Shown in pieces: positions 1 to 39,173 of a DNA stretch of 39,173 nucleotides; position 1 is the stretch's first letter, and each line of letters opens with the position of its first letter. Under the pieces are notes generated by a model. It saw nothing but the letters and a program-made list of their open reading frames with translations, did not search any database and was not told where the DNA came from. Both the position numbers and the translations under genes were made by a program. This DNA comes from a virus, in the IMG/VR virus record IMGVR_UViG_3300003852_000025, positions 1 to 39,173 of that record; one strand, written 5' to 3'.

Positions 1-21
1 CACCCCCAACATCCCTCTCTC

Positions 22-135
22 CTTTATCCGGCCGATTAGGAAATGGGAGAGTATGGGGAGAATTAGGGAAGTACAGGAAGAGAACCATACTCTCCACGTA
101 TCAATCTTCCTCTATTCTCCGGCCGGGAAAGAGTG
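22..135 (+). promoter_or_regulatory. Intergenic module, copy A
   Basis: Non-coding stretch ahead of the first gene. A 17-bp element (22-38, CTTTATCCGGCCGATTA) is followed by an 11-bp-arm inverted repeat (46-56 GGAGAGTATGG with 85-95 CCATACTCTCC) and then by TATTCTCCGGCCGGGAAAG (113-131). The same order (identical 17-mer, hairpin, CCGGCCGG element) recurs at 2766-2853, which argues for a duplicated control cassette. The hairpin may terminate transcription from upstream, but its arms are far apart and it has no clear T-run here. Confidence 0.55.
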
Positions 136-179
136 ATGAGTCTTAGTAGAGCTTCATCAGCAAAAAAGAACGTATAACA

Positions 180-195
180 GGGATAAGAATCATAT
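180..195 (+). promoter_or_regulatory. Candidate phage promoter motif GGGATAAG
   Basis: GGGATAAGAATCATAT lies 40 nt before the first start codon. It resembles the motifs at 2874, 5608, 9256, 12905 and 38892, each in front of a gene on the same strand. The TATAAG-like core recalls the short -10-only elements of phage late promoters. Its function is inferred from recurrence alone. Confidence 0.4.
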
Positions 196-234
196 GAAGC
201 AACAATACCCTTGTAATGATCAAAGGACAAAACA

Positions 235-891
235 ATGACAAAAAAGAAAACACAAAAAGAAACGGCCTATAAGCTGCCTAGAGGCAAAGCATTAGTACTT
301 CGCACATGTGATCAAAACTTACAAAGTAATTACGGTAGCTTTCAATGGCCTTCTTCTGGTCCGGTGAAGTGTGATGATTGGAGCCCACAACCATATTGTG
401 GGCATGGCCTTCATGGGCTGCTTTGGGGGGAAGGTATTGGCGCATTTCTAGCAGGGGATAAAGACGCAAAATGGTTGGTTGTAGAAGTGTCTTTACAAAA
501 AGTAGTAAATATAGACGGCGATAAGATCAAATTTCCATATGGAAACGTTGTATTCTGTGGTGATCAATATGAGGCTACTAAGTTCATAAAGAACCATGGA
601 GGGCAGAATAAAGCTATAGCCTACAGTCTCAATACAGAAAATGCTGGCAATATAGGAGGAGATTATTCAGAGAATATAGGAGGAAGGCATTCAATAAATA
701 TAGGAGGAGAGCACTCAAAGAATATAGGAGGATACTTTTCACGAGCAGCGGCAGGAGAAAGGGGAGTCATAGCATTAGACTGGTATGACAGTGGAAGACG
801 TAGAATCACGGTAGGGTATGTAGGAGAAAATGGAATTGAGCCGAATGTACTTTATCGTTGTGATGGAGAAGGTAAACTTATAAAAGCATAA
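235..891 (+). CDS. Repeat-bearing conserved phage/bacterial protein
   Basis: A 218-aa protein with SD AAAGGA ahead of the ATG. The N-terminal part (about 1-125) carries CGHGLHGLLWGEG, KWLVVEV and VVFCGD. From memory this matches a conserved family in actinobacteria and phages in which a variable array of short repeats separates this domain from a C-terminal domain ending in a GYVGENGI-like stretch; here that stretch is at about 193-200. The repeat zone (about 139-168) has four NIGG units with 8-residue period, where relatives as I recall them mostly use an A-T-A-G type unit. Family function is not known to me. It may be distantly related to DUF7666-type proteins, which share the domain-repeat-domain layout, but that link is a guess. 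Confidence 0.6.
   Translation: MTKKKTQKETAYKLPRGKALVLRTCDQNLQSNYGSFQWPSSGPVKCDDWSPQPYCGHGLHGLLWGEGIGAFLAGDKDAKWLVVEVSLQKVVNIDGDKIKFPYGNVVFCGDQYEATKFIKNHGGQNKAIAYSLNTENAGNIGGDYSENIGGRHSINIGGEHSKNIGGYFSRAAAGERGVIALDWYDSGRRRITVGYVGENGIEPNVLYRCDGEGKLIKA
649..732 (+). repeat. 24-bp tandem repeat (NIGG units)
   Basis: The 12-mer AATATAGGAGGA occurs four times at exactly 24-bp spacing (649, 673, 697, 721). Each copy encodes N-I-G-G, and the 12-bp spacers between copies are variable. Each copy is also a perfect SD-like AGGAGGA, yet no ATG follows at a useful distance, so these are coding repeats rather than translation starts. Confidence 0.9.
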
Positions 892-926
892 CTCCTCTAT
901 TCTCCGGCGGATTAGGAAAGGAAAAC

Positions 927-1052
927 ATGGCTGAACCACACCCAAAAAAGATGGCCATTAAGACTTTTCTGATTTGGCCTCTTGTACTGCTGATTATGGT
1001 TATTCGTAAATGGTGCGAGCCTTCGCCAAAGTTTCCAACGTCATTACAATAA
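927..1052 (+). CDS. 41-aa putative single-pass membrane protein
   Basis: Short ORF MAEPHPKKMAIKTFLIWPLV... preceded by AGGAAAGGAAAAC. It has a basic N-terminus, one hydrophobic segment (about residues 12-26) followed by RKW, and a Pro-rich tail, so the topology is probably one transmembrane helix. It sits between two same-strand genes with no overlap. The upstream gap (896-916) contains a CTCCGGCGGATTAGG element like the ones in the duplicated modules. No family recognised. Confidence 0.55.
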   Translation: MAEPHPKKMAIKTFLIWPLVLLIMVIRKWCEPSPKFPTSLQ

Positions 1053-1090
1053 CGCTGGTACTTAGTCTTTGAAATAGAAAGGACGAGAAC

Positions 1091-1564
1091 ATGAAAAGAA
1101 TCTCATTTAACATCAATTGCGAAGAAAAAACCTGTGGGCATTGCCAGTTTCTTGTTAGCAAACCACTAAAGTGTAAAATGTTCGATCAAATACTCCGCGA
1201 GCGTGACCCCTCTGAGCCACGCTGGGCAATACGTCTGCCTGAGTGCATTCAGACGCAAGTCAAAGAAGAAACTGTGCCTCTGCTTCTAGAAGAGCACTCA
1301 GCTAAATGCCAAAAGTGCGGTGCCAATGGATTTACTGGCCCGTCATATCAATTTCCATCCGGTCCAGGGGTATACACTTCACATCCAATTGATGCGATAG
1401 AGTGCTTAGTATATCGTTGCAATCAGTGTGGGCATAGAAGTCATGTAAAATGCTTAGATACGCGCAAACAAGAAGCACAAAAGAAAAATAGTGATGCAGA
1501 CATCGAAAGAGAAAAAGAGTGCGCAAATGAAAGCTATGAGGCAACGATAGCGTGGCGGCCATGA
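1091..1564 (+). CDS. Zinc-ribbon protein, 157 aa
   Basis: The start has SD AAAGGA 8 nt upstream. Several metal-binding pairs are visible: CGHC (about 16-19), CQKC (about 73-76) and CNQC with a following HxxC (about 110-120). The C-terminus is highly charged and probably helical (KQEAQKKN...IEREKECAN). This suggests a two-zinc-ribbon, nucleic-acid- or protein-binding phage protein. It ends in CGGCCATGA, so its stop overlaps the next start by ATGA. No named family recognised. Confidence 0.6.
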   Translation: MKRISFNINCEEKTCGHCQFLVSKPLKCKMFDQILRERDPSEPRWAIRLPECIQTQVKEETVPLLLEEHSAKCQKCGANGFTGPSYQFPSGPGVYTSHPIDAIECLVYRCNQCGHRSHVKCLDTRKQEAQKKNSDADIEREKECANESYEATIAWRP

Positions 1565-1791
1565 GTATTGAACTGATTGACCATGGACCAGGAATATGGA
1601 CGGCCCATGATAAGTACTTAGATTTAATAGGAACGGGCACAACTCGATTAAAAGCTCTAGAAGATTTGATCGAGTTCATTAAATCGATTAAAAATGAACT
1701 CTCTTCAACTCCGGACAAAGAGCTTACTGATGACGCAATCGTTTTACGCTACAAATTGTGGACATATACTACAGCAGAGATGAAGCCATGA
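1561..1791 (+). CDS. Small protein, possibly HicB-like fold
   Basis: The ATG at 1561 overlaps the previous stop (ATGA); an in-frame GTG at 1552 is possible but less likely. The 76-aa product begins MSIELIDHGPGIWTAHDKYL and has the order strand, strand (GTGTT), then an acidic helix (LKALEDLIEFIKSI). That pattern resembles HicB-type antitoxin domains. There is no HicA partner and no DNA-binding tail in view, so the assignment is tentative. First link of an ATGA-coupled chain that runs to 2757. Confidence 0.5.
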   Translation: MSIELIDHGPGIWTAHDKYLDLIGTGTTRLKALEDLIEFIKSIKNELSSTPDKELTDDAIVLRYKLWTYTTAEMKP

Positions 1792-1829
1792 AGCGCGCAG
1801 ACTATGCGGACATGAAGGAGGAACAATGA
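1788..1829 (+). CDS. Possible 13-aa coupling peptide
   Basis: MKRADYADMKEEQ starts on the ATGA that ends the preceding gene and ends on the TGA that overlaps the next ATG (1826). Its coding sequence contains the AAGGAGGAACA ribosome-binding site of the next gene. It may simply be a translational bridge that carries ribosomes across to 1826 rather than a functional protein. Confidence 0.3.
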   Translation: MKRADYADMKEEQ

Positions 1830-2005
1830 ATTGTGCAATTTGCGGCAAGCCGGTGCCTGCCAGGAAGCCAGTGCTCGCGATCATCCGCCAGCACGGGATT
1901 GTCTCCGCGCACGAGACGGTGATGCCGAATGGGCACGAAGAGTGCGACGTCGAGCTGAAGAAGCGCGGCGAGCACGTAGGCGCAGCGGGAAAGGTGAAGC
2001 CATGA
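1826..2005 (+). CDS. Zinc-finger mini-protein, paralog 1 (GC-rich)
   Basis: A 59-aa product beginning MNCAICGKPV and ending RGEHVGAAGKVKP, with a perfect SD (AAGGAGGAACA) before the ATG. The CAIC pair plus a downstream H-x2-C (HEEC) can bind one zinc. It shares the N-terminal xCAIC and C-terminal RGEHxGAAxK signatures with the genes at 2276 and 2524, so the three are a tandem family. This copy is markedly GC-rich while its paralogs are AT-rich, which suggests separate arrival. Longer ORFs in other frames here arise from the high GC; this frame is chosen for its SD, motifs and coupled ends. Confidence 0.65.
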   Translation: MNCAICGKPVPARKPVLAIIRQHGIVSAHETVMPNGHEECDVELKKRGEHVGAAGKVKP

Positions 2006-2094
2006 CATACGACGCGCGCCCCGCGCTCGGCTTCGCCCTGGTTGCCGCTGCATTCTGCGCGACGGTCGTGATTGAAGTGTGGTGCAGGCCATGA
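2002..2094 (+). CDS. 30-aa putative membrane peptide
   Basis: MTYDARPALGFALVAAAFCA... contains one hydrophobic stretch (about residues 9-24), enough for a single transmembrane helix, and ends in WCRP. Start and stop are both ATGA overlaps with the neighbours. It is GC-rich like 1826-2005. Its size, topology and position repeat the pattern of the 41-aa (927) and 30-aa (2962) membrane peptides. Function unknown. Confidence 0.45.
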   Translation: MTYDARPALGFALVAAAFCATVVIEVWCRP

Positions 2095-2279
2095 CGTTGC
2101 TGGAGCTTTGCACGACGAATCTAATGCAGGAGGCATCTGGTGTGCGCCTGCGATTTCAAAACGCGCTGCTGTGGGCATTCCTTATGGAGACTGGCGCGCC
2201 CATAGAAGAATGCGTTTTGGTCGAGCAAACCAAAGACGACTGTGTGATTTGGCGTTTCGAGAGAAGAAGCAGGCCATGA
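2091..2279 (+). CDS. Small unknown protein, 62 aa
   Basis: The ATG at 2091 overlaps the preceding TGA. The product begins MTLLELCTTNLMQEASGVRL, is predicted helical at the N-terminus, continues with VLVEQTKDDCVIWRFE (strand-like), and ends in SRP on the shared AGGCCATGA junction. No family recognised. The start is set by coupling only, because there is no independent SD of note. Confidence 0.45.
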   Translation: MTLLELCTTNLMQEASGVRLRFQNALLWAFLMETGAPIEECVLVEQTKDDCVIWRFERRSRP

Positions 2280-2527
2280 AATGCGCAATCTGTAAACAAC
2301 ATATAGATTTGCCATGGGCTGGTGCTTGTACCACTCCAGGGGATGAAGAAAAGGAAGGCATCATCACACATGTGAATTGCCAGTTAGTGCAAGATGCAGT
2401 TAAAAAAGAACGTGCTGATGTATTGGCATTATTACGATCAGTATCTTCTATTTTTACATCCGGCCAAGTAGCGGAAATAATTGAACGAGGACTACACGAA
2501 GGGATGGCTGAGAGGTTCAAGCCATGA
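2276..2527 (+). CDS. Zinc-finger mini-protein, paralog 2
   Basis: An 83-aa product starting MKCAICKQHI; its first 17 bases are identical to those of the gene at 2524. It has a CAIC pair, a HVNC later (a likely second half of the zinc site), then ERADVLALLRS and IERGLHEGMAERFKP, which parallel ERADLLAYIHN and IERGEHIGAAKKIKS of paralog 3. Start and stop are ATGA-coupled. This is probably a one-zinc treble-clef or zinc-ribbon protein; its partner or target is unknown. Confidence 0.6.
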   Translation: MKCAICKQHIDLPWAGACTTPGDEEKEGIITHVNCQLVQDAVKKERADVLALLRSVSSIFTSGQVAEIIERGLHEGMAERFKP

Positions 2528-2757
2528 AATGCGCAATCTGCAAGCAGGAAATTGCGGTCCTATCCGCCGGACCAGAGGACGAGTGGAATGACTTCAATGG
2601 AGTAGTGGAGCACGAGTGTTGCCACTATGGTCGACTTCCAGAGCGTGCTGATCTGTTGGCGTATATACATAATTGGCCAATGCGAACTGGAAGTGGCTTA
2701 GCAATCTCTATAGAGCGTGGGGAACATATAGGTGCAGCAAAGAAAATAAAATCATAA
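2524..2757 (+). CDS. Zinc-finger mini-protein, paralog 3
   Basis: A 77-aa product starting MKCAICKQEI, with CAIC and HECC as the likely zinc ligands, followed by ERADLLAYIHN and a C-terminal IERGEHIGAAKKIKS. It is the last gene of the ATGA chain: it ends in TAATAA rather than the shared (A/G)GCCATGA junction, and a terminator follows 30 nt downstream. Aligned with 1826 and 2276 it defines the family: CxxC, then HxxC, then a helical C-terminus with RGExxGAA. Confidence 0.6.
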   Translation: MKCAICKQEIAVLSAGPEDEWNDFNGVVEHECCHYGRLPERADLLAYIHNWPMRTGSGLAISIERGEHIGAAKKIKS

Positions 2758-2765
2758 TAATACTT

Positions 2766-2853
2766 CTTTATCCGGCCGATTAAGAGTAAAGGACAGGGGA
2801 ATACAGCACCCCTGTCCTTTTCTTTATCCATATTCTATCCGGCCGGAAGAGTG
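2766..2853 (+). promoter_or_regulatory. Intergenic module, copy B
   Basis: Holds the same 17-mer as copy A (2766-2782), then a terminator hairpin, then TATTCTATCCGGCCGGAAGAGTG (2831-2853), closely matching 113-135. The GGGATAAG motif follows in both copies, 27 nt (B) or about 45 nt (A) downstream. The hairpin sequences in A and B differ although the flanks are conserved, as expected when structure rather than sequence is selected. Confidence 0.55.
2788..2823 (+). terminator. Rho-independent terminator
   Basis: AAAGGACAGGGG (2788-2799) pairs with CCCCTGTCCTTT across a loop of about 8 nt, and the right arm runs into TTTTCTTT. It is a strong GC stem followed by a T-run, just after the mini-gene chain ends at 2757. 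Confidence 0.85.
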
Positions 2854-2873
2854 TAAATAAGAAGGGATAAACG

Positions 2874-2887
2874 GGGATAAGTAATAT
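2874..2887 (+). promoter_or_regulatory. Candidate phage promoter motif GGGATAAG
   Basis: GGGATAAGTAATAT, downstream of terminator 2788-2823 and 75 nt before the next gene. An additional GGGATAAA lies about 11 nt upstream, as at 5597-5621. It is placed where a new transcript must begin after the terminator. Confidence 0.45.
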
Positions 2888-2961
2888 GTATGAGAATGAA
2901 CAGTAAGTAATTCTCATTATTCTCTCCGGCGGATAACCGGAGACAACCAATGGAGAACCAC

Positions 2962-3054
2962 ATGATAATTTGGATTCTGACAGGGTCAGTAGCCTACGGG
3001 TTATTGATGGCAGGAGCACAAATGCTCCTAAAGAAATACATAAACCGGAGGTAG
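2962..3054 (+). CDS. 30-aa putative membrane peptide
   Basis: MIIWILTGSVAYGLLMAG... is almost entirely one hydrophobic helix followed by a basic tail (KKYINRR), giving an N-out/C-in prediction by the positive-inside rule. The SD is GGAGAACCAC immediately before this ATG; an upstream in-frame ATG at 2950 lacks an SD. It is too small to assign, and could be a membrane-active early peptide. Confidence 0.5.
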   Translation: MIIWILTGSVAYGLLMAGAQMLLKKYINRR

Positions 3055-3058
3055 GGGA

Positions 3059-3244
3059 ATGTTAAAAGGGTTACCGTCCTCAGTAAATCTCTTCCATTGT
3101 TATGAGTGCAAGGAGGACTTTACAGGAGACAAGATGATCTGCTCACCCTCTACCGGCAGACCTTTGAGCTTTTGCAAGAAATGCATGGAAAAACTTCGTG
3201 ATAAAAAACCAAAGAAACCAAAAAACGGAGAACCAAATGACTAG
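3059..3244 (+). CDS. Small zinc-finger protein, 61 aa
   Basis: SD GGAGGTAGGGGA is directly upstream. Two CxxC pairs are visible: CYEC (about 14-17) and CKKC (about 39-42), with a further Cys at about 28, consistent with a single structural zinc. The C-terminus is Lys/Pro-rich (KKPKKPKNGE) and probably disordered. Its stop lies inside the start region of the next gene (8-nt overlap), so the two are translationally linked. Confidence 0.55.
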   Translation: MLKGLPSSVNLFHCYECKEDFTGDKMICSPSTGRPLSFCKKCMEKLRDKKPKKPKNGEPND

Positions 3245-3674
3245 AGAACAGATAGTCGCAGCAAACACAGAAGAGTTACAAAAATTTGCGAAGGAAGTTA
3301 ATCTTAAAATAACAAATAACACTGAATGCAAAAATTGTTTAGAATGCATTCTGTGTAATAACTGTTTCAATTGTTTGCACTGTACCACGTGCGGTTACTG
3401 TATAAATTGCCTACAGTGCAGTATTTGTGCGTATTGTGAATTGTGTTTGAGTTGCACTAATTGCAGTGACTGCAAATATTGTTGCGGTTGTGCGTACTGT
3501 GTACGCTGCACCAATTGTTTCAATTCCATCGGGTTATTGGGGGCAGAGTATGTCTTTTGTGGGGTACAGCTCACAGAAGATGAATATATGAATGCGATTA
3601 ATAAGATGACCCAAGGAATTGGCACGCCTTTTGTGGAACAAAAAAAGGGTGCAGGTACTACAACCACCAATTAA
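3237..3674 (+). CDS. Cys-triplet repeat protein (Cxx)22
   Basis: The ATG at 3237 has SD GGAGAACCAA. The 145-aa product begins MTREQIVAANTEELQKF, then from residue 31 to 94 has Cys at every third position without exception (22 Cys, plus one extra). Superimposed is a 12-residue period of the form C-L-x-C-x-x-C-x-(Y/N)-C-x-x, five copies. After the array comes AEYVFCGVQLTEDEYMNAINKM, which aligns with the C-terminal half of the gene at 3901; the N-terminal MT(R/K)EQIVAA also aligns. The protein is therefore a small two-part scaffold with a Cys array inserted. No family recognised. A metal-loaded or disulfide-laddered fold, such as a narrow helix with three residues per turn, is plausible inference. 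Confidence 0.75.
   Translation: MTREQIVAANTEELQKFAKEVNLKITNNTECKNCLECILCNNCFNCLHCTTCGYCINCLQCSICAYCELCLSCTNCSDCKYCCGCAYCVRCTNCFNSIGLLGAEYVFCGVQLTEDEYMNAINKMTQGIGTPFVEQKKGAGTTTTN
3327..3518 (+). repeat. 36-bp coding repeat giving CxxCxxCxxCxx
   Basis: Sixty-four codons with TGT/TGC at every third codon. Both Cys codons are mixed irregularly and the spacer codons vary, so the periodicity is held at protein level and is not a recent DNA slippage product. Twelve-residue units start with CL at about residues 34, 46, 58 and 70 and with CC at 82. Confidence 0.9.
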
Positions 3675-3682
3675 ACTGCCCA

Positions 3683-3880
3683 ATGTCAAAACAAGAGAAA
3701 CCCAAATGTGTCTTGGTAGGCACAGATGGTAACGTGTTTTTTATCATAGGCAAAGTCTGTAAGACTCTCAAAAATGCAAAGTTAACAGACCGAGCCGCTG
3801 AATTTCAAAACAAGGCACTTAAAGCTTCATCTTATGATGAAGTGTTGCAATTGTGTTTTGATTACGTTGATGTGCAATAA
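3683..3880 (+). CDS. Conserved small phage protein, 65 aa
   Basis: The product reads MSKQEKPKCVLVGTDGNVFF..., then a helix and a final SYDEVLQLCFDYVDVQ. From memory, short proteins with the LVGTDGNVF and SYDEVL signatures are common in phages and mobile elements of Gram-positive bacteria, with no function assigned. There is no strong SD at this ATG, so it may depend on ribosomes leaving the Cys-repeat gene 8 nt upstream. Confidence 0.6.
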   Translation: MSKQEKPKCVLVGTDGNVFFIIGKVCKTLKNAKLTDRAAEFQNKALKASSYDEVLQLCFDYVDVQ

Positions 3881-3900
3881 ACCAGAAAGGTGACAACAGG

Positions 3901-4152
3901 ATGACAAAAGAGCAAATTGTGGCAGCTAGCCCAAGGGAATTGAGTGCACTGGTACAGGAGAGTATTGACTCTTATACCAATCACTCAACTCCCCAACCCT
4001 TCTCCGGCCATCCGCGAATGGATGAATACATCTTCTGTGGGGTAAGCCTCAACACAAAAGAGTGCATAGAGGCCATCAGAAAACTTGAGATGGCCTATTA
4101 TGAGCTGGTGGAGGCAACATCTGGAGGGGCAAATGGCGACAAGATACCGTAG
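3901..4152 (+). CDS. Repeat-less paralog of the Cys-triplet protein
   Basis: The 83-aa product begins MTKEQIVAASPRELSAL and carries DEYIFCGVSLNTKECIEAIRKLEM. Both ends align with the gene at 3237 (MTREQIVAA..EEL and AEYVFCGVQLTEDEYMNAINKM), but in place of the Cys array there is only a short Pro/Ser-containing linker. SD AAAGGTG is upstream. It is probably a duplicate that shows the ancestral scaffold. Function unknown. Confidence 0.6.
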   Translation: MTKEQIVAASPRELSALVQESIDSYTNHSTPQPFSGHPRMDEYIFCGVSLNTKECIEAIRKLEMAYYELVEATSGGANGDKIP

Positions 4153-4312
4153 TAAAGCGCCTTGTACCTCCGAATTCCAGAAAGATCAAAGAACGGTTAA
4201 ATTATATTTCGATCTAAAGGAAGTCGAACAACAACGAGAGAAAGAAGCAAAAAGGCTAGCTCAAAAGCTGGCCTTTTTGGTTCTAGACATGTGCGATGAA
4301 GAAATGAGGTGA
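4133..4312 (+). CDS. Small charged helical protein, 59 aa
   Basis: The start at 4133 is chosen for its SD GGAGGGGCAA and overlaps the end of the previous gene by 20 nt. The product MATRYRSKAPCTSEF... continues into one long charged helix (LKEVEQQREKEAKRLAQKLAFLVLDM). The C-terminal half looks like a coiled coil. No family recognised. Confidence 0.5.
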   Translation: MATRYRSKAPCTSEFQKDQRTVKLYFDLKEVEQQREKEAKRLAQKLAFLVLDMCDEEMR

Positions 4313-4314
4313 AA

Positions 4315-4965
4315 ATGATAAGCAAAGAAGAATTGATTAGAGACATCAGTTCAATTGCCCCATGGAGTGGCTCTTTAGAACAATTAAAAGAGCACCTAAA
4401 CATCACTGGTTCTAACCAGCAACTGAGTTCCAAGATATGTCACTCCAAAGACAGACTTGCTGCACTTGGAGTGACGATAGAAAGGCCACCTCGAACAGAT
4501 TCATATAAGACTCGTGAAATAATCTTCACGAAGAATCAAGCACAACCAACAATCCTATTCGATGGCAGTAGAAACCAACACACACAGGAGAACCATATGA
4601 TTGAAAATGACTCTACTACCCCCTCCCCCGGCTTAGGTGTCCGATTGGTATGGGAGGTTAGTGAAGAGGCCCTTAAAGCCTTCTTTGCAGTCCTTCCGTT
4701 GTTGAAGACTGAACAAATGAAAACATTGGGGAAGGCGCTCAATGATCATGTAACCTATAAGGCTACCTCAACCAAGACAACTCAGCCCACTCCCTTCACC
4801 TTCTCTCCGGCTACTAAGCCGGAGAACGTACAAAAGACTACAAAGAAGCCCAAAAAGGGCAAGACATTGTACGTGAAATGCGTACGAAAGGACGACCTGA
4901 AGGGTGAGCCGAAGTACAGGCTTCGTGATGCTGTAGAGCGAAGCGGTAACTACGTAATTGTGTAG
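4315..4965 (+). CDS. Putative winged-helix-like protein with internal start
   Basis: The ATG at 4315 has SD GAGGTGAAA; a GTG at 4309 is a weaker alternative. Residues 1-75 (ISKEELIRDISSIAPWSG...) look like a helix-turn-helix or winged-helix domain. A linker follows, then from residue 95 a second region with helical VSEEALKAFFAVLPLLKTEQM and a basic tail (KKPKKGKTLYVKCVRKDD). At residue 95 (ATG 4597) the DNA carries a perfect AGGAGAACCAT SD, so a shorter 122-aa form may also be made. A hairpin at 4980-5016 follows the gene. Confidence 0.5.
   Translation: MISKEELIRDISSIAPWSGSLEQLKEHLNITGSNQQLSSKICHSKDRLAALGVTIERPPRTDSYKTREIIFTKNQAQPTILFDGSRNQHTQENHMIENDSTTPSPGLGVRLVWEVSEEALKAFFAVLPLLKTEQMKTLGKALNDHVTYKATSTKTTQPTPFTFSPATKPENVQKTTKKPKKGKTLYVKCVRKDDLKGEPKYRLRDAVERSGNYVIV
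4588..4599 (+). promoter_or_regulatory. Internal ribosome-binding site and start
   Basis: AGGAGAACCAT plus ATG (4597) inside the gene at 4315, in frame. The same GGAGAACCA(C/A/T)ATG arrangement precedes the genes at 2962, 3237, 6727 and 38971, so this one is likely to be used. Confidence 0.5.
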
Positions 4966-4979
4966 TGACACCGTGCAAA

Positions 4980-5016
4980 AGATGGTCAATCTCTGTGATA
5001 AGGAGATTGACCATCT
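4980..5016 (+). terminator. Perfect 14-bp hairpin, terminator-like
   Basis: AGATGGTCAATCTC (4980-4993) pairs perfectly with GAGATTGACCATCT (5003-5016) across a 9-nt loop and is followed by GTTT. It sits 15 nt after the stop at 4965 and ahead of the SD for 5042. The T-run is short, so it may be a partial terminator or a processing site. Confidence 0.6.
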
Positions 5017-5041
5017 GTTTCGCCAACAACAAGGAGCCAAG

Positions 5042-5503
5042 ATGAAGAAAAAGGTTAGAGATATTTATGTCATGTTCGTAGCCCTAGGAGATTTCAGAAT
5101 CGGGTCTCATAGTCAAAATATGACCTTCCGGCCGTTGATTAAGAAGCTCAATAACTTAGACGATGTTCTTATACTTATCAGTCGAGCTGGGAAGTTTATG
5201 CGCTTTCTGAGGAAAGCAAGAAAGTTCGATGATGGACTGTTGGAAGGTTCCATGGATGGAAGCCATGGCGTCTATGAAGTGGAATCCTCTGAAACTTTCC
5301 AAATCATTGAAGGGTCTCGATGGACTCCAGTAACCATCAAGAACTTCTTTGAGAGAGAAGGTCTGCGTATCACTAATTTCGAAGCCCTTCTCAACCACTT
5401 CTCCTACAAGACCAATCATGGTCGTGGTGAAGCGTGTAACGATGTTCCTCCAATTACATTTTCACCTAAGGGCAAACACAGCAGCAGGCGTGCAGACGCC
5501 TAA
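5042..5503 (+). CDS. Unknown protein, 153 aa
   Basis: The ATG at 5042 is chosen because AAGGAGCCAAG stands directly before it; the in-frame extension to 4958 would run through the hairpin. The product MKKKVRDIYVMFVALGDFRI... is mixed alpha/beta with a basic middle (RFLRKARKFDDG) and a disordered basic C-terminus (KGKHSSRRADA). It shows no membrane segment or Cys pair. No family recognised. Confidence 0.5.
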   Translation: MKKKVRDIYVMFVALGDFRIGSHSQNMTFRPLIKKLNNLDDVLILISRAGKFMRFLRKARKFDDGLLEGSMDGSHGVYEVESSETFQIIEGSRWTPVTIKNFFEREGLRITNFEALLNHFSYKTNHGRGEACNDVPPITFSPKGKHSSRRADA

Positions 5504-5607
5504 TTAAACAAACAGGGAATGCCTTAAAGGAAAGGATAAAAGCATGTGCTCTTGTTCTTTTCTTTAGCCCGCTTATTTTAAGCCGGATTAAAAAGAGGGA
5601 TAAAGTA

Positions 5608-5621
5608 GGTATAAGGATATT
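5608..5621 (+). promoter_or_regulatory. Candidate phage promoter motif GGTATAAG
   Basis: GGTATAAGGATATT with GGGATAAAG about 10 nt upstream, in the 231-nt gap between 5503 and 5735. It belongs to the same group as 2874 and 12905. The rest of the gap holds a weak imperfect hairpin around CCCGCTTATTTTAAGCCGG (5567-5585) and an AGGAGGG at 5643 with no standard start codon after it. Confidence 0.4.
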
Positions 5622-5734
5622 AGTGTCCATACTTACTCATTCAGGAGGGATCAATATTACCAGAAATCATAGAACTATTAGGTCTAGCAGGACTACCTGT
5701 CACATAACAAATGAAAAATGAGAGGCAAACAAAA

Positions 5735-5953
5735 ATGAGTAAAAATACACTACGAAAAACAATCAATTTCATAACTGACTGGGGTATTGACGGTGAAGGT
5801 GGGTATATTTGGTACCCAGAAAAATATGCTGTACTGCTTAACAAAGCACTAAAGTCAGTAATACCCGGAATAGAGATCACTATAAAAGAACTTGAGGATG
5901 GAATGGTATCCACAGTTATTGAAGACACTGACCAACAGGAGCCATCAAAATGA
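5735..5953 (+). CDS. Small acidic protein, 72 aa
   Basis: The start at 5735 has GAGAGG upstream; an ATG at 5711 in frame would add 8 residues. The product begins MSKNTLRKTINFITDWGIDG, then contains YIWYPEKYAVLLNKALKS and IKELEDGMVSTVIEDTDQ. It is mixed alpha/beta with no Cys. Its stop overlaps the next ATG (ATGA). No family recognised. Confidence 0.5.
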   Translation: MSKNTLRKTINFITDWGIDGEGGYIWYPEKYAVLLNKALKSVIPGIEITIKELEDGMVSTVIEDTDQQEPSK

Positions 5954-6444
5954 TGAAACCAATCAATCACCATTTCTCTATTCAATATCCGGAAAATGGG
6001 AGTATGAAAAGAACATGGATTTGTACTCTTGCATATAACCAAGATAACAAATGCCTTGGTATTGCTGTAGTAGGCAAAAAAGATCAGTTCTCTCGGCGTA
6101 TAGGCGCTACTATAGCACTTACTAGAACCCTAAGTTATCCATTAACCGCTGGACGATTTGTGTATAATGTGGAGAATGATGAAGAACTCAAAGACATCCT
6201 TACACTATTTAGAAAAGCAGATAGTGTGAACAACATATGGGGTTTAATATATAAATTCTTCCCTCTTTTCCGGACTAATCGCATCAAACAAAATAAGGCA
6301 AAGCATAAAGCAAAGGCAATGGTATCAACTGACACACCCTCTAACAAAAATATAGACTCCCTTTTTGTGTATGACCAAAAAACCGGACTAATAAAAATGT
6401 TTACTGAGGTACTGAAAACAATAGCTCCAATAGGGGATAAGTAA
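5950..6444 (+). CDS. Unknown protein, 164 aa
   Basis: Coupled by ATGA to the preceding gene, with an AGGAGCCATC SD within it. The N-terminal half has alternating strands (WICTLAYNQDNKCLGIAVVG) and then VYNVENDEELKDILTLFRKADS. The middle carries a very basic stretch (RIKQNKAKHKAKA), so nucleic-acid binding is conceivable. The C-terminus is LFVYDQKTGLIKMFTEVLK. No family recognised. Confidence 0.5.
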   Translation: MMKPINHHFSIQYPENGSMKRTWICTLAYNQDNKCLGIAVVGKKDQFSRRIGATIALTRTLSYPLTAGRFVYNVENDEELKDILTLFRKADSVNNIWGLIYKFFPLFRTNRIKQNKAKHKAKAMVSTDTPSNKNIDSLFVYDQKTGLIKMFTEVLKTIAPIGDK

Positions 6445-6479
6445 TCTGAAGTCTATTAACCCACCACAAGGAGAGGCCG

Positions 6480-6650
6480 TTGTCATCACTTTCAAAGGCA
6501 GATAAGGTCACAAGGATTGTTGCGGTCACACAAGCTTTGGCAAAAGAAGTAAATAGCGCAGATTTAATAAGCGTACAATTGGCTCTTGCCCAATTAAAGA
6601 AGGACTCGGATACTCGTAGGGCATACATCACTCTTAAGACTCTATTCTAG
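6480..6650 (+). CDS. 56-aa helical protein with TTG start
   Basis: AAGGAGAGGCCG stands immediately before TTG at 6480, and the reading frame then stays open to TAG at 6648. The product (M)SSLSKADKVTRIVAVTQAL... is two amphipathic helices ending ITLKTLF. The strong SD and compact helical composition support a real gene in what is otherwise a 280-nt gap. The last codons form the left arm of an AAGACTCT/AGAGTCTT hairpin (6635-6660). Confidence 0.55.
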   Translation: MSSLSKADKVTRIVAVTQALAKEVNSADLISVQLALAQLKKDSDTRRAYITLKTLF

Positions 6651-6670
6651 AAAGAGTCTTGAGCAGAAGG

Positions 6671-6700
6671 GGGCTGTGTGCAAGCACAGCCCTATTTCTT
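6671..6700 (+). terminator. Rho-independent terminator
   Basis: GGGCTGTG (6671-6678), a 6-nt loop and CACAGCCC (6685-6692), then TATTTCTT. It directly follows the smaller AAGACTCT hairpin that overlaps the stop of the 6480 gene, so two stems are stacked at the end of this transcript. Confidence 0.8.
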
Positions 6701-6726
6701 TGATCGCTATTACTTTTGGAGAACCA

Positions 6727-7020
6727 ATGGAAGACATCATCACGCAAATGAATGCTATTCAACAATTAAGAGCAGCTGCCATAAAAGTGCTTAGTATGCT
6801 AAGTAAAGACGAATGGCGTACTAAACCAGAAGAAGATGCATTAGACGAACTAGAAGTTGCTGTAAATGATACGAATGTAATTAAGCCAGAAGAGGCAGTA
6901 ATAAAAATAGCACTCATCAAAGAAATACTATGGCCCGAAGGCAACATGGACCATTCTTGGTCCCCAGACACTTTAGAAGAAATAGCTGAGGTCGTATACC
7001 CACGCATTTTAAGAAAGTAG
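6727..7020 (+). CDS. Acidic helical protein, 97 aa
   Basis: The start at 6727 is set by SD GGAGAACCA. The product MEDIITQMNAIQQLRAAAIK... is almost wholly helical and acidic (EWRTKPEEDALDELEVAV), with a final SPDTLEEIAEVVYPRILRK. There are no Cys and no membrane segment. It is the first gene after the terminator at 6671-6700, though no clear promoter motif is seen in the 27-nt gap. No family recognised. Confidence 0.5.
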   Translation: MEDIITQMNAIQQLRAAAIKVLSMLSKDEWRTKPEEDALDELEVAVNDTNVIKPEEAVIKIALIKEILWPEGNMDHSWSPDTLEEIAEVVYPRILRK

Positions 7021-7026
7021 AGCAAT

Positions 7027-7572
7027 ATGGCCAATAACTACACGCAGTTCAGCTTTGAAATACATAAGCTCAAGAAGAGAGAGGTGAAGTGGCTAGAAGA
7101 TTTGCTGCGATCTGATTTCGAGGGTACTTTCGAGGATGATACTCTCTTCTCCGATAGAGAGGAGTCGGTGATAAAAGTCTCTAAAGCTCTGGATTTTGGT
7201 AGGAATTGTATAGATACGAAAGCACCGTGGCCCGATTTCCAATGGTGCTTAGATCTGAAGCAAGGAGGTCTGTGGATTTACGGAGAGGAGTGGGGTAACA
7301 CCTTTAACGTGGCAATGCTTGTTCGCGCTTTTCTGGCCAAGTTCCGTCCCAAAGATGTTGTGTGTTTTTCAGCTGCTTTTACTTGTAGCAAGCCCAGGTT
7401 GGATGAATTCGGAGGAGAATCATTTGTTGTAACAGCATCAGGAATTTACAGTGACGCTGGAGTAGTACATATGATTGAGCAAGCCGTGAAAACCGGTGAG
7501 CAGCAAAAGATGGGATCTGGTGATATCGATATTATCGTACGGCCAAAGAAGGGAAAGAAATGTACATCGTAG
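7027..7572 (+). CDS. Conserved phage/plasmid protein with TCSKPR motif, 181 aa
   Basis: The product has YTQFSFEIHKLKKREVKWL at the start, LWIYGEEWGNTFNVAMLVRAFLAKF (about 84-108), AFTCSKPRLDEFGGESFVVTA (about 116-136) and a helical C-terminus. From memory, small proteins with an LW(I/L)YxEExGN segment and a TCSKPRxxEFGG(G/E) signature are spread among phages and mobile elements without an assigned function. The charged N-terminal insertion varies between relatives. Its end overlaps the next gene by 13 nt. Confidence 0.6.
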   Translation: MANNYTQFSFEIHKLKKREVKWLEDLLRSDFEGTFEDDTLFSDREESVIKVSKALDFGRNCIDTKAPWPDFQWCLDLKQGGLWIYGEEWGNTFNVAMLVRAFLAKFRPKDVVCFSAAFTCSKPRLDEFGGESFVVTASGIYSDAGVVHMIEQAVKTGEQQKMGSGDIDIIVRPKKGKKCTS

Positions 7573-8249
7573 GCGAGTTCACAGCAGAAGAAGAAAGCAT
7601 CCTCAAAAAGCGTGGATGGATATTAGAGCAAGCTCCAAGCTCTTTAGGATATGGCGCAAAAGCTGTATTCGTAGACAACGATGCCTTTAAGGTAATGAGT
7701 GGACCGGACTGGGAAAAAGGACCTAAAGAAATAGAAGTAAGTATAAATGCTATCCACGTCACTACCAGGCAGGTAAAAATACCCGTTATCTGCCCCAAAT
7801 GTGAACAACCTTTTTCTAAAGAAGGCGCGTTACAAGTCTGGGGATACTCAGAACACTGTAGAGAAAGTAATTTAGATCGAGAGACTAGTAGTATTAACGA
7901 AGGGGACTTTATTCGTGATGCGGATAATTTTGTAGGTCCTACAGCCATACATTGTTCGTGTGGGCACGAACTGATCAATGGCGGTTTCACGCTAGACGAC
8001 ACGCTACTTAAAAGTGTGCCGTCTGAATGCTACTGGATAGATGTGTGGTCTTCTCAAGACTGTGCTGATGAAGTAGGTTGGATCTTATATGATCATTATA
8101 CTACGTGTAACAAAGCTGAGGAGGCTTTTGATACTTTGCTGAAGAGCGGGACTTATGCTAAGGTCCGTATCATGAGCCCAAAAGGCAAAGTGATCTTCTC
8201 AACCAATACAAGAAAGAAAAAGAAGAAGAATGCGAAACGAGTCCGTTAA
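7560..8249 (+). CDS. Zinc-ribbon-containing protein, 229 aa
   Basis: The product begins MYIVGEFTAEEESILKKRGW. A central zinc-ribbon-like segment has CPKC (about 78-81), C at about 99 and then CSCG (about 131-134). The C-terminal part has a separate alpha/beta region (WSSQDCADEVGWILYDHYTT...AEEAFDTLLKSGTYAKVRI) ending in a Lys-rich tail (RKKKKKNAKRVR). This suggests a nucleic-acid or protein adaptor. It overlaps neighbours at both ends. No named family. Confidence 0.55.
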   Translation: MYIVGEFTAEEESILKKRGWILEQAPSSLGYGAKAVFVDNDAFKVMSGPDWEKGPKEIEVSINAIHVTTRQVKIPVICPKCEQPFSKEGALQVWGYSEHCRESNLDRETSSINEGDFIRDADNFVGPTAIHCSCGHELINGGFTLDDTLLKSVPSECYWIDVWSSQDCADEVGWILYDHYTTCNKAEEAFDTLLKSGTYAKVRIMSPKGKVIFSTNTRKKKKKNAKRVR

Positions 8250-8415
8250 TTGCCCAACTTGTGGGCATGTCACGAAGGTAGATAATGTAGGTATATCGCA
8301 GTTCCTAATTCAGTGTTGCCACAAAGGGTGCGGATGTACTGTTTGTAGAGCGTACATAAACGTCCCTAGCAGAAACAAAGCGATCAAAGAGTACAACAAG
8401 ATAAGAGCTAAATAA
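8230..8415 (+). CDS. Small zinc-ribbon protein, 61 aa
   Basis: MRNESVNCPTCGHVTKV...QCCHKGCGCTVCRAYINV shows two Cys clusters (CPTC at 8-11 and CCHKGCGCTVC at 29-39), a compact zinc-ribbon layout, then a short helix (NKAIKEYNKIRAK). It starts inside the previous gene (20-nt overlap) on a purine-rich AGAAGAAG leader. Its stop overlaps the stop of the convergent endolysin gene by 8 nt, with no terminator between them. Confidence 0.55.
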   Translation: MRNESVNCPTCGHVTKVDNVGISQFLIQCCHKGCGCTVCRAYINVPSRNKAIKEYNKIRAK

Positions 8416-9127
8416 CTCTTCCAAACCCGTCAGTACTCTCTACCTTCCTCGTTCTCCGCATCACTTCTCCGCCATTGGAGTCATTGCCTATGGAGGTATT
8501 GCCTTCAATGGCGGAGAAGGTTCCATCGCCAAGGTATTGCTCCACAATACCTATGTGCTCAGGTATACCCCTACCGTCCCAGTTGTAAATGGCTATGTCT
8601 CCGGCTACAGGGGCAGTCCTACCTACCCACAAACCACTCGAGCGTAGCCATGCCTCAGTTGTGGGTACGTACGCACACCCTTTGCCAGCCTTAACCCCCG
8701 CTCCCTTATAACCATCACAGATGGTATACCCAGCACCTACATTGTAGCAGTAGGACACAAAGATATTACACCAAGCTACCCCATTCACCCCGAACCACTC
8801 TCCGAATGGCGTCCTATTGGAGCCAGAAGGGCTCTCCTTGAGCCCCAGGTGCTTGATTGCCTCAGCTAAGGCCCTGGCTGCCACCTCACTAGGCTGCGGG
8901 GCTCTTGGAGGAACTGAAGAGGCTAACAGCGTAGCATAGGTAATGTCTCCTACTATTCCATCCGGTCGAAGAGCATGAGCAGCTTGGAAGCGTTGTACTG
9001 CTGCAGCAGTAGTAGGGCCATATTCCCCATCAACTCTACCGGGAGAGTATCCAAGTACGCCTAAGCGTTGTTGAACAGTAACAACTTCCGGGCTTTTTAT
9101 GTGAGGGCTTGTGACGTATAGAAGCAT
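8408..9127 (-). CDS. Endolysin: peptidoglycan-binding plus CHAP/NlpC-like amidase
   Basis: Cell-wall hydrolase for host lysis. Residues about 11-68 form a PG_binding_1 domain (VTVQQRLGVLGYSPGRVDG, then YGPTTAAAVQRFQ and DGIVG). Residues about 83-239 are a CHAP/NlpC-like catalytic domain: Cys120 in AWCNIFVSYCY, His191 in PEHIGIVE and Glu208/Asn210 in IEGNTS give a plausible Cys-His-polar triad. The start is ATG 9127; a GTG at 9133 is also in frame, and neither has a good SD. There is no signal peptide, so release would need a holin. It is the only minus-strand gene in the left 13 kb and lies about 4.3 kb from the end of the virion operon. Confidence 0.85.
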   Translation of the reverse strand: MLLYVTSPHIKSPEVVTVQQRLGVLGYSPGRVDGEYGPTTAAAVQRFQAAHALRPDGIVGDITYATLLASSVPPRAPQPSEVAARALAEAIKHLGLKESPSGSNRTPFGEWFGVNGVAWCNIFVSYCYNVGAGYTICDGYKGAGVKAGKGCAYVPTTEAWLRSSGLWVGRTAPVAGDIAIYNWDGRGIPEHIGIVEQYLGDGTFSAIEGNTSIGNDSNGGEVMRRTRKVESTDGFGRVI

Positions 9128-9185
9128 AAGCACAGCTTACATAATTCATAGAAATGAGCAAGAGTCATAACTATTGACGCAATTA

Positions 9186-9214
9186 GTAGATTTCGGCACG
9201 GTGCCGAAATCTAC
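9186..9214. promoter_or_regulatory. Perfect 14-bp-arm palindrome between divergent genes
   Basis: GTAGATTTCGGCAC, a single central G, then GTGCCGAAATCTAC. ACGCA (9177-9181) and TGCGT (9219-9223) extend the symmetry, and an outer pair TTACATAA/TTATGTAA lies near 9138 and 9233. It stands between the divergent endolysin (start 9127) and the gene at 9300. It could be an operator, a bidirectional hairpin or a replication-related structure; there is no T-run on either side. Confidence 0.7.
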
Positions 9215-9255
9215 CGGATGCGTTAAATTACTTATGTAATATTGATCAATTTACG

Positions 9256-9268
9256 GGGATAAGGTAAC
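9256..9268 (+). promoter_or_regulatory. Candidate phage promoter motif GGGATAAG
   Basis: GGGATAAGGTAAC, 32 nt ahead of the ATG at 9300 and downstream of the palindrome 9186-9214. It matches the recurring plus-strand motif only in its first eight bases, so it is the weakest member of the set. Confidence 0.35.
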
Positions 9269-9299
9269 TAGTTAACCACCCACTGTTAGGAGAAGATCA

Positions 9300-9533
9300 A
9301 TGCCGAGAATCATCGAAATAAGCGCTAAATGCTCCGACAATTTTTGTGCTGATTTGTTCATAAATAAGAAGCAAATAGGCGGCGCGTATGATGGATACGT
9401 TCCTGACTTCTTCCCCGGAGACCATTACGGGGATTATGTTCAATTAGAGATTGATATTGATAGCGGCACAATAGTCAACTGGGAGACTCCTACCAACGAA
9501 GAACTGAACCGTGTATTTCAAACAGAATTATAG
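9300..9533 (+). CDS. Conserved small phage protein, 77 aa
   Basis: SD AGGAGAAGATCA is upstream. The product has IIEISAKCSDNFCADL at the start, YDGYVPDFFPGDHYGDYVQLEIDIDSGTIVNW in the middle and a short helical end. From memory, the EISAKCSD and GYVPDF(F/M)PG(D/E)HYGDY signatures mark a small family found in phages and plasmids, with no known role. It is the first gene rightward of the palindrome and of the promoter-like GGGATAAGG. Confidence 0.6.
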   Translation: MPRIIEISAKCSDNFCADLFINKKQIGGAYDGYVPDFFPGDHYGDYVQLEIDIDSGTIVNWETPTNEELNRVFQTEL

Positions 9534-9541
9534 GAGAAATC

Positions 9542-9922
9542 ATGAAAAAGCTGACTACACGTCAAGAAACAGCTATAGCTAAGATTGATGAAAAAATACA
9601 AGAAATAAATAAAAAGATTAAACAATCATTCACTACGTTAAAAAAGGCACGAATAAGATGGCGAGAACTAAAAAAGGTAAATTACCCAGAGATGGATAAA
9701 ATAGATAAATGGGCTGATAAAGAAACGGATAAGATATATAAATTACAGACAAAAAAACTAAATGAATTAGAGGAACCCATGTGTAAACTTAATAATTTAA
9801 TTGATCATTTATATTCTCATATAGAGAAGCTAAAAGATGCGAAAGAAGATCTGAAAAACGATAAAGACACTGTACGTAAAATAGTATATTGCTCTGGATG
9901 TGGACGGCCAAAGGAGCAGTAA
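9542..9922 (+). CDS. Coiled-coil protein with terminal CxxC, 126 aa
   Basis: SD AGGAGAAATC precedes the ATG. Residues 5-110 are one long Lys/Glu-rich coiled coil with two helical hairpin segments (IAKIDEKIQEINKKIKQS and LEEPMCKLNNLIDHLYSHIEKL). It ends in YCSGCGRPKEQ, half a zinc site, which may pair with another chain. Codons are very A-rich. Its TAA overlaps the next ATG (TAATG). Function unknown. Confidence 0.5.
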   Translation: MKKLTTRQETAIAKIDEKIQEINKKIKQSFTTLKKARIRWRELKKVNYPEMDKIDKWADKETDKIYKLQTKKLNELEEPMCKLNNLIDHLYSHIEKLKDAKEDLKNDKDTVRKIVYCSGCGRPKEQ

Positions 9923-10260
9923 TGGCAATAGCAACATTGACCAAAAAGGAACAAGAAGCACTATCAGATCACGGACATCTTAAATTCCTTAAGATAGGAC
10001 ACTATCAAACATTTCGGCGTGATGATAATATCAGTGGAAACTCTAGTCTGGTAGTGGAGTGTACTAAGTGCAATGAGGTATTAATCGAACTGATTGGCGG
10101 AAGAGAACAAGAAGAAAATGTAGAAGTAAATGTACTCAGATTAACCTGTAAAATGTGTTCAAAATGGATACAAGGGTCTGTACAATCATTTAGTGGTTTT
10201 CCAGTATGTTCGGGATGTTTTATTGATGCGTGTGAAAAAAATCCTTACAAACTACTCTAA
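9922..10260 (+). CDS. Zinc-ribbon protein, 112 aa
   Basis: The ATG at 9922 has SD AAGGAGCAGTA. Three Cys pairs (CTKC about 48-51, CKMC about 79-82, CSGC about 97-100) are spread over two predicted ribbons. The N-terminal 45 residues (LTKKEQEALSDHGHLKFLK) are helical. This is probably a DNA- or protein-binding factor of the early region. Its 3-prime end overlaps the next gene by 35 nt. Confidence 0.55.
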   Translation: MAIATLTKKEQEALSDHGHLKFLKIGHYQTFRRDDNISGNSSLVVECTKCNEVLIELIGGREQEENVEVNVLRLTCKMCSKWIQGSVQSFSGFPVCSGCFIDACEKNPYKLL

Positions 10261-10642
10261 AATACAAATAGCTAAGGTCAAATCACGCAAACTACGTAAA
10301 GTGATCAAAGGATTCATAAAACTATACCCTAAACTAGCTGAGGCGTATTACGCAAATGGAGCGTGTTGGCTCTCTTCAGAAAACTTCATCGAATACGCTA
10401 AGATGAAACATTTAAAAGCTAAAATCGACCTGTTCAGAGTGGATAAAAGACCACCGTACGCCAAATACAAAGATCAACACTGGGTAATATTAATAGACGA
10501 TACTATCGCTATTGATTTTACCGCCCGACAATTTCATTCCCGTTTCTCTTTTCCGCGAATATGGATAGACCATAGACTAAAGAGACCTATTTTCTTTCCA
10601 TATCGCGCTCGTAACGCTCCAGGTACGGTACAGTACGTTTGA
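10226..10642 (+). CDS. Putative papain-like cysteine peptidase/transglutaminase-fold protein
   Basis: A 138-aa product starting MRVKKILTNYSKIQ inside the previous gene; the start is uncertain because the SD is weak. A basic N-terminus leads to ANGACWLSSENFIEYAK, then YKDQHWVILIDDTIAIDFTARQFHSRF and FPRIW. The order C-W (about residue 48), H-W-V (about 87) and IDFTARQF (D at about 97) matches the Cys-His-Asp layout of small papain-like proteins seen in phages and actinobacteria (HWVxxxxxxxIDxTARQF). All three residues are present. The substrate is unknown. Confidence 0.5.
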   Translation: MRVKKILTNYSKIQIAKVKSRKLRKVIKGFIKLYPKLAEAYYANGACWLSSENFIEYAKMKHLKAKIDLFRVDKRPPYAKYKDQHWVILIDDTIAIDFTARQFHSRFSFPRIWIDHRLKRPIFFPYRARNAPGTVQYV

Positions 10643-10659
10643 TCTAATGGAGGACACAA

Positions 10660-10986
10660 ATGAAAACATCTGCTGAAATACTTAGTGAAAAACTAACTGC
10701 AGCACTTGCAGCACGAATATCTCTCACATACAAACGCGCTAAAGAAGAATATACTAAACTTCTAGAACACGCTGAAGATTGTATAACAAAATATTGTGCA
10801 AACCATATCGAATATCGGTATAGCGTATTCGGTCTAGATGAAGGGCTAATGAAAAGTGAATTAGAGAGGATGTTAATTGAAGATGGATTTATATTATCAA
10901 ATATACATAGTGCTTTTCCAATGATGTCCTCTCATAGAGAAGTTTCATTTGATATCCCACACGTACAACAACCACCGGCTAGGTAA
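10660..10986 (+). CDS. Unknown helical protein, 108 aa
   Basis: SD GGAGGACACAA. The N-terminal two thirds are helical (KTSAEILSEKLTAALAARIS...EEYTKLLEHAEDCITKYC), followed by LERMLIEDGFILSNIH and a Pro-rich end (HVQQPPAR). There are two Cys but no CxxC. No family recognised. It lies between the papain-like candidate and a membrane-anchored protein, with no overlap. Confidence 0.5.
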   Translation: MKTSAEILSEKLTAALAARISLTYKRAKEEYTKLLEHAEDCITKYCANHIEYRYSVFGLDEGLMKSELERMLIEDGFILSNIHSAFPMMSSHREVSFDIPHVQQPPAR

Positions 10987-10994
10987 TGTAGACA

Positions 10995-11648
10995 TTGATA
11001 CGTATCAAATGTGTTGCATTTCTACTCACCGTATTCTTTGCAGCAACAATCTTCATAAGGCATCTAATGAAAAAGGAAAAAAAGAAATTCTATTTTCTTG
11101 TACAAGTTGATGGCACTGAAGCAGCGGAGGGGAAACAATTAACATCAAACAAATTAAGAGGCAAGATAGATAAAATTCTAAAAAGGTATAAAACCTTTGG
11201 TAAAGTAGCTGTTTATATAGACGCAACTAATCCAGATAATTCTATAAGCAGATCTATGCTAGGAGTAGTAGGTGACCTCAAATACCTTACTGGTACATTG
11301 TACACTCGTTTGCAAGAGACGAATAATCTTGCTCCTTTTTACTTAGATCTGTGCGCTATCAGAGACGCAATTAAAAGAATGACTAATAATGCAAAATACA
11401 TTAGTGACACAAATAAAGTACCTGTAATAGAAGAACTAGAAAAGAAGCTGGAAGCAACAAACACAGTTCAAGCTATAACAGTTGAGCAATTAGATACCTT
11501 ATCCGTAGAGGCATTACATCTAATGGCTCACGTCATCGCCGAACAAAAGAAAGTAATATTTGATTGTAATAATCACAATATTGACAAAAAAGAAACAATT
11601 GCCTTTATCAAAAAGGTAGCCTTTGGCATTACTGGGGAGGCCAATTGA
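10995..11648 (+). CDS. Putative membrane-anchored protein, 217 aa
   Basis: The frame opens at TTG 10995 with a hydrophobic segment (IRIKCVAFLLTVFFAATIFI) followed by KKEKKK, a typical N-terminal anchor or uncleaved signal. An ATG at 11067 with AAGG upstream would remove it. The rest is soluble: YFLVQVDGTEAAEG, KVAVYIDATNPDN, then helices (IRDAIKRMTNN..., EELEKKLEATN). A TTG start with a complete TM segment seems more likely than chance, but is not proven. Its stop overlaps the next start (TGATG). Function unknown. Confidence 0.45.
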   Translation: MIRIKCVAFLLTVFFAATIFIRHLMKKEKKKFYFLVQVDGTEAAEGKQLTSNKLRGKIDKILKRYKTFGKVAVYIDATNPDNSISRSMLGVVGDLKYLTGTLYTRLQETNNLAPFYLDLCAIRDAIKRMTNNAKYISDTNKVPVIEELEKKLEATNTVQAITVEQLDTLSVEALHLMAHVIAEQKKVIFDCNNHNIDKKETIAFIKKVAFGITGEAN

Positions 11649-12247
11649 TGAGAGTACTTGATGACCTAATAATCAGTAAGATTAAAAAGGTTACTCTATC
11701 CACACTCAATGATGAGGAAACAGAACAACGCAAATTATGGGCTACCAAAGACAAGGAAGGTAACTGGGTATTAGCATGTAAAGCCTTCATAGCAGCTTGG
11801 CCTTCAAACGCAATAGCTACAGATACATCAAAGTTAGACAACCTGCTTAAAGAGGGTTTTGACTGCCCTCATGCAGAATTGTTTGAAGATAAGGAATGGT
11901 CTACTGTTCTTCTTCCGGACGTTTCAAAGATAGTACGAGCTACAGAAACAACATTCCAATCTGAAGCAGAGAAGAAGGCAGTAACATATGAAGCAGTACC
12001 ATTTGAGTACAGTGTAGGGTGGTCTAAGACTACGGCACAACAGCGAGCGTATTATCGCACAGAATACCTTGAGTTACTTGAGCTCATCACTGATCAACCT
12101 ACCAAATATCGTATATATACTGCAGGACCTAATAGTAGAGGTCAAGATCAAGCATGGCTAATAGTGTACGAAGGTAAACAACCTATTATGATTATAGCCA
12201 ACGTGGTACCAACACTTGAATCTGTGTTCCCAGAAGATGTCGCGTAA
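11648..12247 (+). CDS. Unknown protein, 199 aa
   Basis: The start is in TGATG, with SD GGGGAGGCC in the end of the previous gene. The protein is mixed alpha/beta (MRVLDDLIISKIKKVTLS..., NWVLACKAFIAAWPSN, FEYSVGWSKTTAQQRAYYRTE) and its C-terminal end alternates strands (AWLIVYEGKQPIMIIANVV). It has no metal motif and no membrane segment. No family recognised. Confidence 0.5.
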   Translation: MRVLDDLIISKIKKVTLSTLNDEETEQRKLWATKDKEGNWVLACKAFIAAWPSNAIATDTSKLDNLLKEGFDCPHAELFEDKEWSTVLLPDVSKIVRATETTFQSEAEKKAVTYEAVPFEYSVGWSKTTAQQRAYYRTEYLELLELITDQPTKYRIYTAGPNSRGQDQAWLIVYEGKQPIMIIANVVPTLESVFPEDVA

Positions 12248-12482
12248 AACACATGTGCCTCAAGATGAGGCATCTATTCAGGAAAAGATTCATAAAGATA
12301 CCCGGATAATGCTGACGGAACAAATGAAAAAGTTTCTTGATGCAGAGGTAGTGAGATTGAATATCAAATTGGCTCGAGAGGGGAAGAAGGATAAGATGAC
12401 TGTACAACGTCTTATCCGGGCGCTCATTACTACCCATTTTGAGAAACGTATGGTAGGCTTGATATTAGATCCAGATGACTAA
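12237..12482 (+). CDS. Small basic protein, possibly ribbon-helix-helix
   Basis: The ATG at 12237 overlaps the previous gene by 11 nt. The 81-aa product is basic and helical: LTEQMKKFLDAEVVRLNIKLAREGKKDKMTVQRLIRALITTHFEKR. The segment KMTVQRLIRALITTHFE, with a short strand-like start and two helices, is compatible with a CopG/MetJ-type ribbon-helix-helix regulator, but the strand is poorly defined. It ends inside the start of the zinc-knuckle gene. Confidence 0.45.
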   Translation: MSRKTHVPQDEASIQEKIHKDTRIMLTEQMKKFLDAEVVRLNIKLAREGKKDKMTVQRLIRALITTHFEKRMVGLILDPDD

Positions 12483-12885
12483 ATGTTTACTTTGTTCCGG
12501 CCAAGGACATGGTTGGCAGAAATGCCCACTCTTTGGGTCTACTAAAGACTACTTAGCAGCAATGGTTCCATCTCCTCTTTCGCCGGAGGAGATGGGGACC
12601 AAAGCTACTTCTTCTTTAGCCCCCACACTCTTTGAAGAGCTTTATGGGCATGATGAGAACGCTCTATCAGAGATGATGGATAGTGAACACCTTAGCCCTG
12701 ATGAACGTATATTGGCTACTGAACTCTTAGTAGGAACTAAGAGACTGGCCGGATTAGATAAAGAAGATAGAGCGTTATTAGATCATATGGCGCATTATCT
12801 AGCTGCTAGTGGTACCACAAAGGTGGGGGAAATCCATCAGCCGCAGACTAAGCCCAAGTTAGACGAGGATTTCGATAATCAGTGA
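12475..12885 (+). CDS. CCHC zinc-knuckle protein, 136 aa
   Basis: Residues 4-17 read CLLCSGQGHGWQKC, an exact C-x2-C-x4-H-x4-C zinc knuckle as in retroviral nucleocapsids and eukaryotic RNA-binding proteins. The remainder is acidic and helical (SPEEMGTKATSSLAPTLFEEL..., SPDERILATELLVGTKRLAGL, DEDFDNQ at the end). A single knuckle on an acidic body suggests a nucleic-acid-binding or adaptor role. It overlaps the previous gene by 8 nt. Confidence 0.6.
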   Translation: MTKCLLCSGQGHGWQKCPLFGSTKDYLAAMVPSPLSPEEMGTKATSSLAPTLFEELYGHDENALSEMMDSEHLSPDERILATELLVGTKRLAGLDKEDRALLDHMAHYLAASGTTKVGEIHQPQTKPKLDEDFDNQ

Positions 12886-12893
12886 AAATATGG

Positions 12894-12924
12894 TCCTCCA
12901 TATGGGTATAAGTATATTGGAGGA
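12894..12924 (+). promoter_or_regulatory. Hairpin over the ribosome-binding site of 12930
   Basis: TCCTCCATAT (12894-12903) pairs with ATAT-T-GGAGGA (12914-12924) with a single bulged T. The right arm contains the GGAGGA SD of the next gene and the loop contains GGTATAAG. If transcription starts upstream, the RBS would be hidden; if it starts inside the loop, it would be free. Confidence 0.5.
12905..12919 (+). promoter_or_regulatory. Candidate phage promoter motif GGTATAAGTATATTG
   Basis: Exactly the same 15-mer occurs at 38892-38906. Here it ends 10 nt before the start codon at 12930; at 38892 it ends 64 nt before a start. A 15-bp identity in two non-coding leaders 26 kb apart is unlikely by chance. 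Confidence 0.5.
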
Positions 12925-12929
12925 AAACC

Positions 12930-13004
12930 ATGAACACATTACGATTCATTTGGGACTTTCTATGGTCCCCTGAAGGCAAAGCCTACTTGAAAGGTAAGAG
13001 CTGA
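12930..13004 (+). CDS. 24-aa peptide
   Basis: MNTLRFIWDFLWSPEGKAYLKGKS has a strong SD (GGAGGAAAACC) and its own promoter-like motif and hairpin. It is aromatic-rich and amphipathic, and could be a membrane-surface peptide. The distinct leader supports a real gene in spite of its size. Confidence 0.45.
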   Translation: MNTLRFIWDFLWSPEGKAYLKGKS

Positions 13005-13005
13005 G

Positions 13006-13269
13006 ATGGGAGACTGCCAGTTGATACAAGAACTGATCAAATACGTAGGTAGGCCCACCTACCTACGTATGCTTCGAAGGTCTAAACCGGAGAATAAAGA
13101 ACAGTGGGCTTATTGTGTTCTTCTCCGGATGAAAATAGAGGACAGACATTGTAGAGCTAAATTAAGAGCTCTACAAGAAAGTTCCTCTATTCTTTCTCGA
13201 GGAATAATCGGGGAAGAGGATGAACAACTAGCTGAGGAGTGGGCAGAATATGCTCAACGCCTCGGCTAG
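13006..13269 (+). CDS. Last gene of the rightward early block, 87 aa
   Basis: MGDCQLIQELIKYVGRPTYLRM... is basic and helical in the first two thirds (RSKPENKEQWAYCVLLRMKIEDRHCRAKLRALQE) with an acidic end (EEDEQLAEEWAEYAQRL). It starts 1 nt after the preceding stop. Codons 12-22 form a perfect 13-bp hairpin in the DNA. No family recognised. A terminator follows at 13277. Confidence 0.5.
   Translation: MGDCQLIQELIKYVGRPTYLRMLRRSKPENKEQWAYCVLLRMKIEDRHCRAKLRALQESSSILSRGIIGEEDEQLAEEWAEYAQRLG
13041..13070 (+). repeat. Perfect 13-bp inverted repeat inside a CDS
   Basis: ATACGTAGGTAGG (13041-13053), loop CCCA, then CCTACCTACGTAT (13058-13070). All 13 pairs are Watson-Crick even though the stretch is translated (K-Y-V-G-R-P-T-Y-L-R). 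Such a stem 12 codons from the start could slow or regulate translation, or be a protein-binding site on DNA. Confidence 0.8.
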
Positions 13270-13276
13270 TTAAGGG

Positions 13277-13297
13277 AAGGCTATTAAGCCTTTTCTT
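13277..13297 (+). terminator. Terminator of the early block
   Basis: AAGGCT, ATTA loop, AGCCTT, then TTCTT, 8 nt after the stop of the last rightward gene. Confidence 0.65.
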
Positions 13298-13313
13298 AGC
13301 CCTGTAACAAAGA

Positions 13314-13348
13314 CCCCCACAGTCATGGCCGAATACATGCTGTGGGGA
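13314..13348 (-). terminator. Terminator-like hairpin for the virion operon
   Basis: CCCCACAG (13315-13322) pairs with CTGTGGGG (13340-13347) across a 17-nt loop. Read on the minus strand, the stem is followed by GTCTTTGTT. It lies about 50 nt beyond the end of the last leftward gene, facing the rightward terminator at 13277. The remainder of this convergent gap shows nothing else. Confidence 0.55.
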
Positions 13349-13396
13349 TGTACCGGATAAACAGTGGGCTGAGGTCACTACCTATCCGGGAATCAA

Positions 13397-14422
13397 TCAG
13401 ACCCCATAACCCATCGTCGCAGTTCCGGGGCCATAAGGAGTATTGCCGTATCCATAAGGGGTAGCTGACCAACCACCACCATATGCCAAAGGCATTGCAC
13501 TAGTCTCTTCCAGCTTATTAGCTGCCCAAGGAATACCCTTATAAGCTGCGTAACCAGCACCAAGAGCACCTGCACCTAATGCAGCCTTACCCCAACCAAA
13601 CCTCTTCACATCCGGTCCTGTACCCTTTGGATTAGGTACTACAGAGCCGGGCGAATGAGGAACTACTGCACCAGCACGCATAGCAGCTTCTGTTGGGTCT
13701 GCTCTATTAACTGCTTTAAAATGCTCAACACTACCAGGAACAGGTGCAGCAGGTGCTGCATTGGGTAAATCTGTTTGGATATTATTCTTAATAGGACGTG
13801 CTTTAGCTTGTGCTGCTAGTGTTGTCTCATTAGCCCCCGCACGTAGATGTGTGCCTGGAACAGCTCCAGGTCTAATAGCCTTAGCCCCCATCTCTCCGCT
13901 AACTGACGGTAGGACATTCCCAGCTAATGCTCTACCCGCTACTTGTTCTGTCTCACGACCTAAAACATTCCCTACTACCTTAGGCGCAGTTCTTCCTAAC
14001 AGTCTTGAACCGATACCTCTTATGGCTGAAAAAGGATTAGGAATAGCTTCCTTTGTCATTCCGGCCAATTGAATGCCCATGAGCTCGGCTAACTTAATGG
14101 CACTATCTTCGCGGGGAAGAATGTAACCTAGTTTATCTTGTACTTCTTTAGCCATGTCCTGTTCGTGGTTATAGTAGTGAGGGTCCTCTACCAAGTGGTC
14201 CATAGCTATTTCACAAGCTACAGATGGGTCACTTGTGTGTTCCATCTCTACTATCATACCCTTGAGTAGGTCTTCTCGGGGGAAATCTGCAGGAGACCGT
14301 TTATCAGCTAAGCCTCCTGCAATATGATCATGCCACTTATGTGACAGTATTTTTCCAAGGTCTTCAGCAGCCTCTAGGGCTGCTGTTTTCTCAAGGACCT
14401 CATTTTGGGATAATAGGCGCAT
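13397..14422 (-). CDS. DUF5661-like virion-cluster protein, 341 aa
   Basis: The ATG at 14422 follows AGGTGGTA. Residues about 36-85 read DFPREDLLKGMIVEMEHTSDP...CEIAMDHLVEDPHYY, the pattern of DUF5661 domains (GxxVExEHT...IAxDHLxExPxYY). The later part is Ala/Gly/Pro-rich and low-complexity, with a Gly-rich helix (WGKAALGAGALGAGYAAYKGI) and a Gly/Tyr-rich tail (YGGGWSATPYGYGNTPYG). K-(L/E)-A segments recur (AIKLAELMG, MTKEAIP). It is the last gene of the operon, after the tube. A structural or ejected virion protein is inferred from position. Confidence 0.55.
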   Translation of the reverse strand: MRLLSQNEVLEKTAALEAAEDLGKILSHKWHDHIAGGLADKRSPADFPREDLLKGMIVEMEHTSDPSVACEIAMDHLVEDPHYYNHEQDMAKEVQDKLGYILPREDSAIKLAELMGIQLAGMTKEAIPNPFSAIRGIGSRLLGRTAPKVVGNVLGRETEQVAGRALAGNVLPSVSGEMGAKAIRPGAVPGTHLRAGANETTLAAQAKARPIKNNIQTDLPNAAPAAPVPGSVEHFKAVNRADPTEAAMRAGAVVPHSPGSVVPNPKGTGPDVKRFGWGKAALGAGALGAGYAAYKGIPWAANKLEETSAMPLAYGGGWSATPYGYGNTPYGPGTATMGYGV

Positions 14423-14433
14423 TACCACCTATT

Positions 14434-15156
14434 TTATACTGTAGCCCCGGCGATAGCAGTAGCTCCAGAAGTAAGAAGACTTACAGCGGTTACAGCTACT
14501 GGAACAGCTCGTTCAAACTGAACAGCCGCAGATTCTTGAATCAAGACACCCTGTGCATCAGTTGCCCAAGTATGATTTGGGATATAGCAGCCTTCAAGGT
14601 ACACAGCACCGTAGGTAGATTGATCTGAATCTTTGATGTACATCATCAACCCAATAGGTTGATTAAACAAATCTGAAGCCAAATTGACAAACAGATTATC
14701 ATATCCTGGAGGGATGATTACATCATGTGGGTTTGCGAACGAAGAGACACCCACATTGGGGAATAGTGATTGCATAACAAATGGGGCTACAGTATCTGCA
14801 TAATATGCATAGAGTACGCGTAGCAAACTAGGACCATGATAGAGGATACGACTGATAGCCATTTGTCCAACAGTTCTGCCGGAGATAAAGTAAGAACGTT
14901 CAGAACCTACTTCGAATATCCGGCTAAACTGTCTATTGTGTGACAGGTTAACATTTTGAATGACGCCGATTGGGTAAACAAGTTGATCTATTGCTGCAGA
15001 TGAGGCAGCAGCACCCAAACCTGTTGCTCCTCCCATATTTGCCAATCGTGGAGGACCTGCACACAGAAGGGTAAATCCGGCATTAAGGAACTTGCCGTCA
15101 CTCATGCCCTCTTGAACGAATCTCTCGTATGGCTTCCAGTCTGAAAAGTTGCTCAT
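14434..15156 (-). CDS. Putative tail tube protein
   Basis: 240 aa, SD AAGGAGAATTGAT. Residues about 60-200 are beta-rich, with IGVIQNVNLSHNRQFSRIFEVGSERSYFISGRTVGQMAISRIL, the kind of strand pattern (self-label plus SGR..) seen in tube proteins of large myoviruses, and a late VYLEGCYIPNHTWATDAQGVLIQESAAVQFERAVPV. It is close to the sheath, as expected for a sheath-tube pair, but an HNH gene is inserted between them. The hydrophobic C-terminus (VAVTAVSLLTSGATAIAGATV) is unusual. Identity rests on gene order and strand pattern. Confidence 0.6.
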   Translation of the reverse strand: MSNFSDWKPYERFVQEGMSDGKFLNAGFTLLCAGPPRLANMGGATGLGAAASSAAIDQLVYPIGVIQNVNLSHNRQFSRIFEVGSERSYFISGRTVGQMAISRILYHGPSLLRVLYAYYADTVAPFVMQSLFPNVGVSSFANPHDVIIPPGYDNLFVNLASDLFNQPIGLMMYIKDSDQSTYGAVYLEGCYIPNHTWATDAQGVLIQESAAVQFERAVPVAVTAVSLLTSGATAIAGATV

Positions 15157-15194
15157 ATCAATTCTCCTTATACCGAATCCGGTTGAGGGCTAAA

Positions 15195-15216
15195 AGAAAA
15201 GCCAGAGGGCTTTTCT
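15195..15216 (-). terminator. Symmetric terminator after the HNH gene
   Basis: AGAAAAGCC, loop AGAG, GGCTTTTCT (9-bp perfect stem). On the minus strand it is followed by TTTAG and on the plus strand by AGG, so it would work best leftward. It ends the HNH transcript just before the tube gene, which then needs its own start; CGGTATAAGG (15165-15174, minus strand) lies between but overlaps the SD. Confidence 0.75.
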
Positions 15217-15223
15217 AGGCATT

Positions 15224-16066
15224 TTAATTAGTTCCTTTGTTGAGAATGCCTTTTAAGGTCTCAAGTATTGCAGTTGGTAATGTGTCTTTATTCTGGGCAA
15301 TGACTTGGGCCGCAGTAAGCAGGTCAAAGTCATGACCTGGGTGGTGTCTAGTCCCAATCCCCGCCCTACCATCCACTAGCTCTAAATTATGGATGTCGTT
15401 ATTCGCTCTATTGCCGTCCTTATGGTGGACAATTTCCCACTCTTCTAAACACCGCCCTAACTGATTCTCCATAACCAAACGATGTTCTAAAATGGTTCCA
15501 TCTGCTCTAGCGTGCGGATGCCCATCTGGAGCAGTACGAAGGATATAACCGTCTCGAGTGCTTCCCACCCAGTTTTCACGTTCTCTTTTTCGCCCATTAG
15601 GCATCAGTTCCCGAAGCGGAATACCTTGCTGATCTATAATCCCAGCCCGTCTTTGCTCAGTATGCCTACTACACATACCTTTATTTATCGGGCGTTTTAA
15701 GCAACCATTCACTACGCACGATACGCCCTCATAACTGGGTTGTTCCTTTGAATAGCCACCATTTGGAATTTCTATACCTAGGTCTATTCCATTACTACGC
15801 TGTTGGTAGTGTGTAGCACATAAACCTAGCCCTTTAGGTCTATTACCACATTCAGGAACTAGACAACGAGCACCAACACCATAACTTCTTACCCGTTTAG
15901 GTTCATACAGAAATTGCCCATTGCGGTCTATTTGACCACGACGGCAAGCCATATAGTGCGTTCGACAAAATCCGAACGCACCATTTTCTGTAGTGTTTGT
16001 GCACCCTTCCATCTTACAAAGGCCGTAATCTGTTTTCTTTTGTTTTCCTGGATGTCTTTTGTTCAT
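15224..16066 (-). CDS. HNH homing endonuclease with three zinc fingers
   Basis: 280 aa. The N-terminal half has three similar Cys/His units: CKMEGCTN..FCRTHY (about 17-37), CLVPECGN..LCATHYQQ (about 68-88) and CVVNGCLK..MCSRHTEQ (about 117-138). The HNH nuclease core (about 198-238) is LEHRLVMENQLGRCLEEWEIVHHKDGNRANNDIHNLEL, with the HH, N and H-N ligands intact. It cuts DNA in a site-specific manner to spread its own gene. The ORF is intact, has SD AGAGG, and is a free-standing insertion between sheath and tube, probably not needed for the virion. Confidence 0.85.
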   Translation of the reverse strand: MNKRHPGKQKKTDYGLCKMEGCTNTTENGAFGFCRTHYMACRRGQIDRNGQFLYEPKRVRSYGVGARCLVPECGNRPKGLGLCATHYQQRSNGIDLGIEIPNGGYSKEQPSYEGVSCVVNGCLKRPINKGMCSRHTEQRRAGIIDQQGIPLRELMPNGRKRERENWVGSTRDGYILRTAPDGHPHARADGTILEHRLVMENQLGRCLEEWEIVHHKDGNRANNDIHNLELVDGRAGIGTRHHPGHDFDLLTAAQVIAQNKDTLPTAILETLKGILNKGTN

Positions 16067-16082
16067 GGATAAATACCTCTGT

Positions 16083-16094
16083 GGTACTTATACC
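16083..16094 (-). promoter_or_regulatory. Promoter-like GGTATAAGTACC before the HNH gene
   Basis: Reading leftward, GGTATAAGTACC ends 16 nt before the HNH start codon and lies in the short gap after the sheath stop. It matches the plus-strand motif GGTATAAGTA. With the terminator at 15195 it would make the HNH gene a self-contained unit. Confidence 0.4.
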
Positions 16095-16110
16095 ATGATT
16101 TAATGTAATA

Positions 16111-19100
16111 TTAGATGGTTATTACGAGGCGTATATAATTACATGGGTAGGGGACATCCAAGGTGACATCTATGTTGACGCTGTCGGGTGATGTAGAATC
16201 TTGAACAATATTATTCAAATCCCCACCTACCAAGATGCCTGCATCACGAAGGAACCCAAGCTGCCCCTGTACTACCGTAGACAACGAGTCTAAGAATGAG
16301 TGAGTGATATTGAACCGACCAATAAAGTTCCTCAATCCAACCCTCATAAACTTTGCCACAAAGTCTACAATGCTTGTGATCGAATGCTCACGAGTCTCAA
16401 TACTCGTTAAGTCCGTAGTAACTTGCATACGTGTCTGCAGTGGTGCCCCAGCAGTACTCTGAGTTACCCACCACGTACCCCCAGCAGCTCCTACATTCAT
16501 TTGTCTCCGGCTAAACACCTCATTCGAACCTACTGCTCGAGTAAAGCCAGTAATAGGATAGTTCGTAAAGCCCTGTTGTGGAGGTAATTGGCCTACCATA
16601 CCTGCTAGAGCGCTGCAGAGGTAATACCCAGGAATGAGCTCTTCTGTACCATTAATTGTTGCTCCCACTTTCTCCGGGGCAACCATACGTACCCGACGAT
16701 TCAAGTATGTCTGTCCCATTTTTTGGTACGCTAATGCTATACGTTCATAATCCGGCAAACCAGTAGAAGTTACTAAAGCCGTTCCACGAATGTATAGCGA
16801 GAATGCAGTACCAATTAAACTTCCGGACAGATTAGTAATCGAATAGAACCCATCTGTGTTATCTCCGGCAGAGAAAGCAACACGTACAAGTACTCGAGTA
16901 CCAGATATCTGAGCAATATTATAGTGTTTTGTACTTCCGGCCACTGTTAGATATAACCCAGCGCTCACAGGGATAGTGCCTACTGGATTAATACCTTTTG
17001 CTAGCAGGTCTGCTGCCAAGCTAGATACATGAGTATCAAACCAATTGGTAGATGGAAGGCTATCCCCATCACCACTACCTACTAGAGTAGGCAAATCTTC
17101 ATCTGGCATTGCGGGATTAATAAACACAACTCGCTCTCCACCAGCTTCAGGCTCTGACATAGCTGTTACGTGGGTAGCACATGTTTGATGGACCACTGAA
17201 TCTTGTGAAGCAGGAGCAAGAGCATATACTTCTTGTGGCTCTAGGAAGGCTAAAGCTCCAGAGTAACCAGCTACGGTACCATCTGGATTAGCAGCGCTCA
17301 CCTCATTGACACCTATACCAGAAATCGTCACTCCTGGTGCATTAAGCATCATGAAATAGAGCATCAATCCAAGTGGATTATCTACATTAAGAGGAGATAG
17401 AGCTGTTTCGAGTGTAGTGATGTCCGAGAAGTTTAATAGAGCTGGTTTACTAGCCTGAGAAGTAACATCTAGACGTAGAGCCTTGTAAGCTATCATCAAA
17501 GCTCCAGAGGCATTTGCCAAAGCAAAACCCTCTGTATCACGTAGGATTCCCTGTTTGACAAGAACAGCACCAGATAGGTCTATTACCAAGTTTGGTGTTG
17601 GTCTATCGGCAGGCAAGCTACTTGGTATATTAACTGATTCAATATACATAGCTTGTGCTACGAAAGTGAGAGCCAGTTCTCTATCGAGTTTCAAAGTTGT
17701 TGTTACAGCTCCCGGAGCTATGACAGACACCTTACCGATGAATACGCCATCAGCGTAAACATCATCTCCTACCTTTGGTGGGAAGGGATAACCGTTAGCA
17801 TAAGCATCATTGACGAGTCCTAGGATTGTATTGGCAGTACCACGACCAATACGAACTTCAGATTCTGCACCAGTGATTGGTGAGGTGAGCTTCAGCTTAT
17901 TAGTAGCATTAGAAGCAAATCCAGCACCCATGACGGTGTTAATTGCAGTTATGATCTCAGCTAGACTGAGTGTCTGATAGACAACCGACGGAGTAGGAGT
18001 GCTTACTAGAGCATCAATATTAAGAGCACCGTAAACGGTATCTTCATTAGCCGTACCACCATATACAAGAGTAAAATCACCACCCAAAGTTGGAGTTGCT
18101 CCACCAACTTGGAAATTAACTTTATCCGTATTAGTAAGGTAACAAACCGTTGTACCAGCAGCCGTATTGATTTGTGTTACTGCAGCAGCTAGAGTTGCTG
18201 GGGTAGAGAATGTACAAGTTTTATGTGTTCCATTAACTGTAAAGAACAAAGATTTGCCATCAAGAGCAGTAGATACTCCGCCTGTTGAGCCTGAAATTGG
18301 ACCAGCGCTAAATGCAATCTCTTGCATTGCAGAACCATCATTAGACACTTGAAGTGTAAGATTATTGACTGCTACTTCTGTACTGATAGTAGTAGTGCCA
18401 GTTATACTGGCGTATCCTGCAGTAGCTGTAAAATTATCTTGTGCTACTTTAATTAGAGGGCTGGTTGAGTCGCCATCACCGTCATCAACAACAATGAGCG
18501 TATAGGCTTCTGCATTTGCAGTCCAACCTAAATAAGTGTTAGCTGTGCCTGCACCTATCTTAATGTAACCTTGTTCAGAAGTTAGTACTACCTTATTTCC
18601 GGAGGCTGACATAGTAGCAGCAGTACCCAATAGGGTATTCATAGCTGTGACTAGATTGTCAACAGTAGCCGGACTAGTAGTGAAGGTATAAGTAGTAGCT
18701 GCCCCTTGTAGACCTTGCTGGAAGATAAAAGTCAGACCAGAGAGACCACCACCTGGGAAGGTAACATCTACACCAGAGGTATAGGTAGTCTCCTTCTTAT
18801 TCCGCAAAAAGCTTTCAGTACGGAATACTTCTTTAAGAGCTTTACCGGTATTGATAAAAGCTCTGATAGAGTCAGTATTGACTGCCATCTCATCTGCAAT
18901 TCCCCTAGGGTCTGGGAAATTCAGTTGTTCAATACGAACGTGTGTTTGTTTGTAGCTAGACACACCTTCAACTTGGTATCCCTCCGCGAATCCAAGTACT
19001 GAATTAGCAGTACCTGCTAATATCTTTAGATATTGTCCATCCCCGCTAGCTGTAGTACGCAGCTGTACATAAGTAGTTGTATTTTTAGTAACTACATATG

Positions 19101-19464
19101 CACCAAAACCAGCAGGAGATTGAGAAGCAATCTGATCACAGATTTGACCAGCGTCTAGACCGGCGCTAGTAGGATCTGAAAAAGTAAATGACTGCGTAGG
19201 CCCATTGTTGATACTTACACTCAACACCTTAGCGTTCATAGACGCATAAGGCGCTGCTGAAGTAGATACCAACACGGCGGGAACAGATACAACAGCTTCA
19301 GAATTTGCTACCTGACTGCCCGCAGCATTAGTCGTCATAGCATCTACAATTTGGAATGCTGGCGCAACAGCGCACGGAACCAATGTAGGAGTTACGATAG
19401 TAGGGCTGACAGTACGAAACTCTTGAATAACTGTTACGCCTGGTTGTAGAAGCTCAGTAGCCAT
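16111..19464 (-). CDS. Tail sheath protein (contractile tail), 1117 aa
   Basis: SD AGGAGGCCATT. The N-terminus LLQPGVTVIQEFRTVSPTIV...CAVAPAFQ is typical of sheath proteins of large myoviruses, and the C-terminal 350 residues contain YLNRRVRMVAP..., SALAGMVGQLPPQQGFTNYPI and a conserved end (FVAKFMRVGLRNFIGRFNIT..., SVNIDVTLDVPYPCNYIRLVI). It polymerises round the tube and contracts to drive injection. At 1117 aa it is much longer than T4 gp18 (about 660). The extra length is mainly residues 75-555, which hold four copies of a domain marked GTANxxLG (151, 306, 470, 542). Confidence 0.9.
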   Translation of the reverse strand: MATELLQPGVTVIQEFRTVSPTIVTPTLVPCAVAPAFQIVDAMTTNAAGSQVANSEAVVSVPAVLVSTSAAPYASMNAKVLSVSINNGPTQSFTFSDPTSAGLDAGQICDQIASQSPAGFGAYVVTKNTTTYVQLRTTASGDGQYLKILAGTANSVLGFAEGYQVEGVSSYKQTHVRIEQLNFPDPRGIADEMAVNTDSIRAFINTGKALKEVFRTESFLRNKKETTYTSGVDVTFPGGGLSGLTFIFQQGLQGAATTYTFTTSPATVDNLVTAMNTLLGTAATMSASGNKVVLTSEQGYIKIGAGTANTYLGWTANAEAYTLIVVDDGDGDSTSPLIKVAQDNFTATAGYASITGTTTISTEVAVNNLTLQVSNDGSAMQEIAFSAGPISGSTGGVSTALDGKSLFFTVNGTHKTCTFSTPATLAAAVTQINTAAGTTVCYLTNTDKVNFQVGGATPTLGGDFTLVYGGTANEDTVYGALNIDALVSTPTPSVVYQTLSLAEIITAINTVMGAGFASNATNKLKLTSPITGAESEVRIGRGTANTILGLVNDAYANGYPFPPKVGDDVYADGVFIGKVSVIAPGAVTTTLKLDRELALTFVAQAMYIESVNIPSSLPADRPTPNLVIDLSGAVLVKQGILRDTEGFALANASGALMIAYKALRLDVTSQASKPALLNFSDITTLETALSPLNVDNPLGLMLYFMMLNAPGVTISGIGVNEVSAANPDGTVAGYSGALAFLEPQEVYALAPASQDSVVHQTCATHVTAMSEPEAGGERVVFINPAMPDEDLPTLVGSGDGDSLPSTNWFDTHVSSLAADLLAKGINPVGTIPVSAGLYLTVAGSTKHYNIAQISGTRVLVRVAFSAGDNTDGFYSITNLSGSLIGTAFSLYIRGTALVTSTGLPDYERIALAYQKMGQTYLNRRVRMVAPEKVGATINGTEELIPGYYLCSALAGMVGQLPPQQGFTNYPITGFTRAVGSNEVFSRRQMNVGAAGGTWWVTQSTAGAPLQTRMQVTTDLTSIETREHSITSIVDFVAKFMRVGLRNFIGRFNITHSFLDSLSTVVQGQLGFLRDAGILVGGDLNNIVQDSTSPDSVNIDVTLDVPYPCNYIRLVITI
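17812..19236 (-). repeat. Four internal sheath domains with GTANxxLG signature
   Basis: Repeat units at residues about 77-160, 240-314, 403-480 and 495-551. Each has a short strand, (F/T)(S/T)(D/T)P(T/A)-like turn, a helix (LVTAMNTLLG, AAVTQINTAAG, EIITAINTVMG), strands and then GTANSVLGF, GTANTYLGW, GTANEDTVYG or GTANTILGL. The protein at 25429 carries the same domain. Confidence 0.75.
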
Positions 19465-19473
19465 AATGGCCTC

Positions 19474-20298
19474 CTATTTAACCTTTGTCTGCTGAATAAC
19501 TCTTCCATTGATCATAGGTGGCCGAAGACTACCTCCCGTACATACGGTTGGTACTCTATCTTCCGTACCAGCGGACCACCTTTGCATATTACTATCATTA
19601 CCAGACTGAGGGAGGCCGAGGGAAGCGCTTACTTCTTTCATCCGTCCCCGAAATGCTAATTTAATATGCTCTAATTTATATATCTGATGCCCGTCGACTT
19701 CATACTTCAACGGTGTCACCAAATCACTCCACTGCATGTACACAGGCACCGTAACGGAGCATGCCGACCACTCTGCTTCAGTATCACCCACCACCAACGT
19801 TCCAGCAGGCGTCACAGACCCTATTTCATTCCGTCTACCACAATCTTGTATCCCCTTTTCCGCGATAAAGAGTTTCCTCATAGACCAGATCATCCTGGCA
19901 TTCTGCCAAGCAAGAAATCTAGCTTCAGAAGGAACACGAGATACACAAAAGATAGTGACGTTGGTAGGCATTAAGTCTGTATGCTTCTCTGCGGAATTAT
20001 GCAGATTCAATCCAGACAGATCATCTAACGTCGTACCATTAAATCTAGTAGGACCAAGAGAAACGATCAAAGTAGGACGCTTCTCCATAGTCTCTGTGTG
20101 TACTGGATTCTCCTCAGTAATCACAATTTCAGTGTCTTCCGCGTAAGGAGTCCAATGAAAAGCCCCTCGAGGAGCGGACTCCCATATAGTTTGCAAGAAG
20201 GCAATGAATACACGGACTAGATAGTTTAACGGATCGTTACCCCAAGAGATATCATTCTCTTCAGAGGTAAAAATACGTCCACTAGTCGTCTCAGACAT
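19474..20298 (-). CDS. Putative tail terminator/neck protein, 274 aa
   Basis: It starts inside the 3-prime end of the preceding gene and ends 9 nt before the sheath start. Helical N-terminus (DPLNYLVRVFIAFLQTIWESAP), then beta-rich TEIVITEENPVHTETMEKRPTLIVSLG and TNVTIFCVSRVPSEARFLAWQNARMIWSMRKLFI. The pattern of strand, long helix and strand directly upstream of the sheath resembles tail-completion/terminator proteins (T4 gp3/gp15 or lambda gpU role). Assigned by position and pattern only. Confidence 0.45.
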   Translation of the reverse strand: MSETTSGRIFTSEENDISWGNDPLNYLVRVFIAFLQTIWESAPRGAFHWTPYAEDTEIVITEENPVHTETMEKRPTLIVSLGPTRFNGTTLDDLSGLNLHNSAEKHTDLMPTNVTIFCVSRVPSEARFLAWQNARMIWSMRKLFIAEKGIQDCGRRNEIGSVTPAGTLVVGDTEAEWSACSVTVPVYMQWSDLVTPLKYEVDGHQIYKLEHIKLAFRGRMKEVSASLGLPQSGNDSNMQRWSAGTEDRVPTVCTGGSLRPPMINGRVIQQTKVK

Positions 20299-20884
20299 CT
20301 TTTTTCTTCTTCCCGTGACGGATATAATTATCTGTGTGATGCCTGTGTAGATAGGCTGTTAATGCCGCTGCTCCAGTTAAAGTTGGAAGAACTTTGCCAT
20401 ATATGTTCTGTCTCTTAGGTGACTTATCTATCCACCGTTTAATAGCTTCACCAGTAGCCCAACCAAGACCAGCGCCCCCAGCAGTATGAAGAGAGGCTAT
20501 TCCAAGTCTCTTAAGCCTATCCTTAGTAACGAAAGGGCCACCCGGACCTTCGCCAGCCTCCTCTGCTATCTTGCTGAGCTCATCGAACATAGCTGCTGTC
20601 TTTTGTCCAATCTCTGGATATTTTGCTCTAACCTTTGCCCGGACAAGTTCTTTCTCTTGAGGAGTACCATGCATGGCTACCATTCTAAGAGCTGCTCGAG
20701 CATGTGAACTATCATGAATCGGGTATTTACCTTTAGACTCACCTTGAATTTCATTAGCTACCCCAATACGCTTAGCCGTTCTTTCTGGAACAGCAAAACT
20801 CTTAGAGGGTAGGCTTTCTCGATGCTGTAAAGAGAGAACAGCAGAGATTTTCTCTAGCTCATCAAAAAATGCTGCATTAATCAT
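20291..20884 (-). CDS. Two-module virion-cluster protein with FDELEKI motifs
   Basis: 197 aa. Residues 1-14 are MINAAFFDELEKIS. Residues 30-94 (RTAKRIGVANEIQGESKGKYPIHDSSHARAALRMVAMHG...EKELVRAKVRAKYPEIG) look like a DUF6582-type segment found in phage structural proteins. A second AAMFDELSKIAEEAGEG follows at residues 98-113 and begins a new module with a Gly-rich hydrophobic helix (SLHTAGGAGLGWATGEAIKRW) and a Lys-rich tail. It therefore looks like two former genes, each starting with the tag, fused in frame. Coupled by ATGA to the preceding gene. Confidence 0.5.
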   Translation of the reverse strand: MINAAFFDELEKISAVLSLQHRESLPSKSFAVPERTAKRIGVANEIQGESKGKYPIHDSSHARAALRMVAMHGTPQEKELVRAKVRAKYPEIGQKTAAMFDELSKIAEEAGEGPGGPFVTKDRLKRLGIASLHTAGGAGLGWATGEAIKRWIDKSPKRQNIYGKVLPTLTGAAALTAYLHRHHTDNYIRHGKKKKDV

Positions 20885-21795
20885 GGCATTCTCATCCCGT
20901 ACACAGCGTAAATATCATTAATAGCTTGTTCTTCAAATGCCTGCAAATCTTGAGGATTCAAGAAGTTTCTAGCAGGACTAGGTTCAAAGCTTCTCAAGTC
21001 ATCTATACGAATGGGAAGCTGGTACTCTATATCACCTTTTACAATTTCATGAAGTACGAGTTCTTGATGTACTACTGACCTCATTCTCTCCGTCGGAGTG
21101 ACCTTTACTACACGCCATCTAATGTTATTGGCCTCAACTATCAAATCTCGAGGCTTCATCAATGGGAAGTTAGGTAATCTAGCTGTAGTATCAGTTTGTC
21201 CTCGCTCACCTACTTTTAAGTTCTGTATGGATTTAGAGCTAGGATCTATCTGCATGTATATTTCGATTGGATCGTAATACCCACGAGTATATGTTGTATC
21301 AAAACAACTCAAACAATTACTTCGTCTACGCTGACTAGTGAACCCTTTACCTTTTTCCGGGCCATCGTAACAATTCTGGCATCTCTTACCAAATGTCCGG
21401 ACAGGAAAGACAAAACACTTATTACCAGCGTATTCGCTCCATACTAAGCGTTCGAGACGTTGAATCTCTTGTCCAATCAAATCCGGATTATTGGCAAAGG
21501 TAAAGGGTTCAGACTCTACGAAGTTGTTTTGATCAACCTTCTGAACACTTCTAATCTTGTAGTATATCTGCCGCCATCTATGCAGTAGGTTTACATGATT
21601 ATCTACAAAGCGATATTTGTCTTCAAATGGTCCGGCAATAGTATCGAACGGACCCATGGGGGACTCTGATCTCAATACATAAAGCTGGTAGTCTAGGGGG
21701 TCGATATTGGTATCTTCGATCTCCCATAGGACTTCCAGAAAATCCAAAGAGAAGCTTCGGATTTTAGTATTTATGAATGTGAGATTCTGAGCCAT
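20881..21795 (-). CDS. Virion-cluster protein with FnIII-like domain and zinc site
   Basis: 304 aa. Residues 1-95 (LEVLWEIEDTNIDPLDYQLYVLRSESPMGPFDTIAG..., WRQIYYKIRSVQ) have the alternating strands and Y(Y/K)IR end of a fibronectin-III-like fold. Residues about 140-172 carry CQNCYDG and CLSCFDT, a four-Cys zinc site. The C-terminal half is beta-rich (LIVEANNIRWRVVKVTP). It may be a head-tail interface or baseplate-associated protein; the position is upstream of the neck candidate. No specific family recognised. Confidence 0.45.
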   Translation of the reverse strand: MAQNLTFINTKIRSFSLDFLEVLWEIEDTNIDPLDYQLYVLRSESPMGPFDTIAGPFEDKYRFVDNHVNLLHRWRQIYYKIRSVQKVDQNNFVESEPFTFANNPDLIGQEIQRLERLVWSEYAGNKCFVFPVRTFGKRCQNCYDGPEKGKGFTSQRRRSNCLSCFDTTYTRGYYDPIEIYMQIDPSSKSIQNLKVGERGQTDTTARLPNFPLMKPRDLIVEANNIRWRVVKVTPTERMRSVVHQELVLHEIVKGDIEYQLPIRIDDLRSFEPSPARNFLNPQDLQAFEEQAINDIYAVYGMRMP

Positions 21796-22137
21796 TTATT
21801 TCTTAGCTAATTTTGCCGCTGCATCTCTAAGATGACGATTTGTTAACCCAACCATTCCTTTGCCTATCATCTTACCAGCAGCCATACCACCAGCACCTAA
21901 TCCAGCACCTATTAGAGCATTTCGACCTACATGTTCTTTATCTACTAAAGCACTAGTACCCCCTACTGCAGCACTACCTAGTAGGGATGCCAAAGCCAAA
22001 TCTTTAACATTACCAGCTGTCTTAATTCCAAGAACATCTTCTAGTTGAGAGACAGACATCTGCTTATAGAGCTGCTCGAGCTCTGCACTAGCATTCTTCT
22101 CTTTTTCTTCCGCGTACAACTTTGTTAGGAAATCCAT
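21796..22137 (-). CDS. Small Gly-zipper protein, 113 aa
   Basis: SD AAGGAGATAAGATC. The N-terminal 45 residues are charged and helical (MDFLTKLYAEEKEKNASAELEQLY). Then KTAGNVKDLALASLLGSAAVGGTSALVDK and ALIGAGLGAGGMAAGKMIGKG form two small-residue hydrophobic helices of the glycine-zipper type, able to insert in or cross a membrane. Similar hydrophobic blocks occur in the neighbours at 20291, 22420 and 23535, so these may be internal or ejected virion proteins. Confidence 0.45.
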   Translation of the reverse strand: MDFLTKLYAEEKEKNASAELEQLYKQMSVSQLEDVLGIKTAGNVKDLALASLLGSAAVGGTSALVDKEHVGRNALIGAGLGAGGMAAGKMIGKGMVGLTNRHLRDAAAKLAKK

Positions 22138-22141
22138 GATC

Positions 22142-22417
22142 TTATCTCCTTGCTAATTTCTGCCCCAAATACTTAGCTGCTGCCTTCTTAATATGTATAG
22201 GAACATTTCTAGTGGCCCTCATAGCAGTAATAACCATCTCTGCTTTCTTCTCCGCCGCAGTAGGTATCTCTGGTGGAGTGACCTTCTTTGCCGGTGCTTT
22301 AATTTCAGCTTCTAAAGACTTTACAGCAGAGGCTTCTGGACAAGGTGGAGTAGTAGGTCCAGCTACTGCTGCCTTAACAATTCCCCGGTCATATAAATCA
22401 GAAAGGAAAGTATCCAT
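22142..22417 (-). CDS. Small Ala/Lys-rich protein, 91 aa
   Basis: The ATG at 22417 is preferred because AGGAG sits 7 nt upstream; an ATG at 22423 overlaps the previous stop but is too close to the SD. The product MDTFLSDLYDRGIVKAAVAGPTTPPCPEASAV continues as a basic, Ala-rich helix (KKAEMVITAMRATRNVPIHIKKAAAKYLGQKLARR). No family recognised. Confidence 0.4.
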   Translation of the reverse strand: MDTFLSDLYDRGIVKAAVAGPTTPPCPEASAVKSLEAEIKAPAKKVTPPEIPTAAEKKAEMVITAMRATRNVPIHIKKAAAKYLGQKLARR

Positions 22418-22419
22418 GG

Positions 22420-23532
22420 TCATTCTCCTAGAGCGTCTATTCTGCTCTGCAATACACCAGGGCTCTCTATGCCCTTCTCTTCCCGGCGTTTACGATTATA
22501 CTCTCTAACTTTGCGGATAATATAAGGAGCAGCAATTACTGGTAATCCTATTCCAGCTGCATACGTACCAAAAGCCTTACCCATTTGCTTACGTGCAGTA
22601 CTAAGCTGCGCAGGGGTAAAGCCAGTATTCTTCATTAACTTCAACCCTTTTAATGAGGCTCCAAGCTCCTCACCCATAGCTGGAGCTATACCTGCAGCTG
22701 CCACTAATGGAGCAACTTTTGACGTAGTAGAGTCAGGGTCTGCTGAAGATGCCATAGCTGTACCAGCAGCTGTTCCTAAGTAGCCGGGTAAACGTAAAGC
22801 CTTACTAGCCTTACCTAATCTGGTAGCTCCAAATAATGAGTGTCCTAGTTCGTGTGCAGCTACATGAGGACCTACACCTCCAGGCAGCACTACCGCCCCA
22901 GTTCCCTTCATGGCATCAAGAACTAATTTTTTAGCATCTTCTGGGGTTATTTGTAGCGCTTTTGCGACTGGTACTGCATTTTGCCTAGCTTCCCAATTGC
23001 GTAAAAAAGAAGGCTGATAACCTCCTTTTGGTATATGCACCCCAACATCTAATCCGCCATCAGGAGCCACAAATGCTCTTGGTATAGGGGCTCCACGTGC
23101 AGTCAAATCACTACCCGCACGTGTAAACATGTTCCCTAACTCTTCCTGCGAGGTGGTTAATCCTTTTTCAGCTTTTACAATACTTGGTCCAAGTATATGT
23201 TGATTAGCTAACAGCCCTGCACCAGCTACTCCAGCTGCACCTATACCCGCCCCAGCAGCTTCAGCAGCTAAGGCATGGCTTTTTTGATCTTTGAGTGCTT
23301 TTTTTAGTTCTGCACCCTCTAGCATCTGGGATTTTTGTATGTCTCTGGTTTCAGGTATAGACCTTCCACTCTCTCCCCACGGACCATGCCTAAAAAGCTT
23401 ATAAGTACCTGACCCTGCAGCACCTAATGCAGCAGAAGTGAGGGGTCTTTCAGCTACCCAGTCAACAATACCAGATAACTTGGACAGCTCAGCTTTAAAA
23501 GCTGCATATTTTATCTGCCCAGCTGTGAGCAC
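22420..23532 (-). CDS. HELGH-motif virion-cluster protein (putative metallopeptidase)
   Basis: 370 aa, GTG start with SD AAGGAG. Residues 8-21 (KYAAFKAELSKLSG) resemble the shared tag. Hydrophobic Gly/Ala helices lie at about 90-108 and 249-285. Residues 222-232 read PHVAAHELGHS, a full HExxH zinc-peptidase motif in hydrophobic context; a Glu pair at 288-289 (MGEELGASLKGLKL) could supply the third ligand of a gluzincin-like site. A cell-wall or membrane role at infection is possible. The motif is visible; the activity is inferred. Confidence 0.5.
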   Translation of the reverse strand: MLTAGQIKYAAFKAELSKLSGIVDWVAERPLTSAALGAAGSGTYKLFRHGPWGESGRSIPETRDIQKSQMLEGAELKKALKDQKSHALAAEAAGAGIGAAGVAGAGLLANQHILGPSIVKAEKGLTTSQEELGNMFTRAGSDLTARGAPIPRAFVAPDGGLDVGVHIPKGGYQPSFLRNWEARQNAVPVAKALQITPEDAKKLVLDAMKGTGAVVLPGGVGPHVAAHELGHSLFGATRLGKASKALRLPGYLGTAAGTAMASSADPDSTTSKVAPLVAAAGIAPAMGEELGASLKGLKLMKNTGFTPAQLSTARKQMGKAFGTYAAGIGLPVIAAPYIIRKVREYNRKRREEKGIESPGVLQSRIDALGE

Positions 23533-23534
23533 AG

Positions 23535-25418
23535 CTACTCCTTAGCTGCAGGCTTTGCCGCTTTTGGTGGATGTATATTTACATTTACACCAGATGCTGG
23601 GGCTTCAGGTTTAGGTGCTTTAGGTGCTTCTGCTTTAGGCGCACCCTCTGCAGCCGGAGGAGCTCCTTGTGGTGCCTCAGGACTTGGGACACCTTCAGGA
23701 CCCATAGGACCTGATGGCATAGGTTGGCCTATATCTCCAGGACCTCCTGTAGAACCAGTCATACCTGCAGGACCTGGTGGAGGACCTACTGGTACTTGTG
23801 GAGGACCAGCTACAACTGTCGGATCTTGAGCCAGCATGTCCATTAGCTGTTGCCGGTAGGAGGTGATAGATTGACGCAACTGCATCATTTGTTGTTGAGC
23901 AGTTTGTGATTCTGTTCTAGCAGCCATCGCATCTTGTGAGGCCATCATAGCTTGTTCACTAGCCTGTTGTGCTTGGCCACCAGACTCTTGTTTTACTTGT
24001 TCAATCTCTTGCAAGAGTTGTTGCATCTGGCTCTCGAGCATAGATGCACGTTCTTCTGCAGAAGCAGCAGCCTCTTGTGCCTCATCTGCTCGAGCAGCAT
24101 GGAATTCAGATTCATTACCCTTCTGTAGAAGTGCCATAATGGCATCTGAGGGGTCTGGTTGTAGGTCTTGGTCTACATTAACCACTGGGGCTGCATCTGG
24201 AGCAGCTCCCATCTCATCATGCGTTGGTGGGTACTGATTTCCTGAGAACTCATTAGGACCTACTGGGGCATTTTCATCGGTGGTAGAGAGGCCACCTCGA
24301 GGTTCTTCTGCTGTCTTCTTAAATGCCCGGATAGCAGATAGAAGTTTATTAGCTGCAGCAGTTTTTGGATTATCCATACCTTCTGTGAGCTGACCGGCTA
24401 TGCCTTTTGCTCCTAGGTTACCTGCCATAGCTCCTAAGGCCGGATAATGTAATTTCTCACCAAGAGCATGACCAGCTAATCCACCTACTTGTCCGGCTGC
24501 TTCATTAATAGCGCCAGAAGGACCTTCTTGAAGGCCACCAGAAAGAGCAGCCTCTCCAACATCCTCTGGAGGAATAACTTCTGGAGCAGCTTTGAATAGG
24601 TTACGAAGACTCCAACCTTCTTTAATCATGGCCTGCTTGAGCGTATTCATAGCAGCCATTTTGAGCCCAGGATTTAGTTTACCAGCAGCTAATGTGGGGG
24701 TGAGAGTGAGATTTCTACCTTTAGGCAATCTCATACTTGCGGACATACCCCTATTAGCCATGGCCTTCATGCCAAGGTGTGAGCCTGCCAATCCTAGACC
24801 ACCACCAAGTAAGGCACCTTTTGCTGCTCCACCAAGCATACTAGCATTAGGGTCACCTGCTGTACCTGCAGCTCCAGCTAAGGCACCAAGACCTGCACCG
24901 GCAGCGCCTACAGCTAATCTAGGATTCTTAAGAGCCCAACCACCAATACTGCTGAGGACTCCAGAGTCCTTCTCCATTGCCCCACGCTTATTCAGCTTAT
25001 GTGCATCTAATTCCTGTCCTATTACTTTTCCGGCCTCATGCCCCCCAACTAAACCAACTGCGGCTCTAAAAGCCCTTTCACCTGGGGTATGCCCACCACG
25101 TCCGACGAGTACACCACCTGCAAGACCAGCAATAGAACCTAGACCTTTACCTATACGTTCTCCATGAGTACGTTGATGCTTAGCTTTATTTGTAATGTCC
25201 TGAGCTACGGAAGAACGGATACCTGAGATGGTACCTTGATCTAAAGCTTTTTGAACATCTTCTGGAGCTAAACCTGCTGCAGCCTCTTTCAACAAATCTA
25301 CTTCGTCAACGTATAATCCACCAGAAGCAATCTTCATGTACATGAAGTGTTCTGCAGCTTTATCCCAAGGAATCTGGTTACTGGTAGAGAGTGCTTTGAA
25401 TAGAGCGTCTTCACTCAT
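23535..25418 (-). CDS. Long Ala/Gly/Pro-rich virion-cluster protein
   Basis: 627 aa; the ATG at 25418 is fixed by SD AAGGAGCACGTT. Segments in order: helical N-terminus with MKIASGG and LLKEAAAG; Gly-rich hydrophobic stretches (IAGLAGGVLVGRGG, LAVGAAGAGLGALAGAAGTAG, GALLGGGLGLAGSHLG); a KTA-containing linker; a long Gln/Glu coiled coil at about 440-530 (ERASMLESQMQQLLQEIEQ); then a collagen-like Pro/Gly end (GPPPGPAGMTGSTGGPG) and an AEAPKAPKPEAP tail. It could be a fibrous or internal virion protein. Tape-measure identity is not supported, because the C-terminal third is disordered rather than helical. Confidence 0.45.
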   Translation of the reverse strand: MSEDALFKALSTSNQIPWDKAAEHFMYMKIASGGLYVDEVDLLKEAAAGLAPEDVQKALDQGTISGIRSSVAQDITNKAKHQRTHGERIGKGLGSIAGLAGGVLVGRGGHTPGERAFRAAVGLVGGHEAGKVIGQELDAHKLNKRGAMEKDSGVLSSIGGWALKNPRLAVGAAGAGLGALAGAAGTAGDPNASMLGGAAKGALLGGGLGLAGSHLGMKAMANRGMSASMRLPKGRNLTLTPTLAAGKLNPGLKMAAMNTLKQAMIKEGWSLRNLFKAAPEVIPPEDVGEAALSGGLQEGPSGAINEAAGQVGGLAGHALGEKLHYPALGAMAGNLGAKGIAGQLTEGMDNPKTAAANKLLSAIRAFKKTAEEPRGGLSTTDENAPVGPNEFSGNQYPPTHDEMGAAPDAAPVVNVDQDLQPDPSDAIMALLQKGNESEFHAARADEAQEAAASAEERASMLESQMQQLLQEIEQVKQESGGQAQQASEQAMMASQDAMAARTESQTAQQQMMQLRQSITSYRQQLMDMLAQDPTVVAGPPQVPVGPPPGPAGMTGSTGGPGDIGQPMPSGPMGPEGVPSPEAPQGAPPAAEGAPKAEAPKAPKPEAPASGVNVNIHPPKAAKPAAKE

Positions 25419-25428
25419 AACGTGCTCC

Positions 25429-25872
25429 TTAGGTAGTAACGTATAGAACATCGTAACGAGGATTGCCCGAGATAGAGGCAGTTACCCATACGATATTGGT
25501 CTTAGATATAGCTGTAACATTAGTAGTAGCCGAGGGCAGACCCAAAATAGTTACAGCTGTACCGCCTTTAGTTGCGTAACTTGTTTCTGCGATTACAAGC
25601 ACTGGTTTATTTGGAATTAACCCATATGACCGCAGTTTTACCTTTTGCATAGTACTGTCGGTTGCGTATATCTGTGCCAGTATGTTTGCTGGACTAAGAC
25701 CTGCACCGGTAGGGTCTGAAAAGGTTGTAGTCTTATCCGCAGAACCGTTATTGATTATAACGGTTAGCCCATGCAGACCATATACAGTGGCCGGAAGAGG
25801 GGAGCTAAAGATAGCACCGTTCAAGAAATCTGTTAGCTCGTCTGGGCTACTGAACGCTTTGTAAATATACAT
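25429..25872 (-). CDS. Stand-alone relative of the sheath repeat domain, 147 aa
   Basis: SD AGGAGATTCT. It begins MYIYKAFSSPDELTDFLNG (helix), then LTVIINNGSADKTTTFSDPTGAGLSPANILAQIYA, which matches sheath residues about 84-112 (SINNGPTQSFTFSDPTSAGLDAGQICDQI); later GGTAVTILGLPS matches GTANTILGL. The underlying DNA is also similar (a shared TCTGAAAA region at 25717 and 19174). It is probably a small structural protein related to the sheath insertion domains. Neither a capsid nor a tail location can be read from sequence. Confidence 0.55.
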   Translation of the reverse strand: MYIYKAFSSPDELTDFLNGAIFSSPLPATVYGLHGLTVIINNGSADKTTTFSDPTGAGLSPANILAQIYATDSTMQKVKLRSYGLIPNKPVLVIAETSYATKGGTAVTILGLPSATTNVTAISKTNIVWVTASISGNPRYDVLYVTT

Positions 25873-25918
25873 AGAATCTCCTGGGGAGTTTGCGGATTAA
25901 AATAAATATAAAAATATT

Positions 25919-26335
25919 TTAGTGATGAAAAAGAAGACCTTTTAGAAGTAGTCCAACAAGGGCTACTCCTGCTGCACTACCAACAAATCCAATCAGTATA
26001 GGCTGTACATATCGTTTAAATTTCTTTTCACCTAAATACTGATTGATTACATCGCTATGTACGTTTATTGTCTTCTGCATATCGTCAACCCGCCTTTCAA
26101 CTCTTTCCAATCCAGCGCAATCCCTCTCGTGACTACTTACTATATCTCTAGCGATTAATCGAATCAGTTCCTTCATAGAGTCACTTAATTCGTGCATTAA
26201 CCCATTTGCGTTAAAAGTTGGTATGTCTATGTGGTCTAAAACTCTTTGCGCGCCAATCTCACCACCGGTTTCACTTGCAATAGCAACAAGGGCCTCATCA
26301 GTGTCAGATAACTGCTTTTTCTTTGATGGTCCCAT
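25919..26335 (-). CDS. Coiled-coil protein with C-terminal TM helix (holin-like candidate)
   Basis: 138 aa. Residues about 45-107 form a coiled coil (MHELSDSMKELIRLIARDIVSS, LERVERRVDDMQKTINVHSDVI), and residues 113-134 are a hydrophobic segment (VQPILIGFVGSAAGVALVGLLL) before KGLLFHH. The layout of soluble coiled coil followed by one TM at the end is that of XhlA-type haemolysin/holin proteins and of some tail-anchored virion proteins. It lies within the virion operon, so either is possible; no other holin candidate is seen near the endolysin. Confidence 0.4.
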   Translation of the reverse strand: MGPSKKKQLSDTDEALVAIASETGGEIGAQRVLDHIDIPTFNANGLMHELSDSMKELIRLIARDIVSSHERDCAGLERVERRVDDMQKTINVHSDVINQYLGEKKFKRYVQPILIGFVGSAAGVALVGLLLKGLLFHH

Positions 26336-26824
26336 GATGCCTACTTTCTAAAACGCCTAAGCAAATCATAACCCTTTTATAAGGGCCACCAAAGCTGAAA
26401 GACGTTTTGCTGTGTGATATTCATGGGATACTTGTGTTCATCTTATAAAAGTCAAAAAAGCATAACGTATTGCTGCTAGTTTAGAAAACTCATCCGAGTT
26501 TTTATATGAACTCCAAAGGTTATTAACCGTCTTAAGTTTTTCTGTCATAGCTGCTTGTTCTTGTGCGCTAACATTTTGCAGCTTATCTGGATGGTGTTTA
26601 ACCACGAAATCTCTGTAGACTTTCTTGGCTTCAGCCTTAGTCTTGACTTTACCCAAGCCAGGTAAACCCGCTTCTTCTAACTTAGTAACATGCCCGACAC
26701 TATAATTTTTGGTACGAGCTCCAGGATCGTAGCTCCTTCCAGATTTTTGCCCCCAATGAAATCCTTCAAATGGATTTGGCCCCCACTCATTTTTCCAGCT
26801 ATTGCGAAAATCTGCGAATGGATC

Positions 26825-26926
26825 ACTTGCCTCCCATTTAGCTCGTTCTGTGTCTTCTGCCTTCCATTTAGCTTTGTTCGCTTCCCATTTAGCTCATTCT
26901 GTGTCTTCTGCAGCCCATTTAGCTTT
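26825..26926 (-). repeat. Two tandem 51-bp repeats, one carrying a stop
   Basis: Copy 1 (26876-26926) and copy 2 (26825-26875) each encode 17 residues: KAKW(A/K)AEDTE, then stop or R, then AKWEA(N/S). They differ at only a few bases; one difference is TGA in copy 1 against CGA in copy 2. Confidence 0.85.
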
Positions 26927-27469
26927 TTGTCTACTATTATGCAGATCTTCTCTAACTCCCTTTGCATGCTCATAAGCATCATGACTGGCAGCATGTGCTT
27001 TATTACTAGCACTCCATTTATCCCACTTCTTCCAATTATTAGCGTAATGTGCGCTATCGTGCGCTTTACGTGCATCCTCAAAATGCTTATTAAACGCTGT
27101 ATAACCAGCAGTATGATCTGCCTCATGGTACACACCTTTGCCTATATCATATATATTTTCATACGCTTTCTTAGCATTGGTCCACTTAACATGATTATCA
27201 ACTATACGTTCTGCCGCTTTTTTAGCAGCCGCATTCCCAAGAACCTTACGTGCAGCAAGACCAAGCGCAACAGCACTAGCAGCACCAGCTACACCTTTAG
27301 CTATGTTACCGACCGTCCATCCTTTTGATTGTTTTTCTTTATTCTGGCGATCTATATCACTTTGATAAACCGGATTATTTTTAGCGGTATAATGATGTAC
27401 CTTACCCCCACGCGAACCCGCGTTAAGAGCAATCTTTTCTAGCTCATCAAATATACTGGCTGTAATCAT
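26894..27469 (-). CDS. N-terminal product of the interrupted J-domain gene
   Basis: If the TGA at 26894-26896 is a real stop, the product is 191 aa and lacks the J-domain: tag FDELEKIALNAG, basic linker, Gly/Ala-rich hydrophobic helix (about 49-67), then a long run of short His/Trp/Lys motifs (HDSAHYANNWKKWDKWSASNKAHAAS). It would still be tagged like its neighbours. Confidence 0.45.
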   Translation of the reverse strand: MITASIFDELEKIALNAGSRGGKVHHYTAKNNPVYQSDIDRQNKEKQSKGWTVGNIAKGVAGAASAVALGLAARKVLGNAAAKKAAERIVDNHVKWTNAKKAYENIYDIGKGVYHEADHTAGYTAFNKHFEDARKAHDSAHYANNWKKWDKWSASNKAHAASHDAYEHAKGVREDLHNSRQKAKWAAEDTE

Positions 27470-27525
27470 TTGATATTCTGAAGGAGTAAGTTGCAAGGAT
27501 ATACGCCATACCAGCCATTGGCAAA

Positions 27526-28047
27526 TTAGTAAACGCCATACCACCCATTAACGAAGAAATACTCACTATGAACGCCAGAGTAACTGGTCATCATATTAGC
27601 AATATTGATCGCTACTTTTCTCTGAACCTTTTCTTGTTCATACTTAGTGGAAAAATCTCTAATCCACTGCATCCACATAGGTGCTTTATTATTTGCATCT
27701 ACACTTATTCCGCCGTCAGAGAATTGCAATTGATTACGAGTTTGGAGGATACCTATTGACTGTAGCAAGGCTACACAAGTACCCCGGAGAGCAAAAGATT
27801 GATAATGTTTATAGAACATCTCTTCTAGAGTCATATAGCCTAAGTCTGGAGGTGTACCTGCCCAATCAGACAGGAAGTCCATAATAGCCCAAGCGATCAT
27901 ACGATCTGAATGTTCTTGTCCTTTTACCAACCGGTTCAATTGAGGATGGTCCCTCATAAAGAAACGGACGGTTTGGATAAAGGAGTTAAAGAGGGGGCTA
28001 GTTGCTCCTCCTGCTACTCCGGCCAGGCCTTGTAATTGCTGGGCCAC
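27526..28047 (-). CDS. Putative head-tail connector/neck protein, 173 aa
   Basis: GTG start just after the previous stop. Mostly helical: SFIQTVRFFMRDHPQLNRLVKGQEHSDRMIAWAIMDFLSDWAGTPP, then LEEMFYKHYQSFALRGTCVALLQSIG, then VQRKVAINIANMM and a C-terminal YFFVNGW. The HPQLNRL..GxExSDRxIxWAI stretch resembles, from memory, adaptor/neck proteins found after the capsid gene in large myophages. Position two genes after the MCP terminator supports a connector role. Not confirmed. Confidence 0.45.
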   Translation of the reverse strand: MAQQLQGLAGVAGGATSPLFNSFIQTVRFFMRDHPQLNRLVKGQEHSDRMIAWAIMDFLSDWAGTPPDLGYMTLEEMFYKHYQSFALRGTCVALLQSIGILQTRNQLQFSDGGISVDANNKAPMWMQWIRDFSTKYEQEKVQRKVAINIANMMTSYSGVHSEYFFVNGWYGVY

Positions 28048-28049
28048 AG

Positions 28050-28328
28050 CTACCCTTTCTGTTGTTCCCGCAGTCTTTTACGTTGAGACTTAGACACATA
28101 ATGAACTGGTGGTTCGCTATCAGATTTTTCTATTGTCTGATGAGCTATTCCAGTAAGTGTAACCAGTCCTAGGTCCGTTAGATGTTTTACTACCGGACCA
28201 AAGGCAACAGAATCTGGCAGTTCATAACGTACATTACCTTGCTGGTCTATACATTTAGTACTTCCGGCAAGAAGTGTCCATCTTTCTACGGTAAGATTTC
28301 TATCAGTGGTATTTAATACTTTAGCCAT
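28050..28328 (-). CDS. Small unknown virion-cluster protein, 92 aa
   Basis: SD GGGAGAGCTCA; it overlaps the previous gene by 8 nt. Beta-rich MAKVLNTTDRNLTVERWTLLAG, then LPDSVAFGPVVKHLTDLGLVTLTG and a charged end (SKSQRKRLREQQKG). The helix SVAFGPVVKHLTDLGLVTL recalls small head or neck proteins that follow the capsid gene, but no family can be named. Confidence 0.4.
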   Translation of the reverse strand: MAKVLNTTDRNLTVERWTLLAGSTKCIDQQGNVRYELPDSVAFGPVVKHLTDLGLVTLTGIAHQTIEKSDSEPPVHYVSKSQRKRLREQQKG

Positions 28329-28875
28329 TGAGCTCTCCCTTACGCCGTTTCTTTCTTGGCTGATCTAAAGTAATTATACTATTCTCATCCATATCCGGCG
28401 ATGTATCAGCTACTACCTCATCGCTAGATGTTTCAAGTTTTATAGCAACTTCGTCTGTAACTGGAGGCACAACTGTCTCAACCGTGATTACTTCCGGAGG
28501 AGTAACTACATTTGTTACTGGTGGAGTTGATAGAACATCTGTAATAGTACTTAGCCCAACTGGGAGAGTGATACCTTCTTCAGCAATTGGCCTAGTTAAA
28601 TAAGTAATAAATATTCTACCATCCGGCCGGGAATCTATAAAAGACAAGTCTGGACAGGTTATTGCCAGGCGTCCTTCACGTACCTTAGCTAGAATTTCCT
28701 GTTCTAAGGCTTTGTATTCTTTTTCAGTTAGGCGAATGGGTCTTTTTGGTAGAATTCTTCTTCCGGCTAACCATTCTACAGAAGTAAATGGTTGGGGGGC
28801 AATAGAGCGCTGTGCATGAGAGCTTTGGGCACGAAACTGATTATGGATTACGTATGTGGGAACGAACTCAGCCAT
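28321..28875 (-). CDS. Unknown virion-cluster protein, 184 aa
   Basis: Start MAEFVPTYVIHNQF at 28875 by SD AGGAGAAACCA. The N-terminal 110 residues are mixed (FTSVEWLAGRRILPKRPIRLTEKEYKALEQEILAKV..., GRIFITYLTRP). The C-terminal 75 are Val/Thr/Pro-rich and acidic (TPPVTNVVTPPEVITVETVVPP), probably extended, ending in RKKRRKGE. First gene after the capsid terminator. No family recognised. Confidence 0.4.
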   Translation of the reverse strand: MAEFVPTYVIHNQFRAQSSHAQRSIAPQPFTSVEWLAGRRILPKRPIRLTEKEYKALEQEILAKVREGRLAITCPDLSFIDSRPDGRIFITYLTRPIAEEGITLPVGLSTITDVLSTPPVTNVVTPPEVITVETVVPPVTDEVAIKLETSSDEVVADTSPDMDENSIITLDQPRKKRRKGELNG

Positions 28876-28908
28876 TTGGTTTCTCCTAAAAGTACGTATC
28901 ATCTTAGC

Positions 28909-28947
28909 GAAACGGGGAGCTGGCTAACCAGCCAAACTCCCCGTTTC
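28909..28947 (-). terminator. Strong hairpin after the major capsid gene
   Basis: GAAACGGGGAG (28909-28919) pairs with CTCCCCGTTTC (28937-28947); within the loop TGGCT/AGCCA forms a second stem. It lies 30 nt beyond the capsid stop. The T-run is weak, so partial termination or 3-prime end protection of an abundant capsid mRNA both fit. Confidence 0.75.
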
Positions 28948-28977
28948 AGAACTAGCTATAAAGCTAATTAAGAGATT

Positions 28978-30099
28978 TTAATAAATTTCGACAGTCGGGA
29001 ATGTCATTCCAACATCGACCCTGTTGTTTTCTTGACCGAGGTCTTCCTCTGCCATTGGAATTACGCTTGACAGGATGCTATCTGCATCTAAGCTGGTTGC
29101 ATCACCCGAGTAGAGCTCGAGCTTACGAACTGCTGCAATGTTGATAACGCTGACAGCGATATCTTCCCATGACTGCCAAGTGATCATATTGGCAATCTTG
29201 TCAATATAGAACTTGGTGTTATTCAAGATAAAGAACTTACCGAAGAAGTCAGGCTTCGTGAACAAGTAGAGGTTACCTGGACGAAGAATGTCGGTCTTGA
29301 TGGTACGGCAGTACGCACGGCCCATGAGCAGATTGTACTTATACCCTTCAACGGTAGTCTCACTTACGATCTTATTACCTACGTCTTCAGTAGTCCACTG
29401 AAGGATATCGTCCCAATCTACTTCCGTCATCAGAACCATTTCGCCACGCAGACGGTTTCCCGAGAGCATTTTGAACAGGTTAACCAAGTCAGGCTTTTGA
29501 ATAGGTAGAGATACCGCAGTATTGGTTGAAGCGTGACGAGCAAGTTCGCCTTTACGAACAGAGAACTCTACAACACCTGCAGCGGCAACTGTTGTTGCAT
29601 CTAGAGTGGTAACCACATTGCCATTAGCTTCCTTTTGTAGAGCTTGGACGGCTGCTTCAATGTGGATTGTGAACTCGCGGTCTTCGATCTCTTGGATATC
29701 CTTAACGGAGTTATCCTCAATGACCTTAGTGATGGGCATTTCGTAGGCCAAAAGTTCCTGTTCAGTCTTCTCGAACTTTTCCGAGGAGATAGTGAAGAAG
29801 GGAACTTCCGCACGAGGAGCGCGGATGAAGCGAGCAGTGGGTTGACCACGGAAAGTCAAGCTCATTGCACGGCTCTTTGGTTCTACATCGACGATCTTAA
29901 CTAGTGTATCGTGATGTACTGAACGCTGGCAATCTGCCCGTGTTACCTGTTGCGGTGGAATAATCTTTCGTGAGAAAGCAACCTCACGCAAACGGTCGCG
30001 GATGTAAGTACCAGCATACTCAGCAATTTTTTCCTGCCCTTCAGCAGAGTCCAACTTCTGAGTGAACAGATCATTCAAAATTCTGGATGGAACGCTCAT
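28978..30099 (-). CDS. Putative major capsid protein (HK97-fold candidate)
   Basis: 373 aa from ATG 30099 (SD AAGGATAATAAA). N-terminal helices (ILNDLFTQKLDSAEGQEKIAEYAGTYIRDRLREVAFSRKI), an extended region with GQPTARFIRAPRAEVPFFTISSEKFEKTEQELLAYEMP (E-loop-like), a central IEDREFTIHIEAAVQAL, then LRGEMVLMTEVDWDDILQWTTEDVG and GRAYCRTIKTDILRPGNLYLFTKPDFFGKFFILNNTKFYI typical of the P-domain/A-domain of phage capsids. It follows a small beta protein and scaffold-like genes and is followed by a strong hairpin. Identity rests on order, length and pattern. Confidence 0.7.
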   Translation of the reverse strand: MSVPSRILNDLFTQKLDSAEGQEKIAEYAGTYIRDRLREVAFSRKIIPPQQVTRADCQRSVHHDTLVKIVDVEPKSRAMSLTFRGQPTARFIRAPRAEVPFFTISSEKFEKTEQELLAYEMPITKVIEDNSVKDIQEIEDREFTIHIEAAVQALQKEANGNVVTTLDATTVAAAGVVEFSVRKGELARHASTNTAVSLPIQKPDLVNLFKMLSGNRLRGEMVLMTEVDWDDILQWTTEDVGNKIVSETTVEGYKYNLLMGRAYCRTIKTDILRPGNLYLFTKPDFFGKFFILNNTKFYIDKIANMITWQSWEDIAVSVINIAAVRKLELYSGDATSLDADSILSSVIPMAEEDLGQENNRVDVGMTFPTVEIY

Positions 30100-30135
30100 T
30101 TTATTATCCTTTGTAAGAAACCTTGTTAGCCTCAA

Positions 30136-30582
30136 TTACCCGAGGGTCTTGAGGAACCGCAGCTTGCTGCCATTATTTGCAGGCAAACGAGTCACGTATC
30201 CAAGAACGATACCTGAATCGTATGCAACTAGACCAGAGCGAGTCTGGCTGTCGTAAGTAACCGAGGATGAGATTTTAAGAGCTCCGCCCAAGGTAAGACC
30301 TGCTGCGGTGAAGATACGAGTGTCTGCTTCGTATGGTTTTGCAAACAAGACTGTAGTCTTGCCAAGAGCCTGAACGTCGAAACGTCCACGTTCTGCAAAT
30401 ACTGCGAAGCCAAGGCCTCCTGTGCCTGCGCGAACAAGTTGATATGACGAGTTAAGTGCTACGAACTCACCGTCAAGCAGTGGGTTCGAATTAGTTGGGT
30501 TAACGATGGTGGGGTCAGCAACCGTAAAGTCCCTGCGAATCAGGTCCTGTACGTCTGTGACTAGTTCAAAGTTGACGATCAT
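30136..30582 (-). CDS. Putative capsid decoration protein, 148 aa
   Basis: SD AGGAGAATACC. All-beta and without Cys: LLDGEFVALNSSYQLVRAGTGGLGFAVFAERGRFDVQALGKTTVLFAK..., SQTRSGLVAYDSGIVLGYVTRLP. It lies immediately upstream of the capsid gene, where small decoration or head-stabilisation proteins are commonly encoded. Otherwise unrecognised; a fibre-like or minor head protein is possible. Confidence 0.5.
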   Translation of the reverse strand: MIVNFELVTDVQDLIRRDFTVADPTIVNPTNSNPLLDGEFVALNSSYQLVRAGTGGLGFAVFAERGRFDVQALGKTTVLFAKPYEADTRIFTAAGLTLGGALKISSSVTYDSQTRSGLVAYDSGIVLGYVTRLPANNGSKLRFLKTLG

Positions 30583-30625
30583 GGTATTCTCCTATTTGTT
30601 GTTACTTTGTCCTCGGAACCCTGAC

Positions 30626-30991
30626 TTACGCCAGGTCACCAAGTAGATACGACTCGAGCGAGTTAATACCGTTTCCGGCATCTTCAGAAGCCATCTTTGC
30701 AATTTCTCCGTTAGGAGCAGTCATCTCAATAGCTTCCTCAATTGCTTCTAGAGACCTACCCTTGGCATGAGCTTCTTTAATTTGTGCAACTTTCTCTTCC
30801 CGTGAAAGGCCAAGATTGACTTTCTTGTCTTCCATGAGTTGAGCAAGTTTCACAATTCGAGAACCTAGACGATAACCGTCTAGCTCACGCTGTAGTTGAT
30901 CTCTTTCAGAGGCTAGCTTCCGAAGGACTGTTGGTACCTCGGCGTAGACCTGGGCTGCCTGTGCTGCGCTGATCTTAGTCTTAGATTCCAT
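30626..30991 (-). CDS. Coiled-coil scaffold-like protein, 121 aa
   Basis: The ATG at 30991 is chosen because AAGG is 9 nt upstream; an ATG at 31000 touches the SD. Almost entirely helical and charged: AAQVYAEVPTVLRKLASERDQLQRELDGYRLGSRIVKLAQLMEDKK, SREEKVAQIKEAHAKG, ending in ESYLLGDLA. Position between protease and capsid, with helical acidic/basic composition, fits a scaffold or core component. K-(L/I/M)-A repeats (RKLAS, VKLAQ, AKMAS) are prominent. Confidence 0.45.
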   Translation of the reverse strand: MESKTKISAAQAAQVYAEVPTVLRKLASERDQLQRELDGYRLGSRIVKLAQLMEDKKVNLGLSREEKVAQIKEAHAKGRSLEAIEEAIEMTAPNGEIAKMASEDAGNGINSLESYLLGDLA

Positions 30992-31005
30992 GTTCTTCAT
31001 CCTTC

Positions 31006-32058
31006 TTAGAAAGTCTCTTTAGAGGCATCGAACTGACTCGACTTCTCTTTCTGCTTGGCTTCTAGGATAGACTTAAGTCTATCCGCCTTCTCTTTTGCTT
31101 CCGGCGAAGCATCAGAGCTGCAACCTTCCTCCGCAATCTTGCTGAGGTAGGCCCTCGCTGCTGCTATCTTAGCTGAAGAGATTTTGGTCCCAGCTTCGTT
31201 AGTAGTAGAGAGGTTGTTCTGAAGGACAGTATCCGTCGTCTTCTTCTGAGCTGGCTCACTAAGAACCTCACCCATCCGCTCTTTGGGCTCTGCCTTCGCA
31301 TCACGCTTAGTATAGTTTATGGCTGCTTGATTACTATCAATCATCCTCTCCTGAGACGCAGCAGGTCCTGGGAGAGCAGGTACACCCTCTTCAGAAGCAG
31401 TTGCCTGTGGAGGGACATCTGCTTCTTTAATGATTTGAAGTACTCGAGCTACTTTCTTACTAGCAGCCTTCTTAATTAAGAGAGCTGCAGCAGCTTGCTT
31501 AAGCACATCTTTCTTAGTCCAGTCTTCACTACCACCGGGAGGATTATTAATAGTAGTCTCCATGGCAGTATCAGTATTTGTCTGTCCGGGGGAGGCCGAA
31601 TCAGTGCCTGGCTTCATAGGGATAACACCAGTTTGTGCTTGTCCTACAGCCTCAGACTGGACACCAGGGGTAGGCGAATTTACATTCGTCTCAAAGGCAC
31701 CTGGACCTTCGCCTGGACCAATCTTAGCTTCTGGTTGTCCGGCCGGAGTAGGAGGAGTAATTTCTCCTACGGCTACCTTAGACAGCCAGTTCTCATTAAG
31801 GTACTCAATGGCGCTAGCTAGTTTATTAGCTACCATCGAGGTCTTTTCACCGTCAGCCTTGCTAGTTTCGTTCCTTTCGGGAACGGTAGCAGGGTTATTG
31901 GGAGAGGCATTAGCAGCACTAGGCTCCTTACCCTTTCCATCATTAATATCAGTATCTTCTCCGTTGGCTACGGCATCGCCGTCTGCTGCTGCGAGCTTTT
32001 CACGTTCCTCAGCCTCAGCCAGCGCTGTAGCAACCATTGCTTGTAGCGAGATATGCAT
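31006..32058 (-). CDS. Putative scaffold/core protein, 350 aa
   Basis: The ATG at 32058 has SD GGAGGATTCG. Low-complexity and strongly Ala/Glu/Lys/Pro-rich: ATALAEAEEREKLAAADGD, a disordered Asn/Pro/Gly middle (ETNVNSPTPGVQSEAVG), then a basic helix (VLKQAAAALLIKKAASKKVARVLQIIKE), Gln/Asn-rich linker and a helical end (ISSAKIAAARAYLSKIAEEG). No Trp-rich or beta domain. A disposable, protease-degraded scaffold is the best inference given protease upstream and capsid downstream. Confidence 0.5.
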   Translation of the reverse strand: MHISLQAMVATALAEAEEREKLAAADGDAVANGEDTDINDGKGKEPSAANASPNNPATVPERNETSKADGEKTSMVANKLASAIEYLNENWLSKVAVGEITPPTPAGQPEAKIGPGEGPGAFETNVNSPTPGVQSEAVGQAQTGVIPMKPGTDSASPGQTNTDTAMETTINNPPGGSEDWTKKDVLKQAAAALLIKKAASKKVARVLQIIKEADVPPQATASEEGVPALPGPAASQERMIDSNQAAINYTKRDAKAEPKERMGEVLSEPAQKKTTDTVLQNNLSTTNEAGTKISSAKIAAARAYLSKIAEEGCSSDASPEAKEKADRLKSILEAKQKEKSSQFDASKETF

Positions 32059-32099
32059 CGAATCCTCCAATTACAAAACTTGTTGGCAGTGCTGCCTTG

Positions 32100-32372
32100 C
32101 TATACTCCACCTACATCTGCAACACCTGCTGTTGGTGGGGTCGCAAAGTTAGGTTGAGAATAGTTTTGGCTGGGACCGTACTTAGCTGCCGGGGTTACCA
32201 ATTTAGGGGACATAGGGCCCGGAGCTGTTGGCGCTTTAGGGAACTGGGCTGGGGTGATCTTAGACCTAGGTGCTCCAACAGTCTTGGTTCCCCAAGGACT
32301 ATCCATAGAGCGGGCTAGACCGCCCAGCTTTTCCAGTTCTTCAAAAAACGCCAACATTCCGATCCCAGTCAT
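32100..32372 (-). CDS. Small tagged Pro-rich protein, 90 aa
   Basis: Begins MTGIGMLAFFEELEKLGGLARS (start uncertain: ATG 32372 or the internal ATG 32357, neither with a strong SD). LAFFEELEKLGG is one of the shared tags. The rest is Pro/Ala/Ser-rich and probably disordered (PRSKITPAQFPKAPTAPGPMSPK). With little else but tag and linker, it may be an internal head peptide or a fragment. Confidence 0.4.
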   Translation of the reverse strand: MTGIGMLAFFEELEKLGGLARSMDSPWGTKTVGAPRSKITPAQFPKAPTAPGPMSPKLVTPAAKYGPSQNYSQPNFATPPTAGVADVGGV

Positions 32373-32378
32373 AGGGTG

Positions 32379-33221
32379 TTATTCATTCCACTGAACGGGA
32401 AGACCCTCTGCCTCGAGCATCTGCAGGGCACGACGCTCAACTTCGATGTCCACCTGAGAAGCTACCTTCTCTTCAGTCTGAGGAACGACCAGGTTACCCT
32501 CTGCGTCTACCCAACCAGCTTCCTTAGCTAGTTCCCATGCACGCTCAGAAGCTAGAGTGTCAAGAGCCGAAGACTCCTTCTTCTTGCCCATAGCTGCACC
32601 AGCGCCAAGACCTGCTGCACCAGCGCCAAGACCGATTCTAGTAGCTAGAACCTTATTCTTTTCGCCCTTAAGCAGATTACTGACGTACTTAGTTTCTTTT
32701 GACTTGGGAGCTAGTCGCTTACCAATCTCATCCGCACCCTTAAGCTCCCTTGCACGACTACCAGTGATGAGCTCTCCTCCGCGCTTAGCTGCGGGAGCTA
32801 TATGCTTCTCAAAAAGACCCTTAGCGCCTGATACGGCCTTGCCTGCCATATCTTTAATTCCAGCTTGCTTCTGAATCTCAGTGAGCTCTTGATTAAACGA
32901 GTGAGCCATTACACGACCAAGGAAATCAGCCTCAGCTACCTTCTCTTCAGCAGCCTTCTCCGCCGATTCAGAAGACTCAGATGAAGATTCTTTCGACTCT
33001 GGAGTCTCCTTAGATTCTTTCTTCTCTTCTGCAGCAGGAGGGAACTCTGCAGTCTTGTGAAGCTCGTTGATCATCTGAGCAATTTCAGTGTCATCGAACT
33101 GATTTAGATCAACGTTATTATCCTCTGCTAGCTTTACAAGAAGCTCTGCAGCGGCCAATTTAACCTGATCATCCTCGGCATTGTTTCCAGTGCCATAGAT
33201 TTGTGCCAACTGTGCGTCCAT
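32379..33221 (-). CDS. Putative prohead core protein, 280 aa
   Basis: SD AGGAGATTCCAC. Three parts: an acidic helical N-terminus (DDQVKLAAAELLVKLAEDNN, LNQFDDTEIAQMINELHKTAEF) leading into a Glu/Ser/Lys-rich disordered tract (KESKETPESKESSSESSE); a basic helical centre (AGKAVSGAKGLFEKHIAPAAKR); and a Gly-zipper (RIGLGAGAAGLGAGAAMGKKK) followed by a helical end. Position just downstream of the protease suggests a core or internal protein processed during maturation. Confidence 0.45.
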   Translation of the reverse strand: MDAQLAQIYGTGNNAEDDQVKLAAAELLVKLAEDNNVDLNQFDDTEIAQMINELHKTAEFPPAAEEKKESKETPESKESSSESSESAEKAAEEKVAEADFLGRVMAHSFNQELTEIQKQAGIKDMAGKAVSGAKGLFEKHIAPAAKRGGELITGSRARELKGADEIGKRLAPKSKETKYVSNLLKGEKNKVLATRIGLGAGAAGLGAGAAMGKKKESSALDTLASERAWELAKEAGWVDAEGNLVVPQTEEKVASQVDIEVERRALQMLEAEGLPVQWNE

Positions 33222-33300
33222 GTGGAATCTCCTAATACTCGGTTTGTTTTGGTTTCGCTTGTCGGTGATCTTGTTTCCTCGAGGTACGAAGCCTCTAACC

Positions 33301-36255
33301 TCACCGAGAAATCACACTCTTACCTATACTGGTCAATTTTGCTAGTAAATCTTTCGGAAGGGAAGAACCTTCTGCGTGTAAAACACCTAGTGCGGCTAAT
33401 GATGCCAGGACGTGGGGGTGGGTGGCAATCAGATCTTCTATTAATCCGGCCTGTTCCCCCTGCATTTCCTTACGTTTTATATCCCGCCTAGCCATTACAG
33501 AAATAGCTTCAGCAGCAATAGCTGCACCTAACACATGTGGAGCACTAACTTCTGCAGTCTTAAAAAAGATATCGCCTACACTTCTATTGTGAACAGCGGA
33601 CCACAAATAGGGGTCTGCCTCTACTAGATCAGGAACATCACTTAAACACCCTATTGCATTGCGAAGATATCCATTATATGCAGCAGATAATTTCTGCATA
33701 AATGGATGAGAAGAGGTCTTCAATAAAGGGGCCTCATCTTTGGGGCTGCCCATAATAGTAATCTTAACCATTCTTCTCTTAGCTACTGGCTCTAATGCGC
33801 TACGCCCCTCTAAAAAGGGCATCAATAGCTTTTTAATCACATCGCTAAAATGACCAGACCCCATATCTGCAGGAGATTCATCTTCATCTGTATGAGGGAA
33901 CACAATACCTTTATTATCCAATTCATCAGCTAAAGGTTTATTCCCCATACTGATAATTGTTATACGCTGGAACTCACGTGGGCGTAGAAACATACCCATC
34001 ATAGTAGGTGTAGAGAGAGCTTCACTTAAATCTCGTCCACCCAAAGTATCCAAAATATCATTAGGGATGTCGTCTTTAGCTGGTATAGCTTTAGAACCAA
34101 ATTGTGACGGTATAACATCCTTCTCTATTTCTCCAGATTTGATCTCAGCAGCAGACTTAACTCGTGGAAGTAATGTACCTACAGAAGCTGCCTTTTCCAT
34201 GGGCATCTCCGTATAACCATCTTCTTCTGCCACTTGCCAGGAAGGAATTGTTTCACCGGAGAAAGAGTTAGAAGCTAATTTAGCCATTACCTTGGCTGTC
34301 TTATCCGCACCAATAAACACAAAAGAGATATCAAAGAATCTTGGATAGTCATTGATAGCGCACACTTTACGCCCGTCAGGAAGAATCTTATTTAATTGTT
34401 TACGTAAATGAGCACAATAGTCATTTCTAGTAATTGAAACACCACGAATAGGATTTTTCTTATGCGCAATTAAAATAGCTTCTCCAGGACTCTTATGTAT
34501 AGACGGATCAAAAGTAGTCTTAGCTTCTTCATACTTTGACAGATCAAGGCAAATACTACAAGTATCAAACGGGACTTTGCAATTATGTACGGCCAACCCC
34601 TCAGCCACATAACTATCATCGCCCTCAACCGAAAAATTAAATACATCGCCGTCATAAACAGATTCTTCTATTTCCAGTATTGGGGCCATCAAATATGTCG
34701 CACCCTCATGGTCATAAAAAAATCGCTGTCCCCTCACCTTACTAGATACATATATGCCTGTCTTATGCGTATATGGCTGAAGAGCAACTGAATAATCTGT
34801 ACCCACCCATACTTGGTACTCCACAGTATCTTTACGCACTACTGACTTCTCAGAAGGACGATGTTCTATTTTATTTATTGACGCAATGATTTCGCAACGA
34901 GCAAGCATAGTGAACAGTTGTTCAGACAAACGTTCTGATGCAGTAGAAAAATAAATAGACCCTTTATACACTCCGCCATCCCCATCTAAATAAGCACCTA
35001 AGAAAGCTAATTGCCGTTCAGCAGGGAGCAAAAGTACTTCCTTAGAAACTACTTTTGTCTTAGCTCCAGAGCCACAAAACTGTAGACACTTATCGGCTAA
35101 ATCCTTGTTAACTATGGTTACATATCGTCCACCACGTTCAGGCACTTCGTGCTGCCAACTTACCTTTGCCCCTAATTTACGCCCTAACTGCTCTATCTCA
35201 TTAGCAAGGTCTTTTTCTAGAAAATTTAATGAGAAAGTTATCTGTTCTAATGGCCTATCATTGTAATTGCCTACATGTCCTTCAGCTAAATAAAACCCTA
35301 AAAATCTAGCCTCATCTATAGATGAAATAACATTACTACACCCCTCAAGAACTGGAAAAGCTAAATAATCTCCTACATTAACCTCATCAGCTCGCCTCCA
35401 TTCAAATTGATAAGTAGGAACTACCATACAACCTGAACATCCTTTAGATTTACTCTGTACAAAAGGCGTACAATGCCTTTGTCGTCTGCTCTTATTATCC
35501 TGTTCTATAGACGGATTACATTTAAGCTGCGCCTCATCAACTAACCATAATGGATGTTCATCAGTAAGACTAAGTGTTCTTCGAAATCCGTAAACATTAA
35601 AAGTATAAAGAGTACCCTTATATTTACGTGTCATAAGTTTAGATACGTGTTGCACCTTCCCTGTATGTGATATTACAGCGTCCCCTATCTGCACACGTTC
35701 TATCTCAATAGTTTGCCCCAAATCATTATATATTCTAGTCCCAGGAGGGCTACAGCCCATTGACACATCGCAGTATATTCCTTGATCTACCTTATCACAA
35801 ACACTAGTGGCACCAAATTGAGCTGCTTTACTTCTATCTATCTCCACAACAAGCTCAACACGTTTCATCAAATCGTGCCAAGTCGAAAGTAATATTGTTC
35901 CAATACTTTCGTTTATATTCTTGTTCTTATGGTGTGTGTAGATGCCTGCGGTGCGGAAAGTCTCATATCCATACGCTGGACCTTTATGGATCAAAGATGC
36001 TTCTGGAAATGCATCTCCATTAATATTACTAGACCAATATTCACTAGCACCTAGTGCATTTACAAGCAGTACAATCTTTTGTGGATTTGGCCGTATAGTC
36101 TCGAGCAATTGCTTAACCGGAGAAAGTAAAGGGGCTGCAGTCTTTCCCATACTAAAAAAAGACGCAGCCTTCTCCATCTCCCCCGGTTGAAAGACCTCTA
36201 CTAGCCTTTCCCCGTCTTGCCGACGTGCCTGAAACTGACAAACCTTAATGATCAC
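33301..36255 (-). CDS. Prohead maturation protease-like protein, intein-containing
   Basis: 984 aa as translated (GTG start), 593 aa after splicing. The N-extein has VLLVNALGASEYWSSNINGDAFPE (the N-x-N-G-D-x-F signature of prohead proteases), YETFRTAGIYTHHKNKNINESIGT (likely catalytic His, 108 or 109), LMKRVELVVEIDRSKA, and GIYCDVSMG, whose Ser165 matches the catalytic (L/V)S(I/M)G of HK97-type S78 and related proteases. The intein follows three residues later. The C-extein begins CKVPFDTCSIC and adds about 425 residues, much more than a usual protease (about 200), perhaps a fused core protein. It processes capsid, scaffold and internal proteins. Confidence 0.7.
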   Translation of the reverse strand: MIIKVCQFQARRQDGERLVEVFQPGEMEKAASFFSMGKTAAPLLSPVKQLLETIRPNPQKIVLLVNALGASEYWSSNINGDAFPEASLIHKGPAYGYETFRTAGIYTHHKNKNINESIGTILLSTWHDLMKRVELVVEIDRSKAAQFGATSVCDKVDQGIYCDVSMGCSPPGTRIYNDLGQTIEIERVQIGDAVISHTGKVQHVSKLMTRKYKGTLYTFNVYGFRRTLSLTDEHPLWLVDEAQLKCNPSIEQDNKSRRQRHCTPFVQSKSKGCSGCMVVPTYQFEWRRADEVNVGDYLAFPVLEGCSNVISSIDEARFLGFYLAEGHVGNYNDRPLEQITFSLNFLEKDLANEIEQLGRKLGAKVSWQHEVPERGGRYVTIVNKDLADKCLQFCGSGAKTKVVSKEVLLLPAERQLAFLGAYLDGDGGVYKGSIYFSTASERLSEQLFTMLARCEIIASINKIEHRPSEKSVVRKDTVEYQVWVGTDYSVALQPYTHKTGIYVSSKVRGQRFFYDHEGATYLMAPILEIEESVYDGDVFNFSVEGDDSYVAEGLAVHNCKVPFDTCSICLDLSKYEEAKTTFDPSIHKSPGEAILIAHKKNPIRGVSITRNDYCAHLRKQLNKILPDGRKVCAINDYPRFFDISFVFIGADKTAKVMAKLASNSFSGETIPSWQVAEEDGYTEMPMEKAASVGTLLPRVKSAAEIKSGEIEKDVIPSQFGSKAIPAKDDIPNDILDTLGGRDLSEALSTPTMMGMFLRPREFQRITIISMGNKPLADELDNKGIVFPHTDEDESPADMGSGHFSDVIKKLLMPFLEGRSALEPVAKRRMVKITIMGSPKDEAPLLKTSSHPFMQKLSAAYNGYLRNAIGCLSDVPDLVEADPYLWSAVHNRSVGDIFFKTAEVSAPHVLGAAIAAEAISVMARRDIKRKEMQGEQAGLIEDLIATHPHVLASLAALGVLHAEGSSLPKDLLAKLTSIGKSVISR
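34582..35754 (-). mobile_element. 391-aa intein with LAGLIDADG endonuclease
   Basis: Begins at Cys168 of the host protein (CSPPGTRIYNDLG, block A), has TDEH (residues 64-67 of the intein, block B), and ends with VYDGDVFNFSVEGDDSYVAEGLAVHN before Cys+1 (blocks F and G). Two LAGLIDADG helices, FLGFYLAEGH (151-160) and FLGAYLDGDGG (251-261), make it a full-size homing intein. All splicing residues (Cys1, TxxH, His-Asn, Cys+1) are present. An extra cluster C79, C95, C106, C109 could bind zinc. Confidence 0.92.
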
Positions 36256-36259
36256 CTAA

Positions 36260-36892
36260 CTACCCTTTATCAAAATTTTCTTGCGCTTTATCTTCTAACT
36301 TATCTTTTCGTTGCTGTCGATATTGCATTTCTCCAGGAACACCATGAGCTACATACGCTGAAAACTGGGACGGTTCCATCCTATGAGAGCCTACTACCTT
36401 ACTTTGTGTATCCGCCAACAGCTTTGCTGTATCCATGGGCATAGCCACACTGCCCTCACTACCTTGGGTCAATAACGTACGTACAAAAGAACCAGCTATC
36501 ACCGGGTCCTTTGCCATATGAGGAGACATGTGTCTTAGTGAGTTATACAATGCCTGTACTTTAGATGCATCTTCTTCCCGCAGTTCTGGATGAGCATTAA
36601 GCATTGCTTTATATTCTATAGGCTTTCTCCACTTATCTACCCCCATATCTACAAGCTGTCTTACCCCACGGAAAGCAGCCTCGCCACCTAATGTCATTGC
36701 CCCTATCGCACCACCAGCTGTTAACTGTTGTCCTAGTGTGTGTGCAAAATTCTCAGAAGAGGTAGCCTTAGCGCCCTTCGCTAATATATCCTCGAGATTT
36801 TGGAACTTCATGCCTTGCCACAAGGCTTTAAGAGGAGCGGCAGTCTTCTCTTTTGGAGTAGCAACTTCTAGAAACTCTTCTACAGGGTTCAT
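36260..36892 (-). CDS. Unknown virion-cluster protein, 210 aa
   Basis: SD GGGGGATACTA; the start overlaps the previous stop (TAATG). MNPVEEFLEVATPKEKTAAPLK carries a KTA segment, then a Gly/Ala helix (QLTAGGAIGAMTLGGEAAFRGVRQL), KAMLNAHPELREEDASKVQALYNSLRHMSPHMAKDPVIAGSFVRTLL and a charged end. The HMAKDP(V/I)xAGSFVR stretch and the overall layout recur, as I recall, in virion-cluster proteins of large phages. Function not known. Confidence 0.4.
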   Translation of the reverse strand: MNPVEEFLEVATPKEKTAAPLKALWQGMKFQNLEDILAKGAKATSSENFAHTLGQQLTAGGAIGAMTLGGEAAFRGVRQLVDMGVDKWRKPIEYKAMLNAHPELREEDASKVQALYNSLRHMSPHMAKDPVIAGSFVRTLLTQGSEGSVAMPMDTAKLLADTQSKVVGSHRMEPSQFSAYVAHGVPGEMQYRQQRKDKLEDKAQENFDKG

Positions 36893-37218
36893 TAGTATCC
36901 CCCCTGCACTTGATTCCGCATAATGCGGTTAGTGTTCCAATTAGAAAGCCCTTGAAGGCCTTTATAGCCTAAGTACGCTGCACCAACAGTTGGTGCAGCA
37001 TGTATAAGACCAGAAACGAACTTAGGAGCCTTCTTAGCCTCTAGGTGTTTAGCAGTGGCTTGAGCACCAGCATTGATTGCATCCCAAACATGACCTACTC
37101 CTCTACGCGCAGAGCCAGCCATCTCACCTATAGTCATTTTCTTAGCTGCGTCTGCTATCTCTCCGGCAACCTTAGTACGCATAATTGAAGCTACAGCTGT
37201 ATATCTAGACGGGGTCAT
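36892..37218 (-). CDS. Small virion-cluster protein, 108 aa
   Basis: SD AAGGAGATGCAAG. Helical and basic with Ala/Gly content: MRTKVAGEIADAAKKMTIGEMAGSARRGVGHVWDAINAGAQATAKHLEAKK, then a moderately hydrophobic segment (FVSGLIHAAPTVGAAYLGYKGL) and a polar end. It could be membrane-associated after ejection. No family recognised. Confidence 0.4.
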   Translation of the reverse strand: MTPSRYTAVASIMRTKVAGEIADAAKKMTIGEMAGSARRGVGHVWDAINAGAQATAKHLEAKKAPKFVSGLIHAAPTVGAAYLGYKGLQGLSNWNTNRIMRNQVQGGY

Positions 37219-37229
37219 CTTGCATCTCC

Positions 37230-38171
37230 TTACATTGCCATTTGATGCAGCTTAGCATTTACTTCTGCTAGGCGCTCATCTAGCACGTCTATAGATGTCT
37301 TCAGTATTCTATGGGCCTGCGCTACTTTAAGGAAAGCCACATACCCAGCTACTAAAGGATGCGATGGATTCGGTAAACTACCCATATTAGCCGTTTTATC
37401 AAAAGATGAGGACAATGCTTCTTTTGTATGTCCCCGGCTCTTTAAATGCTTGGTTACGTGTACAGTAGCCTCTTTAAGAAAACGTACATCATTAGTATAC
37501 CCACTCCAGGCTCTACTAATGTCCCCCATAGAGGTACCAGATTCCACGGCTTGTGCCACTGTGTGGCATAAATCTTTAGTCACGTCATCATACAGGATTT
37601 TCGCAGAAGAGAGTTTACTGATAGATTCTTCTCTAGCCCGTTCTAGTGTTATACGTAGGTCATTAACATCTTCAATGGGATTGAAGTGAGTTGCATGGTC
37701 TCTGGTACGGCTTACAGCCGACGCAGTTTTAGTTCCATCATCAATGACTCCAAAAGCCTCTGCTATCTTACTCATACCCATAGAAGCAGTCTTGTAAGAT
37801 TTTACAGGAGCGGTATAGTCATCAGAGCTGATAGTATTTAACGATGGGTTACCTCCATCATTTAAATCTTTTAATACGTATCCAGGGTCTGCAGGACCAC
37901 CTGTAAATGTTACATTTTTCATTTCTCCAGCTTTCTCAAACTCCGCAAGGTATGCACTAGTGTTTGCAAACTCACACACCCTTTTTACCTGTTCCGGGGA
38001 TAAGCAAGCTTCTTTGACCGTCTCTACTACGGCTTCTGAAAGGTTACACCCACTATCCCTGTATAACGCGGCAGCCTTTTTACCCATTAGCTCGAGTTGT
38101 TCTGGGTCTATTGATTTTGCAGCTCGCTGTAAGGACAGACCAAGCGGAAGCGCTCCTGGTGCATCACTCAT
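37230..38171 (-). CDS. First gene of the virion operon, 313 aa
   Basis: SD AAAGGGG, start 13 nt downstream of the predicted transcription start. Helical and Ala/Glu/Lys-rich: QLELMGKKAAALYRDSGCNLSEAVVETVKEACLSPEQVKRVCEFANTSAYLAEFEKAG, then GGPADPGYVLKDLNDGG, then further helices. Three KTA segments (YKTASMG, TKTASAV, DKTANMG) and SKIAEAFG are present. Helical domains typical of internal or core head proteins; no specific family recognised. Confidence 0.45.
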   Translation of the reverse strand: MSDAPGALPLGLSLQRAAKSIDPEQLELMGKKAAALYRDSGCNLSEAVVETVKEACLSPEQVKRVCEFANTSAYLAEFEKAGEMKNVTFTGGPADPGYVLKDLNDGGNPSLNTISSDDYTAPVKSYKTASMGMSKIAEAFGVIDDGTKTASAVSRTRDHATHFNPIEDVNDLRITLERAREESISKLSSAKILYDDVTKDLCHTVAQAVESGTSMGDISRAWSGYTNDVRFLKEATVHVTKHLKSRGHTKEALSSSFDKTANMGSLPNPSHPLVAGYVAFLKVAQAHRILKTSIDVLDERLAEVNAKLHQMAM

Positions 38172-38190
38172 GGAATTCCCCTTTGTAGGT

Positions 38191-38224
38191 AGGATAAAGA
38201 GTTGACCGCATTATGTCAACTCTT
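38191..38224 (-). promoter_or_regulatory. sigma70-like promoter inside a palindrome, virion operon
   Basis: On the minus strand TTGACA (38214-38219), a 17-nt spacer and TATCCT (38191-38196). The -35 region lies in an inverted repeat (AAGAGTTGAC 38197-38206, GTCAACTCTT 38215-38224). The plus strand reads TTGACC (38202-38207), 17 nt and GAAAAT (38225-38230), a weaker divergent promoter toward 38259. The symmetry also suits an operator. Confidence 0.6.
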
Positions 38225-38258
38225 GAAAATCAAAACTCATTGATAATCTAGAGATAAC

Positions 38259-38789
38259 ATGAAGCACATTGACGTGGGAAGCAAGCAGGATGAAGAGCAT
38301 CTACATAGATTAACTGATGCTCGTATAACAAATCTCGAGAAGCAAATTGCCTTCCTTATCCGGGTTAACGGCCTAGACTTATCTGCTTTTCGTAATGCTA
38401 CTGATGCCGAACTTTTAACGATATATAAGGAAGCGGTGCATATGTTAGCGATCATGCAGAGGGCTGTAGACCTAGAAGTAATAGAAAGATGGTCTAACTA
38501 CTTCATACAGTTCTCTGAGTATGAATTTACTAGATTACAGCCAATAGTACACTTTGATCACACTTGGGAACCATTTTTCCTTCTATGCACTAAAATGATG
38601 ACCCAAGTTCGTCAAGACAAACACCTAGGAGAAAATCCTGCCATTCAACAGTTATTTGCCACGTTAAATAAAGGCAGAAAGAATCTTAGAGATGCGGCGG
38701 TAATTATGTGCCGTAAATACCCTGATTCTTTAACCGCCAAAGGTAAGGTAATCCTTAAGGATAACAATCTATTAGCGGAGCTAAAATAG
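38259..38789 (+). CDS. Unknown helical protein, 176 aa
   Basis: MKHIDVGSKQDEEHLHRLTDARITNLEKQIAFLI... is helical throughout, with ATDAELLTIYKEAVHMLAIMQRAVDLEVIERWSNYFIQ, FDHTWEPFFLLCTKMMTQV and a basic end (NKGRKNLRDAAVIMCRKYPDSLTAKGKV). SD is weak (AGAGATAAC). It is divergent from the virion operon and could be a small terminase-like or regulatory protein, but I see no motif that decides it. Confidence 0.45.
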   Translation: MKHIDVGSKQDEEHLHRLTDARITNLEKQIAFLIRVNGLDLSAFRNATDAELLTIYKEAVHMLAIMQRAVDLEVIERWSNYFIQFSEYEFTRLQPIVHFDHTWEPFFLLCTKMMTQVRQDKHLGENPAIQQLFATLNKGRKNLRDAAVIMCRKYPDSLTAKGKVILKDNNLLAELK

Positions 38790-38891
38790 GGGTAAACCCG
38801 ACCGACCGTTCCCAAAATACCCTTATAAAGGCTATAAACCGTTCTCCTACCCCAAATACCCCCTAAATAGTGAAAAAACGGGGTGTAGGGG

Positions 38892-38906
38892 GGTATAAGT
38901 ATATTG
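38892..38906 (+). promoter_or_regulatory. Candidate phage promoter motif GGTATAAGTATATTG
   Basis: Same 15-mer as 12905-12919. Upstream (38790-38891) is a C-rich then G-rich leader with CCTACCCC and GGGGTGTAGG that may pair; otherwise nothing is seen in that stretch. Confidence 0.45.
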
Positions 38907-38910
38907 ACAG

Positions 38911-38952
38911 AGGAAACGATAATTTGCATCTCATTCCGAGATGCCGTTTCCT
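38911..38952 (+). promoter_or_regulatory. Two-step leader hairpin
   Basis: AGGAAACG (38911-38918) pairs with CGTTTCCT (38945-38952), enclosing GCATCTC-ATTCC-GAGATGC (38926-38944), with an unpaired ATAATTT on one side. It starts about 5 nt after the promoter-like motif, so it would form the very 5-prime end of the mRNA and could stabilise it. No T-run follows, which speaks against a terminator. Confidence 0.65.
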
Positions 38953-38970
38953 TACAATTAGGAGAACCAC

Positions 38971-39173
38971 ATGGCAACTGAGAAGACCGCTAAGAGTGAA
39001 GATATCCCCGCTGATGTTGAGAGCACAGTCCAGGCTGCAGTTGCAGCCAAAAAGAAAGCTGAGGAGTTCAATACAAACATGAATGCCCTCGGCTACCGAA
39101 AAACTAGGCCTTGGTACGAACTCGGCATCGGCAGCGGCTTGGGCCGGATAAAGGAGGGCTCCCTCGTGGAGGG
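38971..39173 (+). CDS. Truncated CDS at window edge
   Basis: SD GGAGAACCAC then MATEKTAKSEDIPADVESTVQAAVAAKKKAEEFNT... continuing to the window end (67 codons seen, no stop). The N-terminus is acidic/Ala-rich and helical; then YRKTRPWYELGIGSGLGRIKEGSLVE. Its strong leader (promoter-like motif, 5-prime hairpin, optimal SD) suggests high expression. Function cannot be assigned from this fragment. Confidence 0.55.
   Translation, partial: MATEKTAKSEDIPADVESTVQAAVAAKKKAEEFNTNMNALGYRKTRPWYELGIGSGLGRIKEGSLVE

What the first reader, a model, noticed from the sequence alone, without database searches (positions are those of the whole stretch)
3237..3674. Protein with Cys at every third residue for 64 residues
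Seen directly: 22 Cys in exact period 3 (residues 31-94), with a superimposed 12-residue unit C-L-x-C-x-x-C-x-(Y/N)-C-x-x repeated five times. TGT and TGC are mixed and spacers vary, so selection holds the pattern. I know no named family with such an array; metallothioneins and zinc ribbons have irregular spacing. A fold with three residues per turn would place all Cys on one edge, making a ladder for metal ions, Fe-S units or disulfides. That structural idea is inference.
Basis: partly seen in the sequence, partly recalled or inferred. Interest (0 to 1): 0.88.

Follow-up and report, generated by a model that had tools for sequence, protein, structure and literature searches.

The report
Cysteine-lined mini-solenoid in a phage protein
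A phage protein carries a cysteine at every third position for 64 residues; the pattern is real and kept by selection in similar phage arrays, and it is most likely the cysteine-packed core of a very thin coiled rod that recurs, unnamed, in many phages and some bacteria.

Summary
In detail: P0001 (145 aa, window 3237-3674 +) has 22 Cys at exact period 3 (residues 31-94), plus one off-register Cys at 83. The overlaid 12-residue unit is only weakly supported. Arrays of this kind recur in many phages and some bacteria, so it is not unique, but Pfam and NCBIfam hold no model for it; PHROGs groups some as phrog_15341, function unknown. In orthologous Campylobacter-phage arrays, Cys codons show 46 synonymous and 0 amino-acid changes in pairwise comparison. 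A missing Cys is usually replaced in register, and in the curated list always by a small or hydrophobic residue. Elsewhere the Cys register continues a Ser/Val/Thr repeat of 12 residues, and Cys arrays swap with pentapeptide-repeat solenoids before one C-terminal domain. The best reading is a thin beta-solenoid with inward Cys, like beetle antifreeze protein, used as a rod between an N-terminal helical piece and a C-terminal cap that phages share with Patescibacteria. A next-door paralogue lacks the array. The fold is inferred: AlphaFold2 was not confident. Metal, disulfide or free thiol is undecided.

The parts
3237..3674 (+). Gene of the 145-aa Cys-array protein (P0001)
   Evidence: identical copy in IMGVR_UViG_3300027896_000011
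3227..3231 (+). GGAGA, ribosome-binding-site-like, 5 nt before the ATG
   Evidence: sequence
3237..3326 (+). N-terminal piece (residues 1-30), predicted two short helices; shared with the neighbour paralogue
   Evidence: AF2 pLDDT 75-81 for residues 1-20; BLASTP with 3901-4149
3327..3518 (+). Cys array: 22 Cys at period 3 (residues 31-94), one off-register Cys (residue 83)
3531..3611 (+). C-terminal cap (residues 99-125), GLLGAEYVFCGVQLTEDEYMNAINKMT
   Evidence: phage-cap HMM built without P0001: E=0.0026 in 31,519 ORFs, 5.3e-5 among window ORFs
3059..3244 (+). Upstream 61-aa gene with two CxxC pairs (zinc-ribbon-like); its stop overlaps the start of P0001
   Evidence: Pfam hits below cut-off
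3683..3880 (+). Downstream 65-aa gene, phrog_1933, unknown function
   Evidence: E=7.8e-17
3901..4152 (+). Paralogue (83 aa): same N-terminal piece and cap, no Cys array
   Evidence: E=2e-6 and 7e-5 in a two-sequence comparison

Best explanation
P0001 is a small, probably cytoplasmic phage accessory protein. Its Cys-x-x array folds as a very thin beta-solenoid of about 12 residues per coil (four sides of three residues) with every register Cys pointing inward; 22 Cys make about 5.5 coils. The array works as a rigid rod or scaffold between an N-terminal helical piece and a C-terminal cap. It is one of several interchangeable solenoid types (Cys-triplet, pentapeptide, Ser/Val/Thr or Ser/Ile) that phages place in such proteins. 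The near-absolute use of Cys suggests that thiol chemistry stabilises the tiny core, most likely soft-metal thiolates in the reducing cytoplasm, or disulfides once exposed to an oxidising medium. Shown: selection on Cys (in phage relatives), register-keeping substitutions by small or hydrophobic residues, in-register continuity with Ser/Val/Thr 12-mers in other proteins, module exchange with pentapeptide repeats in another array family, and cap homology among phages. Inferred: the fold of P0001 itself, the inward Cys, the rod role and the state of the thiols.
For: Campylobacter-phage orthologues: 0 amino-acid and 46 synonymous changes at Cys codons, against 105 and 93 at other codons, pairwise counts. 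In 51 arrays, 22 of 29 gaps of 4-9 residues keep the period-3 register, and in a curated de-duplicated list 22 of 22 in-register substitutes are S, G, A, V, L or F. In four mycobacterial proteins and phage locus L255 the Cys array continues, in the same register, S-V-S-T or S-I-S-V repeats of 12 residues; Ser in the Cys register 12-15, in each of the others 0-3. One C-terminal domain in 77 viral loci is preceded by Cys arrays (24 unique), pentapeptide repeats (39 unique) or other repeats. A profile of the family has beetle antifreeze protein 1ezg as best PDB sequence hit, aligned in register with its C/S/C/A core. The cap is shared with other phage arrays and, through them, with Patescibacteria. 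The next-door paralogue lacks the array.
Against: AlphaFold2 gave pLDDT of about 29-46 in the array of P0001 and 58 on average for a Patescibacterial relative; Foldseek found nothing significant for either. AF2 can also invent beta-solenoids for repeats (PMC11795689). The 12-residue periodicity is weak in P0001, and the other arrays peak at 15 residues. Array lengths differ by 21 residues (L252/L256) and 45 residues (WX1/CP21), not multiples of 12. The 1ezg match is driven by composition (bias 42.6). The 22/22 list was hand-curated from the hits plus a few.
Confidence: 0.6

Rival explanations
1. Metallothionein-like store or buffer: a flexible chain that folds around soft metal ions (Zn, Cu, Cd) or Fe-S clusters, with no fold of its own.
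For: 23 Cys in 64 residues, a density like that of metallothioneins (general knowledge). Cys codons are under strong constraint in relatives. AF2 does not fold the array confidently.
Against: Missing Cys are replaced in strict register by S, G, A, V, L or F, never by His, Asp or Glu in the list. Exact period 3 is not needed for a flexible chelator. Pentapeptide repeats without Cys fill the same slot in related architectures.
Confidence: 0.15
2. A single 3-10 or polyproline-type helix with three residues per turn, all Cys on one edge, forming a thiol, metal or disulfide ladder.
For: The only strict unit is the triplet: length differences are multiples of 3, not 12, and the 12-residue signal is weak.
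Against: In-register continuity with clear 12-residue Ser/Val/Thr repeats; exchange with pentapeptide solenoids; long isolated 3-10 helices are not known to be stable (general knowledge).
Confidence: 0.12
3. Disulfide-laddered extracellular rod, like beetle antifreeze protein in chemistry as well as shape, acting in the virion or after lysis.
For: The register matches 1ezg; an even number of Cys per proposed coil.
Against: No signal-peptide-like start in P0001 or its relatives by eye; the gene lies in a block of small genes of unknown function, apart from the structural module.
Confidence: 0.08
4. Precursor of a thiazole-modified (heterocycloanthracin-type) peptide.
For: That family has repeated Cys-Xaa-Xaa (PMC2674419), and our pattern scan did recover one (L200, TIGR03601 E=4.9e-16).
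Against: P0001 has no TIGR03601 match at E<=0.5, the array is followed by a conserved cap rather than being the C-terminus, and the neighbours that were searched show no maturation genes (the maturation models themselves were not run).
Confidence: 0.02

Closest known systems
Beetle antifreeze protein TmAFP (PDB 1ezg; PF02420)
   Same: Residues at period 3 in a 12-residue coil; C-S-C-A in the same register as C-C-C-C here; best PDB hit of the family profile, E=0.0019 with strong composition bias.
   Different: Only two of four register positions are Cys; no TxT face; no PF02420 match for P0001 or its relatives; likely a cytoplasmic phage protein; no relation by descent shown.
Phage Cys-array proteins grouped as phrog_15341 (Campylobacter phages CP220, CPt10, CP21 and others)
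   Same: Same Cys-x-x array; P0001 matches at E=7.2e-6.
   Different: The match covers only the array (residues 29-94); N-terminal domain and cap differ. Function unknown there too.
Patescibacterial Cys-rich repeat proteins with a GL-K-Y-I-N-E-Y cap (L242, L258-L291)
   Same: Cys arrays ending in the same cap; phage caps against Patescibacterial caps: hhalign probability 98.6.
   Different: Longer, mixed Cys/Ser/Asn/Tyr repeats, often with zinc-ribbon-like ends; the Patescibacterial HMM alone does not reach P0001.
Pentapeptide-repeat solenoids (PF00805)
   Same: Fill the same slot before the same C-terminal domain in phage proteins.
   Different: Five-residue period, Leu/Phe and Ala core, no Cys.
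Heterocycloanthracin/sonorensin precursors (TIGR03601)
   Same: Repeated Cys-Xaa-Xaa (PMC2674419).
   Different: Leader peptide and C-terminal core; P0001 has no match.

Membership tests
Insect antifreeze protein repeat (PF02420 / TmAFP) | Match to the family model | tested here: not met
   No PF02420 hit for P0001 at E<=1 or for the ten other array proteins scanned at E<=0.5
Insect antifreeze protein repeat (PF02420 / TmAFP) | 12-residue coil with inward residues at period 3 | tested here: inconclusive
   Period 3 met; 12-residue periodicity weak for P0001, better for its family; register agreement with 1ezg
Insect antifreeze protein repeat (PF02420 / TmAFP) | Ice binding, disulfides | not testable with these tools
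   Needs protein
phrog_15341 | Match beyond the array, including the N-terminal DGYYxDSNNNKW domain | tested here: not met
   Match E=7.2e-6 limited to residues 29-94, the array
Array-plus-cap family of phages (L032, L075, L251-L257) | Cys array followed by the GL-xxx-Y-x-N-x-Q-LT-xx-EY cap | tested here: met
   HMM from other phage caps finds P0001 at E=0.0026 in 31,519 ORFs, in the right place
Patescibacterial Cys-rich repeat family | Same cap by direct profile search | tested here: inconclusive
   Direct Patescibacterial HMM does not list P0001; linked only through other phage caps
Heterocycloanthracin (TIGR03601) | Leader and core matching the model | tested here: not met
   No match for P0001
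Heterocycloanthracin (TIGR03601) | Cyclodehydratase, dehydrogenase and scaffold genes in the genome | not tested
   Only selected window genes were searched in Pfam/PHROGs; models TIGR03603-5 were not run on the 168-kb contig
Pentapeptide repeats (PF00805) | Five-residue A(D/N)LXX period | tested here: not met
   Period is 3; no Pfam hit
Metallothionein | Binds soft metals through a thiolate cluster | not testable with these tools
   Cys density fits; no Pfam hit

The most novel reading that the evidence does not exclude
The arrays are a new protein architecture: an all-cysteine-core mini-solenoid in which four inward thiolates per coil hold a continuous column of metal ions or iron-sulfur units, a metal rod made by phages and Patescibacteria.
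Probability: 0.12. Interest if true: 0.92.

Novelty: new variant of a known kind. Interest (0 to 1): 0.6.

Why it matters
A repeat type that is widespread in phages, occurs in Patescibacteria and mycobacteria, and has no Pfam or NCBIfam model and no structure would become a defined class: a thin solenoid whose core is almost pure cysteine. The swap with pentapeptide repeats gives a testable rule for how phages exchange solenoid rods. If the core holds metal, it would be a new way to line up metal sites in a protein.

Tried and rejected
Slippage artefact: rejected, the DNA is not repetitive and Cys codons are under purifying selection in orthologous relatives. Heterocyclic peptide precursor: rejected for P0001. 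AF2 on P0001 with nine sequences and on a Patescibacterial relative with eight: too uncertain to use. Foldseek of both models: nothing below E=0.029. PDB sequence search of P0001 alone: chance haemagglutinin hits, then 1ezg at 0.26. A raw scan for 12 Cys at period 3 returns many low-complexity or wrong-frame stretches, so arrays were filtered by spacer diversity and 12-mer diversity. A collection scan with alignment A1 failed for lack of conserved stretches. Papers on this array in phages: none found in the held library.

Full report
OBSERVATION. Window 3237-3674 (+) encodes a 145-residue protein, P0001, with Cys at 31, 34... 94, that is 22 in exact period 3, plus one Cys at 83 in a spacer and one at 108. 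TGT and TGC are mixed 13:9 and all 12-mers of the array DNA are distinct; Tandem Repeats Finder sees no repeat there. The gene has an SD-like GGAGA five bases before the ATG and overlaps the stop of a 61-aa gene upstream. The window is a virus fragment; a fetched stretch of a 168-kb IMG/VR contig is 100% identical over the 9,671 bases compared, and that contig holds no second run of six Cys at period 3. Lag-12 autocorrelation of spacers is reached by 23 of 500 shuffles for P0001 (uncorrected for nine lags) and by 2 of 500 for six arrays of its family, while the other arrays peak at 15 residues.

RELATIVES. No Pfam or NCBIfam family matches P0001; phrog_15341, of unknown function, matches the array only. 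tblastn finds array proteins in 22 phage records, mainly Campylobacter phages, one group annotated 'insect antifreeze protein'. Those closest to P0001 (L032, L075, L251-L257) share a plan of array and cap GL-xxx-Y-x-N-x-Q-LT-xx-EY, and the complete ones an N-terminal piece. An HMM from eight such caps, P0001 not included, finds P0001 at E=0.0026 among 31,519 ORFs and 5.3e-5 among the window's ORFs. The same cap closes Cys-rich repeat proteins of Patescibacteria: a pattern finds them in 10 of 192 genomes of that phylum, up to ten per genome, and phage caps align with Patescibacterial caps at 98.6% probability. The Patescibacterial HMM alone does not list P0001, so that link is indirect. The neighbouring gene at 3901-4152 has the same N-terminal piece and cap but no array.

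SELECTION. In five orthologous Campylobacter-phage proteins, pairwise comparison of codons gives 0 amino-acid and 46 synonymous changes at Cys against 105 and 93 elsewhere; in a second locus 8 and 33 at Cys against 104 and 24 elsewhere, in a poorer alignment. Pairwise counts are not independent, and P0001 itself has no near orthologue to test. In 51 arrays 22 of 29 gaps of 4-9 residues between Cys keep the register (17 of 24 after removing duplicates and a wrong-strand frame, p=2e-4). In the curated list all 22 in-register substitutes are S, L, G, F, V or A, against 51% of small or hydrophobic residues in spacers. The list was made by hand, with Campylobacter cases added.

WHAT FOLD. Three hints point to a thin solenoid. 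First, four mycobacterial proteins and phage locus L255 have long S-V-S-T or S-I-S-V repeats of 12 residues that run into the Cys array in the same register: Ser occurs 12-15 times in that register and 0-3 times in each of the others. Second, a 96-residue C-terminal domain found in 77 viral loci follows a Cys array in 24 unique cases, pentapeptide repeats in 39 by the regular expression (several of the ten 'other' are pentapeptides too) and other repeats in the rest: there the array occupies the slot of a known solenoid. That domain belongs to another array family, not to P0001. Third, the family profile has beetle antifreeze protein 1ezg as its best PDB sequence hit (E=0.0019, bias 42.6), in register with its C-S-C-A core. 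Direct prediction did not settle it: AF2 gave pLDDT of about 29-46 in the array and 58 overall for a Patescibacterial relative, with no significant Foldseek match, and AF2 is known to produce false solenoids for repeats (PMC11795689). Array lengths that differ by 21 or 45 residues show that the triplet, not the 12-residue coil, is the unit of length change; with four equal Cys sides this does not exclude a 12-residue coil.

MECHANISM. I propose that the array is a rigid, Cys-cored rod joining the N-terminal piece to the cap. Swapping with Cys-free solenoids says that the rod's role does not need thiols; the near-absolute conservation of Cys says that this rod's core does. Soft-metal thiolates are my first guess for a protein without a visible signal peptide, free-thiol packing the second, disulfides the third. 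None of this was tested.

KNOWN OR NEW. Repeated Cys-Xaa-Xaa is known from heterocycloanthracin precursors (PMC2674419); our scan recovered one (L200, TIGR03601 E=4.9e-16) and P0001 is not one. The array type is known to databases as phrog_15341 without function. No paper describing it as a repeat class was found in the held library, which lacks most subscription journals. I call it a new variant of a known kind, the small beta-solenoids.

Noticed in passing
L100, L118, L121 (viral contigs): Array-plus-cap phages with in-frame TGA in the array gene and in other long frames; reading TGA as Gly gives better profile scores than Trp (59.2 against 43.8 bits in L100, 41.0 against 32.0 in L121). Code 25 points to Gracilibacteria/Absconditabacteria hosts, within the bacterial group that carries the cap family.
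   Followed up: partly
window 33301-36255 (-): 984-aa protein interrupted by an intein-like stretch with a LAGLIDADG domain (Intein_splicing just below its cut-off).
   Followed up: no
window 235-891 (+): DUF7666/phrog_18079 protein with an 8-residue NIGGxxSx repeat, another small-period repeat in the same phage.
   Followed up: no
window 15224-16066 (-): HNH endonuclease, possibly a free-standing homing endonuclease among structural genes.
   Followed up: no
L170, L161, L204, L232, L207 (mycobacteria/actinobacteria): Proteins with S-V-S-T 12-residue repeats that grade in register into a Cys array and end mostly in GLRxAVGLRDVHA; no specific family found for L170, the one scanned.
   Followed up: partly
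L300-L376 (viral contigs): One phage C-terminal domain (IPDIHKxIYAA...THCRAGWxVxLAG) preceded by Cys arrays, pentapeptide repeats, DDTVARVLSIA repeats or PERRG repeats: strong repeat-module swapping.
   Followed up: partly
Campylobacter phages, L001 and L292-L299: Cys-array genes at two conserved places: between portal and DNA ligase, and between helicase and metallophosphoesterase.
   Followed up: no
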